Below are positions 1 to 64,000 of a stretch of DNA of 64,000 nt, in pieces. Positions within the stretch are counted from its first letter, which is position 1; every line of letters begins with the position of its first letter. Position numbers and translations under genes: made by a program. This DNA comes from Deltaproteobacteria bacterium (GTDB lineage Bacteria > UBA10199 > JACPAL01 > JAHFST01): positions 1 to 64,000 of the forward strand of contig JAHFST010000009.1 in assembly GCA_023265625.1 (NCBI GenBank), given 5' to 3'. The notes below the pieces were generated by a model. That model ran no database searches. It was not told the origin of the DNA and saw only the letters and a program-made list of their open reading frames with translations.

Positions 1-257
1 TGGATATCCGTAGGCTTAAATATATCGATACCCACGGAGGTGGTTGCTCCATAAAGAAGGTGAAATTTACTATCGGGATCCAGGAAACTCGGAATCGGAG
101 ATGTGTTATTTTCTTCAGGGGCCAGAAGGGTGAGGTGTTTTTGATCGTCTGACTCATTTAACCTTGAGCAGAATAAGACAGAGCTATCATTACCACTGGC
201 CTTAGGACAATCCGTGTCACCCACAGTTTTAACCTCACATTTCCATCCCCCGAACAA
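1..257 (-). CDS. Partial hypothetical protein, runs off left edge
   Basis: An open frame on the minus strand enters from the window edge and reads as plausible protein (GWKCEVKTVGDTDCPK, then DPDSKFHLLYGATTSVGIDI). The same frame has a TGA at 276-278, so the start must lie between there and the coding-like sequence. I see only a TTG at 255-257 and no good Shine-Dalgarno. It could be an independent gene with a weak start or a frameshifted remnant of a longer protein. It sits just downstream of the beta-helix gene in a different frame. The DPDSKFHLLYG stretch is loosely like a blade of a surface beta-propeller, but I do not recognise the family. Confidence 0.4.
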   Translation of the reverse strand, partial: MFGGWKCEVKTVGDTDCPKASGNDSSVLFCSRLNESDDQKHLTLLAPEENNTSPIPSFLDPDSKFHLLYGATTSVGIDIFKPTDI

Positions 258-288
258 ACTCGCTATCGTCAGTCTTCAAAATAAGTTG

Positions 289-2373
289 CTACTTACAAAT
301 TCCTGTATTTCCATCACAATCAAATATGGCGTTGTCGCCAAAGTCGTAGACGTTTGGAAAGCCACTAAATAGTACATCGTGAGGTAAATTACTATTTGCA
401 CCTACACCCCAATTTGAGTTGGCTGAGTGAAACTGCTCAGTAGTAATAAAAACCCCTCCTGCATACTCTCCTTGATTCCCAATAATAGTAGAATCGACCA
501 AAGTGCCTTCTCCACCTGCTAAACCCTGTAAACAAAGCCCCCCCACTGAACTTTTTGATAGGTTAGTGTTGTTTGCAATGACTGTATTGGTAATGAGGAC
601 CTTATTCTTACCTGCGTCAAGAGCTGTTCCAAAAGCAGTATATCCTGCTCCGCAAGCTGCTATACCACCGCTCGTTGGACCCTGATTGTTTGATATTTCA
701 GAATCAGAGATGGTTACCTCAGGAGAATAAGTGATTAGCCCCGCTCCCTTACAGTTGGTTATTTTAATGTTTTGTAATGTCGCTTGCTTGACTTGATCTG
801 CATTATCACCGATCTGGACGCCATAAAACTCACTTTCAGAAACAGTAACATTCTTCATCTCCACGACTTCACCACTGACACGGATACCGGTGCCGGTAGT
901 ATTAGTCACAGCAAGCTGATCCAGAGTAACTTTCTCTAAGCCAAATACCCATAATCCTCCTCCGGCTACTCCATTAGAGATATTCTCAACTATAGCATTC
1001 TCAATAGAAAGATATTTTCCATTGGATGTAGTCGAATCATAGCTTTGTACACTGACCCCTTTTTCACTCATAGCTACCGACGTGTTTTGAATATCGACCT
1101 CACCCTTCCCTGAACCAAAAATAATCCAGATACCAATATGCTGATTCTCCAAGACCTCACAATGATCAACCTTAACATTAATATTACTGGTTGTTTTTCC
1201 GGCATCAATGAACACACCATAGGCACCCTTGCTGATGGTCAGACCACTTAAACTTAATGTTATCGCACTATCCACTGTGCCTGAGTATATTTCATAAATC
1301 ACAGGATTTGCTGGATCACCTTGAATAATTGTTGTCTTGGCGTCACCACTCTGAGATTTAAGAGTCAGCGATTTACCCATAAGATCCAAGTTTTCTTTGT
1401 AGGTTCCATCGCAGATTTCAATCACATCCCCATTTTTACTTGCATTAATTGCTTGCTGTATTGACTGGTACATTGAATCTGCACAACCAACGGTTGGTTG
1501 TAGGACATCTACTAGTGAGTCCGGGGTAATATTAGTATCTTGACCCTCGTCCGGTGGCACGTCGAACGATGCTACACTATCGACTGGCAACCCATCATCG
1601 GTCACTTCACCTTGAGAGACATCTGCAATCAGTCCCAGGTCCGGGGTGAAATTAGTATCCTGCCCTACATTGGTCGGCAGGGTATCGGTAATATCAGTGT
1701 TAGGCTGAGACGAGGCATCCATCCCAGCTTCTCCCCCGCTCCCATCCTGAGCATCCGGGTAGAGGTACCAATCCGGAAGTTGCACCGTGCTATTGCAACC
1801 TATGATACTAATCGGAGCGCCTCCGATTTTATAAAATACCTGAGCCCAGCGAGGTAAATCATCCTCATTAAAATCATCTGCCCAAGGCTTGTTTCCCGCC
1901 ATTTCCCAACAGGCTTCGTGACTCATCCCCTCTTCACAGAAGGTTAACCTCGACCAGGCGATGTTCGAAGTTGAATATCGTGCCACCTCTCTTTGCAGCA
2001 GCTTGGCTAATTGCTCCCGACGCAAGGCAACAACCTCATTCTTGGTCAGAGTAGGGAACCAGGCCCCGTCCATTTCAAGATACCGGCGCGAGTCATTGCC
2101 CCGCAGGATAAACACATCTTCATTGGCATATTCGAGACGATCAGGGAGTTCACGAATCAGGATAATTTCACCAGTCTGATCATTGACCTGGGCCTTGGTG
2201 ACGGGGAGACCGGGGTGCTCGTAGTGGTCCCGGTAGATGCTATCGATAATTTGTTGCGGGTCTTGTCCCTCGGGGATAGCAACGGTCGTGGGGTCTTCGG
2301 AGCAAGTGTCAACCGGCACCGAGGCCAGGTTGACAACATCCATACCGGCTCGAATCTTGGAATCATCGGACAT
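289..2373 (-). CDS. Parallel beta-helix repeat protein (694 aa), likely surface or secreted
   Basis: Residues about 300-690 carry the repeating hydrophobic pattern of right-handed beta-helices (NGDVIEICDGTY, LTLSGLTISKG-like rungs), as in pectate-lyase-fold surface proteins. Residues about 195-295 form an Asp/Gly-rich linker with an internal repeat (GQDTNFTPD and GQDTNITPD). Residues 1-190 resemble nothing I can name. ATG at 2371-2373 is chosen because AAAGGAG lies six bases upstream; the TTG two codons earlier touches that site. There is no N-terminal signal peptide. An internal ISIIGC near residue 190, followed by an Asp-rich linker, looks like a lipobox, but no start codon or basic segment precedes it. 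Substrate and role are unknown. Confidence 0.75.
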   Translation of the reverse strand: MSDDSKIRAGMDVVNLASVPVDTCSEDPTTVAIPEGQDPQQIIDSIYRDHYEHPGLPVTKAQVNDQTGEIILIRELPDRLEYANEDVFILRGNDSRRYLEMDGAWFPTLTKNEVVALRREQLAKLLQREVARYSTSNIAWSRLTFCEEGMSHEACWEMAGNKPWADDFNEDDLPRWAQVFYKIGGAPISIIGCNSTVQLPDWYLYPDAQDGSGGEAGMDASSQPNTDITDTLPTNVGQDTNFTPDLGLIADVSQGEVTDDGLPVDSVASFDVPPDEGQDTNITPDSLVDVLQPTVGCADSMYQSIQQAINASKNGDVIEICDGTYKENLDLMGKSLTLKSQSGDAKTTIIQGDPANPVIYEIYSGTVDSAITLSLSGLTISKGAYGVFIDAGKTTSNINVKVDHCEVLENQHIGIWIIFGSGKGEVDIQNTSVAMSEKGVSVQSYDSTTSNGKYLSIENAIVENISNGVAGGGLWVFGLEKVTLDQLAVTNTTGTGIRVSGEVVEMKNVTVSESEFYGVQIGDNADQVKQATLQNIKITNCKGAGLITYSPEVTISDSEISNNQGPTSGGIAACGAGYTAFGTALDAGKNKVLITNTVIANNTNLSKSSVGGLCLQGLAGGEGTLVDSTIIGNQGEYAGGVFITTEQFHSANSNWGVGANSNLPHDVLFSGFPNVYDFGDNAIFDCDGNTGICK

Positions 2374-2507
2374 AGTCAACTCCTTTGAGAGAAGCCAACT
2401 TGACCCGCTGCGTTACGAGGGGCAAGTGTTAACAACACATACGAGTCAGTCTTCGACGGCGTCGAAAAAAAGTTGCGTCGCAGAAGATTTTTCCTTGCCA
2501 GTACACT

Positions 2508-2546
2508 TAATATGGTATACGTCGTTTATAAATCCATACCATATTA
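2508..2546. promoter_or_regulatory. Inverted repeat at the start of the Fic gene, putative operator
   Basis: An 11-bp perfect inverted repeat (TAATATGGTAT at 2508-2518 and ATACCATATTA at 2536-2546) has a 17-bp spacer. The right arm ends on the A of the fic ATG. A possible -35 TTGCCA lies at 2495-2500 and a possible -10 TATACG at 2516-2521. No Shine-Dalgarno precedes the ATG, so the transcript may be nearly leaderless. The location fits a repressor operator, perhaps for autoregulation. Confidence 0.45.
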
Positions 2547-3490
2547 TGACACTTTTACCCAAAAATCTTCAGGAATCACTTGAGAGGAAACACCGCGCCC
2601 TCAATAAGCTGCGTCCCTTGCCACGCTCTGCCGTAGAGAAGTTGCGGGAACATTTCAAGATTGAAATGACTTACAACTCCAACGCCATTGAGGGAAACCG
2701 CCTTACCCTGAAAGAGACATTTTTGGTGATCAACGAAGGGATTACCGTCAAGGGGAAACCCTTAAAAGATCATCTGGAAGCCAAGGATCATCACGCAGCC
2801 CTGGAGTATCTCTACGAACTTGTGGAACATAAAAACCAACAGACATGCTCCGAGCATCTCATTCGCACTCTGCACCAGTTAGTCACCCGGGAGACCGAAG
2901 AGGCATGGGCAGGAAAATATCGCGAAAGCAACGTCTTCATTACGGGAGCGGATCATACTCCGCCGGATGCAATGGATGTCCCGTTACAAATGAAAAATTT
3001 GGTTCAGTGGTTCAGAGACAATCAAAAAAACCTCCACATTGTGGAACTTGCGGCTCTTTTTCACCATCGCCTGGTTTTCATCCATCCTTTTTTGGATGGA
3101 AACGGCCGAACCGCCCGACTGGCAATGAATCTCATCTTAATGAAAGAGGGGTACCCACTTGTCGTCATTCTCAAAAATGATCGAAAGAAATACTATCGTG
3201 TCTTGAGCGAGACGGACAAGGGGAACCACAAATCGCTTGTGCAATTTATCGCCCAAGCCGTTCAGCGCTCGCTTGATATTTATCTGCAAACATTGACTCC
3301 CGCTTCGGAAAAAAGAGAGAAAAATCTGCCTCTCTCCCAAATCGCCAAAGACAGCCCCTATTCAGCAAAGTATTTAAACTTGCTCGTTAGACAAGGGAAG
3401 TTGGAGGCGCATAAAGAGGGAAGGATTTGGCTGACCTCCCAAGAAGCCCTTAAGAGGTATCAGGAGGGGCGGCAGAGGAAGAGGAAGTAA
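2546..3490 (+). CDS. Fic domain protein, AMPylation family, with C-terminal DNA-binding-like tail
   Basis: Fic enzymes transfer AMP (or another nucleotide moiety) from a nucleotide to hydroxyl groups on target proteins. The catalytic motif HPFLDGNGRTAR is complete near residues 179-190. An N-terminal SNAIEGN near residues 44-50 matches the inhibitory S/TxxxE(G)N helix of class II Fic proteins, so the protein should be autoinhibited. The last ~50 residues (LSQIAKDSPYSAKYLNLLVRQGKLEAHK) look like a small helix-turn-helix of the kind often appended to Fic proteins. ATG 2546 is the only start giving the usual N-terminus (314 aa). The gene stops one base before the convergent gene's stop codon. 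The target protein cannot be told from sequence. Confidence 0.9.
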   Translation: MTLLPKNLQESLERKHRALNKLRPLPRSAVEKLREHFKIEMTYNSNAIEGNRLTLKETFLVINEGITVKGKPLKDHLEAKDHHAALEYLYELVEHKNQQTCSEHLIRTLHQLVTRETEEAWAGKYRESNVFITGADHTPPDAMDVPLQMKNLVQWFRDNQKNLHIVELAALFHHRLVFIHPFLDGNGRTARLAMNLILMKEGYPLVVILKNDRKKYYRVLSETDKGNHKSLVQFIAQAVQRSLDIYLQTLTPASEKREKNLPLSQIAKDSPYSAKYLNLLVRQGKLEAHKEGRIWLTSQEALKRYQEGRQRKRK

Positions 3491-6400
3491 CTACAAATTC
3501 CTCTTCCTCATTGCCCAAAACAAAGTCGCCGGGGTCATCATCAGCAGGAACGGGATCACGTCTTCAGGACGGCCGGAGCCATCCATCCGGCAGGCGCAAC
3601 CGCCGCCACCCGATGCCCCGGGTGCCGCCGAACCGGCCGGGCTAATGGCCAGGTCACGATCACAGGCATCCCCCATCCCATCGCCATCCGTATCCTCTTG
3701 GCCGGGATTGGCCACCACGGGGCAGTTGTCGGTGTTATCCGGCAATGAATCGCCGTCCATGTCGTCCTGGCACACGTCGCCGACCCCATCGCCATCCGTA
3801 TCCAACTGAATCTGCTCCGGGGTAATATCAGGCGTACTAGGCCCATTGGACACAATCGGGCAATTGTCTCCCACCCCCTCGCTGGCGGCCGCGCAGATGG
3901 CCACACCGGCGCTATCGGCCACACTGCGTCCGCAATCGCAGATCCCATCGTGATCGGAATCAGGCTTCGTCGGGGACTGCACCGGGTAGAGCGGGCCATT
4001 GACCTCGACAAAATCGGAGCAGCCGTCGTCATCCGTATCCACCTTATTGGGATCGGTCCCTAAGACCTTCTCAATATTGTCCGGAATCCCGTCGCCGTCG
4101 GTGTCAATGATGGAACCACTTCCGCTGGCTTCACACTCGTCACCGACCCCATCGCCATCCGCATCCTTCTGATCCGGATTGCTGATGAAGGCACAATTAT
4201 CCATCTTGCCGGTCGGGCCAAAGCCGCAAACATCGTCAATAGGCGCCTTCTCACTGGGGTTGCAGATGCCATCACCATCCGGATCCGGGTCGGTCACGGT
4301 CACCGTCACTATCTCCGTCTTGGTTATCTCCTTGGTTATCTCCTTGATTGGGAAACAATCATCAAACTTGGATTTCGTGGCATCCAATGGCAAACAATCA
4401 AAGGCATCTTCAACCCCATCGCCATCGGTGTCCGATTTATTGGGATCCAGTCCTAAGTGCCCCTCCAGGTCATCACTGATGCCGTCTCCATCGCTATCCT
4501 TCACCTTCACCAGGGCGTCTTCCGGATCGCAGGCCGCGTCCACCTTATTTAGATTCAGGTCTTGGTTCACCTTTTCTTGGACATTACCGGCCCCATCCAC
4601 ACACTGGCTCTCGGGACAGCCCTGATTGGTGACAAGACCGGATACCAATGGGCATTTATCCATACTGTCGTCGATGCCATCATGATCCTGATCCGCATTG
4701 ACGCTTGGCGCCGGACACCCGTTCTGGGCCGGGTCTTGGTCATTGGGCGGACCAAACTGGGTGGGACATTTATCATCGGCGTCCACAATCCCATCCTTAT
4801 CTTGGTCGTCACAAACATCCCCAATCCCATTGGCATTTAAATCCACCTGGTCGGCATTGACCGCGGTCGGGCAATTGTCCGCCACATCCACGTCATGATC
4901 GGCAACGCCATCGTTGTCATCATCGGGGTCACAGACATTGCCTAGACCGTCTTTGTCGGTATCAAGTTGGTCAGAATTTGCAATCTGGGCGCAGTTGTCC
5001 TGGTCGTCATTCACGCCATCGTCATCAGAATCAGCAGTCGCAATGACAACAACATCATCCTGAGGATCGCACGCCGCATCAACCTGATTATTGTTTTTAT
5101 CAACCCCGGTCTTCAACTGCGCCTTCTCCTGCGCATCCGCACAATACTTGTCTGCAGGACAACCAAATATCGTCCCTGACACCTGCGGACACTGGTCCAC
5201 ACTGTCGATAATCCCATCTCCATCCGCATCCGTGGGAACGACATTTGGCGGTGTCACCACAAACTGTACGGAACAGGACCCGCCGTCACCCTTGCCAAAC
5301 AAGGTATAAACCGTAACAATCACCGGTTTCACGGTCAAAGTATCCGTTATTTTTTTTGATTTTTCATTTTCCGGCTTGGTCACATCCCCTTCCAGGAGAT
5401 GGGCCTCGGTCGCAAAGGAGACGTCCCAAGCCAAGATAGTCTCGTCCGGCGTCGCACCGACCTTCCCCGTCAATGAACACGAGGGAGGCGGAGGCAACAC
5501 CACCGGTCCATCCGGCACCACCGAGATATCAATGGTGCAACTGTTCCCGGCTAAGCTAATCGCGACCAATTTATAATTTGTTTTTCCCACCGGTTCTACG
5601 GAAAGCGACTCGATCCCATTCACCTTCTGTCCGTTGACCATGACCGTCTCGGCATTCTGCGTCGTCCAAGAGAGCGTGTAGGTCTTGTCGTCCACATTCT
5701 TTTCCGCCTTGAATTCATCACAACTCAACGCGGGCACCTTCTCCTTGGCGGGGACAAAAACTTGCTGAGGTGACGGGCAATCGTTGTCAAATGGGTCTTT
5801 GGCGGTCAAGGTGTAGGTGGTGGGCTCGACGGCGGGGAGATTCACAGTTGCTGCCTTGTCAGTGTAAAGTTGTTCCTCAATACCATTAACGGTTTTCGTC
5901 AAATTCACTGTCTTGGCATCGTAGGTGGTCCAAGCCAGCAGCACTCCATTTAGAGTGGGCGTCCACAGCAGCTCGCAGGTGATGTGCGGGCAACCATTCT
6001 TGGCAGGATCCTGATCCGCGTAACCTTTTTTATTGGGGCAGGCATCCTGATCCACCGTAACACCGTCTCCATCGGGATCATCACAAACATCCCCCACTCC
6101 ATTGGCATCCGTATCTTTTTGGTCGGCATTGGCCTTGAGCGGGCAATTGTCCTGGCCATCGAGGACGCCATCACTGTCATCATCAGGATCACAGGCATCC
6201 CCCATCCCATTGCCATTGGTGTCCTTCTGATCGGGGTTCGGAACCTGGAGACAATTGTCCTGCGCGCTCCCATCGGGATTGGCATTCAAAACCCCATCCC
6301 CGTCGATATCGTTGTCACAAGCATCTCCTAGTCCATCCTTGTCGGTGTCGGTTTGATCCGCATTCGCAATCAGAACGCAGTTGTCCGCGGCATCGTTCAC

Positions 6401-7813
6401 CTTATCCCCATCGGTATCCACCACAACCACCACACCATCCTGAGGATCACAGGCCGCATCAACCTTATCATTGTCCTGATCAATCCCGGTCTTCAGTTGC
6501 GCCTTGCCTTGGTTATCCGCACAGTACTGATCCGCAGGGCACCCAAATACAGCCGCACTCCCTGCCACCTTGGGGCACTGATCCACATCATTCTTCACAC
6601 CGTCATTGTCGTCATCCGTGCTCACCTCATCCACCGGACAGCCGTTCTTTCCCGCTCGAGTTATATTCTTCGGACCGCGCTGTGTCGGGCAATCGTCGTT
6701 CTTATCCGCAATCCCATCCCCATCCGCGTCTGGACAACCAGATATTGGCCCTGCTTCCTTCGGACACTGATCCACATTGTCGTTGACTCCGTCATTATCA
6801 TTATCCGAATCGCACACATCCCCAAGCCCATCTTTATCCGTATCTAACTGGTCAACATTCGCCCTCTCAGGACAATTATCCACTGGCTTCCCAATACCAG
6901 TCGATAGCGACTCAATCGCTACTTTCTCCTCCGCCGTCGGGTTGCTGATCCCAAAAAAACCATCCCCATCAACATCGTACTTCTCCTTGATCCCCTCAAA
7001 CAACTTCTTGAAGAAATCCGACCAATCTATATCCGTGCTCGTCTTGACCACCTCCACAACCACATTCTTAAACAAACACCCTTCCGCCTTATCCCCAACC
7101 TTGCACGGACTCGGACCATCCTTCGTCAAATCCACAATATCCTGCGTCACTGACTCTCCCAACAAATCCTTCCCATTCTCATCGCAAATCGCCTTTGACT
7201 TATCATTCTTCACCCGGATCTTCACATTCGTAATCTGGGGGACACTCGCCAATCCACCGCCAATCATAAACGCACACGCCGGAACATCCTTCCCTGACCC
7301 GTCCTTCACCGTCTCAGGAAACAAATCGGCCGTCGCATCAATCACTACCCCCAATCCCACCGGGTCATACCCATACCCAATCCCGCTCAAGAAAAATCCC
7401 GGGTTCCCTTGCTTCTTAATCCCCTGCACATGCAACGGACTCTTTAACTGAATCTCATGCTTCGGATTCTCATCCCACTCCGCCTGCTTGATCGCAAAAA
7501 AAATAATATCCTGACAATAATCCCCACTGTTAAATCCCAAGGTCTCGTTCTCAATCCGGTCCCGCAAGGTCCCTGTCCCAGCATCCGCAAATGATCGAAT
7601 ATCGCACAGGTCACTGGTCACCCCGTCCTTCGCCAGTTGGCAGTTCATGTATTGCCCCTTGTCCCCGGCATTCGGAAACCATACCAATCCATTCGTCTCA
7701 TTATAAGCACACCACTTCTGCAATGGTGGCTTCTTCGGAGTCGACCAGGCTTGGGGGCTCACTGAACACAAGAGAGTCACCAGTGAAGCCACCAGAAATG
7801 TTTTTGATTTCAT
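3491..7813 (-). CDS. Thrombospondin type 3 repeat, calcium-binding surface protein with MYXO-CTERM-like tag (1440 aa)
   Basis: A signal peptide occupies residues 1-24 ([24 protein letters not shown]). Residues 25-270 include a GTLRDRI segment as in secreted beta-helix proteins. Two blocks of Asp-rich TSP3 repeats ([12 protein letters not shown] type, which bind Ca2+) span about 284-608 and 861-1395, separated by three Ig-like modules at about 609-860. Many paired cysteines suggest export and disulfides. The C-terminus has [11 protein letters not shown] near 1405, a hydrophobic stretch and a final RKRNL, the architecture of MYXO-CTERM sorting tags processed by myxosortases. No sorting protease is in the window. 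AGAGGA lies eight bases before the ATG. A role in surface structure or adhesion is inferred. Confidence 0.88.
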
Positions 7814-7941
7814 ATATTTATTCCTCTTTTACCCCTAAGAACTGACCTTCTCCGAAACTGGGAAAGTGCAGTAATCAGCACGGGATTCTGGTCCTTGTCG
7901 GCAAATGGGTGGAGAAGTTGCGGAATAATTTAAAAAAAATG

Positions 7942-8097
7942 GTGACTACTCAGGTCCCCCCTGGAGGGACCGAGGACCTGTTTGAGCGCCACCTTTAGAA
8001 TCGCCGTTTTACGCAGGGAAGCCTTGGGCCGGAGTAAAGCGGCGATCGACGATGCGTGAGTTCCGCAGGGCCCGGAAGGGGGGACCTGAGTGGTCAC
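7942..8097. mobile_element. MITE-like palindromic element, 156 bp
   Basis: Terminal inverted repeats of 20 bp (7942-7961 and 8078-8097) match at 19 positions; the left arm begins GTGACTACTCAGGTCC. A second inverted pair (ATCGCCGTTTTAC at 8000-8012, GTAAAGCGGCGAT at 8034-8046) matches at 12 of 13, so the whole element folds back on itself. It fills most of the 346-bp gap between two divergent genes and encodes nothing convincing. No clear target-site duplication is visible and there is no second copy in this window. A MITE or large REP-type repeat is the best reading. Confidence 0.55.
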
Positions 8098-8159
8098 AAA
8101 TATTGCGTTTGAATTATTACCTCGAAAATCGGATAGTCGGCGCCTCAGGAATAACGGTT

Positions 8160-9512
8160 ATGGACACAGAACAATTGAAACTGCTGTTACGCGAAGGTGA
8201 AGGGCTCACCGTCGAGTTCAAAGAGAGGTTCACGTCCCGTATCGATGAGGACATGATCGCTTTTGCCAATGCCAAAGGAGGTGCGTTACTCTTGGGTGTA
8301 CGGGACGATGGCTCGGTTTCCGGCGAGCGGCTCACCAACGATCTTAAGGCCAAGATCAACAGCATTGCGAGGAATTGCAAGCCAAGCATCTCGGTGAATG
8401 CATCGCAGATCGGGGAAATGGTCGTTATTGAAGTTCCAGAGGGAACGGAAAAACCGTACAGCTGTAGCTCCGGTTATTACCGTCGACTCAATGGCAATAC
8501 TCAAAAAATGAGCCATGACGAAATTCGAGTGATGTTTCGTGAAAGCGACGTCATGCCTTTTGAGGAAAAAACCTCCAAACGTTTCACATTCGAAAACATA
8601 TCAAGAAGCAAGATCCTTGCCTTTACAAAGGAGGCGGGCATTCACATCGGAAAGACATCAACCATTGATTTTTTGAAAAGTCTCAAGGTTGCGGATGACC
8701 AGGTCGTTAAAAATGCTGGCATTTTTTTCTTTGCTAAGAAAATCTCCAATTACCTCCCTCAATCCCAAATGACCTTGGTGGCTTTCAAGGGAACCGAGAA
8801 ATTTCACATTTTTGACCGACGGGACATACAAGACGATCTTCTGACCCAATTTAATGAGGCCATTGATTTTCTAATGAAACACTTGAACGTAAGGAGCGAA
8901 ATCGAAGGCCTCAACAGGAGAGATATTTATGACATCCCTTTTGAAGCCCTGCGCGAAGCCCTCGTAAATGCCCTCATGCACCGTGATTACAGCATTACGG
9001 GCACACAAGTGAATGTCGAAGTTTATGATAATCGAGTTGAGATCATCAACCCCGGCGGTCTCGCACCAGGCGTATCCAAGAAAGCATTCGGCAACATTTC
9101 CGTGCGTCGCAATGAGCTGATTGCCGACCTTTTCTTCCGGCTTCACAAGGTTGAACGGATAGGAATGGGTATCAAACGAATGAGAAAGGCCATGAAAGTC
9201 GCCGGTCTCAAAGCACCAGAATTTGAAACCGATGGTTTTTTTCAGGCCATATTCTATCGATCGCCAGAATTTGCAAAAGTAACTACCCAAAAAACTAGGG
9301 AGAAAACTAGGGAGAAAACTAGGGAGAAAATCCTGGCTGCCGTTCGAGACAATCCTCATATTGCGACCAGCGAGATATCCAAGATTGTTGGTTTAACCTC
9401 AAAAGGAATTGAATGGAATATCAAAAAGCTGAAGACCGAGGGAATCCTGAAAAGAATCGGTCCCGACAAGGGCGGCCACTGGAAGGTGATGGCTGGGAAA
9501 GCGGGAAAGTAA
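8160..9512 (+). CDS. AlbA_2/Schlafen-type ATP-binding putative transcriptional regulator
   Basis: The N-terminus (EGEGLTVEFKERFTSRIDEDMIAFANAKGG) is the AlbA_2 (divergent AAA_4) domain seen in COG2865 regulators and Schlafen-like proteins. The middle (REALVNALMHRDYSITGTQVNVEVYDNRVEIINPGGL) is the GHKL-like conserved block of the family. The C-terminus (REKILAAVRDNPHIATSEISKIVGLTSKGIEWNIKKLK) is a winged helix. A longer reading from 8052 would translate part of the MITE-like element, so ATG 8160, with AGGA upstream, is preferred (450 aa). Three tandem TREK units link the domains. The SWIM gene begins five bases after the stop. DNA binding is likely; the regulated genes are unknown. Confidence 0.82.
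   Translation: MDTEQLKLLLREGEGLTVEFKERFTSRIDEDMIAFANAKGGALLLGVRDDGSVSGERLTNDLKAKINSIARNCKPSISVNASQIGEMVVIEVPEGTEKPYSCSSGYYRRLNGNTQKMSHDEIRVMFRESDVMPFEEKTSKRFTFENISRSKILAFTKEAGIHIGKTSTIDFLKSLKVADDQVVKNAGIFFFAKKISNYLPQSQMTLVAFKGTEKFHIFDRRDIQDDLLTQFNEAIDFLMKHLNVRSEIEGLNRRDIYDIPFEALREALVNALMHRDYSITGTQVNVEVYDNRVEIINPGGLAPGVSKKAFGNISVRRNELIADLFFRLHKVERIGMGIKRMRKAMKVAGLKAPEFETDGFFQAIFYRSPEFAKVTTQKTREKTREKTREKILAAVRDNPHIATSEISKIVGLTSKGIEWNIKKLKTEGILKRIGPDKGGHWKVMAGKAGK
9294..9329 (+). repeat. Three perfect 12-bp tandem repeats inside the AlbA_2 gene
   Basis: The unit ACTAGGGAGAAA occurs three times in succession, encoding TREK-TREK-TREK in the linker before the winged helix. Because 12 bp is a multiple of three, copy-number change would lengthen or shorten the linker without breaking the frame. 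Confidence 0.95.
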
Positions 9513-9517
9513 ATCTT

Positions 9518-10285
9518 ATGTCATCTTATTACGGTTACCACCGCTGGCCGGTTTATGTTCCGGTCGCCCAAAAGAAAAAACAGGCGGCCAAAAAATTGGA
9601 GGCTCTTCGGAAAAAGGGCATGGCCTTGGAGCCAATTCAACCCAATGGACAAAAAGTGGCGCGCACGTTTTGGGGACAGTCTTGGTGCCGCAACCTTGAA
9701 TCTTACAGTGATTATGCCAACCGCTTGCCACGCGGTCGAAGCTACTTGAGGCATGGAGCCGTGCTGGACCTCAAGATCGCCAAGGGAAAAGTTTCCGCCC
9801 TCGTCCAGGGAGCGTCCTTATACAAGATTGCCATTTCCATTCATCCCATTCCCGCGAAAGAGTGGCATGCCCTGATTCGGGAATGTTCTGGAAAAATCGA
9901 TTCACTGATAGAATTGCTGCGGGGACAATTCTCCAAAAGCATCATGGAGGTGATGACGCGTCCCCAGACCGGCCTGTTTCCGCGCCCCAAGCAGATCAAG
10001 CTTTCTTGCTCGTGTCCGGATTGGGCCGAGATGTGCAAGCATGTGTCGGCCGCCTTGTACGGAATCGGAACACGCCTCGATGAAAAACCGGAATTACTTT
10101 TCACCCTGAGACAGGTCGATCACAAAGACCTCGTCAGCCGGATCGATGTGACCAAGGCGACGCGAGGAGCAACGGCTCCCGATGATCAATTTCTGGCAGA
10201 AGAAAATCTTGGGGCTATCTTCGGAATTGATCTGGCAACCGAAACTCCCCCAAAAACCTCCCGATGGCACAAGAAGAAAAAATAA
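9518..10285 (+). CDS. SWIM zinc finger protein, partner of the adjacent SNF2 helicase
   Basis: The N-terminus (GYHRWPVYVPVAQKKKQAAKK...ARTFWGQSWC) is typical of bacterial SWIM proteins encoded next to SNF2 helicases. The zinc motif CSCPDWAEMCKH lies near residues 163-175 (CxC...CxH). The last 22 bases overlap the start of the helicase gene, implying translational coupling and joint action, probably on nucleic acid. ATG 9518 gives 255 aa and the family N-terminus; longer readings run into the upstream gene. The exact function of such SWIM/SNF2 pairs is not established. Confidence 0.85.
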   Translation: MSSYYGYHRWPVYVPVAQKKKQAAKKLEALRKKGMALEPIQPNGQKVARTFWGQSWCRNLESYSDYANRLPRGRSYLRHGAVLDLKIAKGKVSALVQGASLYKIAISIHPIPAKEWHALIRECSGKIDSLIELLRGQFSKSIMEVMTRPQTGLFPRPKQIKLSCSCPDWAEMCKHVSAALYGIGTRLDEKPELLFTLRQVDHKDLVSRIDVTKATRGATAPDDQFLAEENLGAIFGIDLATETPPKTSRWHKKKK

Positions 10286-13002
10286 GGATCGAGCTAGCCC
10301 TCTCACCTCAAGGCCATCTTTATTTGGCAATGGACCCCGAGGACTCAGCGCTGCCCAAAGACATGGCGGCGCATGTGAGACATACCTTTGAAGAGGGAGA
10401 GGGCGCGGGCCTGTTGTATTTGGGGGGAGACCTTGCCTCGGCCGTGCTTCCTCCAACCTTTGGCTACTGGCGAGATTTCGCGCGAAAATTTTTCTCCCAA
10501 GCTTGTGTTCATCCGGAAATTCAAAAGGACACTCAATCCTTCCACTTTGAGCCGCCTTTGGTGGAGTTTGAAAAAATCATAGGCCTAGCCCCGCCCATGG
10601 TGGGTGCGGAATATTTGACACCTGAAGCCCTGATAACGCTTTGGTCTTCCCTGGAAGCGGCATTCCTTGGAGAATTCTCCCATTTTAAGGGAACTTTGCA
10701 AGAATACCTCAAAACCAAGCATGAGGTCTGGAATGTCGTCGGCCGTGTCTGTCTTCATCTCGCGGAAAACAAACAAAACTCCAAAAAACCGTTCGCCTTC
10801 CTCGCCACTTATGCCGACAACCTCTCGCAGGAGGCTCGCGTTCAGCACCGTTCCTTGGCAAAGGCCCTGGAAGAGTACGCCGGGAATCGGCAGAACCTGC
10901 TCAATCTCCTGGTCCCGATCCAAAAAGCCGCTGAGCAAAGCCCTTTTCTGAAAAAATTAGTGGATGAGGGCAAGATTTACCATCCACTGGCCCTGGCACC
11001 GGCAGAGGCCTTGGCGTTCCTCAAGGAGATTCCCCTTTTTGAGGCAAGCGGCCTCGTGGTGCGCGTTCCGAATTGGTGGGCCGCCCAGAAACCCTCACGT
11101 CCCCAGGTCAACGTGACCATCGGACAAAAAGAGGCCTCGTTCTTGGGCGCCGACTCTCTGCTCGATTTCTCGATCCATGTCAGCCTAGACGGCCAACCCG
11201 TGACCCGACGGGAACTGGATGAAATTCTCAAGATGTCCGGCGGACTGGTTTCCCTCAAGGGAAAATGGGTGGAACTCGATCCGGAAAAATTGCAAGAAGC
11301 CCTCGATCATTGGGAAAAAATCCAGCGCCTCACCGCCAAAGGACTGATGTCCTACTCGGACGCCATGCGCCTCCTGGCTGGGCTTCCTGTGGGCGGTAAC
11401 AAAGAGGATTCCGATCCTGCCTCGTCCGTTCGGGAATGGTCCCAGGTCAACGCCGGTGAGTGGCTCGGTCAAATGCTAGCTGAGCTGCGCCATCCGGAAG
11501 GTATGGACAATCTTAACATGAAAAGTTGGCTGCACGCGCAACTTCGTCCCTATCAAGAAAAGGGCGTCGAATGGCTCTGGCTCCTCCATCATCTTGGCTT
11601 GGGAGGCTGCTTGGCCGACGACATGGGGTTGGGTAAAACCATTCAGGTGATCGGCCTGCTGTCAGGTCTTAAGCGGAAAGGTTTTAAGAAAAAACACATT
11701 ATCGTCGTACCTGCCTCGCTGGTGTCCAACTGGAAGTCGGAAATGAATCGATTCGCACCCGAGCTAAAAATCCTCGCGGCCCATCCTTCCGAAATGCCCG
11801 CCCAGGATCTACATGGATTGGACGAGTCCAAGCTGACAAACATCGATGTCGTCCTCATGACCTATGGGGGCATTGTCCGGCTGAATTGGCCGAAAGAAAT
11901 CCCATGGGGTGTGGTCATCTTGGACGAGGCCCAGTCCATCAAGAACCCAAACTCCCTCCAGACCAAGGCCGCCAAAACCCTACAAGGAATGACACGGCTG
12001 GTCCTGACCGGAACTCCGATTGAAAACCGCCTCTCGGATCTCTGGTCCCTGTTTGATTTCATCTGTCCCGGCCTCTTGGGAAACGCCAAGGACTTTGGGA
12101 ACTACGCCAAGAAAATCGCCAATGCTTCCGGCACGGACACCTACGGACCTCTCCGCACCTTGGTCTCTCCTTACATCCTGCGCCGGCTCAAGACCGACAA
12201 AAAAATCATCGCGGATTTGCCCGAAAAGACCGAAGTGAAGGCTTATTGCCCTCTCACCAAAATCCAGGCCTCGCTTTATGAACAATCGGTGGCGGCCCTA
12301 GAGCAAGCATTGGAGAAATTGGCCGATTCCAACGATGCCGAAGACAAAATGAAACGGCGCGGCATCGTGCTGGCCTATCTCATGCGCCTGAAACAAATCT
12401 GCAATCACCCGTCGCAATGGCTTGCCGATGGCGGCTATCAAGCGGATCAGAGCGGCAAATTCGCGCGTCTCGCGGAAATCTGCGAGCCCATCGCGAATCG
12501 CCAGGAAAAATGTCTCGTCTTTACACAATTTCGTGAAATGACAGACCCTTTGGACGTCTTGCTGGCAACCCTCTTCAAGAAGAAAGGCCTGATCCTTCAC
12601 GGGCAAACACCCGTTTCCAAGAGAAATGAACTTGTTAAAAATTTTCAGGAAGATGAGCTGGGATGCCCCTATTTTATCCTTTCCCTCAAGGCCGGAGGCA
12701 CCGGTCTCAACCTGACAGCGGCCTCCCATGTCATCCACTTTGACCGTTGGTGGAATCCTGCCGTGGAAAATCAGGCCACGGACCGAGCCTTCCGAATCGG
12801 CCAGAAAAAAAACGTGCTGGTGCACAAATTCATCTGCCGGGGAACCGTCGAAGAAAAGATCGACAATTTGATCGAATCCAAAAAGGCCTTGGCACAAAAC
12901 ATCCTCGAAGCGGACGCCAGCCCGATGCTAACCGAGATGAGCAATGAAGATCTCATCAAAACCGTCAGCCTGGATATTCACCGGGCCTTGGAGGAAGCAT
13001 AA
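10264..13002 (+). CDS. SNF2/HepA-family DEAD/DEAH-box ATPase
   Basis: This 912-aa protein has a complete Swi2/Snf2 engine: motif I DDMGLGKTIQ near residue 452, a DEAQ form of motif II near 554, LTGTPIENRL, and the C-terminal lobe GGTGLNLT...ENQATDRAFRIGQ near 815-846. The first ~430 residues match the bacterial SNF2-associated N-terminal region, with no other recognisable enzyme. It should be an ATP-driven double-stranded DNA translocase or remodeller. It overlaps the SWIM gene by 22 bases. DEAQ instead of DEAH is common in bacterial members. Confidence 0.92.
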   Translation: MAQEEKIRIELALSPQGHLYLAMDPEDSALPKDMAAHVRHTFEEGEGAGLLYLGGDLASAVLPPTFGYWRDFARKFFSQACVHPEIQKDTQSFHFEPPLVEFEKIIGLAPPMVGAEYLTPEALITLWSSLEAAFLGEFSHFKGTLQEYLKTKHEVWNVVGRVCLHLAENKQNSKKPFAFLATYADNLSQEARVQHRSLAKALEEYAGNRQNLLNLLVPIQKAAEQSPFLKKLVDEGKIYHPLALAPAEALAFLKEIPLFEASGLVVRVPNWWAAQKPSRPQVNVTIGQKEASFLGADSLLDFSIHVSLDGQPVTRRELDEILKMSGGLVSLKGKWVELDPEKLQEALDHWEKIQRLTAKGLMSYSDAMRLLAGLPVGGNKEDSDPASSVREWSQVNAGEWLGQMLAELRHPEGMDNLNMKSWLHAQLRPYQEKGVEWLWLLHHLGLGGCLADDMGLGKTIQVIGLLSGLKRKGFKKKHIIVVPASLVSNWKSEMNRFAPELKILAAHPSEMPAQDLHGLDESKLTNIDVVLMTYGGIVRLNWPKEIPWGVVILDEAQSIKNPNSLQTKAAKTLQGMTRLVLTGTPIENRLSDLWSLFDFICPGLLGNAKDFGNYAKKIANASGTDTYGPLRTLVSPYILRRLKTDKKIIADLPEKTEVKAYCPLTKIQASLYEQSVAALEQALEKLADSNDAEDKMKRRGIVLAYLMRLKQICNHPSQWLADGGYQADQSGKFARLAEICEPIANRQEKCLVFTQFREMTDPLDVLLATLFKKKGLILHGQTPVSKRNELVKNFQEDELGCPYFILSLKAGGTGLNLTAASHVIHFDRWWNPAVENQATDRAFRIGQKKNVLVHKFICRGTVEEKIDNLIESKKALAQNILEADASPMLTEMSNEDLIKTVSLDIHRALEEA

Positions 13003-13029
13003 GTGAGCTCGTCGGGCGGACCGAGGGGA

Positions 13030-13476
13030 CTAATGGCGGGCAACATCCTTTAGCTGGGCAATCTCCCGCTCATGCCTTTGCAACGTCTCGTCAATCTGGG
13101 TTACTGCGGTATCAATCTTTTTAGCAAGGTTGCTTTCAACGGCGCTGATGGCCACCCGTAAGGAAAAATCGACCTTGTCGATCTTTTGGTCAAGGTGATC
13201 CAGTCTCTGCTCCACCCCATCGATTCTGCTAGTTAACCTTTGTTCGACTCCATCGATTCTGACAGTTAACCCCTGCTCAACTTCATCAATTCTTGTGTTC
13301 ACCTCGTCAAACCGTTTATCCATCTCCTGACGTAAAACCGTCCCCGTCAATTCGATCCGGTCAATGACCCTTCCGGTGAACGAACTCAGCTTCGAATTCA
13401 GCTTCGAGTCGATCAGTTTCCCGATCGCCTCCATGGTCACCTTGGTGGACTTTTTGCTGTTTTTCTTCTTGACCAT
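13030..13476 (-). CDS. Small coiled-coil protein
   Basis: The 148 residues start with a basic stretch (MVKKKNSKKSTK). From about residue 45 they form an almost continuous heptad coiled coil with repeated segments (TRIDEVEQGL, VRIDGVEQRL, SRIDGVEQRL). There is no signal peptide, membrane segment or catalytic motif. The near-identical VEQ units come from local duplication. Similar short coiled-coil proteins are widespread and of unknown role. It is convergent with the SNF2 gene. Confidence 0.7.
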   Translation of the reverse strand: MVKKKNSKKSTKVTMEAIGKLIDSKLNSKLSSFTGRVIDRIELTGTVLRQEMDKRFDEVNTRIDEVEQGLTVRIDGVEQRLTSRIDGVEQRLDHLDQKIDKVDFSLRVAISAVESNLAKKIDTAVTQIDETLQRHEREIAQLKDVARH

Positions 13477-13798
13477 CTCTTGAAAAGGCTAACGAAAGGC
13501 TCGGGGCCTTGTAAAGGAAAATAACGCGAAATTCTTCACCTTAGGAGCCACGCGCCTCAAGCGCCTGCCTGGGAAAGCACCAGGCTCAAACCCGCCAAAA
13601 ACACGGCCTGCAGAGGAAAATTCTCAAGACACATCCCCCAATAAAACCAAATAGATAGCGGACCCTGCGCCCGGGGGCTAAAAAAATTAGCCCGAGATCA
13701 CGCAACTAATCCGCGGCCCGGACGATAATGCCTACTGATTGGTTGATGTGAGTTTGAGTGGGTGTGGCAAACAAATTGTTTTTTAGGAGGGTAGGATC
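13477..13798. other. 322-bp non-coding gap with a hairpin
   Basis: No coding frame is convincing here. A perfect 7-bp stem GGGCTAA (13675-13681) and TTAGCCC (13687-13693) with an AAAAA loop is not followed by a T-run, so it is not a standard terminator. The downstream gene's AGGAGG begins at 13785. Promoters for both divergent genes must lie here, but I cannot place them. Confidence 0.5.
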
Positions 13799-15586
13799 AT
13801 GGGTGATACAACGTTCGGCGTAAGTGGCGCTTCAGTGGGACTCGATTACACATCTCCATATGACAACCTGAGCTTGATGCTGTCTGTCGACTACATGAAG
13901 ACCAAATTAAAACCGTGGCTCACTCTCAATTTAGGAACACGAATCAAGACCGACTTCGGCCATCAAAGATCCCCCCTGGAGGTCCTGCAAAATCTCGCAC
14001 AAGATCGAGGGGCCCTTGCCTCATTACTGGCTCGGCCGGGTGTCACTTTGTCTGATCCGTCTGCGCATGGCACTGACAATGCCATCAGTGGAGATTACGA
14101 GGAGCGCGTGGTAATGCCGCTCGGCTGGGATTTTTTACATTTAGACCTTAAGTTTGATCCATTCGAGAATGGGGCCTTGATCGTTGTTCTTCCCGAGTTG
14201 GCATTGGGTGTTGACTGGGTCAATATCTTAGGGAAAGGCCAGCTCAACTTCGGCGACAAACCCGGCAAAGAAATTTGCACCACGGGAGTGGCCGATCCGA
14301 ATGGCACCCCCAAAGGCCCCGGTAGCGAGGCCTCCGCCCCGCCAAAAACTTGTAAAACGGGGGACCCAACACCGGTCGCACCCAATATGATCACAAGGGA
14401 CGAGAACAAGGGCCAGATTTCCCGCAGAGTCGGATTTGGTATCGCCTCCAACTTCACCACTTCTATTTTTAGCGCTTCCGTAGTTGGTGGCTATTATGGC
14501 GTGGGTGATCGCAATGGTGGGTATGTCACAAGCTTGTTAGACTTTCATGCCCCTGAAAAGAACATCAAGCCAGCCAGCTTACAAACAACTGCTGTAACAA
14601 GCCAAGTGTCGACCGGTGAATCGGCCGCTTATACCGTCACCGTCAACCAACCCGGCAATCTTGAATGGTGGATTTTGGACACCCGCACTAACACCATCAT
14701 TCCTGGCTCCCCCAACCACAATGACCAACAAGAAGGTGTCAGTCAGGGACAAAACCGCATCAATGTCCCGACAAAAACAGCGCCTGCTGGCACTTACAAA
14801 GTCCGCTTCGTCTTTACTCCGAAGGATGATGCAACGGATACGAAAGAGGCTACTGAGACCCTTGAGGTCAAGGATCCAGCACCTGTCGTTGAAGCGACGG
14901 AGCTCAGCGCCGATCCTACAGCAACGGCAATTGTCGGTAATGCGGTATTTGTTAATGTCCAATCCAACAAAACGGGAGATGGCACCTACAAATTCAATGT
15001 AGCGGGTACGGAACGTACCGGCGATTTTAGGATTGTTACACCAAACACACCGACCCGAATCAACATTAGAGGGACATCCGACCTCGTCGCTACCACGCCT
15101 GGCAATGAATACAAAATTGAATTTCAGATGGACGGGGTAAAAAGTACCACCGCACTCACCATGAATCCTGAAACTGAGGAAACTACCACTAAAACCCCGG
15201 TCGTTTTCTCATTGAACAGGACAGTGGTATCTAGTAGAGGCAAATTGGATGTAACAATCAAAACTCCAGGGTTGTATAAGATCACTATCAGTGACATCGA
15301 CATTACCTCCGATTTAGGCATCATCGAGATTATCAATTATGATAGCAACGACCCTAATGGAAAAATAATCATTCCGAATCCCAGAGAGTCGGGGAAAAAT
15401 GCGAAAATTGTCCGACTCAACTTGACCAAGGTCCCTGGCTTAGATGCGGGCAAAACATATGACGTCGTTGTAACCCCCGTGGGGAGATACGCTGACACTC
15501 TCGAAGCATCAACGCACCAATTCACTGTATCAGGTAGAACCGGAACTACTGGGCGCAGGCCCGGCAGAGGCACCACTGGAAAATAA
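13799..15586 (+). CDS. Hypothetical protein with beta-barrel-like N-terminus and Ig-like repeats (595 aa)
   Basis: Residues 1-260 alternate hydrophobic and polar residues with many aromatic ends (LSLMLSVDYMKTKLKPWLTLNLGTRIKTDFG), as in outer-membrane barrels. Residues 265-590 read as several beta-sandwich modules (AGTYKVRFVFTP, GNEYKIEFQM, GLYKITISDI), ending in a TGRRPGRG tail. No signal peptide is present, and an in-frame stop 12 bases upstream rules out a longer form. The start has a strong AGGAGG. The protein may be N-terminally truncated or exported by another route. It probably forms an operon with the next gene, 27 bp away. I do not recognise the family. Confidence 0.65.
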   Translation: MGDTTFGVSGASVGLDYTSPYDNLSLMLSVDYMKTKLKPWLTLNLGTRIKTDFGHQRSPLEVLQNLAQDRGALASLLARPGVTLSDPSAHGTDNAISGDYEERVVMPLGWDFLHLDLKFDPFENGALIVVLPELALGVDWVNILGKGQLNFGDKPGKEICTTGVADPNGTPKGPGSEASAPPKTCKTGDPTPVAPNMITRDENKGQISRRVGFGIASNFTTSIFSASVVGGYYGVGDRNGGYVTSLLDFHAPEKNIKPASLQTTAVTSQVSTGESAAYTVTVNQPGNLEWWILDTRTNTIIPGSPNHNDQQEGVSQGQNRINVPTKTAPAGTYKVRFVFTPKDDATDTKEATETLEVKDPAPVVEATELSADPTATAIVGNAVFVNVQSNKTGDGTYKFNVAGTERTGDFRIVTPNTPTRINIRGTSDLVATTPGNEYKIEFQMDGVKSTTALTMNPETEETTTKTPVVFSLNRTVVSSRGKLDVTIKTPGLYKITISDIDITSDLGIIEIINYDSNDPNGKIIIPNPRESGKNAKIVRLNLTKVPGLDAGKTYDVVVTPVGRYADTLEASTHQFTVSGRTGTTGRRPGRGTTGK

Positions 15587-15613
15587 ACGTTCGATATTGA
15601 TGAGGATAACATT

Positions 15614-17773
15614 ATGATCCATTTTCAAAAGACACTGGCAGGATTGGCTTTTGTAGGAGTAGTCGGGGGAGTGGCAAGATCCGCCACGGCCGCACCTTTG
15701 GGACCAGAAACAAGCCCCACCGATGCCTTGGTCACTCTCAAAGAAATCGTGATGGGGAAAAACCCGGGAAAGGCATTTGTGGGAAGCTTGATTCCAAGCG
15801 GTCTTCCTAAAGCCGGGTTAAGCACCGAAGGCTTTGACGCCGATCCAACCATCGCTGATGTCCTAGCCTGGGTCAAGCAAGAGGCCCGTGGGGAAGATAT
15901 CAAAGATCTCCTCAAGGACCTGAAAAGCTCCATCAAAGGGATTAACGATGCAAAGGAATATGATGGCGACGGCGATCCAACCCTACTCACAGAGGCAGAT
16001 TTTACCCTGGGCAACGGCTACACGGCAAAGATCCGGGCCCGGGATTACAAGAACATCCGCGGTCTCATCCAAATGATCGCCCTGGTGGCTTACGTAAATG
16101 GGAAAATGATATTGGACGATTTGGTAAAGGTCGACCCAGACCTCCGGATGAAGGCCTATGCTATTCAAGCCGAAAGGGCCGTTGAAGCAAAGCCAGTAGC
16201 TAGACCCGTAGTCAAAGCAGAAGAACCAGCCCCGTCTACGGCGATAGCATCTAATCCCCAACCAGTACCCGCCCAGCAAGAACCAGAACCGGCTACTCCC
16301 GCTGTGAATGACACCACACCCCCGGAGGACCCTGCGGCGCAAGCTCCAATCGATGGAGCCGCCGCTGTTAATAATCCCCCCACCCAAACACCCGGGCACT
16401 TTCCCTGGAAATTCATATTCATCAGCTTGGGACTCGTTGCGGGTACATTTGGTGCGGCATTCGGGATTAGAGCTGCCGTAAGATCCAACCGCCGCAAAAA
16501 TGCCGTTGCCAAAAGCCTTGTGGCTGGCGATGGCCATGGTAAAACTGCATTTGAGCAGGATATTGCCGCTCGAAGAGCGGAGATCAAGCGTTTACAAAAT
16601 TTGCAAGGCAGGGAAAGACTGAAGGATAAAGATTTGAGAAATAAAATAAAAGTGGTGCAAGCAGGCGGAAGGGCCTATCTGGAACATCTCGTGCAGGCGG
16701 CCGAAAAAACCGGCGACGCTGATGCGAAACGAAGCTCCAGCGTCCGATTAGAAAGTTTTAATCCTAGCAGCAAACTTGACCCAGCCCATTATACCCTGAG
16801 CCAACTCAAGGGCATCGTCGCTCGGGCCGAGAAGGCTGAAGCGTCTGGGAACAAGGGGAAAAAGGCCACCGATCCTAATAAACAAATGTCATTCACTTTT
16901 TATGATGAAGACCGTCACCCTACAACGAGGCAACTAGATTTACCGGCCCTCTCTCGATTACTAAACAAAGAGCTAAGTGATGAATTACTACCAAAAACTG
17001 AAAGCGAGCTTGAGCATCATCTAGATGACGCAGCAAATCTGATCAAGGAAGCGCGTGGATATTGGGAACACAAAGTCCTCACCTCCAATACTGAATTTGT
17101 TCGTGCCACATTACGGTTGGATGACATCATCACTCAACGAAGCTCACGCACACAAGTCGTGGATTTTAAAAAAACGGATCCCAATGACACCGTAACTCTC
17201 ACACTCTCCAAGGGGCCCGTACAAAAGACTTTGAACCAATGCGCCGCTGATCTCGCAAGCTGGCTCTCTGATGCAGAGCTCTCAACCAAGCATAACCTCC
17301 AGGGCTATCTAGGCACCGTCAAACAATTGCTTGATGTTATGGAGGGCCATTGGTCAGCAAGAACCTTGAACAGCCATGCGGGATATGTCGCTCAACGTGA
17401 GCGATTACAAGGTCTCAGGAAAGGGACGATCGTGCCTAAAACCACAGCGGCAGCGGCAGCTCCAGCACCGGTGGTAGCAGCGCCAGCGGCGGCAAGCACA
17501 CCACTAAGCGATGACCCCAAAAAGGTGCATACATTCTACATTCCTGCAGGTCATTCATATAAAACCGAAGGTAATTACGATGACGACCTATATGGGCTTA
17601 GCGGTCTTATAGAGATGGCCATAAGTGCCGGCAATGAGAATATTGCGAAGGCTCTACTCGAGGATGGCCTTAAATATTGGTCGGCTCAGGCAATTGCTAC
17701 CCATGATGCTGATACTCAAAATATCGGTATCACGCTTGCCGATTTAGTCGCAAGATTCTTCCCCGCGGACTAA
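15614..17773 (+). CDS. Hypothetical envelope protein, signal peptide and one transmembrane segment (719 aa)
   Basis: MIHFQKTLAGLAFVGVVGGVARSATA is a signal peptide. Residues 27-185 are a mixed domain. Residues 190-260 are a Pro/Ala/Glu-rich linker typical of periplasmic spacers. A membrane helix (FIFISLGLVAGTFGAAFGI) near 265-285 is followed by basic residues, so the C-terminal ~430 residues should be cytoplasmic; they are helical and charged with a second Ala/Pro linker near 615-635. GAGGATAACATT precedes the ATG. The topology suggests a link between periplasm and cytoplasm, perhaps working with the barrel-like upstream product. The function is unknown. Confidence 0.65.
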   Translation: MIHFQKTLAGLAFVGVVGGVARSATAAPLGPETSPTDALVTLKEIVMGKNPGKAFVGSLIPSGLPKAGLSTEGFDADPTIADVLAWVKQEARGEDIKDLLKDLKSSIKGINDAKEYDGDGDPTLLTEADFTLGNGYTAKIRARDYKNIRGLIQMIALVAYVNGKMILDDLVKVDPDLRMKAYAIQAERAVEAKPVARPVVKAEEPAPSTAIASNPQPVPAQQEPEPATPAVNDTTPPEDPAAQAPIDGAAAVNNPPTQTPGHFPWKFIFISLGLVAGTFGAAFGIRAAVRSNRRKNAVAKSLVAGDGHGKTAFEQDIAARRAEIKRLQNLQGRERLKDKDLRNKIKVVQAGGRAYLEHLVQAAEKTGDADAKRSSSVRLESFNPSSKLDPAHYTLSQLKGIVARAEKAEASGNKGKKATDPNKQMSFTFYDEDRHPTTRQLDLPALSRLLNKELSDELLPKTESELEHHLDDAANLIKEARGYWEHKVLTSNTEFVRATLRLDDIITQRSSRTQVVDFKKTDPNDTVTLTLSKGPVQKTLNQCAADLASWLSDAELSTKHNLQGYLGTVKQLLDVMEGHWSARTLNSHAGYVAQRERLQGLRKGTIVPKTTAAAAAPAPVVAAPAAASTPLSDDPKKVHTFYIPAGHSYKTEGNYDDDLYGLSGLIEMAISAGNENIAKALLEDGLKYWSAQAIATHDADTQNIGITLADLVARFFPAD

Positions 17774-17785
17774 AGCACCTGCTAC

Positions 17786-17843
17786 CCCTCAGCCCGGCTG
17801 AACTGTATTTTACGCGTGGCCTCGGTCTCGCGGGAGCGGCAGT
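17786..17843 (-). pseudogene. Ghost 3' end of the sulfite reductase gene (direct repeat copy A)
   Basis: On the minus strand this encodes CRSRETEATRKIQFSRAEG followed by TAG, exactly the C-terminus of the sulfite reductase that ends at 18453. It matches 18457-18514 at 54 of 58 bases. The three differences inside shared codons (Thr ACC/ACT, Arg CGT/CGA, Ile ATA/ATT) are all synonymous. It abuts the toxin stop codon directly. It looks like a displaced old gene end. Confidence 0.85.
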
Positions 17844-18187
17844 TAACCACATATCCATGCGGAGACTCTTTTCTTGATTCCTGCCAGTCTTTCCGGAGAT
17901 ATCGCCCCAATAGTACCTGCCAACAAACCACCCTCTACCACAGCCAGTCGCCCCAAGCGAATGAGACTGATCATTTTCAAGCCTGATGAGGAAAAATCCG
18001 GATCGCCTTCTTGAATAATTTCATCAAAACCTTTTGTCTCCTGGCGAAGTTGGGAGGAAATCATGCAGATGAGCCAATCGTCAAAATCTCCAGGCACCTT
18101 CCCCAACAAAAGGGCGGGACGCAATTTGGATACTGTTTGATCCGTGTAAGGAAATGGGAAAAGGACAACCTGACCCGAACGCCTCAT
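17843..18187 (-). CDS. MazF/PemK-family toxin (endoribonuclease) of a type II toxin-antitoxin pair
   Basis: The opening RRSGQVVLFPFPYTDQTVSKLRPALLL is the conserved PemK/MazF strand pattern, and 114 aa is the family length. These toxins cleave mRNA at short sequences. The ATG overlaps the antitoxin stop as ATGA, so the two are translationally coupled. The gene's stop codon directly abuts a duplicated 3' end of the sulfite reductase gene, so the module looks inserted at that gene. Target sequence specificity cannot be read from the protein. Confidence 0.85.
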   Translation of the reverse strand: MRRSGQVVLFPFPYTDQTVSKLRPALLLGKVPGDFDDWLICMISSQLRQETKGFDEIIQEGDPDFSSSGLKMISLIRLGRLAVVEGGLLAGTIGAISPERLAGIKKRVSAWICG

Positions 18188-18393
18188 TGAAACTTTTCCT
18201 TCAAATCTCTGGCGGTGTACTCAGGAGATGGCTCATTCTCCATCCCCCGCATTGCGGAAGAAATAGAGAGATCTTTCCAATCAGAATCGGCCCCTTTTCT
18301 TGAATCAATAAAATCAATAAAATCCAAAACTTCCGACTGAATTGCTTCCGGCATTTTTTCCAGCTTTCTCACGATTCTCTGAGTCAGTGACAT
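18184..18393 (-). CDS. DUF2281-type antitoxin of the MazF-like toxin
   Basis: This 69-aa protein (MSLTQRIVRKLEKMPEAIQ, then EVLDFIDFIDSRK) fits DUF2281 proteins, which are found as antitoxins beside MazF/PemK or VapC toxins. The helical N-terminus probably carries dimer and DNA contacts, and the acidic C-terminus probably covers the toxin. GGAGG lies nine bases before the ATG. It is first in the two-gene operon, the usual antitoxin-first order. Confidence 0.75.
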   Translation of the reverse strand: MSLTQRIVRKLEKMPEAIQSEVLDFIDFIDSRKGADSDWKDLSISSAMRGMENEPSPEYTARDLKEKFQ

Positions 18394-18452
18394 AATGGCT
18401 AACCTCCAGCTACAAGATTACCATATGAAAAATTGAAGTTCAATTTTTTAAA

Positions 18453-20597
18453 TTAACCCTCAGCCCGGCTGAACTGAATTTTTCGCGTGGCCTCAGTCTC
18501 GCGGGAGCGGCAATCCTTGAGGAAGGCGGTGGCGGCGGTGACTAGTTCGGTGGCATCGGCCTCCGCGACCGTGCCCTGCAGGGTCTTGCGGCGACGGGCC
18601 TGGAAGTCGCGGTGGAAGCCGACCCATTCGGGAAAAATTCCGGTGCGGACGAAGTGATTTTCAAACTCGTGGGTGGATTCGCGGTCATTCAAGGTCTCGA
18701 TCATGCGGTGAAACAACAAGGTATTGGCCGCGGCGACCACCGCCTCATAGGCCTTGTAGGCCGCCGAGGCGAAGTCTTCATGGGTGAGCAAGGCATCGGC
18801 CTGCTGCAACAGGGCCTCGGCCTGGGAGAGCTCCGGGACCACCGCCGAAACAGCCGCCCCCGCGCACTCCCCAATCACGCCCTTCTGCAAGCCAAACTCC
18901 GCCTTGTCACCCCAATCAGTGTAAAAAGAGGGATCCTCATCGTAGCTAGGCACCTGGAGCAGCTTGCCTAGCAGGGCCGTCACCTGTTCCTTGGACTGGG
19001 TGGCGTAGTAGTTGTTGAATGTTGGTAGGGGTTCAAAATTTTGAACCCCTACAAGGCCTACCTGTTCAACATAATTTTTCACCAAACACACCACCGCCTC
19101 CGGGATATTCTTGGAAGGAATCTGCGCAATCGGTTCGGCGATCTTGCTCTCGCGGCCAAAATCCCCGCCCAGCATCAGCTGAAACGCCGGGGCCGTGTGC
19201 CCGTCCTTGGGGAAGGCCCCGCCGTAGAAACCGATGTTGGCAATATGATGCTGACCGCAGGAGTTGGGGCAACCACTGATCTTGATGCGGAGATCCTTGG
19301 CCACCTGGCTGATCGCACCATTTTCTTTAAAAAGCCGTTCTTCAATCACCTTGGCCAAGGGCCTCGACCCGGCAATCCCCAGTCGGCAGGTATCCGTGCC
19401 GGGGCAGGCCGTCACGTCATAGATGGTCTGGGCCTGATCCAACACCAGATCCAATCCTTTTAAGCCTTGATAGAAGGCCGGCAGGTCTGATTGCCGCACC
19501 CAGCGTACCAATAAATTTTGATGAACCATCGTCCGACATTCGCCGCCGGCATAACTCCGAAGCAACTTGGCCAAGCCATGCATCTGCGGCGGCAGGATGT
19601 CGCCTAGCCGGAGGCGGAGCTCGACCATGGAAAAACCGGGTTGTTTTTGGGGGATGACGTTGGTTTGTTGCCAGGAGAGGAATTCGGGGGTGTCGAGTGA
19701 GGGCGCAGCAAGCGGCGCCCCTACAATAACCGGGATACCCTCATAATCCTTTAAATGATTCAGATAATCATTCCATTCGGGATCTACCGTCAACACCTTG
19801 CGTTCGTCCGCCACCGCCTTTTGAAAATCCTCAAATCCCATCTTCTCAATCAAAAACTTCATCCGGGCCTTCATCCGCACCTTGCGCTCCCCAAACCGGT
19901 CAAAGACCCGCAGGATCGCCTCGCCCAACGGGATGACCTCCGACTCGGGGAGAAAATCATACAGGAGCTTGGCCATCCGCGGACTCGACCCCAGACCGCC
20001 GCCCACGCGCACCTCAAAGCCGCGCTGGCCATTCTTAATCCGGGCAATCAGACCCATGTCATGGATGTCCGGCAGGGCCGTCATCACGCCACCGCCGTCA
20101 AAAGCCACCTTAAATTTGCGCCCGAGATTTTGACAAATAGGATTGCGCAACATGTGGTCGGTAAAGGCCTGCGCATGCGGCGACACATCAAAGGCCTCCT
20201 GCGGGTCCACCCCGGCACTGGGAGAGGCCGTCACATTTCGCACCGTATTGCCGCAGGCCTCCCGCGTGGTCACACCCACCGCGGCCAACCGGGTCATCAG
20301 GTAGGGGACCTTGGTTAATGGCACATAATGGATCTGAAAATCCTGCCGCGTCGTAATATGGGCCACACCATGCCCCACCTCAACCGCCAGGTCGGCAACA
20401 CAATCAAGCTGATCCGCCGTCAGGCGCCCAAAGGGGATCTTGATCCGCACCATCTGCACCCCATCCTGCCGCTGGCCATAGATGCCGTGCTGCAGACGGA
20501 AGCGTTGAAACTTCTCCGGGGGGATCTCCATGGCCAGGAACTTCCCGACCATTTTGTCAAATTCTTCGATCTCTTGTTTGAGTTCTGGGGTTGGCAT
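18453..20597 (-). CDS. Siroheme [4Fe-4S] sulfite (or nitrite) reductase with C-terminal helical domain
   Basis: This reductase catalyses six-electron reduction of sulfite to sulfide (or nitrite to ammonia). Cluster and siroheme ligands are present: TACPGTDTC near residue 400 and GCPNSCGQHH near 443. GRKFKVAFDGG and TACPGTDTC favour sulfite. The last ~150 residues form an extra helical, HEPN-like domain. ATG 20597 is preferred because AAAGG lies seven bases upstream, giving 714 aa. Two palindromic repeats are translated in frame, at residues ~291-300 and ~515-524. The 3' end is duplicated beyond the toxin-antitoxin module. A rhodanese-E1 gene is divergent, so a sulfur-assimilation role fits. 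Confidence 0.85.
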   Translation of the reverse strand: MPTPELKQEIEEFDKMVGKFLAMEIPPEKFQRFRLQHGIYGQRQDGVQMVRIKIPFGRLTADQLDCVADLAVEVGHGVAHITTRQDFQIHYVPLTKVPYLMTRLAAVGVTTREACGNTVRNVTASPSAGVDPQEAFDVSPHAQAFTDHMLRNPICQNLGRKFKVAFDGGGVMTALPDIHDMGLIARIKNGQRGFEVRVGGGLGSSPRMAKLLYDFLPESEVIPLGEAILRVFDRFGERKVRMKARMKFLIEKMGFEDFQKAVADERKVLTVDPEWNDYLNHLKDYEGIPVIVGAPLAAPSLDTPEFLSWQQTNVIPQKQPGFSMVELRLRLGDILPPQMHGLAKLLRSYAGGECRTMVHQNLLVRWVRQSDLPAFYQGLKGLDLVLDQAQTIYDVTACPGTDTCRLGIAGSRPLAKVIEERLFKENGAISQVAKDLRIKISGCPNSCGQHHIANIGFYGGAFPKDGHTAPAFQLMLGGDFGRESKIAEPIAQIPSKNIPEAVVCLVKNYVEQVGLVGVQNFEPLPTFNNYYATQSKEQVTALLGKLLQVPSYDEDPSFYTDWGDKAEFGLQKGVIGECAGAAVSAVVPELSQAEALLQQADALLTHEDFASAAYKAYEAVVAAANTLLFHRMIETLNDRESTHEFENHFVRTGIFPEWVGFHRDFQARRRKTLQGTVAEADATELVTAATAFLKDCRSRETEATRKIQFSRAEG
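18457..18514 (-). repeat. Direct repeat copy B: functional 3' end of the sulfite reductase gene
   Basis: This is the last 19 codons of the reductase, repeated 671 bp away at 17786-17843 with four mismatches, none changing a shared amino acid. The two copies bracket exactly the toxin-antitoxin module. Confidence 0.85.
19025..19052. repeat. REP palindrome, TTCAAAATTTTGAA core, in frame inside sulfite reductase
   Basis: A perfect 28-bp palindrome with GTAGGGG and CCCCTAC feet. It is identical to copies at 52445 and 56798. On the minus strand it is translated as VGVQNFEPL without breaking the gene. Confidence 0.97.
19697..19724. repeat. REP palindrome, diverged, in frame inside sulfite reductase
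   Basis: A 28-bp imperfect palindrome. Minus-strand sense is GTAGGGGCGC, a short loop, then GCGCCCTCAC. It is translated as VGAPLAAPS in the same codon phase as the 19025 copy (GTA GGG first). Confidence 0.75.
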
Positions 20598-20657
20598 GAG
20601 ATACCTTTTCATCTAACCCGTGGGGGTTGTCAAGACCTCCACTGGACCTCTCCCTGT

Positions 20658-20746
20658 CCCTCTCCTTTGTAAGGAGAGGGGACACTTACTCCCCCTCCTT
20701 ACAAAGGAGGGGGTTGGGGGAGGTCTCCCCCTTTGAAAAAGGGGGA
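20658..20746. repeat. Three adjacent perfect hairpins in a divergent promoter region
   Basis: Stems are CCCTCTCCTT (20658-20667) with its complement at 20671-20680, CCCCCTCCTT (20691-20700) with 20704-20713, and TCCCCCTTT (20726-20734) with 20738-20746, each with a 3-base loop. They fill the gap between the sulfite reductase and rhodanese-E1 genes. The sequence is of a repeat type distinct from the GTAGGGG family. Promoters of both genes must overlap or flank it. Confidence 0.85.
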
Positions 20747-20796
20747 TTAAGGGGGATTTGACATCCCCGAAATTTTCCCCTAGAAACGTTGGTCCC

Positions 20797-21954
20797 ATGC
20801 CAACCTTCGACGAACTCATCAAGCAGGTCAAAAGCCAGATCCGGGAGGTCGCGCCTCAGCAGGTGGCCCCAAAAAAGGCCGTCCTGCTCGACGTCCGTGA
20901 GCCCGATGAATGGCAATCCGGGATCATCCCCGGGGCCATCACCCTGGCCCGCGGTTTTCTGGAACTAGAGATTGAAGACGAAGTCCCTGACAAAACAGCC
21001 GAGGTGGTTTGTTATTGCGCCGGTGGCACCCGTTCAGCCTTGGCGGCCAAGAGCTTGATGGATTTGGGCTATCAAAATGTCAGTTCCATGACCGGCGGGT
21101 TCCGGGAGTGGAAGAACGCCGGGTTGCCCATCGAGATGCGCAAGGCGCTCAGTCAAGATCAAACCGCCCGCTATGCCCGTCACCTCATGCTTCCCGAGGT
21201 GGGTGAAGCGGGTCAGTTGAAACTGATTGAATCCCGAGTCTTGATGATCGGGGCTGGTGGTCTAGGATGCCCATCGGCCCTGTATTTGGCGGCAGCGGGG
21301 GTGGGCACCATTGGGATTGTCGATTTTGATTTGGTGGATCAGAGCAACCTGCAACGCCAGGTCTTGCACAATGAAGGCACGGTGGGCCAACCCAAGGTGG
21401 AATCGGCCCGACGCGCCCTGACGGGTCTTAATTCGGCCATCAAGGTGGTCCCGCATCAGGAAAAACTGTCGCGCGACAACGTCATGCAGATTTTGCAAAA
21501 CTACGACCTGGTGGTAAACGGTTGCGATAATTTTCCGACCCGTTACCTGATCAACGACGCCTGCGTCCTGACCGGCAAGCCCATGGTGGATGGCAGCATC
21601 TATCGTTTTGAAGGCCAAGTGACAGTCTATGCGCCTGGTAAGGGCCCCTGCTATCGTTGCCTCTACCCGGAACCTCCCCCGCCCGAGATGGCGCCGTCCT
21701 GCCAAGACGCCGGGGTGTTGGGGGTGTTGCCCGGGATCATTGGGTGCATCCAGGCAATCGAGGCCATCAAGGTCATCCTGGGGGTGGGAGAACCGCTCGT
21801 GGGCCGGCTCTTGATGTACGACGCCCTGACACAAAAATTCCGTGAGATGAAGGTGCGACGCGACCCCGCCTGCCCGGTGTGCGGCGATCATCCCACTATA
21901 AAAGAGTTGATTGATTATGAATGGTTTTGTAGTGGAGCAACGTTAAATCATTAA
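20797..21954 (+). CDS. Rhodanese-ThiF/MoeB fusion, sulfur-carrier adenylyltransferase
   Basis: E1-like enzymes adenylate the C-terminal Gly-Gly of small sulfur-carrier proteins (ThiS, MoaD or cysteine-synthesis carriers). The first ~110 residues are a rhodanese with catalytic CYCAGGTRS near residue 72. The E1 domain follows with GAGGLG near 151, CYRCLYPEP and CPVCG zinc pairs, and APSCQDAGVLGVLPG. The order is unusual: in MOCS3/MoeZ the rhodanese is C-terminal. ATG 20797 gives 385 aa; an upstream in-frame ATG at 20758 lies beside the repeat. Facing the sulfite reductase, it could use newly made sulfide or persulfide, which is inference. Confidence 0.88.
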   Translation: MPTFDELIKQVKSQIREVAPQQVAPKKAVLLDVREPDEWQSGIIPGAITLARGFLELEIEDEVPDKTAEVVCYCAGGTRSALAAKSLMDLGYQNVSSMTGGFREWKNAGLPIEMRKALSQDQTARYARHLMLPEVGEAGQLKLIESRVLMIGAGGLGCPSALYLAAAGVGTIGIVDFDLVDQSNLQRQVLHNEGTVGQPKVESARRALTGLNSAIKVVPHQEKLSRDNVMQILQNYDLVVNGCDNFPTRYLINDACVLTGKPMVDGSIYRFEGQVTVYAPGKGPCYRCLYPEPPPPEMAPSCQDAGVLGVLPGIIGCIQAIEAIKVILGVGEPLVGRLLMYDALTQKFREMKVRRDPACPVCGDHPTIKELIDYEWFCSGATLNH

Positions 21955-21959
21955 TTTCT

Positions 21960-21987
21960 GTAGGGGCGTATTGCAATACACCCTTAC
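21960..21987. repeat. REP palindrome, CGTATTGCAATACG core, decayed right arm
   Basis: GTAGGGGCGTATTGCAATAC is followed by ACCCTTAC, so the right foot has mutated from CGCCCCTAC. It lies six bases after the rhodanese-E1 stop and upstream of the peroxiredoxin Shine-Dalgarno. Confidence 0.9.
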
Positions 21988-22008
21988 CTAATTCCATAAG
22001 GAGAACAT

Positions 22009-22593
22009 ATGTTACAAGTCGGTCAAAAAGCCCCAGATTTCAAAGCCGATGCGGCCCTCGGCAACAACGAGTTCAAGTCTTTGTCTTTGGCTGATTACAA
22101 AGGCAAATGGTTGGTGCTGTTTTTCTACCCCCTCGATTTCACCTTCGTGTGCCCCACCGAGATCAATGCCTTTTCGGATGCCACGGAGTCTTTTAAAAAA
22201 TTAGGCGCCGAGCTCTTGGGCGTCTCGGTTGACAGCAAGTTCAGCCACAATGCGTGGATGAATCTCGCCCGTAAAGAAGGTGGCATCCAGGGTCTTAAGT
22301 TTCCCCTGCTGGCTGACCTGAACAAGACAATTGCCACCGACTACGGCGTCCTACTCCCGGCCGGGATCGCACTCCGCGGTCTCTTCATCATCGATCCCGA
22401 GGGTGGACTCCAGTACCAGACGGTCAACTTTCTCAACTTCGGCCGTTCCACCGAAGAAACCCTGCGCGTCCTGCAAGCCATCCAAACCGCCAAGACCACC
22501 GGCGAGGTGTGTCCGGCTAACTGGAAACCGGGCGATAAGACGATGAAACCTGATCCGGTCAAATCGAAAGAGTACTTCGCAAACGCCAAGTAG
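22009..22593 (+). CDS. Typical 2-Cys peroxiredoxin (AhpC/Prx1 type)
   Basis: It reduces peroxides, with the peroxidatic cysteine in FTFVCPTEI (near residue 49) and the resolving cysteine in [11 protein letters not shown] (near 168). At 194 aa it is family length, with an intact C-terminal YFANAK in place of the eukaryotic YF-type motif. AAGGAG precedes the ATG. No AhpF-like reductase is adjacent, so electrons must come from elsewhere. A second copy of its last codons lies 84 bases downstream (22677-22733), so the locus has been rearranged. Confidence 0.95.
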
Positions 22594-22609
22594 CCTGTCA
22601 CTGGGGACT

Positions 22610-22636
22610 GTCAGGGGGAGAAGATCGCCCCCTGAC
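22610..22636. other. Hairpin between the peroxiredoxin and its ghost 3' end
   Basis: A perfect 9-bp stem GTCAGGGGG (22610-22618) and CCCCCTGAC (22628-22636) with a 9-base loop. CTTTAGAG follows rather than a T-run, so it is a weak terminator at best. It lies in the segment separating the gene from the duplicated 3' end. Confidence 0.7.
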
Positions 22637-22676
22637 TTTAGAGAGGATCCGGCTTGGCCGGTCCGAGCGAATCATC

Positions 22677-22733
22677 AAGACGATGAAACCGGATCCGGTG
22701 AAATCGAAGGAATATTTCGCCTCGGTAAAATAA
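22677..22733 (+). pseudogene. Ghost 3' end of a peroxiredoxin gene
   Basis: It encodes [18 protein letters not shown] and TAA, against [18 protein letters not shown] in the intact gene 140 bp upstream. Over 44 aligned bases there are five differences, all synonymous third-position changes (Pro, Val, Lys, Glu, Tyr). Only the last codons survive, so this is a remnant of a diverged second copy rather than a recent tandem duplication. Confidence 0.85.
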
Positions 22734-22740
22734 TGGGATT

Positions 22741-22813
22741 GTAGGGGCAGACCCATGTGTCTGCCCCAATCGTGGCCGCCGAGATGAGGGCGCACACATG
22801 GGTGCGCCCCTAC
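22741..22813. repeat. Bipartite REP element (two hairpins, GTAG...CTAC feet)
   Basis: The left hairpin is GTAGGGGCAGAC-CCATGT-GTCTGCCCC (22741-22767). The right hairpin is GGGCGCAC-ACATGG-GTGCGCCCCTAC (22788-22813). A 20-base spacer separates two opposed units. The right CTAC contains the stop codon of the minus-strand hydrolase gene. Confidence 0.9.
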
Positions 22814-23439
22814 GGTAACCGATCAAATTCCGCGAAATCTTTCGCCCGCAAGGTGGGGTTGTGTTCCTTCTCATAACCAATCGAGGTCACCGGCTTGGTC
22901 CCATAATCATGGCCGGGATAAATCTTGATCGTCGGATCCAACCCGGCCAATTCCCGCAGGCTTTTGAATAAAATTTTTGGGTCTCCGCCCGGGAGATCCG
23001 ACCGGCCGCAATTGCCCTGAAATAGGGTATCACCGGTGATGAGATAACGACCTGAGACGAGGTAACACGTCGAACCCGGGGTATGCCCGGGGGTGTGCAG
23101 GGCCTCGATCTCGAGACCTCCCACTTTAAACATCAATCCGGGTGTGGCCTTCACCAGCCTACCGGCCCCGCGGCGCAAGGGTTGTTCGTCATCCGGGTTG
23201 ATCACCACCTCCGCCCCGGTCTCCGCCACCACCTTATCCACCCCTTCGATATGATCAAAATGATTGTGGGTCAGGAGGATCTTGGTCACGCGATACCCAT
23301 CGGCCTTGGCGATCTTCAATACCCGATCCGCCTCCCAGGCCGGATCGACGTAGGCGCATTCCTTGGTCTCGGGATCGCCGATCAGGTAGTTGAAATTTTG
23401 CATCAGGCCGACTTCGATTTGTTTGATATAGATGGTCAT
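22810..23439 (-). CDS. Metallo-beta-lactamase-fold hydrolase, glyoxalase II/persulfide dioxygenase-like
   Basis: Metal ligands are complete: THNHFDH near residue 58, HTPGHTPGS near 115, GDTLF near 135 and GHDYG near 176. At 209 aa it is a short glyoxalase-II-type member. Its place beside sulfite reductase, rhodanese and peroxiredoxin makes a sulfur-linked thioester or persulfide substrate plausible but unproven. TAG at 22810-22812 comes from the foot of a palindromic repeat. Upstream, another repeat ends seven bases before the ATG, leaving no Shine-Dalgarno. Confidence 0.85.
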   Translation of the reverse strand: MTIYIKQIEVGLMQNFNYLIGDPETKECAYVDPAWEADRVLKIAKADGYRVTKILLTHNHFDHIEGVDKVVAETGAEVVINPDDEQPLRRGAGRLVKATPGLMFKVGGLEIEALHTPGHTPGSTCYLVSGRYLITGDTLFQGNCGRSDLPGGDPKILFKSLRELAGLDPTIKIYPGHDYGTKPVTSIGYEKEHNPTLRAKDFAEFDRLP

Positions 23440-23446
23440 GATTTTT

Positions 23447-23529
23447 GTAGGGGCAGACCCATGTGTCTGCCCTCATTCTGCATACGCGATAACCACCCGG
23501 GCAGGGCGCACACATGGGTGCGCCCCTAC
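23447..23529. repeat. Bipartite REP element, second copy
   Basis: It has the same left hairpin (GTAGGGGCAGACCCATGTGT...) and right hairpin (GGGCGCACACATGGGTGCGC...) as 22741-22813, but the spacer differs in sequence and is longer. The right foot carries the stop codon of the next minus-strand gene. The left foot lies seven bases from the hydrolase start. Confidence 0.9.
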
Positions 23530-24014
23530 AGCCCAATCACCCCATGTAACCGATACCCAAAATAAACCGTCACCAAAATCAGCCCCAGATTGAAGATCTG
23601 TGTCTTCCGAATCTTGCGGGCATAACGTTCCTGGGTCTCAATGTCTCCGGGGATGACGCCAATGGCCATGCGTCCCAATTTGAGGCCTTGGCCAAAACAC
23701 TGCATCGCGGCCACATTAAACACCAACAAGACAAACAAAAACTTCCAACCGAGCGGGGCCAACAACTTGTCAAAATAGCTCGCCCCCAAATTAATCTTGA
23801 GCGCGGTCATCATCATCGCCCCCGTCATGAACGAGAGGCAGAGGCCAAATAAATAGATGGGATGATAATACCGCAGCGACCGGGCCAACACCCGCATGCG
23901 CAACAGGCGATCGTCGATTTCATTTAATGAGGGATAGAGGATAAACGCAAAATAACAACCGGTTCCAAAGGAAACAACCCAGCCCATCAGGTGCAGACTG
24001 CTCAGCAATGTCAC
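23526..24014 (-). CDS. Four-helix integral membrane protein, function unknown
   Basis: The 162 residues form about four membrane helices (LHLMGWVVSFGTGCYFAF, YHPIYLFGLCLSFMTGAMMM, WKFLFVLLVFNVAAMQCFG, IFNLGLILVTVYFGY). It starts at GTG (GTGA overlap with the upstream gene's TGA), so the two membrane proteins are coupled. The TAG stop at 23526-23528 is part of a palindromic repeat foot. Small proteins of this kind occur near DUF4149/CopD-like genes. No redox or metal motif is evident. Confidence 0.75.
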   Translation of the reverse strand: MTLLSSLHLMGWVVSFGTGCYFAFILYPSLNEIDDRLLRMRVLARSLRYYHPIYLFGLCLSFMTGAMMMTALKINLGASYFDKLLAPLGWKFLFVLLVFNVAAMQCFGQGLKLGRMAIGVIPGDIETQERYARKIRKTQIFNLGLILVTVYFGYRLHGVIGL

Positions 24015-24289
24015 GTCACATCCCCCGTAGGGGCAGGTCCCCGTGCCTGCCCCGCCGCAACAGGTTGCCCATCCAACTGCCGCACCAAATCATGAATAAT
24101 CGAATGCATCTTAAAAATAAACATGAGGGCAAAGGCCTGCGTCAACATCACCACCCCCAGGGTCAGCATCGCCCACTTCAAATGACTGAGATAAAAATCC
24201 TGCCCATGAGCCGTCTTGAGCCCCACCATCATGGTGATCACCACCAGGGCCAACGACAAGAGTGAGAGAAAGGTCGCAATCATTCGCAT
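24011..24289 (-). CDS. Two-helix membrane protein whose C-terminus is encoded by a REP repeat
   Basis: Residues 1-22 and ~40-62 are membrane helices (MIATFLSLLSLALVVITMMV, MLTLGVVMLTQAFALMFIF). The tail GQARGPAPTGD comes from the palindrome at 24027-24053, so the natural end was probably replaced or extended by the repeat. It overlaps the following four-helix gene by four bases. The start is uncertain between two ATGs two codons apart. The function is unknown. Confidence 0.7.
   Translation of the reverse strand: MRMIATFLSLLSLALVVITMMVGLKTAHGQDFYLSHLKWAMLTLGVVMLTQAFALMFIFKMHSIIHDLVRQLDGQPVAAGQARGPAPTGDVT
24027..24053. repeat. REP palindrome within a coding 3' end
   Basis: GTAGGGGCAGG, then TCCCCGTG, then CCTGCCCC. 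A single hairpin with a GTAG left foot and no right CTAC. It is translated at the C-terminus of the small membrane protein. Confidence 0.85.
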
Positions 24290-24369
24290 GTCCTGTGATT
24301 AGGCAATCCGCAGGACGAAGTCAATGGGACTATTGACAACTCACTGATCTACGCGCAGGATGTAACTCC

Positions 24370-24840
24370 ATGATCTCTCTCGCGAAATTCCTTTACCTTG
24401 TTTCTCTAACGGCTTGGATTGGTAGTATCGTTTTTTTCTCATTTATCGGGGCGCCCACCCTTTTTAAAAGTCTGTCTCATGCCGACGCCGGCAAAGTGGT
24501 GGGGATGATTTTTCCAAAATACTACAGCCTAGGCATTGTCACCGGATTCGTGGCCCTCGGCACAACGTTGTTTCTAGCCATTCGCGAGGGACAATGGCCC
24601 ATCTTTAAGATCATTCTACTCCTCGTCATGCTCACCTGTGTTATTTACAACCAACTCTCGATCCACCCCCGAGCCCATGCCTTCAAAGAAGAATTGGCCG
24701 CCGCCACCGATCCGGTCGAGCAGGAACACCTGCAAATGGAATTTGACCATGCCCATAAGGTGGCCGTGGTCTATAATGGGATCGTGCTGTTGTTGGGGTT
24801 GTTGCTGTTGTTTTTGACGGCGCGCGGGTTGGTGTTGTAG
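24370..24840 (+). CDS. DUF4149 (TMEM205-like) membrane protein
   Basis: The 156 residues give four membrane helices (FLYLVSLTAWIGSIVFFSFIGAP is the signature opening, with GIVLLLGLLLLFLT at the end) and the His/Arg-containing loop IHPRAHAFKEEL. Members are of unknown function. The TAG stop at 24838-24840 is the TAG of a GTAGGGG repeat, so the final codons abut the repeat directly. It is convergent with cutA. Confidence 0.8.
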   Translation: MISLAKFLYLVSLTAWIGSIVFFSFIGAPTLFKSLSHADAGKVVGMIFPKYYSLGIVTGFVALGTTLFLAIREGQWPIFKIILLLVMLTCVIYNQLSIHPRAHAFKEELAAATDPVEQEHLQMEFDHAHKVAVVYNGIVLLLGLLLLFLTARGLVL

Positions 24841-24864
24841 GGGCGTATTGCAATACGCCCCTAC
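24837..24864. repeat. REP palindrome supplying stop codons to both convergent genes
   Basis: A perfect 28-bp palindrome, GTAGGGG-CGTATTGCAATACG-CCCCTAC. Its left TAG ends the plus-strand DUF4149 gene. Its right CTA, read on the minus strand, ends cutA. Confidence 0.97.
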
Positions 24865-25187
24865 AGGACCCGGGATAACCACCCAAGATAGCCTTTGGAA
24901 CCGGCCACAAACGGAACCACCACAAATTCCGGCACCTCATAGGGATGAATCTCGTGAAGTCGTTTTTCCAGTTTTCCAACGAGACGGCGTTTGGTCTTGA
25001 TCAGCAGCAAAAATTCCCGATCCCGGCAAAGTTTCGTTTTCCAAACATAGTGAGAGATGATCGGCCCCACCTGCTGCGCACAGGCTGCCAGCCTTTCCAG
25101 GACCAGCAACCTACTGATCCGCTCCGCATCACACTTTTTAGCCACCGTGGTCAAGATCAGACAGGCCTGTTTGGCACTCATTGACAT
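24861..25187 (-). CDS. cutA: CutA divalent-cation tolerance protein
   Basis: This small trimeric cytoplasmic protein belongs to the CutA1 family, implicated in copper/divalent metal tolerance. At 108 aa it has the typical core: LTTVAKKCDAERISRLLVLERLAACAQQV, KTKLCRDREFLLLIKTKR and IHPYEVPEFVVVP. An open frame continues upstream but has no family similarity, so ATG 25187 is used. A palindromic repeat ends four bases before that ATG, so no Shine-Dalgarno is present. The stop codon TAG is also provided by a repeat. The gene is therefore bracketed by repeats on both sides. Confidence 0.9.
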   Translation of the reverse strand: MSMSAKQACLILTTVAKKCDAERISRLLVLERLAACAQQVGPIISHYVWKTKLCRDREFLLLIKTKRRLVGKLEKRLHEIHPYEVPEFVVVPFVAGSKGYLGWLSRVL

Positions 25188-25191
25188 AATT

Positions 25192-25219
25192 GTAGGGGTG
25201 TATTGCAATACGCCCCTAC
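25192..25219. repeat. REP palindrome between divergent cutA and mqnE
   Basis: GTAGGGG-TGTATTGCAATACG-CCCCTAC, one mismatch from the perfect palindrome. It fills most of the 51-bp gap between the two starts, so it must overlap the promoters or leaders of both genes. Confidence 0.95.
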
Positions 25220-25238
25220 TTATACTAGACGAACCCAA

Positions 25239-26312
25239 ATGCCAAATCCTCTTTCCGATATCGAGGCCAAGACCGAACGCGGGGAACGTATCACTCCCGA
25301 AGACGGCCTGCGGCTCTTTGCCTCCGATGACCTCGTCACCATCGGCCGGATGGCCAATCAAATCCGGGAACGTAAAAACGGCAACCACGCCTACTACATC
25401 CTCAACCACCACATTGATTACTCCAACATCTGCGTGCTGGCCTGTAAGTTCTGCGCCTTTGCCAAACGGCCGGGTGAAGACGGCGGTTTTTTTCATGACC
25501 AGGATTATTACCTGGAAAAATTGTCGGAAGATTTGCGGGAAGGCATCACCGAGGTGCACATTGTGGGCGGACTGCATCCCACCCTACCCTTCTCCTACTA
25601 CACCGACCTGATTCAAGGGATTAAGCAACTCTCACAACAGATCCATGTGAAGGCCTTCACCGCCGTGGAGATCGATTTCTTCGCCCGGCTCTACAAGATG
25701 CCCGTGACAGAAACCTTGGAACAACTGCGCGCCGCGGGCCTGGATTCAATGCCCGGCGGGGGGGCGGAGATCTTCGCCCCGGAGGTCTACGACCAGATCT
25801 GCAAGGAAAAAATGGGCGGGGAGCGTTGGCTGGAGATCCATCGTATCGCCCATCAGATGAAATTCAAGACCAATGCCACCATGCTGTACGGTCACGTGGA
25901 AAAACCGCATCATCGCATCGACCACATGGAACAACTCCGGCGCCTGCAGGACGAGACGGGTGGGTTTTTATCCTTTATCCCCCTGGCCTTTAATCCGGAA
26001 AATACGGAATTGGCACACCTGGGCTGGACCAGCGGACAGGACGATCTCAAGACCTTGGCCATCTCCCGCATCTACTTGGACAACTTTGACCACATCAAGA
26101 GCTACTGGATCACCTCGGGCCTGGGGATTGCGCAACTGGGGCTCTCGTTTGGCGCCGATGACATCCACGGCACGGTCCGGGAAGAAAACATCACCCACAT
26201 GGCCGGGGCCAAGGTCCCGCAAATCTTGACCGTCCCCGATTTGAAACGCCTCATCGCCGAAGCCGGTCGCGAGGCGCATCAGCGGGATTCGTTGTATAAT
26301 ATTTTGAATTAA
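25239..26312 (+). CDS. mqnE: Aminofutalosine synthase MqnE (radical SAM, menaquinone)
   Basis: It joins 3-[(1-carboxyvinyl)oxy]benzoate to a SAM-derived adenosyl group in the futalosine route to menaquinone. The radical SAM cluster motif is CVLACKFCAF near residue 66. Family blocks follow: VHIVGGLHP, TAVEIDFFA, PGGGAEIF, TNATMLYGH, LQDETGGF, FGADDIHGT. These fit MqnE better than MqnC. ATG 25239 gives 357 aa; an earlier in-frame ATG lies within the palindromic repeat. No other mqn gene is in view. The TAA overlaps the stop of the convergent phosphofructokinase gene. Confidence 0.92.
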   Translation: MPNPLSDIEAKTERGERITPEDGLRLFASDDLVTIGRMANQIRERKNGNHAYYILNHHIDYSNICVLACKFCAFAKRPGEDGGFFHDQDYYLEKLSEDLREGITEVHIVGGLHPTLPFSYYTDLIQGIKQLSQQIHVKAFTAVEIDFFARLYKMPVTETLEQLRAAGLDSMPGGGAEIFAPEVYDQICKEKMGGERWLEIHRIAHQMKFKTNATMLYGHVEKPHHRIDHMEQLRRLQDETGGFLSFIPLAFNPENTELAHLGWTSGQDDLKTLAISRIYLDNFDHIKSYWITSGLGIAQLGLSFGADDIHGTVREENITHMAGAKVPQILTVPDLKRLIAEAGREAHQRDSLYNILN

Positions 26313-27370
26313 GGAACTTGAAACACCTGCGATATTTTATAGAACTCCGGATCGACCTTCTTCACCTTCCCCGCCGTTTTGGTCAGCGGCACGGACACCA
26401 AACGATTCCCCTGCAGCGCCGCCATGGTCCCGAATTTTTGCTGTTGTACCAAGTCGGCGCCAAACACCCCCAACCGAGTGGCCAAGACACGGTCGTAGGC
26501 GGTCGGTGTGCCGCCACGTTGTACGTGACCCAACACCACGGTGCGCACATCGGAATCAATCACCTTACGCAACTTAGAGGCTAATAGTTCGGCTATTCCA
26601 CCCATTTTGACCTCACCATACTCATCTTTACGGGTGGGGCTGCGCAATGCACCCTTAAGCCGCGCCATATCCAAAACCACCTTGGCATCCTCCGACACCA
26701 CGACAATGCTGAAACGCCGACCGCGCAACCGGCGTCCCTCAATCAACTTCACCAACTCACTCAACTTGAAGGCATGTTCCGGAACCAAGATGGCCTCGGC
26801 CCCGCCGGCGATACCCGCCGCGGTGGCAATCCAACCGGCATGACGCCCCATCACCTCCACCAACATCACACGATTATGAGATTCAGCCGTCGTAGTGAGG
26901 CGATCAATCGCCTCCACCGCGACATGCACCGCCGTATCAAAGCCAATGGTGAAATCGGTACCTACCACATCGTTGTCTATCGTTTTGGGAACAACCACCA
27001 CCGGCAGACCGGCCTTGTGCAGCGCCAAGGCAATGCGCAAAGTGCCTTCTCCCCCAATGGCAATCACACCATCAAGTCCCATCTCTTCCGCATTTTCTAA
27101 AATCTTGCGAATTCCTTCCTGCTGCGCCAAAGGGTTGATCCGTGAAGAGCCAAGGATCGTCCCCCCCACAGGCAGGATCCCAGAGACGGAATCAAAGGTC
27201 AGATTCCTCACCTTCCCCTCCATCAACCCATAAAATCCCTCCAAAATCCCGTACACCTCCCAGCCATGCCTGAGCGACCGCCGCACCACCGCACGAATCG
27301 CCGCATTCAACCCCGGACAATCGCCCCCACCCGTCAACACGCCGATTCTTTGGATTTGCATTTTTGGCAT
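26309..27370 (-). CDS. 6-phosphofructokinase, actinobacterial/mixed (group III-like) type
   Basis: It phosphorylates fructose 6-phosphate. It has LTGGGDCPGLNAAIR, GGEGTL near residue 103, PKTIDND near 129 and MGRHAGW. Glycine in GGEGT is the ATP-type residue, while lysine in PKTIDND is usual in PPi-type and mixed group III enzymes, so the phosphate donor is not certain from sequence. It is 353 aa with GGAG before the ATG. A tRNA-Pro gene lies 37 bp upstream of its start on the same strand. Confidence 0.92.
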   Translation of the reverse strand: MPKMQIQRIGVLTGGGDCPGLNAAIRAVVRRSLRHGWEVYGILEGFYGLMEGKVRNLTFDSVSGILPVGGTILGSSRINPLAQQEGIRKILENAEEMGLDGVIAIGGEGTLRIALALHKAGLPVVVVPKTIDNDVVGTDFTIGFDTAVHVAVEAIDRLTTTAESHNRVMLVEVMGRHAGWIATAAGIAGGAEAILVPEHAFKLSELVKLIEGRRLRGRRFSIVVVSEDAKVVLDMARLKGALRSPTRKDEYGEVKMGGIAELLASKLRKVIDSDVRTVVLGHVQRGGTPTAYDRVLATRLGVFGADLVQQQKFGTMAALQGNRLVSVPLTKTAGKVKKVDPEFYKISQVFQVP

Positions 27371-27407
27371 TCGCTCTCCTAGAAACTCATTGAAAAAAGA
27401 CCGTCAG

Positions 27408-27481
27408 TCGGGGCGACTTGATTCGAACAAGCGACCCCCTGCTCCCAAAGCAGGTGCTCTACCAGGCTGAGCTACGCCCCG
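27408..27481 (-). tRNA. tRNA-Pro (UGG)
   Basis: The 74-nt cloverleaf reads on the minus strand. The acceptor arms CGGGGCG and CGCCCCG pair fully, the anticodon loop is TTTGGGA with anticodon TGG, and the T-loop is TTCGAAT. CCA is not encoded. It lies between nirA and the phosphofructokinase gene. Confidence 0.97.
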
Positions 27482-27521
27482 GCTGGCGGTCGGGATGACT
27501 AAGCCGCGGAGTGTATGCAAA

Positions 27522-29291
27522 TCATTCTTTTTTTACAACGAGATTTCCATCTCGTTTTTCCATCGGATAGGTGGCCACCTTAAATGCCGGTTCGGTGACG
27601 CACACCCCGGTCTTGAGATTAAACCGATATTGATGCCACGGACAGGTCACACAGCCGCCTTCGACCACCCCCTGTTCGAGGGGACCTCCCTCGTGAGGAC
27701 AGACCGCATCGATACCATGGAGATCCCCCGCCACCTCAAAGACCGCAATGGGCTTCCCATCAACCTCAATCCGTTTCCCTCCCGTCACCACCGGCCCCGT
27801 AGACACCTCTCTGGCGGTCTCACGAAGCGCCTTACCGGCCCTCACGAGTCGTGGCACCATCACCTCCAGCAGCGCCGGCATCTGCTCTAGCGGCACCGCC
27901 TCCAGAATTTTTTCACCCTTCAGAAAGAGATGGGCCGCATCAACAATCTTTCCGGCAACCTTGGCCTTGGCCCCTTGTAACCCAACATCCGCCGCCAAGT
28001 GATTGCCACAACCCGACGGGCAACCCGACCAATGAATGGTCAACGGTTCCGTCTTGGGAATTTTCGCCTCCAGGCCTCGGGTAATCTTGAGGGCCATCTC
28101 CTTGGTCTCTATCAAGGCCAGCCCGCAAAACTCGCGTCCCGTGCAAGCCACCAGCCCACGCATGATCTCGGAGGGGGCATAACTAAAGGTTTGCAGCAAG
28201 GGCTCTTGCGCAATCGCCCCGACTTTGTCTTCAGGGACATTGGGGATGATGACGTTTTGATCAATGGTTAGGCGAATCTCGCCATTCCCGTACTTCTCGG
28301 CCAGATCCGCCAATTGGAGCAATTGCCCCGAGGTGGCCCGACCCGTCGGCACCTTGACGCCGACGTAATTCAACCCCGCCTGTTTTTGTCGATAAATCCC
28401 CACGTGATCCGAATGGGTCGGTTTTCTCAAATCAGTCCCGGCACGATGAAAAGTACGGCCCAGTCTCTCTTCCAACTGGGCGCGGAATTTCTCCGCCCCC
28501 CATTCATCCATTAAAAATGAGATCCGGCACTTATTACGGGCGTCGCGCGGACCATGGTCGCGAAAGATCCGGACAATCTCCGCCGCCACGGGGGTGGCCT
28601 CCTCTTGAGTCACAAACAGGTCCAGAGGAGTCGCCAATTTCAAGCCACCCGACCCCATCTTGCCGCCAATCGAGACGTGAAAACCTAAACATCGCATCCC
28701 GTCGATTTCGCGTTCTGCCGGTGTCATCGCCAGATCCTGGCTCTCGGTATGCGTGCAATTATCCGGGCAACCGGTGATGGTGGGATTGAGTTTGCGCGGC
28801 AGGTCGGTAAACTCCTTGTTCCCCACAAAAAGCTTGGTAAATTCTTGCACCACCGGGGAGGCGTCAAAAATTTCTCCCGGATGAATCCCCGCCACCGGAC
28901 AACCGATGACATTCCGGATATTATCCATCCCGGTTTGCAGGGTGGAGAGACCGACGGCCTTTAGTCTTGCCAGGATCTCCGGAACCTGCTCGATCGTCAT
29001 GTTCCGAATCTGGATCTGCTGACGCGTCGTGATATCGGCAAAATCCTTGCCGGATTCTGTGGAGATCTGGGCGATGGTGCGAAATTGTCGCGCATTCGTG
29101 ATCCCATTGGGGACGCGTATCCTCATCATGAAAAAACCGGGGGTCGGTTTGCGAAAAAAAATGCCCCACCATTTCAGGCGTTCCTTGTCGTCATCCGAAA
29201 TCGCCCGCCACCCGACTTGAGCGTAATGAAACAGGGCCGCTTCCATCTCGAGACCTCCGCGTTCTTTTTTTATTTCTTCAATTTTATTCAT
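27522..29291 (-). CDS. nirA: Assimilatory nitrite reductase fused to a C-terminal Rieske domain
   Basis: Reduces nitrite to ammonia with siroheme and a [4Fe-4S] cluster: ACTGREFC near residue 380 and GCPSGCGNH near 425 carry the ligands. Residues ~480-589 form a Rieske-type [2Fe-2S] domain (CPHEGG near 527, CVTCPWH near 545) like NirD, the small subunit of NADH nitrite reductases. Fusion to a NirA-type subunit is unusual and may change the electron donor. ATG 29291 overlaps the nitrate reductase stop as ATGA. It is last in the narK operon. Confidence 0.9.
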   Translation of the reverse strand: MNKIEEIKKERGGLEMEAALFHYAQVGWRAISDDDKERLKWWGIFFRKPTPGFFMMRIRVPNGITNARQFRTIAQISTESGKDFADITTRQQIQIRNMTIEQVPEILARLKAVGLSTLQTGMDNIRNVIGCPVAGIHPGEIFDASPVVQEFTKLFVGNKEFTDLPRKLNPTITGCPDNCTHTESQDLAMTPAEREIDGMRCLGFHVSIGGKMGSGGLKLATPLDLFVTQEEATPVAAEIVRIFRDHGPRDARNKCRISFLMDEWGAEKFRAQLEERLGRTFHRAGTDLRKPTHSDHVGIYRQKQAGLNYVGVKVPTGRATSGQLLQLADLAEKYGNGEIRLTIDQNVIIPNVPEDKVGAIAQEPLLQTFSYAPSEIMRGLVACTGREFCGLALIETKEMALKITRGLEAKIPKTEPLTIHWSGCPSGCGNHLAADVGLQGAKAKVAGKIVDAAHLFLKGEKILEAVPLEQMPALLEVMVPRLVRAGKALRETAREVSTGPVVTGGKRIEVDGKPIAVFEVAGDLHGIDAVCPHEGGPLEQGVVEGGCVTCPWHQYRFNLKTGVCVTEPAFKVATYPMEKRDGNLVVKKE

Positions 29292-31435
29292 ATTTTTTCG
29301 ATCCTCACGGCACATTGTTTATAATTCGGTTCCCGGGAAATCGGGTCAAACTCCGCCACGGTTAAATTGTTGGCGCAGGCTTCAATGTAATGAAATGGGA
29401 TGAACACATGGCCGGGCTGGACGATGCCGGTGATCCGCACATGAACTTTATTAATCCGTCCCCGTTGCGACAGGACCCTCACCGCTTCGTGCTGCGCCAG
29501 CTTAAGTTTTTTCGCATCGGCCGGATTGATCTCCACCCAGGCCTCGGGAGACATTTTTTCCAAGACCTCAATCCGCCCGGTCTTGGTGCGGGTGTGCCAA
29601 TGCTCAACGGTGCGGCCGGTATTCAAGATAAAGGGAAAGCCGGGGCTTGGTTTCTCCGGCATCTCGTGACATTCAATGGCCCAGAGTTTGGCCTTGCCAT
29701 CCTCTGTCTGAAAAACTCCATCCGTATAAAGCCGCGCACCGCCCCATTGCATCCCGCGCTCGTGTTCCAATTTTTCATAGGTAATGTCCCAATAATCGCA
29801 GAGTCTACCGCGAGAAACGAGGCGCCATTCGTCATAGGCATCCTTCGGCGTGTGCCAATTGGCAAATAACTTTTCGTAACAACCCAAGCGCTTGGCCACC
29901 TCCAAAAATATTTTAAAATCCGTCTTGGCCTCACCCGGGGCTGCCACCGCCCTATTGACCTTCGAGACACGGCGTTCCGAGTTGGTGAATGTCCCCTCTT
30001 TTTCCCCCCAGATCGCAGCGGGTAAAACAAGATCGGCCACCTCAGTCGTCGGCGTCGGATGAAAACCGTCCTGCACCACGAGAAACTCGAGCCGCGAGAT
30101 CGCATCGTGCAACAACTCCTGGTTGGGATAAGACACAAAGGGATTGGTGCCGATGACCCAGAGGCCCTTAATCACCCCCTTGATGATGCCTTCAACAATA
30201 TCCGGGTACGCCCAACCGCGCTTCTGGGGGATCTCCTTCACAGAGACGCCCCAGAGCCGGGCCAATTCTTCCCGGTGCGACGCCTCCTCAAACTTCCGGT
30301 AACCGGGAAGGCTGGATGTGAAACCGGCCTCCCGTGTGCCCATCGCATTGCACTGACCCGTAATTGAAAAAGGCGAGGCCCCCGGCCGGCCGACATTGCC
30401 CGTAATCAAAGAAAGGGTGTTGATCGCATTGACGGTCTCCGTCCCTTGCGTGCTGTGGTTCACCCCCATCGTCCAGCCGGTGAAGGCGGCCTTGGCGTTG
30501 CCATAGAGCAAGGCCGTCTTTTCCAGCAGGTCGGTGGGAAGCCCCGTGATTTTGGCGACAAATTCCGGCGTGTATTTCTTCAGATGGGCCGCGAGTTCCT
30601 GAAATCCGGTCGTGTGTTCCCGGATGTAATCCGGGTCAATCCTGCCATTGCGGATCGTCAGGTGCATGAGCCCGTTGATCAGGGCAATATCCGTGTGCGG
30701 TTGCAAGGGAAGATACACGTCCGCCATCATCGCCGTCTTGGAAAGACGGGGATCGGCGACAATCAGGGTCCGGTTCTTGTTCTTCTTCAAGTGCTCCCAG
30801 AGGATCGGATGGTTGTCGGCGATATTGGCACCGATCAGAAACACCACGTCCGCCACCTCTAGGTCTTGATAGGCACCCGGCGGGCCGTCACTCCCGAACG
30901 ACCGTTTGTAACCGGAGACCGCGCTCGACATGCAGAGCGTGGTGTTGCCGTCATAATGCGTGGTCTTGAATCCCAACTGGATCAACTTTCCCAAGGTATA
31001 AAACTCTTCGGTGACGAGTTGACCGGTGGAGAGGATCCCCATGGCCTGGGAGCCATAATTTCTTTGGATGCGAACAAAACGATCAACCAGGGTGTCGAGC
31101 GCCTGATCCCAAGGTAGACGTCTTAATTTTCCCTTCACTTTCAGCAGCGGGTACAGGGCCCGCCCTTCGGCATGAATGGCATGATGTTCGGAAAGTCCCT
31201 TGGGACACAGCACGCCTTCGTTGACCGGATGATCCGGGTCGCCGCGGACACTCACGGCCCGGCCCTCTTTGACGCCCAGGAACATCCCGCACCCGACCGA
31301 ACAATAACCGCACGTTGTCGGGACCCAATGATCCGGGATCTTTGCTTGGGACATATAACCGTATTGCGGGTCATAGCCGTAACGGTACTTCTCTTGTGCC
31401 GTGTCGAGACCTAGGAATTTTAAAATAGATTTCAA
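29288..31435 (-). CDS. Molybdopterin assimilatory nitrate reductase catalytic subunit
   Basis: NasA/NarB-type enzyme reducing nitrate to nitrite. The N-terminal cluster motif TCGYCSVGCG...VLCPKG near residues 45-80 binds [4Fe-4S]. Molybdopterin-binding blocks follow (DGNTTLCMSSAV, GWTMGVNHSTQGTETVN, GRPGASPFSITGQCNAMG) and the C-terminal TGRTVEHWHTRTKTGR. A TTG at 31433-31435 with GGAGG seven bases upstream is preferred; it overlaps the preceding TGA, giving 715 aa. No Tat or Sec signal is visible, so it is cytoplasmic. Electrons probably come from the fused iron-sulfur/membrane protein upstream. Confidence 0.9.
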   Translation of the reverse strand: MKSILKFLGLDTAQEKYRYGYDPQYGYMSQAKIPDHWVPTTCGYCSVGCGMFLGVKEGRAVSVRGDPDHPVNEGVLCPKGLSEHHAIHAEGRALYPLLKVKGKLRRLPWDQALDTLVDRFVRIQRNYGSQAMGILSTGQLVTEEFYTLGKLIQLGFKTTHYDGNTTLCMSSAVSGYKRSFGSDGPPGAYQDLEVADVVFLIGANIADNHPILWEHLKKNKNRTLIVADPRLSKTAMMADVYLPLQPHTDIALINGLMHLTIRNGRIDPDYIREHTTGFQELAAHLKKYTPEFVAKITGLPTDLLEKTALLYGNAKAAFTGWTMGVNHSTQGTETVNAINTLSLITGNVGRPGASPFSITGQCNAMGTREAGFTSSLPGYRKFEEASHREELARLWGVSVKEIPQKRGWAYPDIVEGIIKGVIKGLWVIGTNPFVSYPNQELLHDAISRLEFLVVQDGFHPTPTTEVADLVLPAAIWGEKEGTFTNSERRVSKVNRAVAAPGEAKTDFKIFLEVAKRLGCYEKLFANWHTPKDAYDEWRLVSRGRLCDYWDITYEKLEHERGMQWGGARLYTDGVFQTEDGKAKLWAIECHEMPEKPSPGFPFILNTGRTVEHWHTRTKTGRIEVLEKMSPEAWVEINPADAKKLKLAQHEAVRVLSQRGRINKVHVRITGIVQPGHVFIPFHYIEACANNLTVAEFDPISREPNYKQCAVRIEKI

Positions 31436-33045
31436 AAATACCCCTCCGGACGGTTTTTTGGCACGACGGAGACGAAGAAAAGATAACGACCCAGGAGTTC
31501 GCTGCCCAAGGCCAGAAAAAGAAACATGCCGATCCAAATAGGAACCCCGATACCGCCTGATTGTAGCAGGCCAACCAAAGTCAGCGGGATACCAATCAAG
31601 GTAATCAGGAGAGACCCAATCCGTGAAAGAAACGGCGTCCGAAATTTCTGGGTCAGAAGCTTGGCAGTCCCGCGCAGCTCGTGTTCTTCACGGCTGATGA
31701 TGTAGAACAGTTTGACCAGAATCGATCCCAATTGAGCAAAACCAGCGATTAAAATGATACCCACCAAGGTCTTCCCGATGAGCATGACGGCCTGAGATAA
31801 ATTCGACTGAGCGGCAAACAATAACAAAATCGCCAAAGGTCCCAGTAAAAACCCGGTGGAAAAGAAGGCGATCGGCGTTCGAATGTTATTCCAAGACGGA
31901 CGTGCCGGGACCATATAGATTCTTGCCGAGGAATAAATTCCAGCGAGCCCCGTCATCGCGACCAAGACGCCTAAGGTCTCCATCGTGCCTGGCGGAAGCG
32001 CCAGTGACCTCCATCGTAAAATGCTGTAGACACTGGCAAGCCCGGCAAACAGGCTAAAGAAAAGCACCTCGCGCGAAAGCCAGGACCTTTTCCACATCTT
32101 CAAGGCCCGCCAAGCAAAAAGCGGACGCCCCAAATGAAAGACCGACGTTGTCAACGCCAGTCCCGCCGCACCCAACATGGCAAATGGTCCAACCTGCAAA
32201 AATTTCTGTAGGGGCGCCGCTCCAGCCAGAGGCTCCAGCCCGCCTCCAGCCATTGTCATGGAAAGCTGGCGGGGGTCCGCCCCTGGCGGATGCTGCATCC
32301 AATGCGACAACAACTCCGCAAGAAACAGGGAAAGAAAACCTCCCACCGAGAGCTGGGTCAGCACGGTCATGAAGATCAGCGAGTAATGCGGCTTCTCGGG
32401 CCTGAGTCGATACTCATCCGCACGATCCAAATCCGCCTGCAAATGGGGTGGAACGGTCAATCGGGTGGTCGAAACGGTGATCGAGGACTCCGGCACACCC
32501 GGCCCGTTGGCTTGGGAATGGTCTTGTTTCCATGCCCCCTGATTGACCTTCTCGATCTCAATCGCGCCGGAGGGGCAGGCGGCCACACAAGCGGGGAGAT
32601 GGCCTTCCACCAATCGGTTGTGACAAAGGTCGCACTTGGTCACCATATTGCGTTCCGGATTGAATTGCGGCGCCTCGTACGGACAATTCCACGTGCAGTA
32701 ACCGCAACCGATGCAACTGTCGGCGCGCATCCGAACGGCGCCGGTTATGGGATCCTTATAATAGGTGTCCGTCGGGCAACCGGTCAGGCAAGTTGGTTCC
32801 AGACAGTGATTGCAGGCCATGGAGACGTACAAACGAGTCGTCTTGGGAAATTCCCCGCCCTCGATCTCCCCTACCTGACGCCACTGCACATCCGCGGGAT
32901 TGTTGTTCTGCTCGTGGCAGGCCACCTCGCAACACTTGCATCCGATGCACTTCCCCATGTCGAAGTGAAAGCGGTATTGTTCTCCCGACTCAAGTGGGAT
33001 CAGCGGTCCTTCGTTCAGACCAGGCTCCCTTCCGCCAAATTCCAT
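31432..33045 (-). CDS. Fused DmsB-DmsC-like iron-sulfur/membrane-anchor subunit
   Basis: Residues ~25-200 hold four [4Fe-4S] cysteine sets (CIGCKCCEVACHEQ, CNHCLEPTCLTGCP, CIGCGYCTWNCPYEAP, CDLCHN...CVAACP). Residues ~230-530 form about eight membrane helices of the DmsC quinol-oxidising type. Fused, they would pass electrons from menaquinol to the nitrate reductase encoded next. ATG 33045 with GGAGA upstream overlaps narK by 31 bases. The loop after the first helix (GGGLEPLAGAAPLQ) is Gly/Ala/Pro-rich and may be repeat-derived. 537 aa. Confidence 0.88.
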   Translation of the reverse strand: MEFGGREPGLNEGPLIPLESGEQYRFHFDMGKCIGCKCCEVACHEQNNNPADVQWRQVGEIEGGEFPKTTRLYVSMACNHCLEPTCLTGCPTDTYYKDPITGAVRMRADSCIGCGYCTWNCPYEAPQFNPERNMVTKCDLCHNRLVEGHLPACVAACPSGAIEIEKVNQGAWKQDHSQANGPGVPESSITVSTTRLTVPPHLQADLDRADEYRLRPEKPHYSLIFMTVLTQLSVGGFLSLFLAELLSHWMQHPPGADPRQLSMTMAGGGLEPLAGAAPLQKFLQVGPFAMLGAAGLALTTSVFHLGRPLFAWRALKMWKRSWLSREVLFFSLFAGLASVYSILRWRSLALPPGTMETLGVLVAMTGLAGIYSSARIYMVPARPSWNNIRTPIAFFSTGFLLGPLAILLLFAAQSNLSQAVMLIGKTLVGIILIAGFAQLGSILVKLFYIISREEHELRGTAKLLTQKFRTPFLSRIGSLLITLIGIPLTLVGLLQSGGIGVPIWIGMFLFLALGSELLGRYLFFVSVVPKNRPEGYF

Positions 33046-34217
33046 TTCTGTCTCCACTGAACCTGGACGCCTCTGAGGATGAGCAAGGCCGCGCAACACC
33101 CGACGGCAAAGAGGAGAAAGCCGGCTCCATAGCTACCCCAAACCTCCTTCAAACTCCCCAACCCGATGGGCAGCAGAAAACCACCGAGACCGCCGAAACT
33201 TCCGACCAGTCCGGTCAGGGTGCCGATTTGTTTTGGAAACCGCTGCGGCACCAACTGAAAAACCGCCCCATTGCCCATGCCCAACAGCAGCATAGTCATG
33301 AACAGGGCCGTCACAATGATTGGCAGAGATGGGAGGCTGGCAACCAGCAACAGACACACGGCAATCCCAGCGTAGAGTAATGATAAGGTCCGGATCCCAC
33401 CCAGCCGGTCCGAAATATATCCACCAAGCGGCCGACAGAAGCTTCCGGAAAAAACGCAGAGGGCGGTCAAATTTCCCGCCATAATGCGAGAGACACCATA
33501 TTGATCGTTAAAAAAAATCGGGAGAAAACTCGCCAGTCCGACAAAACCGCCAAACGTCATCATATAAAAAAAACAAAATAACAGGGCGTCGTGTTCCTTC
33601 AAACAGGTGAGATAATGGCGCCACGCCACGGGAGGAGGATGGGTCGGGCTGTCTTTGGCAAAGCGGAAGACATAGGCCATGACGAGGGCCAAGGGAATCA
33701 GGGCCAATCCAAAGACCGCGTGCCAGCCAATCGCTTGAGCAAGGCGAGGCGCAAAGAAAGCCGCCAGCACCGTACCACTATTGCCAGCGCCGGCGATCCC
33801 CATCGCAAGCCCCTGGTGTTCCGGTGGATACCATCGCGACGCCATTGGCAGGGCAACGGCAAAACTGGCCCCGGCAATTCCCAAGAGGAGGCCAATCCCA
33901 TACATCCGAGGCAACGATGCGCCGGCGAAACACGCCAAAAGCAGAGGGATCGCGGTCAAACCCATGCCCCACAACGCCGTCTTTTTCGAACCAATGCGGT
34001 CGGCAATCATGCCAATCGGCAATCTTAACAATGATCCCCCCAGGAGAGGAACAGCCACCAGCATGCCCTTGGAGGCGGCATTCAAATTAAAGTCCTTGGC
34101 GATAAAAATTCCCAGGGCACCGATCAAAACCCAGATCATGAAACTCACATCAAAATAAAGAAAAGCACCCGCCAGCGTAGGCGGATGCCCAGCACTTCGA
34201 AAATTTTTGAAATACAT
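33015..34217 (-). CDS. narK: Nitrate/nitrite transporter, NarK/NasA family (MFS)
   Basis: Twelve-helix major facilitator. The nitrate signature glycine stretch AGAGNSGT near residue 145 and a second one (VGSFGGLGGF) near 340 are present, along with the MFS loop GMIADRIGSKKT. It imports nitrate and/or exports nitrite. It is first in an operon that runs through the electron-transfer fusion, nitrate reductase and nitrite reductase, each overlapping the next. AGGGGAG lies nine bases before the ATG. A TGA-N6-TCA dyad lies about 70 bp upstream. Confidence 0.92.
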   Translation of the reverse strand: MYFKNFRSAGHPPTLAGAFLYFDVSFMIWVLIGALGIFIAKDFNLNAASKGMLVAVPLLGGSLLRLPIGMIADRIGSKKTALWGMGLTAIPLLLACFAGASLPRMYGIGLLLGIAGASFAVALPMASRWYPPEHQGLAMGIAGAGNSGTVLAAFFAPRLAQAIGWHAVFGLALIPLALVMAYVFRFAKDSPTHPPPVAWRHYLTCLKEHDALLFCFFYMMTFGGFVGLASFLPIFFNDQYGVSRIMAGNLTALCVFSGSFCRPLGGYISDRLGGIRTLSLLYAGIAVCLLLVASLPSLPIIVTALFMTMLLLGMGNGAVFQLVPQRFPKQIGTLTGLVGSFGGLGGFLLPIGLGSLKEVWGSYGAGFLLFAVGCCAALLILRGVQVQWRQKWNLAEGSLV

Positions 34218-34280
34218 AAAGCATCACTCCCCTTTTTTTCTTGCTAATGCATTTGTAATGCCAATCCGAGGTGGAGAAAA

Positions 34281-34296
34281 TATGAATGATTTCAGT
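34281..34296. promoter_or_regulatory. TGA-N6-TCA dyad upstream of narK
   Basis: TATGA-ATGATT-TCAGT has the geometry of Crp/Fnr-family sites, centred about 71 bp before the narK ATG. Only the TGA/TCA core is symmetric, so alone it is weak; similar dyads recur across this cluster. Confidence 0.35.
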
Positions 34297-34365
34297 GGGT
34301 GCTGCGATGGAACCAGGGAATATCCGGCCTATTTATTAGGCATTGATAATAAAAGGGGCAGGCGG

Positions 34366-35658
34366 TCATTCTTCTTCCTTCAAATCAGAAAGATATTTTT
34401 TCAACATTTCAAACCACAAGAGGTTGGAGATTCCCACCATAAGGGCCATAAAACCATCTTTGACGCCGATCAAATCAAATCCAAAAAGGTGTCTCAGGCC
34501 TGGAATCAGTAAAATAAGGGTCAAAAATAAACAGGCCAATCCCACCAGGGCCCAAAGGATGTTATTTCGAACATGTCCCGTGTGAATGACGGTTTGGACC
34601 AAGGATCGGTTTGTCAGGATCAAACCAAGATTGGAGACAATAAGGCTCATAAAGGCCGCGGCCCGAGCCACGATTGACACCGACTGGATTTTCATCCGCA
34701 AAGTGGCCTCGTCCATTTTTTCCATTTCCTCTCCAGTCAGGATCTTGTCAAAATCTTGCAAGCCGATTTCCCGGGCAATGTGACGTGCGGTGCCGGGATA
34801 ATCGCCCGTGATCATCATCACACGAATACCGGCTTGTTCGCATTCACGAATGGCTTGGGGCACTTCGGGACGAATCGGATCCAAGAGACCCAACAGACCG
34901 ACAAATTCGAAATTAAAATCATGCTGGTCTACCGGGAGGGTCTTTTTTGAAAATCGCGCCCGGGCAACCCCCAACAGCCGCAACCCCTGATCGGCCATTT
35001 CTTGAATGAGGCGCTCCCAATGTTGCCGTTCGTTTAGATCCAAATGGCACAGGTCAATGATAGCCTCGGGGGCCCCTTTGGCGGCAATGCAGTAATCAAC
35101 GCCATCCGGTGACATCCAAACGCAGGACATGGCCAGGAGGCGGGCAGACAGCGGATACTCCCGCACCAACTCCCAATCGTCATGCAGGTGTTCCGTTCCT
35201 GAGAGACCGGCCAAGGCCGACTCCCGAATGGCTTTTTCCATGGGATCAAACGGGTCTTTGTGACTGGCCAGCACGGCATATTCCTCAAGTACATGGAACT
35301 CCTCTGGCAAAGATTGCAGATCATGGGCCAGTTTCATTTCATGATCTCGCGTTCGCAGAGACTGCAGAAACATCCGATTTTCCGTCAGGGTGCCCGTCTT
35401 GTCGACGCAGAGGATGGTGGTGGTCCCCAAATTTTCAACCGCCGGCACGCGGCGAGTCAGAACATTCTTTTTGGAGATACGCCAGGCACCCATCGCAAAA
35501 AAGAGGAGGAACATTGGTTCCCGAAAAATTCCCCACAGGATGGCCCCAAAACCGCGTCGCCGAGAGGATGGCAATTCATTCGGACCATATGCCTTCAATC
35601 TCGCATCAGCCTCTATTTCGGAAAGTCCAACGAACGTGTCATTGCCTTGAATCGTCAT
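34366..35658 (-). CDS. P-type cation ATPase with two large in-frame internal deletions (430 aa)
   Basis: Homologues of this Ca2+-ATPase-like branch are roughly twice as long. The N-terminal cytoplasmic tail and first helix (REPMFLLFFA) join directly to the end of TM4 (GAWRISKKNVLTRRVPAVE). The actuator domain and TM2-TM4 are therefore missing. The phosphorylation motif CVDKTGTLTEN and the nucleotide domain are intact. After VSIVARA the sequence jumps to NLGLILTNRS, losing the GDGVNDAPAL hinge and several helices. Pumping is impossible by known mechanism. Both junctions keep the frame, so it may be decaying, a retained nucleotide-binding fragment, or an assembly error. Confidence 0.8.
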   Translation of the reverse strand: MTIQGNDTFVGLSEIEADARLKAYGPNELPSSRRRGFGAILWGIFREPMFLLFFAMGAWRISKKNVLTRRVPAVENLGTTTILCVDKTGTLTENRMFLQSLRTRDHEMKLAHDLQSLPEEFHVLEEYAVLASHKDPFDPMEKAIRESALAGLSGTEHLHDDWELVREYPLSARLLAMSCVWMSPDGVDYCIAAKGAPEAIIDLCHLDLNERQHWERLIQEMADQGLRLLGVARARFSKKTLPVDQHDFNFEFVGLLGLLDPIRPEVPQAIRECEQAGIRVMMITGDYPGTARHIAREIGLQDFDKILTGEEMEKMDEATLRMKIQSVSIVARAAAFMSLIVSNLGLILTNRSLVQTVIHTGHVRNNILWALVGLACLFLTLILLIPGLRHLFGFDLIGVKDGFMALMVGISNLLWFEMLKKYLSDLKEEE

Positions 35659-35711
35659 AATTTATCAATATGGATGGAGGTTAAATCTTACTTGTTTCCA
35701 ACAAACTGTAC

Positions 35712-35727
35712 CTTGACGGGGGTCATG
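35712..35727. promoter_or_regulatory. TGA-N6-TCA dyad between divergent ATPase and nuclease genes
   Basis: CTTGA-CGGGGG-TCATG is centred about 61-64 bp from both divergent start codons, a position suited to shared activation by a Crp/Fnr-type regulator. It shares its TCATG half with the dyad at 37631. Confidence 0.4.
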
Positions 35728-35782
35728 ATTCTAGCTGAGCTCCATCATAGAAAATGATTCGGATTCCTTTTAGGATTACGCC

Positions 35783-37147
35783 ATGAATTCCTTGCAAATC
35801 CAATTCATCGGCGCCACAGGCACAGTGACTGGCTCGAAGTATCTCCTAACCAGCGACAAAAATAAGTTTCTCGTGGACTGCGGTCTGTTTCAAGGTTTCA
35901 AGGTCTTGCGCCTCCGAAACTGGAACCCCCTACCTTTCGATCCCAAAGACATAGAGGCTGTCATTCTGACTCATGCCCACATCGATCACAGCGGGTACCT
36001 TCCCCTTCTCGTAAAGAACGGTTTCCGCGGCAAGATTTACGCAACTCGAGGAACGGCCGCCCTTTGCAAAATCCTGCTGCCCGATGCGGGTCACTTGCAA
36101 GAAGAGGATGCCGTTTTTTTAAACCGACACAAGCTTTCCAAACACAAGCCGGCTCTTCCTTTGTATACGGAGGCAGATGCCATCAAATCGCTGGAGAGTC
36201 TTGTGCCCGTTGACTGGGGCAAGAAAATCTCCCTGACGCCCAACCTTGACTTTGAGTTATTTCCGGCTGGACATATTGTTGGGGCAGCCATGGCAAGGTT
36301 CGTTTCTCGGAAATCTCGCATTACGTTTACAGGCGATTTAGGCCGGCCAAACAACATCATCATGTCACCACCCTCCCCTCTCCCCGAGACCGATTATCTG
36401 GTCATTGAATCCACTTATGGGAATCGAAACCATCCCCCAGAAGATCCTCGAAAAACGCTGCAAGATATCATTTCCAAAACCGTTGCCAGGGGTGGATCTG
36501 TGCTCATTCCTTCCTTTGCCGTCGGGCGTGCCCAAGAGATCCTCTATCTCATTTATCAATTAAAGATAAAAAAAGAGATCCCCAATATCCCCATCTACCT
36601 CAACAGCCCCATGTCGGTTCAGGCGACAAAAATTTATTGCGATTTTCATGACGAACACCGGATAACGTCTGGCGATTGTGAGGCCATGTGCCATACCGCC
36701 CACTTCATCACGACCGTCGAAGAATCCCGACGATTGAATACTCAAAAACAACCCTGTGTCATCCTCTCGGCCTCCGGCATGGCAACCGGAGGACGAGTTT
36801 TGCACCATCTTAAATTTCTGGCCCCAAATCCGAAAAACTCCATTCTCCTAGTCGGCTTTCAGGCTGCGGGGACACGTGGTGACGCCCTGGTTCACGGTGT
36901 CGACCATATCAAGATTCATGGGGAGATGATCCCTGTAAAGGCCCAGGTTGCAACGTTAGATTCGCTCTCAGCGCACGCCGATGCGAACGAAATTTTAAAC
37001 TGGCTTCGACACTCAAGCCATCCACCCAAAATAACCTTCATCACTCACGGCGAACCGCTGGCCAGTGATGCCTTGCGAAAAAAAATCGAGCAAGATCTTG
37101 GCTGGACTTGCCATGTCCCAGACTATCTCGAAACCCGCGATCTGTAA
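35783..37147 (+). CDS. Metallo-beta-lactamase/beta-CASP ribonuclease-like protein
   Basis: COG1236-type RNA exo/endonuclease related to CPSF73. Metal ligands: THAHIDHSG near residue 63, GHIVGAA near 157, FTGDLGR near 176. The beta-CASP and RMMBL parts follow (IPSFAVGRAQE, SASGMATGGRVLHHL, SLSAHADANEI, THGEPLASDALR). At 454 aa it is complete. The RNA target is unknown. Homologues are often found in low-oxygen/stress islands with Usp and P-type ATPase genes, as here. It shares a divergent gap with the deleted ATPase gene and overlaps the K+ channel gene tail-to-tail. Confidence 0.9.
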   Translation: MNSLQIQFIGATGTVTGSKYLLTSDKNKFLVDCGLFQGFKVLRLRNWNPLPFDPKDIEAVILTHAHIDHSGYLPLLVKNGFRGKIYATRGTAALCKILLPDAGHLQEEDAVFLNRHKLSKHKPALPLYTEADAIKSLESLVPVDWGKKISLTPNLDFELFPAGHIVGAAMARFVSRKSRITFTGDLGRPNNIIMSPPSPLPETDYLVIESTYGNRNHPPEDPRKTLQDIISKTVARGGSVLIPSFAVGRAQEILYLIYQLKIKKEIPNIPIYLNSPMSVQATKIYCDFHDEHRITSGDCEAMCHTAHFITTVEESRRLNTQKQPCVILSASGMATGGRVLHHLKFLAPNPKNSILLVGFQAAGTRGDALVHGVDHIKIHGEMIPVKAQVATLDSLSAHADANEILNWLRHSSHPPKITFITHGEPLASDALRKKIEQDLGWTCHVPDYLETRDL

Positions 37148-37593
37148 TTTTTCTCTTCTATTCGATCTAACCGCTTGAGGATCTCATGAAGATTTTTGAC
37201 AATCTGCGCTTGCTCTTTTCCCTCTAGCCTCATCTCTTTCTCCAAAGGGGCCATCTCTTCCTCCACTTCCTGTCTCATCAAAATCATCAAAAGGACTCCA
37301 GTGAAGCTGATAAAGAGCACCGTCCCGGTATACATAAGAGCGATCCCGATCAAGCGACCTAGAAAAGTTTGAGGAAGGATATCTCCGTAGGCCACCGTCG
37401 TAATGGTGGAAATACCCCACCAAAGGGCATCAAAATAGTTTTTCATCTGGGAGTTCGGCCCCTTTTCCAACTGGTAAACAGCGAATGTCGCCGCAACAAG
37501 GATGCCATTACCGACTACCGTCAAATAGATGAAGGTCGGGTGGAGAAAAATCCTCATGAGATTTCGAGTCTCTCTTTTGAGAAGTTTTAGCAT
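37123..37593 (-). CDS. Two-transmembrane potassium channel
   Basis: The architecture is TM1 (FIYLTVVGNGILVAATFAVY), pore helix with selectivity filter TTVAYGD (canonical TVGYGD with Ala for the first Gly), TM2 (LIGIALMYTGTVLFISFTGVLLMIL), then a charged coiled-coil tail of about 50 residues. It has no RCK domain. At 156 aa it is a KcsA-like minimal channel. Its 3' end overlaps the nuclease gene by 25 bases. The Ala variant occurs in some bacterial channels, but selectivity is unproven. Confidence 0.85.
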   Translation of the reverse strand: MLKLLKRETRNLMRIFLHPTFIYLTVVGNGILVAATFAVYQLEKGPNSQMKNYFDALWWGISTITTVAYGDILPQTFLGRLIGIALMYTGTVLFISFTGVLLMILMRQEVEEEMAPLEKEMRLEGKEQAQIVKNLHEILKRLDRIEEKNYRSRVSR

Positions 37594-37630
37594 GATTTTG
37601 GAGACTCATATTACCCGGCACAAAGGGATT

Positions 37631-37652
37631 AAACATGACATTACTCATGTTT
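37631..37652. promoter_or_regulatory. 22-bp perfect dyad, putative Crp-type operator
   Basis: AAACATGA-CATTAC-TCATGTTT has perfect 8-bp arms and the 22-bp length and N6 spacing of Crp/Fnr-family operators. It is centred about 86 bp before the HU gene start and about 48 bp before the divergent K+ channel start. It is the strongest dyad in this cluster. Confidence 0.6.
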
Positions 37653-37727
37653 TTTTCTGCTTAGCGTCATGGAGGGTCGCCGAATCTGATGGCATAAATA
37701 TGACACTTAACCAAACAAGGAGATTTT

Positions 37728-38027
37728 ATGGGACAAGCTATGACCAAAAATCAGATAGTCAGCAAACTCTCAAACGACGCCAAACTTCTCAAAAAAGACG
37801 TCGTCAAATTAATGGACGACCTGGCAGCCCTGGCCCTCAAGGAGGCCAAAAATGGTTTTACGATTCCAGGCTTGGGAAAACTGGTCCTCGCCAATCGTAA
37901 GGCCCGGATGGGTCGTAACCCGCAAACCGGGTTACCCATCAAAATTCCCGCCAAGACGGTTCTTAAATTCCGCGTGGCCAAGGCAGCCAAAGAGCTCCTA
38001 CTGGGTAAAAGCAAGAAACGCCGTTAA
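37728..38027 (+). CDS. HU/IHF-family DNA-binding protein
   Basis: A 99-aa nucleoid protein with the family core: LMDDLAALALKEAKNGFTIPGLGKLVLANRKAR, then MGRNPQTGLPIKIPAKTVLKFR and a basic KSKKRR tail. AAGGAG lies five bases before the ATG. The helical first half gives dimerisation and the arm around GRNPQTG inserts into the minor groove. It probably heads an operon with the cytochrome and diguanylate cyclase genes, 12 and 3 bp apart. Confidence 0.93.
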   Translation: MGQAMTKNQIVSKLSNDAKLLKKDVVKLMDDLAALALKEAKNGFTIPGLGKLVLANRKARMGRNPQTGLPIKIPAKTVLKFRVAKAAKELLLGKSKKRR

Positions 38028-38039
38028 AGGAGACAGGAT

Positions 38040-38456
38040 ATGAAAAAGTTGACATCATTTCTAATAATCTTGGCACTACTTCTCTCGCCTTTTTTAAACG
38101 CTGAAGAACCGAAAGAAATTGGAAAAACCAACTTGAAGGACACCATGATGATGTTGGGACTATATCTTTATGGCCTTAACCGGGAAGTGGCCAGAAAGAC
38201 CCCAGACTATGACGCCATCAAATTTCTTTCGGATTCCGCCGTTAGATACAGCAAGGCCATGAAGACTCTTGAGGGAGATAAACGCTTCCAGAACAATCTG
38301 GACAACATGATTTTGCAGGCGGAGACCCTCAATAAATACAGCGTCAAAAAACATCGCCTTGTCCGGTTCCAGTTTCAGGCCTTCTCAAACAGCTGTGCTG
38401 CCTGCCATACCATGGGTTCAGAACCATACGCGGGGGTGAGAGAGAAAAAAGATTAG
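38040..38456 (+). CDS. Periplasmic cytochrome c'-like haem protein
   Basis: A signal peptide (MKKLTSFLIILALLLSPFLNA) precedes a helical domain with one C-terminal haem-binding motif, SCAACHTMG (CxxCH), near residue 120. The four-helix layout with haem motif near the end is that of cytochromes c', which bind NO or other gases, fitting a stress cluster. At 138 aa it is family length. The function in signalling or detoxification is inferred. It sits directly before the diguanylate cyclase gene, so the pair might act together. Confidence 0.78.
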   Translation: MKKLTSFLIILALLLSPFLNAEEPKEIGKTNLKDTMMMLGLYLYGLNREVARKTPDYDAIKFLSDSAVRYSKAMKTLEGDKRFQNNLDNMILQAETLNKYSVKKHRLVRFQFQAFSNSCAACHTMGSEPYAGVREKKD

Positions 38457-38459
38457 TTT

Positions 38460-39224
38460 ATGAGCTCCAATAAAACAACAGGCTTTCTCGTTGGTCTTCT
38501 CCTGGGATTGGGGGCTCCCCTCGGCGGTCTCCTGTTACATGCGTTATTGCTGCAAAAGTATAATTGGTCGTGGGTTGGGCAGGAGTGGTTCAATCACAGA
38601 TTCTTTTACGGTTATATGGCCGTCACCACGCCGATTGTTTTTTCAGCCTTTGGTTGCTCACTTGGGTGGCTCAGGGATGAGATTCTCTCCAAAAACAAAT
38701 TCCTGGAACATATGAATACCATCCTGCAACGCCGATCGATCTTGGATGACATGACCGGTCTCTACAACCATCGCCACCTCTTGGAGGAGATAAAGAAAGA
38801 GGTTGAACGGGCAAAACGCTATCAAAGGCCGCTCTCCGGCATGATGATCGATCTCGATGATTTTAAGAAAGTTAACGACCATTATGGCCACCTCGTTGGA
38901 GACGAAGTCTTAATAGGGGTTGCTGAAGTCCTGAAAGGAAGTGTTCGCAAAATGGATGTTGTTGGTCGCTACGGAGGTGATGAATTTTTGATCATCCTAC
39001 CAGAAGCAGCGCTGGAGACTACCCGACATATTGCGGAGAGAATTCTCGGCAACTTTCAAGCCCAGCCAATCAGAACCAGCAAAGGTCCTTTGCCCATTAC
39101 AGTCAGCATTGGAAGTTTCCTGTTTAAAGACCCCCAGCTGGTCGACCTAACATCCTTTATTGAAAAAACGGACCAAGCCATGTTTCATGCAAAGGGCGCC
39201 GGTAAGAATAGATTTACTGCCTAA
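38460..39224 (+). CDS. Membrane-bound diguanylate cyclase (GGDEF)
   Basis: Makes cyclic di-GMP from GTP. Two membrane helices (residues ~8-30 and ~52-72) anchor a C-terminal GGDEF domain with intact GGDEF near residue 172. An RKMD inhibitory site lies five residues before it, so product inhibition is likely. A short coiled linker joins the parts. The periplasmic loop is small (~20 residues), so a ligand might be sensed through the partner cytochrome. It ends overlapping the Usp gene by 11 bases tail-to-tail. Confidence 0.92.
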   Translation: MSSNKTTGFLVGLLLGLGAPLGGLLLHALLLQKYNWSWVGQEWFNHRFFYGYMAVTTPIVFSAFGCSLGWLRDEILSKNKFLEHMNTILQRRSILDDMTGLYNHRHLLEEIKKEVERAKRYQRPLSGMMIDLDDFKKVNDHYGHLVGDEVLIGVAEVLKGSVRKMDVVGRYGGDEFLIILPEAALETTRHIAERILGNFQAQPIRTSKGPLPITVSIGSFLFKDPQLVDLTSFIEKTDQAMFHAKGAGKNRFTA

Positions 39225-39729
39225 CGTCGGGTAATGGTAAAATAACCACCGGGCAATTAATTTGATGCAATAAATTAATAATTATTTCTTGTTTTGGGCC
39301 TCCCGTTTTCCCGACCTTCATGCCGACGATGACACAATCGATGTTTTTTTCCTTCACGATGCGGGAAATGACATTGGCCGGTGTTCCCATCTGAGCCACC
39401 GTTTCATAAACCAACTTCCGTTTATAGGGGCTCACGTCGCCCCCTCCACCGGCAAAGCCGGATGGAGTCTTCCCCTCAACGCCGCTTTGCGGCTGGCAAT
39501 TCAATAGTTTCTGAGCGACCTGAAGTGTATTTTTTAACCGTTCCAAGGATTGATTCCGGAGGGCATCATGGGCATTGATAATCTGCGCCGATGCGGCAAG
39601 GGGTACCATGTAGGTTGTCAGCAGGAAGAGCTTGAAATCCCCTTGCACGCCTTCAAGAAATGACACAATTCCCCGAAGGACCCGTTGAGAATCATCATAA
39701 AAATCAATCGGCAATAGGATATTTTTCAT
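39214..39729 (-). CDS. Universal stress protein (UspA family) with an inserted repeat-like segment
   Basis: The Usp opening (KNILLPIDFYDDSQRVLRG) and the nucleotide-binding end (DCVIVGMKVGKTGGPKQEIIINLLHQINCPVVILP) are intact. Residues 83-104 (GVEGKTPSGFAGGGG then DVSPYKR) are a Gly-rich insertion in a loop, encoded by DNA with two overlapping imperfect inverted repeats at 39427-39466. At 171 aa it is longer than usual. It should bind ATP and respond to stress. A TGA-N6-TCA dyad is centred about 82 bp upstream, at the end of the regulator gene. Confidence 0.85.
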   Translation of the reverse strand: MKNILLPIDFYDDSQRVLRGIVSFLEGVQGDFKLFLLTTYMVPLAASAQIINAHDALRNQSLERLKNTLQVAQKLLNCQPQSGVEGKTPSGFAGGGGDVSPYKRKLVYETVAQMGTPANVISRIVKEKNIDCVIVGMKVGKTGGPKQEIIINLLHQINCPVVILPLPDVRQ

Positions 39730-39804
39730 AAATACACGTCTAGCCTCATTATTGAGGTTAAACGGATGCGGGGAACGAAAGAATGACGCGGGACTGAAAA
39801 AGGG

Positions 39805-39818
39805 CTGATATTAATCAG
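39805..39818. promoter_or_regulatory. Fnr-like dyad upstream of usp
   Basis: CTGAT-ATTA-ATCAG is a perfect 14-bp dyad containing TGAT-N4-ATCA, the core of Fnr boxes. It overlaps the last codons of the regulator gene and is centred about 82 bp before the usp ATG. Confidence 0.5.
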
Positions 39819-40873
39819 TATTGGATTTTTTGCAGGGCTTCCGAGTTCAGGATAACGATCTCACGGCCATCAATTTCGATGAGCTTGTGATCCTTAAATT
39901 CACTGAGGGAACGAATCACCGTTTCCGTGGCGGTACCTGCGATACTGGCCAAATCATCACGATTGATGGTTATTCTAAAGTTCTTTTTGCTACCCTCACG
40001 ATAGCGCGCCTCCAACAGCAAAAGGGCTTCGGCCACCTTCTTACGCACCGTGTCATAGGCCAAACTTAAGAGCTGCTGCTCCTTCTCCATCACATGATTG
40101 GCAAGCATCTTCATGAATTGGCCGGCCACATCCCTATTTTTATAGATCAGGGCCAAAAAATCCTCACTGGGGATCTTACAAACCTCCGCGTCATCCATCG
40201 CCATGCAAGAATCGAAATAATCCGCGTTCTTAAGCAACGGGATATAACCAAAAAATTCCCCCGGCTTGAACAAGCCAGTCACATACTCCTTGCCATCTTC
40301 GTGAGTTTTATAGGCCTTCACCTTTCCCTTGTTCAAAAAATAAACATATTGAGGTTTATCCCCTTCATGAAAAACGATTTCATTTTTCCTGTAATGAACC
40401 AAGGGCCTTTTTTGTGAAAGCATCGCAAGGTCTTTGAGCCCCCTGGCCTGATCCATGAATTGATTGAATCCCACAAGATCTTGGGGAAACACCTGCTTCA
40501 TCAGTTCACTTTTCTTCAAACGAATTTCAATCACATTGAGGAGTTCCGTCTCTTCGAAGGGCTTGGTCAGGTAATCATCGGCGCCTAATTCCATCCCCTT
40601 CCTCATCTCACTCTTTTCAGCCTTGGCAGTCAGAAAGATAAACGGAATGCTCGCTGTCTCCGGATGCTTGGACAAAATGTGGATGACCCCATAGCCGTCA
40701 AGCTTGGGCATCATGATATCACAAACGATCAAGTCAGGCTGCCATTTCATGGCAAGCTCCACACCCTCCTTGCCGTCTTTTGCGGTAGTGACTGCGTAAT
40801 GGGCCAGCTCGAGAATCTCGGCCGTATTTTCCCTCATGACCGTGTCGTCTTCTATGAGCAAGATTTTTTTCAT
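39815..40873 (-). CDS. Response regulator: receiver, cyclic-nucleotide-binding and Crp-type helix-turn-helix
   Basis: Residues 1-120 are a receiver with acidic pair ED at 8-9, phospho-acceptor D52 and K near 105. Residues ~145-265 are a cNMP-binding barrel. The C-terminal ~75 residues are a Crp-type winged helix (TINRDDLASIAGTATETVIRSLSEF). The protein merges two-component input with Crp/Fnr-type DNA binding. It is coupled to the histidine kinase by a 4-base overlap and lies next to Usp, haem and K+ channel genes with matching dyads. It probably controls this cluster, which is inference. Confidence 0.92.
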   Translation of the reverse strand: MKKILLIEDDTVMRENTAEILELAHYAVTTAKDGKEGVELAMKWQPDLIVCDIMMPKLDGYGVIHILSKHPETASIPFIFLTAKAEKSEMRKGMELGADDYLTKPFEETELLNVIEIRLKKSELMKQVFPQDLVGFNQFMDQARGLKDLAMLSQKRPLVHYRKNEIVFHEGDKPQYVYFLNKGKVKAYKTHEDGKEYVTGLFKPGEFFGYIPLLKNADYFDSCMAMDDAEVCKIPSEDFLALIYKNRDVAGQFMKMLANHVMEKEQQLLSLAYDTVRKKVAEALLLLEARYREGSKKNFRITINRDDLASIAGTATETVIRSLSEFKDHKLIEIDGREIVILNSEALQKIQY

Positions 40874-42120
40874 GGCTGAATTCCCTCGGGCAAGATTACG
40901 GTAAAGGTGGTACCCTCATTTTCCCGGCTTATATAACTAATGGAACCACCCATCAAGCCAAGATACCGCTTAACGATATTAAGACCCAATCCCGTCCCTT
41001 GAACATTAGTGGCGTTGCGCGCCCGAAAAAACCTCTCAAATAGTTGCCCCTGTTCGACTTCCGGGATCCCAATACCTTCATCCCGAACAATAATGACAAT
41101 CCGTGAATCTTGTTGTTCAATACCAAAATGAACATCCACCCCTTCTGGGGAATATTTCATGGCATTAGAGAGCAAATTGATCAGGACATTCCTCAAAATT
41201 TCCCTATCCAAAACGACTAATTCCTTTCCACCTTGATGTTGGTACAAAATACGTTGCCCTTTTTTCGCCAGAGATTGCATTTCATCAACCAAATCCCTGG
41301 CAAAATCATCCATGGAAAATGAACTCGGGCGACACTCCACCCGTCCCGCCTCCAGTTTATCCAGGGAAAGAAAATCGTTCAAAATATTGGTCAAATTCTG
41401 GACGGAGGACTTGATTGTCTGGATATGCCTACCAATTTTTTCCTTGTCGCCGGACTGATTGTAGCGATCGATGAGCGCTGTTGAAGTCAGGATGCCAGAG
41501 AGCGGCGTGCGAAATTCATGGGACGCCATGGAGACAAAGCGGGATTTGAGCTCGCCCAAATCTTTTTCCTTTTCAAAGGCCCGCCGGACTTCCTGCTCGG
41601 CATTTTTCCTTTGTTCCATTTCATGATTCAGGTTTTCATTCATCTGTTGCAACTCCTGAATCGCTTGCGACAGGGCCTCCGTCCTCTCCTGTACTTTCGT
41701 CTCAAGCTCCTCCGCTAGCCTTTGCAGGCCTTCCTCATCCTTTTTCCTTTTGGAAATATCGCTGACAAAGCTGACTATTTCCTTCTTGTCTCCGATCGTA
41801 TAGGTAGCCAGGCTGATTTCGATGGGGAAGGTGGTACCATCTTTTCTCAGGGCGGAAAGATCCATGCCCAAACCCATCGGTCTGGGACTCGGACGCTGGG
41901 CGTAACCTTCCCGATGCTGGACATGGGTTTTTCGCAACGTGGCGGGAATCAACACCTCGATCTTTTGCCCCACCAATTCCTCCAGCCCATAACCAAAGAG
42001 ACGACTGGCGGACGGGTTGACTTTTTCGATAATTCCCGCGCCATTGGAAATCAAAATACCAATGCTCGCGTTCTCAAACATGGACTCGTAGGCGACGGTG
42101 CTTTCTTCGCGGGAGGTCAT
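40870..42120 (-). CDS. PAS-sensor hybrid-free histidine kinase
   Basis: Residues ~10-135 are a PAS domain (ENASIGILISNGAGIIEKVNPS), followed by a coiled coil to ~185, HisKA with phospho-acceptor SHEFRTPL near residue 198, and HATPase (NVLINLLSNAMKYSP, DEGIGIP, GTGLGLNIVKRY). There is no membrane segment, so it is cytoplasmic. The PAS lacks obvious haem ligands that I could assign. It overlaps the response regulator gene by four bases; the pair is probably cognate. It follows dnaB by six bases. Confidence 0.92.
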   Translation of the reverse strand: MTSREESTVAYESMFENASIGILISNGAGIIEKVNPSASRLFGYGLEELVGQKIEVLIPATLRKTHVQHREGYAQRPSPRPMGLGMDLSALRKDGTTFPIEISLATYTIGDKKEIVSFVSDISKRKKDEEGLQRLAEELETKVQERTEALSQAIQELQQMNENLNHEMEQRKNAEQEVRRAFEKEKDLGELKSRFVSMASHEFRTPLSGILTSTALIDRYNQSGDKEKIGRHIQTIKSSVQNLTNILNDFLSLDKLEAGRVECRPSSFSMDDFARDLVDEMQSLAKKGQRILYQHQGGKELVVLDREILRNVLINLLSNAMKYSPEGVDVHFGIEQQDSRIVIIVRDEGIGIPEVEQGQLFERFFRARNATNVQGTGLGLNIVKRYLGLMGGSISYISRENEGTTFTVILPEGIQP

Positions 42121-42126
42121 AGTTGG

Positions 42127-43473
42127 CTAGGACTCACGGGCCAGGTTGTCAAAACGCGTGAAATTGGAGAGAAACGCCAAACGCACCGAACCGATTGGCC
42201 CATTACGCTGTTTGCCGATAATGATCTCGGCCGTCCCTTTGTTGACTGTTTCGCGATCGTAAACCTCTTCGCGATACACAAAGGCAACAATATCCGCATC
42301 CTGCTCGATAGAACCACTTTCACGAAGATCGGCTAACATGGGTATCGGCGGTTTACGATTCTCCACCATGCGGTTGAGCTGGGAGAGGGCCACCACCGGG
42401 ATACTCAGTTCCTTCGCCAGCGCCTTGAGGGAACGGGAAATTTCCGAGATCTCTCGCTCGCGGCTATCGACGTTATCAATCCCCTTCATCAGCTGAAGGT
42501 AATCCACCACAATCAAACCCAAGCCGTGTTCTTTTTGCAAACGACGCGCCTTCGCACGCATTTCCAAGACATTGATAGCCGCTGAATCATCAATAAAAAT
42601 AGGCAACTCCGATAAGATCCCGGCACTCCGAGTGAGCCGGGGCCAATCAGACTCGGACAGATAACCGGTACGCAGCCTGGAGGCATCCACCCGAGCCTCA
42701 CTGCAGAGCATCCGTTGCACGAGTTGTTCCTTAGACATTTCAAGCGAAAAGATGGCGGTAGGAACTTTTTTCATCGCCGCATTCGACGCAATGTTCAGCG
42801 CAAAGGCCGTCTTACCCATACTGGGCCGACCCGCGATGATAATCAAATCAGAGGGCTGCAACCCAGAAGTGAGGCGGTCAAATTCAATAAAACCCGTCGG
42901 CACACCGGTGACGGATTCCTTCCGCTCATAAAGTCCTTCGATAGCCTTGAAAGCCCCCTTGACTACCTGCTTCATCGGAAAAAAAGCCTGACGGATCCGC
43001 TTTTGGGCAATCTCAAAAATAACCTTCTCGGCATGATCGAGAAAATGATCCACATCCCCGGTGGCCTCATAACCGCGGTTGACAATCTCCGTGGCTGATT
43101 GAATCAAGCTCCGCAGCACGGCCTTCTCACGCACAATCTTGGCGTAGGAGGTGATATTGGCGGCGGTGGGGATACTATCCACCAATAAAGAAAGATAACT
43201 GGCCCCTCCCACGGCTTCCAAATGTCCCTGTTCTTTGAGGACATTGCCTAGCGTGAGGAGATCAATGGGCTCACTTCGTTCGGAGAGGATCCCCATCGCC
43301 TTGAAAATCTTACGATGCGACTCACGGTAGAAATCTTCGGCAGAGGAAAATATCTCGTGGACGCGAAAGATCGCCTCATTCTCCAACATAATCCCGCCCA
43401 AGACCGACTGCTCGGCGGAGATATCCTGAGGAGGCAACCGCGCCCCTATTGATTCAATTTTTTGTGCTTCCAT
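42127..43473 (-). CDS. dnaB: Replicative DNA helicase DnaB
   Basis: Hexameric 5'-3' replication fork helicase. N-terminal domain ~1-130 (PQDISAEQSVLGGIM), linker, then RecA-like domain with Walker A GRPSMGKTAF near residue 215, IVVDYLQLM and the DnaB signature VVALSQLNR...MLADLRESGSIEQDAD. At 448 aa it is complete with no intein. It closes the ribosomal gene block rpsF-rpsR-DUF2232-rplI-dnaB. No Shine-Dalgarno is evident at the ATG. Confidence 0.97.
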   Translation of the reverse strand: MEAQKIESIGARLPPQDISAEQSVLGGIMLENEAIFRVHEIFSSAEDFYRESHRKIFKAMGILSERSEPIDLLTLGNVLKEQGHLEAVGGASYLSLLVDSIPTAANITSYAKIVREKAVLRSLIQSATEIVNRGYEATGDVDHFLDHAEKVIFEIAQKRIRQAFFPMKQVVKGAFKAIEGLYERKESVTGVPTGFIEFDRLTSGLQPSDLIIIAGRPSMGKTAFALNIASNAAMKKVPTAIFSLEMSKEQLVQRMLCSEARVDASRLRTGYLSESDWPRLTRSAGILSELPIFIDDSAAINVLEMRAKARRLQKEHGLGLIVVDYLQLMKGIDNVDSREREISEISRSLKALAKELSIPVVALSQLNRMVENRKPPIPMLADLRESGSIEQDADIVAFVYREEVYDRETVNKGTAEIIIGKQRNGPIGSVRLAFLSNFTRFDNLARES

Positions 43474-43491
43474 AGGTGGGAATAATAATAT

Positions 43492-43938
43492 TTAAACGCG
43501 ACGCGCGACTTCAATCGTCACCTTCGCCGTCACATCGCCATGAAGGTAGATCTCTGCCGTGAAATTTCCCAATTTCTTAATCGGTTCCGGGAGGTGAATC
43601 ACCTTTTTGTCCACGGTAAAACCACGGGCATGAAGGGCCTCGGCCAGATCACGAGTCGTGACGGTACCAAAGAGCTTATCCTCTTCTCCCGCAAGCCGCT
43701 CAACCACTAAAGGGCTCTCCGCCATCTTGCGCGCCACCTCTTCGGCCTCCAACCTCAACTTGGTCCGACGGGCCTCGATCTGCGCTCGCTCTTGTTCCAA
43801 CCGTCTCAGATTCCCTGGAGTCGCCTCCATCGCCTTCTTTTTTGGAAAGAGATAATTACGTGCATAGCCTGGCGAAACTTTAATGAGCTCACCTGCCTTG
43901 CCAACATGTGGAATATCATCCTGAAGAATTACCTGCAT
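43492..43938 (-). CDS. rplI: 50S ribosomal protein L9
   Basis: 148 aa with the L9 signature MQVILQDDIPHVGKAGELIKVSPGYARNYL at the N-terminus, a central long helix and the C-terminal domain VTTRDLAEALHARGFTVDKKVIHL. It binds domain V of 23S rRNA. AAGGAGG lies four bases before the ATG. Confidence 0.98.
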   Translation of the reverse strand: MQVILQDDIPHVGKAGELIKVSPGYARNYLFPKKKAMEATPGNLRRLEQERAQIEARRTKLRLEAEEVARKMAESPLVVERLAGEEDKLFGTVTTRDLAEALHARGFTVDKKVIHLPEPIKKLGNFTAEIYLHGDVTAKVTIEVARRV

Positions 43939-43956
43939 AGTGCCTCCTTGAAATGA

Positions 43957-44964
43957 CTAAGCCGCGCCACTCATACCTTTTATTTTACGAAAATCAAACC
44001 AGAAATTAAACAAGCCCAACAACACAATCACAACCGCAACTACTTGAAATAAAACAAAAAAAACAAGATAAGCCGCCATTCTCATCAACGGAGGGATGGG
44101 CCGTCGCCAAAAGTGGATAACGATCGCCATGCCTTGAAAAAAATAAACCGCCAAATTCACCAGGAGAATATTCAGGCTCAACCATTTCAATCCCGTCTGG
44201 TGCAGCAATAAATTATTCAAAAAATACAGCGCCCCTACCGAGACCGGGAACCAAACCCAAGAATCTGGCAGCTTCCATTGCGCAAAATCCCCCCACTTGC
44301 CAAATAAACGCCCCCCATCAAACCAACGCTTGAACAACATGACGTTCAAAGCACAGGCCACCAAGGTCCCGTTGATCAAAAAAGCCGGCAGGAGATAATA
44401 CGCCGCATCGACCATCGCAGGGAGGTGTCCCCTGAGCAGGACCATCTCCTCCTCTTCCAGACCGATATCCTGTCCCGACTGGAGCCACTGTGCAAAAAAA
44501 TTCTGAAACAAGGCCCGGATCTGTCCGAAAACATTTACGGAAAAAATGGCGCTAAACACCACCAATCCCACCATGAGCAAGAAACCCAACCCCATGACAC
44601 TCCGGGCAATCCCCCACTCCATCCGCTCGCCTTGCCCCGCCCTCACCAGCAACAGGCCCAGCACCCCATAATACAAAAACTCCAGCATCCCCAAATAACT
44701 GATCTGGGCGGGGGTAAAAACCGGGGCCAAATTCATGAGCGGCAACATCCAAACAACGTGATTGGCCGCCTCAACGGGCTTATTGAGGATATGATAAAAG
44801 ACCGATAAGAGCGCAAAGCCGGCCACTAAGGCAACCAACGCCTGGCCAACACCACGACGGTGATAACAGATCGCCAACGGGAGCGGCGTAAAAATGGCGA
44901 AGAGCCCCGTGCTATAAAGAAAAATGGGAAGCCCGGCGGCAACCAACCAGCTGGCTAGCATCAT
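43957..44964 (-). CDS. DUF2232 (YybS-like) integral membrane protein
   Basis: 335 aa with about eight hydrophobic helices (LFAIFTPLPLAICYHRRG near the start, as in DUF2232) and a C-terminal YLVFFVLFQVVAVVIVLLGLFNFWFDFRKIKG. Its place between rpsR and rplI is the standard position of this family. The function is unknown. The ATG overlaps the rpsR stop codon. Confidence 0.85.
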   Translation of the reverse strand: MMLASWLVAAGLPIFLYSTGLFAIFTPLPLAICYHRRGVGQALVALVAGFALLSVFYHILNKPVEAANHVVWMLPLMNLAPVFTPAQISYLGMLEFLYYGVLGLLLVRAGQGERMEWGIARSVMGLGFLLMVGLVVFSAIFSVNVFGQIRALFQNFFAQWLQSGQDIGLEEEEMVLLRGHLPAMVDAAYYLLPAFLINGTLVACALNVMLFKRWFDGGRLFGKWGDFAQWKLPDSWVWFPVSVGALYFLNNLLLHQTGLKWLSLNILLVNLAVYFFQGMAIVIHFWRRPIPPLMRMAAYLVFFVLFQVVAVVIVLLGLFNFWFDFRKIKGMSGAA

Positions 44965-45236
44965 TAAACCTGGGCAACAGCAACCGTATGACTGCCACCG
45001 GCAGGCATGAGCGCCAAGATACGAGCCCGTTTAACCGCCTCATCCACGCGTCTTTGATGAAAGGCGCAATTGCCCGTCACGCGCCGCGGGATGACCTTGC
45101 CTCGCTCGGTGGTAAAAGGCATCAATAGCTTGGGTTCTTTATAATCGATCGGCATATGCGGATCCGCACAAAATCGACATACCTTCTTGCGGACTGGACC
45201 GAGCCGCTTCGCACTATCACCATAATCAGGCTTCAT
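44964..45236 (-). CDS. rpsR: 30S ribosomal protein S18
   Basis: 90 aa. The form has zinc-ligand-like cysteines (VCRFCAD), then the S18 core [36 protein letters not shown]. It binds 16S rRNA with S6. ATG 45236 overlaps the rpsF end by 11 bases, keeping stoichiometry by coupling. Confidence 0.97.
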
Positions 45237-45558
45237 GTTTTTTCTCCCCTTTCGCAGCATACTTCGTCGAGACCTTGGGTTTCCGGATCGTCAAAAAACG
45301 CAACACCTGCTCCGAGAGTCGAAGATTGCGCTCCAACTCATCAGACACGCCCCCGATCCCTTGATATTCCAACAAGAAATAGTGGCCCTTGGTTTGTTTT
45401 TTAATCCGATAAGCCAACGGCTTCTTGCCTAAATCCTTCAAGTCCACCCGAGCGGCATTGTGCTTGGCCAACACCCCCTGGAGCTTCTCATTGACCTTCT
45501 TGACTGCGTCTTCCGACAAGTCATCGCGCAGCAGATAAACCACTTCATAATCTACCAT
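45226..45558 (-). CDS. rpsF: 30S ribosomal protein S6
   Basis: 110 aa: [17 protein letters not shown], then [28 protein letters not shown] 45558 is chosen because GGGAGG lies seven bases upstream; an earlier in-frame ATG sits before that site. No ssb gene lies between rpsF and rpsR. Confidence 0.97.
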
Positions 45559-45576
45559 AACTATTTCCTCCCTCAA

Positions 45577-46095
45577 TTAATCAGACAACCATTGATGAAC
45601 AACCCTGATTCCCTCATCCAACATCGGTGCCACCTGAAGCATCTCCTCCGACCCAAAGGCGGACAAAACAAAACTTTCCACCTGTTCCTTACGCTCCGGA
45701 CGCCCAATCCCCAGGCGAACCCGGCTAAAATCTTTTCCAACAGACTCCATAATCGAGCTCACCCCGCGATGCCCGGCGGCTCCCCGCCCAAAATCAAGCT
45801 TGACGCGGCCCAGCGCCAGATCCAAGTCGTCATGCACCACCAACAACTCAGGACCGCCAAAAAATTGCACCGCCTGCAACACCGCCCCGCCGGACAGATT
45901 CATGAAGGTTTGGGGCAGCAACAAAATCACCTTCTGACCCTCCACCACCCCATCGCCCGTAAAACTGGAGAACTTTTTTCGTCCCAAATCAATATGCCAC
46001 TGACTCGCTAACCGCTCCACCAAGGAAAAACCCACATTATGCCGCGTCCCGACATACTCCTTGCCAGGATTCCCAAGGCCAACAATGAGTTTCAT
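45577..46095 (-). CDS. pth: Peptidyl-tRNA hydrolase
   Basis: 172 aa, slightly short. Cleaves peptidyl-tRNA released from stalled ribosomes. Signatures: LIVGLGNPGKEYVGTRHNVGF with the catalytic His in the HNVGF segment, KPQTFMNLSG-like LPQTFMNLSGGAV, and VVHDDLDLALGRVKL with the conserved Asp. It follows rplY by eight bases, as is usual in this gene block. Confidence 0.97.
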   Translation of the reverse strand: MKLIVGLGNPGKEYVGTRHNVGFSLVERLASQWHIDLGRKKFSSFTGDGVVEGQKVILLLPQTFMNLSGGAVLQAVQFFGGPELLVVHDDLDLALGRVKLDFGRGAAGHRGVSSIMESVGKDFSRVRLGIGRPERKEQVESFVLSAFGSEEMLQVAPMLDEGIRVVHQWLSD

Positions 46096-46103
46096 GGGTG
46101 ACT

Positions 46104-46808
46104 TTAGCCCTTCTTCTCAGCCTTGCCACCCTCGGCCTTACCCTTACCCGCTTCTGCTGGCTTGGCCTCACCTTCCGCCTTTTCTTCCTTGCCAACCACC
46201 GGCACCGCACCCGCCACACCACCCTCAGCCGCCACTGGGGCCGCTTCTTCTTCACGCGGGGCGGCAATGGAGACAATCGTCAGATTGGTTTCCATATCGA
46301 CTTCCACCCCTTCGGGGAGGGTCAGATCCGATAAATGGAGATTATTACCAATATCCAAAGGCGTCACATCCACTTCAATAAAAGAGGGGATATTGGTCGG
46401 CAAGCTTTTGACCTCAATCTCCCGTAAGGTGATCTCCATGATCCCGCCATTAACCACCCCGACCGCCTTGCCAATGACATGGATCGGAACCTTGACCGTC
46501 ACCTTTTGCGTGATGTCAATTTTGAGCAGATCCATATGGGTAATATTATGTTTCAAGACGTCGATCTGATAATCCTTCATCATAACCAGCATCGGAGCCG
46601 CCTGCGCTGCCACCTGCAACTCAATCACCGCATTCATACCGGCCGAACTTCCCAAGGTTCTGCCCAATTCGCGGGAGTTGAGGGAAATTCCCTGAGGATC
46701 CATCCCGCGACCATAAACAATGGCGGGAACCAAGCCCTTGCGGCGTAACGCCCCTAACCCTTTTTTACCCGTTTCTCGCGGCTCCGCTGACAGTTTTAAT
46801 CTTTCCAT
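46104..46808 (-). CDS. rplY: 50S ribosomal protein L25, general-stress CTC form
   Basis: 234 aa. An L25 domain (RKGLVPAIVYGRGMDPQGISL) is followed by the TL5 beta domain (VKVPIHVIGKAVGVVNGG). The last ~45 residues are a Lys/Glu/Ala-rich low-complexity tail (EEKAEGEAKPAEAGKGKAEG), longer than in most. It binds 5S rRNA. AAAGGG precedes the ATG. A palindromic repeat separates it from prs. Confidence 0.95.
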   Translation of the reverse strand: MERLKLSAEPRETGKKGLGALRRKGLVPAIVYGRGMDPQGISLNSRELGRTLGSSAGMNAVIELQVAAQAAPMLVMMKDYQIDVLKHNITHMDLLKIDITQKVTVKVPIHVIGKAVGVVNGGIMEITLREIEVKSLPTNIPSFIEVDVTPLDIGNNLHLSDLTLPEGVEVDMETNLTIVSIAAPREEEAAPVAAEGGVAGAVPVVGKEEKAEGEAKPAEAGKGKAEGGKAEKKG

Positions 46809-46824
46809 ATAATCCCTTTCTTTT

Positions 46825-46851
46825 GTACGGGCGCGGTCACCGCGCCCCTAC
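46825..46851. repeat. REP palindrome between prs and rplY
   Basis: GTACGGGCGCGGT, C, then ACCGCGCCCCTAC. It is an inverted repeat with one foot mutated (GTAC for GTAG). It lies five bases after the prs stop codon, on the rplY side. Confidence 0.9.
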
Positions 46852-46856
46852 ACAAA

Positions 46857-47807
46857 TTACACAAACAATGATGAGACCGATTCCCCCGTATGTATCCGGC
46901 GAATCGCCTCTGATAAAATGGGACCGACCGACAAAACCTTAATTTTGTTACATTCCTTTATTTTCTCTCCCACCGGGATGGTATTGGACACCAAGAGGGT
47001 TTCCAGCGGCGATTGATTGATCCGCTGCACCGCTGGCCCGGAGAGCACTCCATGGGTACCAATCGCAAAAATCGACTTGGCGCCTTGATCCATAATCGCC
47101 TTCGCCCCTTGGGTCAGGGTCCCGGCGGTATCCACAATGTCATCCACAATCAACGCCCGCTTATCTTTCACATCCCCGATCAAATGCATCACCTCAGACT
47201 GATTGGCCGAGGTCCGTCGCTTATCAATGATCGCCAACTCGGCATTGAGCCGCTTCGCGTACGCACGGGCGCGTTCCGTCCCCCCCGCATCCGGAGAAAC
47301 CACCACGAGGTCCTGGGTGTCTTTTTCTTGCATAAGATATTCCAGAAAAATCGGGGTCGCATAAAGATGATCAAAGGGAATATTGAAAAATCCCTGAATT
47401 TGACCGGCATGCAGGTCCATCGCCAATAAACGATTGGCCCCCGCCGCCGTGAGCATATCGGCAATCAGCTTTGAAGTGATGGGGGTCCGCGGCTGCACCT
47501 TACGATCTTGCCGGGCGTAACCATAGTAGGGGATCACCGCCGTAATCCGATCCGCCGAGGCCCGTTTCAAGGCATCGATCATGATCAACAATTCCACCAG
47601 ATGTTCATTCACCGGGGTGCAGGTCGGCTGAATGACAAACACATCCATCCCACGCACGTTTTCATCAATCTCGACAAAGATTTCACCATCGGAAAATCTC
47701 CGAATCACGGCTTGGCCTAACGGAACTCCGATGTTTTGCGCGATCTCTTGCGAGAGCTCGGGGTTGGCCGTTCCAGAAAATATTTTTAACTGTTGAAATG
47801 ACGACAT
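46857..47807 (-). CDS. prs: Ribose-phosphate pyrophosphokinase
   Basis: 316 aa. Makes PRPP from ribose 5-phosphate and ATP for nucleotide, histidine and tryptophan synthesis. Motifs: [25 protein letters not shown] (ATP site), [12 protein letters not shown], and the PRPP loop [16 protein letters not shown]. It is a full-length class I enzyme. It is transcribed with ispE upstream, although an antisense tRNA lies between them. Confidence 0.98.
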
Positions 47808-47835
47808 AAAATAAACTACACCTTTCGTAACACCT

Positions 47836-47907
47836 TCGGGGATCGTCTAATTGGTAGGACAGCGGCCTTTGACGCCGTCAATCTAGGTTCGAGTCCTAGT
47901 CCCCGAG
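47836..47907 (+). tRNA. tRNA-Gln (UUG), antisense to the surrounding operon
   Basis: The 72-nt cloverleaf reads on the plus strand. Acceptor TCGGGGA pairs with TCCCCGA, the anticodon loop is CTTTGAC (anticodon TTG), and the T-arm is CTAGG-TTCGAGT-CCTAG. No CCA is encoded. The last 12 bases overlap the 3' end of ispE on the other strand. A tRNA-Gln between ispE and prs is a known arrangement, but here it opposes both genes. Confidence 0.96.
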
Positions 47908-48747
47908 TAATTCTGTGCAACAAACCCACCATTCAGGATATCTAACCTTCAGTTCCTGATAGGCTGCTTCCTGCTTTGCTTTATTCTCAAAAATACCAAA
48001 GACCGTAGGGCCGCTACCACTCATTAAAACACCATCCGCCCCACGTGTGTGGAAGGCCTGTTTGACCAGACCGACTGCAGGATAGGAGTCTATGGTCACT
48101 GCCTCGAGATCATTCCTCAACAGTGGGAGAATTTCTCTCCAGCCCCTAAAAGAGAGGCGGTGGTTATCATCCCCCTGCGGCCTTGTCAATGGGCTCTTTC
48201 CCCATTTCTTGAATATTTCAGGGGTCGAAACAGGGAACCTCGGATTCACGAGCACGAGACACAGGGAGGGGGTCTGAACCGGGGTCAACCTCTCCCCCAC
48301 CCCCTCAGCCCACTGGCTCCCCGGGACGGTAAAAAAAGGCACATCGGCGCCCAAACCCCGCGCCAGGGCAATAAGCCTTTCCCCACTCCACCCCAACCCC
48401 AAGGCCTGGTTTAAATGCACCAGCAAGGTCCCAGCGTCGCTAGACCCGCCACCCAAGCCGGCCGCCATGGGGATCCGCTTGGTGACATGCAGCGTCATGC
48501 CAAATTTCTGCCCCGACTCCCGCCGCACCAAATCGCAAGTCTTCCAAAGCAGATTGGTCTCATCACAGGGGAACCCAGGCTGATCGGAGGTTAGCTGCAT
48601 CGCCCCCGATGTCAATGCACCCTCCAGGGTATCTCCCAAGGCGAGCTTAACCATCAACATCCTCAGGTCATGGTAACCATCCGGGCGCTTGCCTAACACC
48701 TCCAACCGAAGATTGATCTTAGCGGGGGCATGCAACTTAAAATTCAT
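47896..48747 (-). CDS. ispE: 4-diphosphocytidyl-2-C-methyl-D-erythritol kinase
   Basis: 283 aa GHMP kinase of the MEP isoprenoid pathway. Opening APAKINLRLEVLGKRPDGYHDL, ATP loop RIPMAAGLGGGSSDAGTLL, C-terminal MSGSGPTVFGIF. The last codons and stop overlap the convergent tRNA-Gln by 12 bases. No clear Shine-Dalgarno is seen before the ATG. It heads the long minus-strand operon. Confidence 0.96.
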   Translation of the reverse strand: MNFKLHAPAKINLRLEVLGKRPDGYHDLRMLMVKLALGDTLEGALTSGAMQLTSDQPGFPCDETNLLWKTCDLVRRESGQKFGMTLHVTKRIPMAAGLGGGSSDAGTLLVHLNQALGLGWSGERLIALARGLGADVPFFTVPGSQWAEGVGERLTPVQTPSLCLVLVNPRFPVSTPEIFKKWGKSPLTRPQGDDNHRLSFRGWREILPLLRNDLEAVTIDSYPAVGLVKQAFHTRGADGVLMSGSGPTVFGIFENKAKQEAAYQELKVRYPEWWVCCTELLGD

Positions 48748-48829
48748 GACGATCGCATAGCGATTCTCTTGAAATAGGTCAACAGTAACACTTGCCTTTT
48801 CATCTCAAATAACTAGTATCCGCCCGATC

Positions 48830-49777
48830 ATGGGAATGACAGCCACCAAGCTTTCGGAAAAGGGACGCGGACGACTCATCACGCTAGCCTCACTCAAGGA
48901 GGGCACCACCGATAGCTTTGACGGGACAAAAATCAGCTACCGTTCCTTTGGCCAAGGAGATCCGCCCATTATTTGTTGTAACGGTCTTGGTGTCAGCACC
49001 TTTTTTTGGACCTATTTGGAAAAACATTTTCGTTTTTCGCGCCAGGTCGTCACCTGGGATTATCGCGGTCATGGCAAATCCGAGCTGAAGAAAAATACCA
49101 AGCACTACAACATCACCGCCCTGGTGCAAGACTGCCTGGCCGTACTTGATGAACTTAAGGTGAAAAAAGGCGTCTTCATCGGCCATAGCCTGGGGACCCA
49201 GGTCATCTTTGAATTGTACCGCCTCCACCCCGAACGCGTGGCCGCCCTCGTGCCGTGTTTTGGCACTTATGGGAATGTCATGAACACTTTTTATAATTCC
49301 CGGCTCTCCCGCTACGCCTTCAACATCGCCTATTTCTTGGGGACGACCTTTCCGAAGCAGAGTAATATCCTCAGTACCTTCCTCCTACAAAATCCGCTTT
49401 CTTTTTGGATGGGGGGTCTTCTCAAAATGATGGACACCGGGATGATGACCAAGGCGGATAGCGACCGTTATATCAAACACATCCTGTCGGTCGATCCGCT
49501 CTACTTCACCATGCTCCTCAAGAGCGCCCAAGACCATACCGCCGAGGAGATATTGCAAACCATCAAGGTTCCAAGCCTGATCATCGCGGGCGAGCTTGAC
49601 CAATTCACCCCGGTTTGGCTCTCCAAAAAGATGCATCGCCTGATCCCCAAGTCCGAACTGTTCGTCGTCAAAAAGGCCACCCATGCCGGTCTGGTGGAAC
49701 AACACGATGCCATCAACCTGCGGATTGAAAAATTTTTGGATGATTCTTTAGGACGTGCCCGCCGCCACGCGGGTTGA
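48830..49777 (+). CDS. Alpha/beta hydrolase
   Basis: 315 aa. Oxyanion region CCNGLGVSTFFW, nucleophile elbow IGHSLGTQ near residue 126, acid GELDQFTP near 258 and catalytic His in THAGLVEQ near 288 make a complete triad. The cap region (KQSNILSTFLLQNPLSFWMGG) is ~80 residues. There is no signal peptide. The substrate is not predictable; many relatives are lactonases or esterases. Start choice between two ATGs two codons apart is unsure. It ends three bases from the convergent clpB. Confidence 0.88.
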   Translation: MGMTATKLSEKGRGRLITLASLKEGTTDSFDGTKISYRSFGQGDPPIICCNGLGVSTFFWTYLEKHFRFSRQVVTWDYRGHGKSELKKNTKHYNITALVQDCLAVLDELKVKKGVFIGHSLGTQVIFELYRLHPERVAALVPCFGTYGNVMNTFYNSRLSRYAFNIAYFLGTTFPKQSNILSTFLLQNPLSFWMGGLLKMMDTGMMTKADSDRYIKHILSVDPLYFTMLLKSAQDHTAEEILQTIKVPSLIIAGELDQFTPVWLSKKMHRLIPKSELFVVKKATHAGLVEQHDAINLRIEKFLDDSLGRARRHAG

Positions 49778-49780
49778 TCG

Positions 49781-52369
49781 TTATTTTTGAAACGTCAATT
49801 CACTACCATCCTGAGCACTTCCCACATCGACGTTGACCTTATCCCCTTCTTGAAATTGCCCCGCCAAGATCTTGAGGGAGAGCGGATCCTGCAGATAGCG
49901 TTGAATGGCGCGCTTGAGCGGACGGGCCCCATAGACCGGGTCATAGCCCTGCTTGGCCAACAACTCCATGGCCTTGGGGGTCAAAGTGATCTCGATCTTC
50001 CGTTCGACCAATAATTTTTTTAAGCCCTCTAGCTGAATCGCAACAATCGCCGCAATCTGACTCTCCTGAAGCGGGTGAAAGATGATAATTTCGTCAATTC
50101 GATTGAGAAACTCCGGCCGGAAATGCCCGCGCAAGGCCTCCATCGCTTTTTGTTCCATCTGACGCTCCTCACCCGCCAACTGGCCGATGGCCTCACTCCC
50201 GATATTGGAGGTCATGATGATGACGGTATTGCGAAAATCAACGGTCCGTCCCTGACCATCGGTCAAGCGACCATCATCCAAGATCTGCAAAAGCACGTTA
50301 AAAACATCATGATGGGCCTTTTCAATCTCGTCAAACAACACGACCGCGTAAGGCCTGCGCCGCACGGCCTCGGTCAACTGCCCGCCTTCTTCATAACCCA
50401 CATAACCCGGAGGCGCCCCGATCAAACGCGACACCGTATGCTTCTCCATGTACTCGGACATATCAATCCGGGTCACGGCATTTTCATCGTCAAAGAGAAA
50501 CTCCGCCAAGGCCCGGGCCGTCTCGGTCTTGCCCACACCGGTCGGTCCCATAAAGATGAAGGAACCAATCGGTCGTTTCGGATCAGACAGCCCCACACGG
50601 GAACGACGCACGGCATTGGCCACCTTTTGCAAGGCCTCTTCCTGGCCAATCACCCGTTGCCGGATCCGCTCTTCCATGTGTAACAACTTCTCGGTCTCCC
50701 CCTCCAACATGCGCGTCACCGGGATCCCTGTCCATTTGGCCACCACCTCCGCAATATCCTCGGCCTCCACCTCTTCCTTCAGCATCTTCTGCTGTTGTTG
50801 CAAGGTCACGAGCTGCTTGTCTTCGCCCTCTAATTGTTTCTGCAACTCCAAGAGCTTGCCATACTTAAGCTCTGCGGCCCGGCCCAGGTCACCACCGCGT
50901 TCCGCCTGCTCGGCATCGATCTTCGCTCGCTCAATTTTTTCCTTAATGTCTCGAATCCTCTTGATCGCCTCTTTTTCCTTCTGCCAATGAACCTTGAGGA
51001 CCGTGGATTCTTCCTTTAATTCCTTCAGCTCTTTCTCAATCCGCGACAAAGTCTCCTTCGAGGTCTTGTTCCCTTCTCGTTTCAAGGCCTGCCGCTCGAT
51101 CTCCATCTGGAGGATTTTCCGTTCAATCTGGTCAATCTCGGTCGGCAGGCTATCGATCTCAATCCGTAATTTGGAGGCGGCCTCGTCCATCAAATCAATC
51201 GCCTTATCGGGCAAAAAACGATCCGCAATATAGCGCTGCGACAGGGTCGCCGCCGCCACCAAGGCCGCATCCTGGATCTTGACCCCATGATGGACTTCAT
51301 AACGCTCCTTCAACCCCCGCAAGATCGCGATGGTGTCTTCCACACTCGGCTCACCAATAAAGACCGGTTGAAAGCGCCGCTCCAAGGCCGCATCTTTTTC
51401 CACATACTTGCGATACTCATCCAAGGTCGTGGCCCCGATGCAGCGCAACTCACCACGGGCCAAGGCCGGTTTCAGCATATTCGACGCATCCATCGCCCCT
51501 TCCGCCCCACCCGCGCCGACCAAGGTGTGTAATTCATCAATAAACAAAATAATCTGACCGTTGGCCTCAGCGATCTCTTTCAAGACGGCCTTGAGACGAT
51601 CTTCAAACTCACCGCGATACTTGGCACCGGCAATCAGGGCACCAAGATCCAGCGACAAGACTTGTTTTTCCTTCAGAGATTCCGGCACATCCCCACTCGC
51701 AATCCTCTGGGCCAACCCCTCCGCAATCGCCGTCTTGCCCACCCCGGGATCCCCGATCAAGACCGGATTATTTTTCGTGCGTCGCGACAAGACTTGGATG
51801 ACACGACGCACCTCTTCGTTACGCCCAATGACCGGGTCCATCTTGCCGCGCCGCGCCAGGTCGGTCAGGTCTTTGCCATAGCGGGCCAGGGCCTGATATT
51901 TATTTTCGGGATTTTGATCCGTGACGCGATGACTCCCTCGGATGGACATCAAGGCCTTGAGCAGTCCTTCTTTGCTCACTCCGAGCTCACGCAAGATCTG
52001 GGCGGCTGGGGCTTCTTTGACCTCCAACAAGGCCATGAGCAAATGTTCGGTGCTCACATAATCATCCTTAAGCTTATCGGCCTCACTCCGAGCCTCATCA
52101 AAAACCCTCTTAAGACGGAATGAGACATAGACGTTACCCGTAGATGAGACTGTGGGCATTTTTTTCAGCTCGGCTTCAAGCCGGGTCTGGACTGTATGGC
52201 TATCAATTTCCAGTTTTTGTAACAGCGTACCCACCACCCCATGCTCCTGTATCAACAGGCTCAAGAGGAGATGCTCGGGTTCAACCTGCGGATGTCCTTT
52301 GGATTCGGCGGATTGTTGGGCGGCCAGGACGGCCTCCTGGGCCTTTACCGTGAATTGATCGAGTCGCAT
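49781..52369 (-). CDS. clpB: ATP-dependent disaggregase ClpB
   Basis: Resolubilises aggregated proteins with DnaK. Two AAA+ modules: Walker [15 protein letters not shown] near residue 200 and [14 protein letters not shown] near 600. The coiled-coil M domain (residues ~400-530) sets it apart from ClpA/C. Clp-N repeats are at 1-145. ATG 52369 (862 aa) is preferred to a TTG three codons earlier. No strong Shine-Dalgarno is seen. No CIRCE element or HrcA gene is visible nearby. Confidence 0.97.
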
Positions 52370-52444
52370 AGGGGACAACTAAACATGATTTTTGGATTGT
52401 CAAAAGGGGAAAATGGATGCTGTGGGACGAATTCGCACGAATTC

Positions 52445-52472
52445 GTAGGGGTTCAAAATTTTGAACCCCTAC
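52445..52472. repeat. REP palindrome, TTCAAAATTTTGAA core, intergenic
   Basis: Identical over 28 bp to the copies inside sulfite reductase and alaS. Upstream of it GAATTCG occurs twice in direct repeat. It lies in the 210-bp gap before clpB. Confidence 0.97.
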
Positions 52473-52555
52473 GGCACCCGTGACGGGTCAAGAGGATTCA
52501 GTGCCGCGGCTTGGCCCCGCCGTGATTGAATCAAAATTGGGTCTACGTCATAAAA

Positions 52556-52583
52556 GTAGGGGCGTATTGCAATACGCCCCTAC
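52556..52583. repeat. REP palindrome providing the degP stop codon
   Basis: A perfect GTAGGGG-CGTATTGCAATACG-CCCCTAC palindrome, identical to 24837-24864. Its right foot contains the degP TAG at 52580-52582 on the minus strand. Confidence 0.97.
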
Positions 52584-54064
52584 TTGGTAAACGCCAAATA
52601 AATACTGGCATCATCGCGCTGGATATACAATCGAACCACACTGCCTTTTTTGATCTTATCCGACGCGCCGGCAAAATCACTCACACTATTGATCACCTCA
52701 TTATTGACCTTGAGCAACACATCCCCCGCCTGGACCCCCACCTGGGCCGCCGCAGAATTAGGATCAACCTCTTCGACCAACACCCCTTGGAGCTTATGCC
52801 CCTGGGCCTCTTCAGGGGTGATGTCGCGGACTCGCAATCCAAGCTCCTCCGAAGATTGACCCATGGCCGCTTCGGCTTTTTTCTGTCCTTCTTCCATCTC
52901 ACCCAGCGTCACCTCAAGGGTCATCGGCTTCCCTTCGCGCAAAAACTCCACCGTGATCTTTTTTCCCACCGGCATGCGCGCCACTAACGTGGGAAGATTG
53001 TGGGACTCGGCAATCTCTTCGCCATTCAACTTACGCACAATATCGCCATTCTTAAATCCCGCCTTGGCCGCGGGACTATCCGGAAACACGCTCGAGATCA
53101 GCGCCCCTTTTTGATCGGGCAAATCAAACGATTTGGCCAACTCCGGAGTAATATCTTGAATCCCCACCCCGAGCCAAGCCCGCGTCACCTTCCCCTTGGA
53201 GATCAATTGCGGCACCAAATCTTTTGCCAAGTTAATCGGAATCGCAAAACCAAGCCCCTGTCCGGAGGCCACAATCGCGGTGTTAATCCCAATCACCTGC
53301 CCTTGCGCATTAAAAAGCGGCCCACCTGAATTGCCCGGATTAATGGACGCATCGGTCTGGAGAAAATCATCATACGGCCCCGCGCCGATCACGCGCCCCT
53401 TGGCGGAGATCACCCCGACGGTTACCGTTGAATCAAGTCCAAATGGATTTCCCACCGCCATGACCCACTCGCCAACCTCTGTCCGGTCTGAGTCCCCAAT
53501 ATCCACATAGGAACCGCTGCCCCCTTCAATCTTGATGACCGCAATGTCCGTCTTGGGATCACTCCCGATCACCTTCGCCTCTTTTTTACGCTTGTCGACG
53601 AACTGCACATGGATTTCGTCCGCCCCTTCAATCACATGATTGTTGGTCAGGATGTATCCATCCGCATTAATGACAAAACCGGAACCAAGGCTTTGCGTGG
53701 GACGTTCCACCGGGGGAGCCATTCCCGGGCCATGAAAAAAATTCTCAAAAAAATCATCAAAGGGATCTTGCTGAGGACCAAAACGCCGTACCGGGCCTTG
53801 CCGCTTCACTTTTTTCTCGGAACTGACGTTCACCACCGACGGCTTCACCTTCTTCGCCAACTCCACAAAGTTTGGCAACGAAGTCGGCGCCAAGGCCGTA
53901 GGTTGAATCGCCGGAACAGGGCTTGCCGCCTCAGGAACCGGGTGTAAATACTCCACGGCCTTTGAAGGATTAATCCAATCATTACGGATAGTTAAAGAGA
54001 TACCCAGGGTGGCCCCCACCAACAAACAAAACCCAATTCCTAGCAAAAGTTTTTTCTTCATCAT
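52580..54064 (-). CDS. DegP/HtrA-type periplasmic serine protease
   Basis: 494 aa. A signal/anchor segment occupies residues ~1-25 (MMKKKLLLGIGFCLLVGATLG). The protease domain has His in LTNNHVIEG, Asp in KTDIAVIKIEG and nucleophile Ser in NPGNSGGPLFN near residue 244. Two PDZ domains follow (~300-390, ~400-490). It degrades and refolds misfolded envelope proteins. The protein ends LAFTK and the stop is supplied by a palindromic repeat. It is divergent from the bamD-like gene. Confidence 0.94.
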   Translation of the reverse strand: MMKKKLLLGIGFCLLVGATLGISLTIRNDWINPSKAVEYLHPVPEAASPVPAIQPTALAPTSLPNFVELAKKVKPSVVNVSSEKKVKRQGPVRRFGPQQDPFDDFFENFFHGPGMAPPVERPTQSLGSGFVINADGYILTNNHVIEGADEIHVQFVDKRKKEAKVIGSDPKTDIAVIKIEGGSGSYVDIGDSDRTEVGEWVMAVGNPFGLDSTVTVGVISAKGRVIGAGPYDDFLQTDASINPGNSGGPLFNAQGQVIGINTAIVASGQGLGFAIPINLAKDLVPQLISKGKVTRAWLGVGIQDITPELAKSFDLPDQKGALISSVFPDSPAAKAGFKNGDIVRKLNGEEIAESHNLPTLVARMPVGKKITVEFLREGKPMTLEVTLGEMEEGQKKAEAAMGQSSEELGLRVRDITPEEAQGHKLQGVLVEEVDPNSAAAQVGVQAGDVLLKVNNEVINSVSDFAGASDKIKKGSVVRLYIQRDDASIYLAFTK

Positions 54065-54169
54065 AGGGATTACCTCGGTGCTGATTTTTTTGCGTAATTA
54101 GCGATCGTTTCACACCTTGTCAACTTTCCTCTTTACGCCATCGATACATTCTCCTAGAGTCGCCGCCCT

Positions 54170-54910
54170 ATGTTGAAACTTCGCGTTATTTTAGTCCCTT
54201 TGTTAGCACTCGGATTGGGTTGCGCAAGCGCCCCATTTTTGGCCAAGGCCAAGAACGCGGAAGACGCTTATCAGGAATGTCATCAAAAGAGTTTAAAAAA
54301 AGATTATGACGATGCGGTGAAGTGTTTTGAAGTGCTCAAGAGTCGCTACCAGGGCACCACGCAATCCCTAGAGGCCGAGCTCGAAAGCGCCGATAATTAT
54401 TATCGCAAGAAAGATTATCTCATTGCCGCGGAGGCTTACAAAGAGTTCCTCACCCTCCATCCCACCTCGGACAAGGTTCCCTATGCGCAATACCGCGTCG
54501 GCATGTCTTACTACAAGGCCAGTCCCAAACAAATTGATCGGGATCAAAAATACCTGGACGAGGCCTTACAATATCTTCAGACCGCAACCGAATACCGAGA
54601 CAGCGAATTTTACCCCCTCGCGCAGGAGAAGGTCAAAGAAGTCCGCAAGCGTTTTGCGCAACGCCATTTTTATGTGGCGAAATTTTACTACCGGACCGGC
54701 GAGTACCGCTCGGCGATCCCGAGATTTAATGAAGTGGTCACCAATTACAGCGAACTGGGATTGGATGAACCCTCACTTTTTTTTATGGGGAATGCCTACC
54801 TCGAGCTGGCGCAAAAGGACAAGGCCATGGAGATCCTCTCCGTGCTAGAACAACATTTTCCCAGCAGCCATTACCGAAAAAAGCTGGCCAGCAAGCTCGG
54901 ATTGAAGTAA
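54170..54910 (+). CDS. BamD-like outer-membrane lipoprotein with TPRs
   Basis: 246 aa. The signal LKLRVILVPLLALGLGC has a lipobox ending in Cys18. TPR-like helices fill the rest (AYQECHQKSLKKDYDDAVKCFEVL, AAEAYKEFLTLHPTSDKVPYAQYRVGMSYY), the pattern of BamD/YfiO, which helps insert beta-barrel proteins. DNA spacing of nine bases to the next TPR gene suggests an operon. A second five-TPR lipoprotein role is possible. Confidence 0.85.
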   Translation: MLKLRVILVPLLALGLGCASAPFLAKAKNAEDAYQECHQKSLKKDYDDAVKCFEVLKSRYQGTTQSLEAELESADNYYRKKDYLIAAEAYKEFLTLHPTSDKVPYAQYRVGMSYYKASPKQIDRDQKYLDEALQYLQTATEYRDSEFYPLAQEKVKEVRKRFAQRHFYVAKFYYRTGEYRSAIPRFNEVVTNYSELGLDEPSLFFMGNAYLELAQKDKAMEILSVLEQHFPSSHYRKKLASKLGLK

Positions 54911-54919
54911 ATACCGCCT

Positions 54920-55627
54920 ATGGCCCCCACTGCCAACGAACTTTATCAGGAAGGCAAACGACACTTCGACTCGAAGCACTATGTGCGCGCGGAACAGTGC
55001 TTTCTAAAACTAGTTCGGATGGGTTCTCACTATGCCGATGTCCTCAACATGCTGGGCATCATCTACCACATGGAAGAAAAGTTTAATAACGCGATTGAGT
55101 GTTTCCAAGAGGCCCTCAAGATTAATCCCCGTTATACCGAGGCCGTTCTCAATTTAGCGGTCCTCTACAACGATCTGGGAAAATACCCGCAAGCCAAGGC
55201 CCTTTACGAAGGCCTGCAACAAAACAAAAAAGTCAAAAACGAGATTGATCCCATTTTAAAGGGTAAGATCGCCAACCGACATGCCGAACTGGGAGATACA
55301 TACCGAGGCGTGGGCCAGTATGGTTCGGCCATTGAGGAATACAAAAAGGCCTTGCAACTCTGTCCCAACTTTGTCGACATCCACACCAAACTGGGCATCG
55401 CCTACCGGGAGAACAATCAAAAAGAACTGTCCGTCAAAGAATTAAGCCAAACCGTAAAATCCGCCCCAGAATACCTCCCCGCCCGAATCCAGCTTGGGCT
55501 GAGTTACTACACACAAAAGGCCGTCCCAAAGGCCCTCAAAGAATGGGACGAGGTCCTCAAACGGGACCCGAAGAACAGCGCGGCTCAAATGTATCTTGGG
55601 TTGTGTCAGCCGAACGGGAAGAAATAG
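54920..55627 (+). CDS. Tetratricopeptide repeat protein
   Basis: 235 aa, almost wholly TPRs (AEQCFLKLVRMGSHYADVLN, AIECFQEALKINPRYTEAVLN, AIEEYKKALQLCPNFVDIHTK, ALKEWDEVLKRDPKNSAAQM), six or so units. There is no signal peptide or membrane helix, so it is a cytoplasmic scaffold. It follows the BamD-like gene by nine bases and converges on alaS. The specific partner is unknown. Confidence 0.82.
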   Translation: MAPTANELYQEGKRHFDSKHYVRAEQCFLKLVRMGSHYADVLNMLGIIYHMEEKFNNAIECFQEALKINPRYTEAVLNLAVLYNDLGKYPQAKALYEGLQQNKKVKNEIDPILKGKIANRHAELGDTYRGVGQYGSAIEEYKKALQLCPNFVDIHTKLGIAYRENNQKELSVKELSQTVKSAPEYLPARIQLGLSYYTQKAVPKALKEWDEVLKRDPKNSAAQMYLGLCQPNGKK

Positions 55628-55643
55628 TTCCCCTAGAAAATCC

Positions 55644-58289
55644 CTACCCCTGCAACGTAATATTTTGATAAATAGACTGCAAGGTCTCCTGCAGCGCGGC
55701 GGTATTGGCGCCCCCCGCCTGGGCCATGTCGGGGCGACCGCCGCCTTTGCCACCGACCTTTTCGGCCAAGGGCTTGATCAGTTCCCCCGCCTTGAATTTC
55801 GTGGTGAGGTCGGGAGAGACTCGGACAATAATCGACACTTTATCCCCCTCCACCGTCCCAACGGCCACAATCCCACTCCCTAGCTTTTGAATGAGACGAT
55901 CCGAGACCTCACGGAGCAGCTTGCCGTCACCGACCGAAGAAAGGGAAGTGAGGACCTTGACTCCCTGAATCTCACGTAATTCTTCGGTATCACCGCCACT
56001 GGACTGTTGCCGTTTGGCGCGATCCAGCGATTTTTCTAAATCCTTGATCTGGGCCAATAATTTTTCAATCCGCTCCAACACCTGGGCCGGCGCCACCTTC
56101 AGGCTCGTGGCCAATTGCGCCATCTGACCTTCCAGCTCTTGCAAACGCCGCAAGGCCTCTTGTCCCGCGATCGCCTCAATTCTCCTTACCCCTGCTGCCA
56201 CGGATGACTCTCCTGTGATTTTAAACAACCCGATTTCCCCGGTCGTACGAACATGGGTCCCGCCACACAGCTCTACCGAATAATCTCCCATTTTGACAAC
56301 CCGAACTTTGTCGCCGTATTTTTCCTCAAAAAAAGCCAACGCCCCGCTTTGAATCGCTTCATCATAAGCCATGCTCTGTTTAGTCACCGCCAGGTTGCCG
56401 AAGACCTGTTGATTGACCTCGTCTTCGATCCGACGCAATTGCTCAGGCGTCACGGATTCAAAGTGGTTAAAATCAAACCGCAACCGATTGGACTCCACCA
56501 GCGAACCCGCCTGGCGCACGTGTTTGCCCAAGGTATTGCGCAACGCCGCATGCATCAGGTGCGTCACCGAATGATGGGCCATCGAGCCCGCCCGATACTC
56601 CGGATCCACCAGGAGACTGACCTCATCCCCCTCCTGCAGCCTGCCCTCCACGAGCTTGGTCCGGTGGACGATCAGGCCTTCCCCGCCCTTTTGGGTGTCC
56701 TCCACCAGGGCACGGGACGATGTCCCTTCGAGGCGCCCGCGATCCCCCACCTGACCGCCGCCCTCCGGATAAAAAGATGTCTTGGCGGTCATTACGAGTA
56801 GGGGTTCAAAATTTTGAACCCCTACCTTGCCTGCAACTATTCTTTCAACACGCTTCCCCCCTTGAACAAGAGCCACAATCGGCGCCTTGACTTCCAACTG
56901 TTCATAACCGGCAAATTCGCAAATCACCTCATCACCCACCAGCTGCCGATACCCACCATCCCGTTTCCCACTCCCCTTCCAGGCCTTACGCCCCCGGGTC
57001 TTCTGGGCCTCCATAGCCGCATCGAAACCCACCATATCAAGGGTCAGGGTCTGTTCGGAGGCAATCACTTCGGTCAAATCGACGGGAAAGCCAAAGGTAT
57101 CATACAATTTAAACACCACGGATCCGGGGAGTATATTTTGTCCCTGTTGCTTGACAGCGTCAATCGCCTCACCAATCAATCCAAGCCCCTTCTCCAAGGT
57201 CTCCAAAAATTTCTCCTCTTCAGAACGAATGACCCGGGTCACTGTCGCGGCCTCACGCACCACCTCGGGATAAACCGCCCCCATCTCTTTCACCACCACC
57301 GCCGCCAGACGGTAGAAAAAAGACTCCGTCTTCCCCAACAACCTGCCATGTCGGATCGCCCGGCGCATGATGCGACGCAACACATAGCCACGCCCCTCAT
57401 TGGAAGGAAGGATCCCGTCGGTGATCAGAAAAACCGTCGCCCGAATGTGATCGGCCAAAACCCTCATGGAAACATCTGCCTCATTCGTTTGACCATATTT
57501 TTTGCCAGTGAGCTTCGCCACTTCCTGGATGATCGGCATAAAAAGATCCGTATCATAGTTGGAGCTGACCCCCTGCAGGACCGCCGCCAGGCGTTCCAAT
57601 CCCATACCGGTATCAATCGAGGGCTTCGGGAGCGGGGTCATCTTTCCGGAGGCATCCCGCTCAAACTGCATGAAGACCAGATTCCAGATCTCCATGTAAC
57701 GACCACAATCGCACTCCACGCTGCACCCTGGCTTCCCACAACCAAAACTGGCGCCGCGGTCATAGTGAATCTCCGAACAAGGCCCGCACGGCCCCGTCTC
57801 CCCCATCGACCAAAAATTATCCTTCTCCCCAAGCCGCAGGATCCGATCGGAAGACACCGCCGCCACCTCCTGCCACAATTTTCCCGCCTCGTCGTCATCC
57901 CGAAAAATGGTGATCCAAAGTCGCTCGCGCGGGATCTGCACCTCCCCGGTCAAAAACTCCCAGGCAAAGGCGATCGCATCCCGCTTGAAGTAATCGCCGA
58001 ACGAGAAATTTCCCAACATCTCAAAAAAAGTATGATGCCGCGGGGTCCGCCCGACATTCTCCAGATCGTTATGCTTTCCAGAAACCCGCATACAGCGCTG
58101 CGAACTGGTGGCCCGACGAACACTAGGGGTTCTCACCCCCGTGAAATAATCCTTGAACGGGACCATGCCGGCATTGGTGAAATAAAGGGTAGGATCCTCC
58201 GCCGGGATCAACGAGGCGGAGGCAATCCGTTTGTGTTGGTGGGATTCAAAAAACTTAAGGAAACGTTCCCGAATTTCTGCGGAGGTCAT
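55644..58289 (-). CDS. alaS: Alanyl-tRNA synthetase carrying a translated REP insertion
   Basis: 881 aa, full class II enzyme: aminoacylation core (FFEMLGNFSFGDYFKR, GETGPCGPCSEIHYD), editing domain with HSVTHLMHAAL and CGGTH, and C-Ala domain ending in GKGGGRPDMAQAGG. A 28-bp palindrome is translated in frame at about residues 488-497 (VGVQNFEPL), just before the editing-domain segment TSFYPEGGGQ, where E. coli has only a short loop. The core motifs are intact, so the enzyme should work. Eight bases separate its ATG from the Shine-Dalgarno-like AGGGTGA. It follows recA. Confidence 0.96.
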   Translation of the reverse strand: MTSAEIRERFLKFFESHQHKRIASASLIPAEDPTLYFTNAGMVPFKDYFTGVRTPSVRRATSSQRCMRVSGKHNDLENVGRTPRHHTFFEMLGNFSFGDYFKRDAIAFAWEFLTGEVQIPRERLWITIFRDDDEAGKLWQEVAAVSSDRILRLGEKDNFWSMGETGPCGPCSEIHYDRGASFGCGKPGCSVECDCGRYMEIWNLVFMQFERDASGKMTPLPKPSIDTGMGLERLAAVLQGVSSNYDTDLFMPIIQEVAKLTGKKYGQTNEADVSMRVLADHIRATVFLITDGILPSNEGRGYVLRRIMRRAIRHGRLLGKTESFFYRLAAVVVKEMGAVYPEVVREAATVTRVIRSEEEKFLETLEKGLGLIGEAIDAVKQQGQNILPGSVVFKLYDTFGFPVDLTEVIASEQTLTLDMVGFDAAMEAQKTRGRKAWKGSGKRDGGYRQLVGDEVICEFAGYEQLEVKAPIVALVQGGKRVERIVAGKVGVQNFEPLLVMTAKTSFYPEGGGQVGDRGRLEGTSSRALVEDTQKGGEGLIVHRTKLVEGRLQEGDEVSLLVDPEYRAGSMAHHSVTHLMHAALRNTLGKHVRQAGSLVESNRLRFDFNHFESVTPEQLRRIEDEVNQQVFGNLAVTKQSMAYDEAIQSGALAFFEEKYGDKVRVVKMGDYSVELCGGTHVRTTGEIGLFKITGESSVAAGVRRIEAIAGQEALRRLQELEGQMAQLATSLKVAPAQVLERIEKLLAQIKDLEKSLDRAKRQQSSGGDTEELREIQGVKVLTSLSSVGDGKLLREVSDRLIQKLGSGIVAVGTVEGDKVSIIVRVSPDLTTKFKAGELIKPLAEKVGGKGGGRPDMAQAGGANTAALQETLQSIYQNITLQG
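56798..56825. repeat. REP palindrome, TTCAAAATTTTGAA core, in frame inside alaS
   Basis: A perfect 28-bp palindrome identical to 19025-19052 and 52445-52472. On the minus strand it is translated as VGVQNFEPL in the same phase as in sulfite reductase. Confidence 0.97.
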
Positions 58290-58295
58290 GAAAAA

Positions 58296-59402
58296 TCACC
58301 CTACCGCTTTTTTTCTAACCTCAGGCTTGAGGGTCTCGTTCTTATCGAGTTTCTCAACCTTCTCACTAATCGCCACCGGCTTCGCCCCGGCATTCCGGCG
58401 GATAATCCCCGCCTTTTCCAAAACTTCCTGTTCCATTTGCTGGGCAATTGACGGGTTTGTCTTCAAGAAGAGCCGGGCATTCTCACGACCCTGACCAATT
58501 CGCTCCCCCTTGAAAGAATACCAAGTCCCGCTCTTCTCCAAGACCTGATGAGACTCCGCCAGATCCAAGACCTCGCCCTCGCGGGAGATCCCTTCTCCGT
58601 AGACCACATCAAATTCCGCCTCACGGAACGGCGGGGCGGTCTTATTTTTGACCACCTTGACCCGGGTGCGATTGCCAATCACCTGATCCCCATTCTTGAG
58701 GGCACTGATGCGCCGGATATCCAAACGAACCGAGGCGTAAAACTTAAGCGCATTCCCACCGGTCGTGGTCTCTGGATTGCCAAACATGACCCCAATCTTC
58801 ATCCGGATTTGATTAATGAAGATCACCATGGTGTTGGTCCGCGAAATATTGGCGGTCAACTTGCGCAAGGCCTGGCTCATCAGCCGGGCCTGTAAACCCA
58901 TCTGCGGCTGTCCCATCTCACCTTCAATCTCTGACTTAGGTACAAGCGCCGCGACGGAATCAATCACGATCACATCTACCGCCCCGCTCTTCACCAACAT
59001 ATCGGCAATTTCCAGGGCCTGTTCGCCATTGTCAGGCTGTGAAATAAGCAATTCGTCGGTCTTGACGCCCAGCTTGCGCGCATATTGCGGGTCCAGGGCA
59101 TGCTCGGCATCGATGAAGGCGGCCGTCCCACCCATTTTTTGCGCATTCGCCACTACTTGCAGGGCCAAAGTGGTCTTACCGGAGGACTCAGGACCATAAA
59201 TCTCCACCACCCGCTTACGCGGCAAGCCCCCAATGCCCAAAGCAATATCAAGTCCAATCGACCCCGTCGAAATGGCCTCAATATCCGCAATCACGCCCTC
59301 TTTTCCCAGGCGCATGATCGAGCCCTTCCCATACTGCTTCTCAATCGTACTGATGGTTGCGGACAGGTTTTTTTCTTTTTCCTTAGTGGCAATAGCTTCC
59401 AT
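58296..59402 (-). CDS. recA: Recombinase RecA
   Basis: 368 aa. Forms filaments on single-stranded DNA, drives strand exchange and triggers the SOS response. Walker [11 protein letters not shown] near residue 70; [20 protein letters not shown]2 loop [21 protein letters not shown]. The C-terminus is basic ([13 protein letters not shown]). GGGGG precedes the ATG. I see no recognisable LexA box upstream in the 49-bp gap to recQ; an imperfect dyad there lacks a T-run. Confidence 0.98.
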
Positions 59403-59451
59403 GGTTACCCCCTGTTGTTCCCCCTAAGCTAGTCTTAAGCGGGGAAAGGTG

Positions 59452-61290
59452 TCAAACGGCATTTAGTAAAATGTTAAGAAACTTCGCTCCATAACTCTCG
59501 AGTTTACGGGCCCCGACCCCCGACACACTCGCCAATTGGTTTAAGTTCTCAGGACGGCGCCGGATCATCTCTTTTAAGGTCTTATCATGAAAGATCACGT
59601 AGGGGGGCACCCCTTTGGCTTGAGCCAACTGGCGACGGCATTCGCGCAAGGCCTGCCAGAGGGATTCATCGACCGGTGACTGATCCTCATCTTCCACCCC
59701 CCTGACCGATCGCTCGGTAACCCGTTTCCCCTTCACCCGAGGCGTGGGATCATGACGAAAATGGACCGATTGACCACTCGTCAAGACGTCACGACTGGCT
59801 GGAGTGAGCCGCAAACCACCGAAGCTTTCGATATCAACACTCAAATAACCAGCGGCAATCAATTGGCGAAAGATGGAAAACCACTGATTCTGGGAAATAT
59901 CCGCACCAATTCCATATGTGCTCAACGCCTCATGACGAAAACCTTGGATCCGTTCATTGTTCCTTCCCATCAGGACATCAATCACATAGGCCGCGCCAAA
60001 GCGTTGCCCGGTCCGGTAAACACAGGACAGGGCCTTTTGGGCCGGTACCGTTCCATCCCAGGTATCCACGGGGGTTAGGCAGTTATCGCATCGACCACAT
60101 TGGCCGGCATGAACTTCACCGAAATAAGACAAGATCGTCTGGCGGCGACACGTCACCGACTCACAGTACCCCAGCATGCTATCCAGTTTTTGTCTTTCCA
60201 CCCGCTTACGCTCCTCCGGGCTATCGGATTCCTCCATAAATTTGCGCAAGGTCACTACTTCCCCCAACCCATAGGCCATCCAGGCATCCGCGGCGATCCC
60301 GTCCCGACCGGCGCGTCCCGTTTCCTGATAATAGGCCTCCAAACTGCGCGGCAAATCCAAGTGGGCGACAAATCGAATGTCGGGCTTGTCGATCCCCATG
60401 CCAAAGGCGATGGTGGCTACGATGATGATTCCCTCTTCATCCAAAAATCGTTCTTGATGACGGTGCCGCACTTGGGCATCGAGACCGGCATGATAGGGCA
60501 GTGCCACCTTGCCCTGTTGGCAGAGCCAATCCGCCGTTTTTTCCACCTTACTGCGGGACAAACAATAGACAATGCCCGCTGAGTTTGGATGTTTCTCTTG
60601 TAAAAATTGCCATAACTGATGGCGTCCATTGGTCTTGGGAGTAACTTGATAATAAATATTGGGCCGATCAAAGCCGGTGACAAAACAGTGGGCCTTGGGG
60701 ATTTTTAAACTCTCGAGAATGTCTTTTTGTGTCACTCCATCCGCGGTAGCGGTCAAGGCCAAACGGGGCACATTGGGGAAGAGTGCCGCCAATTCCCCCA
60801 AACGTCGATATTCCGGACGAAAATCATGCCCCCACTGTGAAACACAATGAGCCTCATCAATCGCTATCAAGGCCAAGGGAATACCGGACAAAAACTCCAG
60901 GAACTCCGGCATCATCAATCGCTCTGGGGCCACATACAAGAGATCGATCGCCCCACCCCTCACCTTTGCAGTCACCCCGCGACTTTCTTCCGGAGACAAG
61001 GTTGAGTTCAAAAAAGCGGCCTTAATCCCCAACTCGGAGAGGGCCCGCACCTGATTGTGCATCAAGGCGATCAAGGGAGAAATAATCAACCCGACTCCAG
61101 GTCGGATCAAGGCAGGGATCTGATAACAAAGCGACTTCCCACCCCCGGTCGGCATAACCACCAGGGCATCCCCCCCTTGCACGACTGTCTGGATGATTTC
61201 CGCTTGCGCCCCGCGAAACTGGCGATATCCGAACACCTGGTGGAGAATCTCCGCCGCGCTTTGACACTTCATCGGTTGATTGTCTTCCAT
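59452..61290 (-). CDS. recQ: ATP-dependent DNA helicase RecQ
   Basis: 612 aa. 3'-5' helicase in recombination repair. Motif [17 protein letters not shown] near residue 46, [17 protein letters not shown] near 140, motif [12 protein letters not shown] near 325, zinc site [12 protein letters not shown]...CGRCDNC and winged helix. A C-terminal HRDC domain follows ([20 protein letters not shown]-like). It lies upstream of recA with 49 bp between them, possibly co-transcribed. Confidence 0.97.
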
Positions 61291-61341
61291 ACTTCCTGTT
61301 TCGACTCAAGGGGGTTCTCAAGTTGCGAGACTGAATGAAAA

Positions 61342-61415
61342 AACGTAAGACGAAGGTTCGATTTTCGGTCGGTACCGTCCGAATTTCGGACGGTCTGACT
61401 TCGTCTTGTCACGTT
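61342..61415. repeat. Compound hairpin at the 5' side of the RAYT gene
   Basis: The inner perfect stem is ACCGTCCGAA (61374-61383) and TTCGGACGGT (61385-61394) with a 1-base spacer. The outer imperfect arms are AACGTAAGACGAAG (61342-61355) and CTTCGTCTTGTCACGTT (61399-61415). It lies 57 bp before the transposase ATG, where REP-type hairpins usually flank such genes. Confidence 0.75.
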
Positions 61416-61472
61416 AACCCCTTGATTTATCGTCCTGAGCCTCTTGGCCCGATATTTGCTCTTGTTTGGGCC

Positions 61473-62177
61473 ATGCCTTCTCTCCCTCGCTCCGCTATCC
61501 TTGAAGACGACTCCTGCTTCCACGTCACTTGGCAATGTCATAACCAAGACTGGCTACTCAAAGAATCCTGGGCCAAACAACTCTACTACAACCTCCTCCT
61601 CCACTACAAAGACCGCTACCGTGTCCAAATCTACTCCTATTGCCTCATGGACAATCATCCCCATCTCTCAGGCCACCTTTCCTCTCTCCGCGACTTCTCC
61701 GACTTCTTCCGCGTCGTCAACGCACGCTTCGCTAGACTCTACAACAAACACGTCAAAAGACGTGGTCAAGTGGTCATGGACCGATTTAAATCCCCCATGA
61801 TCCAAACCGATAAACACCTCTTAGAAGTCATGCGCTACATCGACCTCAATCCTAAACGTGCGGGAAAGGTTCATCATCCCAACCATAACACCTTCTCTTC
61901 CTATCGCTACTACGCCTATGGAGAAAATGACCCCCTCATTACCCCAGCCCCCTCTTATCTCGCACTCGCATCTAACTCAGAACAACGACAGGCCGAATAC
62001 CGATCCCTCATTGAAGATCTTCTCCAAAACGACTGGAAGACTAAACAACCTTTCTCCTCTTCACCCTTCATCGGCAACCCTGATTGGGTCATTCACAAAA
62101 CCAAAATACTCCGTCTCTTCCGTCAACAACGACTCTCCTCCTGGAAACAACGATTCAGAGAACGGTTCGGGACCTAA
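61473..62177 (+). CDS. REP-associated tyrosine transposase (RAYT, Y1_Tnp fold)
   Basis: 234 aa from ATG 61473, where family similarity starts (MPSLPRSAILEDDSCFHVTWQ); longer readings run through the upstream hairpin. A metal-binding HPH triplet occurs in LMDNHPHLSGHL. Then VVNARFARLYNKHVKRRGQV contains candidate catalytic tyrosines. MRYIDLNPKRAGKVHHPNHN and SSYRYYAYGE are family-typical. RAYTs cleave single-stranded REP hairpins and are thought to spread REP/BIME repeats. It is a candidate mobiliser of palindromes here, but the local hairpin does not share the GTAGGGG sequence. Confidence 0.88.
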   Translation: MPSLPRSAILEDDSCFHVTWQCHNQDWLLKESWAKQLYYNLLLHYKDRYRVQIYSYCLMDNHPHLSGHLSSLRDFSDFFRVVNARFARLYNKHVKRRGQVVMDRFKSPMIQTDKHLLEVMRYIDLNPKRAGKVHHPNHNTFSSYRYYAYGENDPLITPAPSYLALASNSEQRQAEYRSLIEDLLQNDWKTKQPFSSSPFIGNPDWVIHKTKILRLFRQQRLSSWKQRFRERFGT

Positions 62178-62414
62178 ATATCATTTTGAAAATTGAGCAA
62201 ATTCAGAAAATCAATGAATAGGTGTGTCGATTAGCCTCCACATAAAAAACACCTAGTTGAAACAAGTTCATTTTGTGTCTTATTTAGTTAAAATTAAGTT
62301 AAACAAGCCACCAGACCCGATATCTTCATCATACTAGCCTTGTAAAATATCGCCCATGAAGAAAAAATCTCCATGTGACACAGATAACTCCGTCTTGAAT
62401 ACGTCTTGTACGTC

Positions 62415-64000
62415 TTGAATAATCTGATAGACTTTCAAGCCTATTGGGAACTATACCCTCTTGTGGCTAAATCGAGAAAATCTCTCCGGATTGGCATCAT
62501 CGATTTGGTGGCGCGGCAACCTACGAAGTCAATTTATGCCCGAATCGTTAATCCCAACTACACCTCTGTAATGCCCCAGGCCATTGCCGTCTGGATGGAA
62601 CAGATGGGGCATGAGGTTTATTACATCACCTACACCGGTTTTGAAGACCTGTACCGCGATCTGCCGCAAGACATTGACTTTCTTTTTATCAGCACCTTTA
62701 CGCAAAACGCGTATACCGCCTACAGTATTTCAAACATGTTTCGTCAGAAAAACATCGTCACGGCCCTGGGAGGCCCCCACGCACGTGCTTATGCCGATGA
62801 TGCCAAATATTATTTTGATTATGTGCTGGGATTAACAGACCAAACCTTGATCCAAAATCTTTTGGAGGATTTTTCACCACATCCCGAAGAGGGAATCATT
62901 TTAAGCGCGCCTCGACAGATCGACAATTTACCTAGTATTCGCGAACGATGGAAATTTGCCCAGAAAAATTTGGAGAAATCCCGCCTCATTCATGTGGTCC
63001 CCATGCTCGGCAGCCTGGGTTGCCCCTACAAATGTAGCTTCTGCATCGATAGTCAAATCGATTATCAACCTTTGTCTTATGATCAAATTCGGGAAGATCT
63101 GACCTTTTTACAAGCTCAGGAAAAGCCGCCGATCGTGGCTTGGTACGATCCTAACTTTGGTGTCCGATTTGATGATTACCTGGACATTATCGAATCAACT
63201 GTCCCATCTGGAAAAATGGCCTTCGGCGCCGAAAGCAGTCTCTCCCTGCTTTCAGAAACCAATCTGAAGCGTCTGAAAAAGAACAACTTTATTGTCATGC
63301 TACCGGGCATTGAGTCTTGGTTCGATTTTAACGGCAAATCGAAGCAACAGAATAATTTTGGCTTGGACAAAGTCAAGGCGGTGGCTGAGCAGGTCAATGT
63401 GGTGTTGCAACACATTCCTTATGTGCAGGTTAATTTTCTTTTTGGGTTAGATACCGATGTAGGCTCGGAGCCTTTTGAATTGACTAAAAAGTTTTCTGAT
63501 CTAGCGCCAGGAGCCTACCCTAATTTGGCCATGATCACCGCCTTTGGCAACTCAGCCCCATTGAATGTTCACTACCAGTCCGAGGGAAGGGTGCTGGATG
63601 TGCCCTTTTCGTTCTTAGATGGCAACTCGGGTCTCAACATCCGACCCAAAAATTACCCAATGGTAGAATTTTACGATCGCATGATCGATTTGGCGGCTTA
63701 CACAAACTCACCTCAAAGGATCTGGGGGCGGTTCAAGGCCAACAAACATCCCCTGCCTCGATGGATGAATTTACTCCGCTCCCTTTTATCCGGCCGAGGT
63801 ATTGGTGGCAATTATGGGGAGATTCGGCGTCACCTCATGACCGATCCGGAATTTCAGGCCTTTTATAGTGGCGATAGTATGAAGCCCCCTTCGTATTACC
63901 ACGACAAAATCCGCGCCAGTCTCGGGCTCTTTTACAATCACCTACCGCAAAAAACGTTGCATTACTTGAATCATGGCGAAGCGACCCCAAATCCAAGGAT
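62415..64000 (+). CDS. Radical SAM protein with B12-binding-like N-terminus, cut by right edge
   Basis: An open frame runs from an upstream stop at 62385 to the window end. It reads as B12-binding fold (IGIIDLVARQPTKSIYARIV, ALGGPHARAYADDA) followed by a radical SAM cluster motif CPYKCSFC near residue 200 and a barrel (WYDPNFGVRF, FGAESSLSLL, MLPGIESWFDF). Start candidates are TTG 62415 or GTG 62463; neither has a clear Shine-Dalgarno. The GEGE-type B12 contact appears degenerate (LGLTDQT). The C-terminus is missing. Substrate unknown. Confidence 0.82.
   Translation, partial: MNNLIDFQAYWELYPLVAKSRKSLRIGIIDLVARQPTKSIYARIVNPNYTSVMPQAIAVWMEQMGHEVYYITYTGFEDLYRDLPQDIDFLFISTFTQNAYTAYSISNMFRQKNIVTALGGPHARAYADDAKYYFDYVLGLTDQTLIQNLLEDFSPHPEEGIILSAPRQIDNLPSIRERWKFAQKNLEKSRLIHVVPMLGSLGCPYKCSFCIDSQIDYQPLSYDQIREDLTFLQAQEKPPIVAWYDPNFGVRFDDYLDIIESTVPSGKMAFGAESSLSLLSETNLKRLKKNNFIVMLPGIESWFDFNGKSKQQNNFGLDKVKAVAEQVNVVLQHIPYVQVNFLFGLDTDVGSEPFELTKKFSDLAPGAYPNLAMITAFGNSAPLNVHYQSEGRVLDVPFSFLDGNSGLNIRPKNYPMVEFYDRMIDLAAYTNSPQRIWGRFKANKHPLPRWMNLLRSLLSGRGIGGNYGEIRRHLMTDPEFQAFYSGDSMKPPSYYHDKIRASLGLFYNHLPQKTLHYLNHGEATPNPR

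Follow-up and report, generated by a model that had tools for sequence, protein, structure and literature searches.

A symmetric 28-bp GTAG palindrome inside conserved genes and at gene ends of a bacterial genome

The palindrome and its copies

The window analysed here is a stretch of 64,000 nucleotides (C30:1-64000) from a 2.93-Mb bacterial genome assembled in 37 contigs. It contains alaS (55644..58289, minus strand), which encodes an alanine--tRNA ligase (AlaRS) of 881 amino acids (TIGR00344 at 978 bits, over the cut-off), and within this gene, at 56798..56825, lies a perfect 28-bp palindrome, GTAGGGGTTCAAAATTTTGAACCCCTAC, that is read as VGVQNFEPL and forms residues 489-497 of the protein. 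An identical copy at 19025..19052 is read as the same nonapeptide in a 719-aa gene of the sulfite/nitrite reductase family (NIR_SIR; 18453..20612, minus strand), which matches PF01077 and PF03460 over two stretches each and falls below every NCBIfam equivalog cut-off. The third copy (52445..52472) lies between clpB (TIGR03346) and a degP/htrA-family gene (TIGR02037), both over their cut-offs. A sequence-only reading of the window had singled out these three identical palindromes, and we confirmed all of them at these positions, with an expected count of 0 in shuffled windows.

Several related elements, identified by their sequence, share the window. A sister 28-mer, GTAGGGGCGTATTGCAATACGCCCCTAC, is found at 52556..52583 and stops the degP/htrA-family gene (52580-54064, minus strand) with its minus-strand TAG. 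Another sister 28-mer (24837..24864) fills the gap between two convergent ORFs, 24370-24840 (+) and 24861-25577 (-), both of which stop at its TAGs, while a variant with one change, GTAGGGGTGTATTGCAATACGCCCCTAC, and a degenerate version, GTAGGGGCGTATTGCAATACACCCTTAC, lie at 25192..25219 and 21960..21987, respectively. There is also a REPIN, consisting of two inverted GTAG REP hairpins with the ends GTAGGGG...CCCCTAC (22741..22813), whose minus-strand TAG ends the ORF at 22810-23439, and the minus-strand TAG of its second copy (23447..23529) likewise ends the ORF at 23526-24014. The window Y1_Tnp/RAYT-like gene (61335-62177; PF01797 over the cut-off, NCBIfam REP_Tyr_transpos below it) was rejected as the mobiliser, having no full GTAGGGG palindrome nearby and no flanking inverted repeats.

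Two further kinds of repeat were observed in the window. In a 1440-aa ORF (3491-7813), short acidic motifs are encoded by numerous diverged repeats, which we presume may be of the calcium-binding thrombospondin-type-3-like kind. A different palindromic repeat, the CCCTCTCCTTTGTAAGGAGAGGG-type inverted repeat, occurs at 20658-20713 and in the C-terminal part of acs (L135); it is located in or near genes and encodes an NPPFSKGE...PPLKKGGEGGF peptide.

In the whole genome, GTAGGGGTTCAAAATTTTGAACCCCTAC occurs in 47 exact copies, and the count rises to 54, 57 and 58 when up to one, two and three mismatches are allowed; no exact copy was found across the 384 other genomes searched. Comparison of the 47 copies showed that their limits are exactly 28 bp, and there was no excess of flanking direct repeats of 1-9 nt that would mark a target-site duplication. 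Each copy starts with GTAG at the foot of a short stem-loop, for which a strong hairpin is predicted (DNA -11.5 kcal/mol, z -6.1). The element is one hairpin and not two inverted REPs with a spacer, and its GTAG is neither unpaired nor one-ended: it pairs with the complementary CTAC at the 3′ foot, so that GTAG is present on both strands and the two look the same.

The palindrome equals its own reverse complement, so the two strands are also alike in reading. The frame at offset 0, which is used in alaS and the reductase gene and has a codon starting at the first base, is open, whereas the other two are closed by TAG at nucleotides 2-4 (offset 1) and by TGA at nucleotides 20-22 (offset 2). A gene that spans the element can therefore read only VGVQNFEPL, so the earlier observation that both genic copies share one phase and one peptide, with no stop, is true but trivial, and tells us nothing beyond the survival of those copies. 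All ten copies inside conserved genes are in frame. One further exact copy lies in a doubtful ORF and the remaining 36 of the 47 fall outside ORFs; because a simple ORF caller assigns about 94% of the window to coding sequence (about 6% noncoding), extragenic copies are strongly over-represented.

Three contigs from a virus collection also contain the exact 28-mer. They have no other similarity to the genome stretches around the copies with which they were compared, and so supply no empty site. In one of them (L223, at about 520 and 5154) the exact 28-mer is accompanied by an ORF in which a palindrome is translated in frame as the near-identical peptide AGVQDFIAGVQDFEPL.

Copies in conserved proteins and at gene ends

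The ten exact in-frame copies lie in alaS, the sulfite reductase gene, dnaA, acs, gpmI, miaB, rimO, rsmD, mltG and a gene that we take to be YyaL/thioredoxin-domain-like, for which there was no NCBIfam match; dnaA, miaB, rimO, gpmI, acs, rsmD and mltG are each over an NCBIfam cut-off. The sequence-only reading had placed the nonapeptide in a presumed surface loop just ahead of the AlaRS editing domain and had asked whether it is an insertion. On alignment, the peptide was missing in 80/80 AlaRS relatives, which have 7 residues fewer at the site (one of them 6), the nearest named relative being 57% identical (Deltaproteobacteria bacterium RIFCSPLOWO2_02_FULL_50_16), and 8 residues of the peptide region were missing in 4/4 same-order relatives of the sulfite reductase. 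In the AlphaFold model of AlaRS (mean pLDDT 83.6), residues 489-497 are placed in coil between strands 483-485 and 497-501, before the editing domain, with residues 490-493 below 50; this low-confidence coil is consistent with a tolerant loop, as had been proposed.

The other genic copies, measured against relatives within the same order or class, gave a less uniform picture. The net change at the palindrome was about +7 residues in GpmI, +3 in Acs, +3 or +9 in RimO, +2 in MiaB and roughly +6 to +9 in DnaA, where it falls in a variable linker; in MltG the palindrome peptide is a C-terminal extension, and in RsmD and the YyaL-like protein the net change was negative. Simple insertion of a constant length was rejected on these grounds, since among the genic copies the net change varies between +8 residues and negative values. 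Equally long relatives without the palindrome, which the sequence-only reading had named as a refutation, were absent for AlaRS and the reductase but are partly in evidence for some of the other genic copies, such as those in Acs and in RsmD. Either target sequence was lost on arrival or the loops were trimmed afterwards.

Two of the host genes carry further palindrome peptides. In gpmI (L131) and rimO (L133), VGVQNFEPL is accompanied by VGAYCNTPL or VGAYGNTPL, which are encoded by the sister palindrome GTAGGGGCGTATTGCAATACGCCCCTAC and its variant; a REPIN-like VGAPLGAPH...AAPLQ stretch is additionally present in gpmI. Single genes thus seem to have gathered several REP elements.

At gene ends the element supplies stop codons. 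Among ORFs of at least 200 codons that enter the 28-mer, 18 do so at offset 1, where the TAG of GTAG is the stop, 7 at offset 0, reading through the element, and none at offset 2; with ORFs of at least 110 codons the counts at offsets 1, 0 and 2 were 25, 8 and 2, a few of the ORFs in these counts being possibly spurious. All 18 long genes that end in the 28-mer thus use the TAG of its GTAG to stop. Inclusion of other single palindromes gave 21 TAG stops at offset 1 and none at offset 2, and simple REP ends showed no comparably strong bias. The same was seen in another genus (g19, genome G019), in which ORFs entering palindromes did so 19 times at offset 1 and 4 times at offset 2; offset 2 is open in the commonest palindrome core of this genus, yet offset 1 prevails. 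Convergent genes share the two TAGs of one element at L107, L117 and L122, as they do at 24837-24864 of the window.

These stops often coincide with the natural C-terminus of the protein, as was found on alignment with relatives of RsfS (4/4), an aldo-keto reductase (2/2) and an HpnA-like protein (1/1), while in MetF and PgsA the element stop lies within 0-2 residues of the C-terminus of the relatives. The rsfS-gpmI pair is conserved: in relatives, rsfS ends in TAA or TGA with gpmI following a few bases on, whereas in this genome a TAG and the element lie between the two genes. Such landing on natural stops suggests that the GTAG may be shared with the target or derived from it. GTAG REPs are reported often to supply stop codons (PMC3733652).

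Related hairpins and RAYT genes

The relaxed pattern GTAGGGG N6-30 CCCCTAC gave 74 matches in this genome and matches in 25/60 genomes; among the matches listed, most are near-perfect palindromes of 28-29 bp whose inner bases are lineage-specific yet self-complementary. The cores TTCAAAATTTTGAA and CTCAAAATTTTGAG, which occur in one genome, are changed in both arms of the stem. Hairpins of the form GTAGGGGC N11-18 GCCC were matched about 150 times per strand in this genome, some of these being full palindromes counted on both strands, against 10 and 2 matches in the reversed control, and they occur mostly as inverted pairs (REPINs). In another genus, two species differ in the length of the element at one orthologous site, 28 bp against 47 bp, while its GTAGGGG...CCCCTAC ends are identical, and in paralogues the 28-mer and a REPIN alternate at one site. 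A full-text literature search for GTAGGGG returned, among the matches listed, only unrelated sequence matches.

At one further orthologous site in two species (L306 2490 vs L285 10012), a 29-bp palindrome is the same except for its asymmetric centre, which is inverted (GAACCTTGTGTTC vs GAACACAAGGTTC). A genome with one exact palindrome (G024) was too diverged for an empty-site comparison; it carries a decayed palindrome where G042 has one that is almost intact (L337 about 2600 vs L311 4153). As there is only one exact palindrome in G024, decay without renewal could be followed there.

Two RAYTs of this genome (L024 and L025) have REP pairs inside their own ORFs. The RAYT on contig C36 (L025:1114-1755) has an HIHGI (HUH) motif and a PF01797 match over the cut-off, and its TGA stop lies inside a 28-mer copy with one changed base; the REPs inside it have a stem of another type than the TTCAAAA-type 28-mer. 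Both RAYT-like proteins tested were below the NCBIfam REP_Tyr_transpos cut-off. Relatives of the C36 subgroup were found in 14/60 genomes, and in nearly all of the loci fetched from these, GTAGGGG hairpins lay at a shared internal position, often also at the flanks, with a full palindrome in or beside the RAYT at four loci (L194, L205, L216 and L221). A subgroup RAYT was present in 11/20 genomes with at least three palindromes and in 3/40 of the others (Fisher p = 1e-4); in the remaining 9/20 palindrome-rich genomes, which are drafts and in several cases incomplete, none was detected. Y1_Tnp transposases taken together were rejected as a correlate (rho -0.09), and only the C36 subgroup tracks the palindromes.

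Interpretation and comparison with known repeats

The palindrome family is real and well above chance, and its penetration into housekeeping genes is unusual. The REPIN ends, the hairpins of the RAYTs and the 28/47-bp site together make a single-hairpin REP that has GTAGGGG/CCCCTAC ends the best reading of the 28-mer. We consider it probable, by a fair measure, that it is a symmetric GTAG REP/REPIN variant, non-autonomous, most likely moved by a RAYT, and surviving where it does least harm. The 28-mer would derive from a collapsed REPIN, and a RAYT (REP-associated tyrosine transposase, TnpA_REP) belonging to the subgroup found in this genome probably moves, or moved, the hairpin, which offers on both strands the GTAG and CT that published TnpA_REP enzymes use. 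Its arrival would often replace target sequence rather than simply add to it. Copies would then survive between genes, or exactly at a gene end with the TAG of GTAG as the stop, while intragenic copies would persist in the sole open frame, giving VGVQNFEPL where a loop, linker or tail is tolerant. The site comparisons made yielded no empty site that was clean at the nucleotide level, so transposition was not seen.

A second reading, which we regard as a genuine though tentative possibility, is that a distinct REP type has the symmetric 28-mer, a REPIN collapsed to one hairpin, as its own mobile unit. Because one GTAG would be shared with the target, the unit would land precisely on natural TAG stops or replace loop DNA; one of its frames would yield a tolerated peptide and another an immediate stop, with the third also stopping in the version found in this genome.

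It is rather unlikely, in our view, that the family is kept for a function, as a bidirectional transcript 3′-end hairpin or a translation-stop module at gene ends, with the genic copies as tolerated accidents. The predicted strength of the hairpin, the 36 of 47 exact copies outside ORFs in a genome whose window is about 6% noncoding, the many genes stopped by the TAG of GTAG, on both sides of convergent pairs, and the same bias in another genus would all fit such a role, but the element has no T-run, ten copies lie in gene interiors, and the core varies between genera except for the GTAGGGG ends. Moreover, a role acquired after arrival leaves the spread unexplained.

The main rival to RAYT-driven movement is a templated replacement, in which short and often quasi-palindromic DNA is overwritten via template switching or ectopic conversion from other copies with no transposase; either process could be accompanied by a retained function at gene ends. 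We judge this replacement unlikely. The variable net change in the genic copies, from about +8 residues to negative, and the alternation of 28-mer and REPIN in paralogues speak for it, and in a paralogous gene family some palindrome-free members differ at the site by only about one residue. Comparison of G019 with G042, of the same genus, showed most comparable sites to be occupied in both and yielded one near-empty pair (L327 vs L299), in which a stretch of almost equal length, GCGGGGGCCG...CGGCCGCTTGGGG, replaces the palindrome and AGAEQLRPL is encoded in place of VGAARERPL. However, the 'empty' L299 stretch may be a decayed copy, the +7 residues of AlaRS (80/80) and +8 of the sulfite reductase (4/4) resemble added sequence, and the RAYT association is left unexplained. 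Selection of the nonapeptide itself, as a protein module added by the palindrome, is very improbable even though ten conserved proteins share it, since the identity follows from VGVQNFEPL being the only stop-free peptide that the palindrome can encode, the forced frame having led us to reject it as a sign of selection, and since the hosts are unrelated, several sites are linkers, loops or a C-terminal tail, and most copies are non-coding.

Returning to the RAYT-moved REP variant that we favour, the spread of REPs is poorly understood, and the traces left by this family can be read: its ends are exact at 28 bp, the target is not duplicated, GTAG often falls on the natural stop, and codons are lost from genes to a variable extent. 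One bacterium has the repeat in frame in DnaA, AlaRS, acetyl-CoA synthetase, phosphoglycerate mutase, MiaB and RimO, so that what such repeats cost can be measured in well-known enzymes. The sequence-only reading had proposed a selfish palindrome that survives by encoding a tolerated peptide, recalling the Rickettsia palindromic elements (RPE) but apparently different from them in sequence and host type. A selfish-looking family does extend across the genome, but most of its copies (36/47) lie outside genes. RPEs likewise are palindromes translated in frame within genes for conserved proteins; the likeness does not extend to kinship, since RPE-type REPs have CGTC ends and no transposase is known for them (PMC3733652), whereas the 28-mer has GTAG/CTAC ends and 28 bp. 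Unlike a classical transposon or MITE, it has no target-site duplication across the 47 copies.

The REPINs of Bertels and Rainey 2011 (PMC3116915) have their counterpart in the inverted REP pairs of this genome that end in GTAGGGG...CCCCTAC. In that work, deletion between the two REPs of a REPIN leaves a REP singlet with one long palindrome, and singlets are viewed as non-functional remnants, whereas the single-hairpin family found here is large and uniform (47/58 exact). Group 3 TnpA_REP/REPtrons (PMC8266576) also have perfect palindromic REPs preceded by GTAG, with cleavage at CT or CA, of which CCCCTAC contains CT, and published TnpA_REP enzymes require GTAG and cut at CT; the 28-mer differs in that its 12-bp stem includes the GTAG.

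The closest likeness is to the GTAG-tagged REP repeats of Di Nocera et al. 2013 (PMC3733652), beside which the 28-mer stands, contrary to the idea that it resembles nothing known. As described in that paper, these repeats have GTAG at the hairpin foot and a short stem, occur in many mainly intergenic copies (58 copies here, with 36/47 exact ones outside ORFs), lie in frame within known genes, provide TAG stops for flanking ORFs and have RAYT genes nearby; the comparison with its 24 GTAG families covered these general features. Published REP definitions have GTAG unpaired, which counts against a REP reading of the 28-mer, whose GTAG, unlike that of the repeats described there, is paired with CTAC in a fully dyad-symmetric element that has GTAG on both strands. 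GTAG REPs that lie within genes or supply stops have already been published, and what is new is not in-frame palindromes as such, but the symmetric 28-mer, its uniformity and its footprint.
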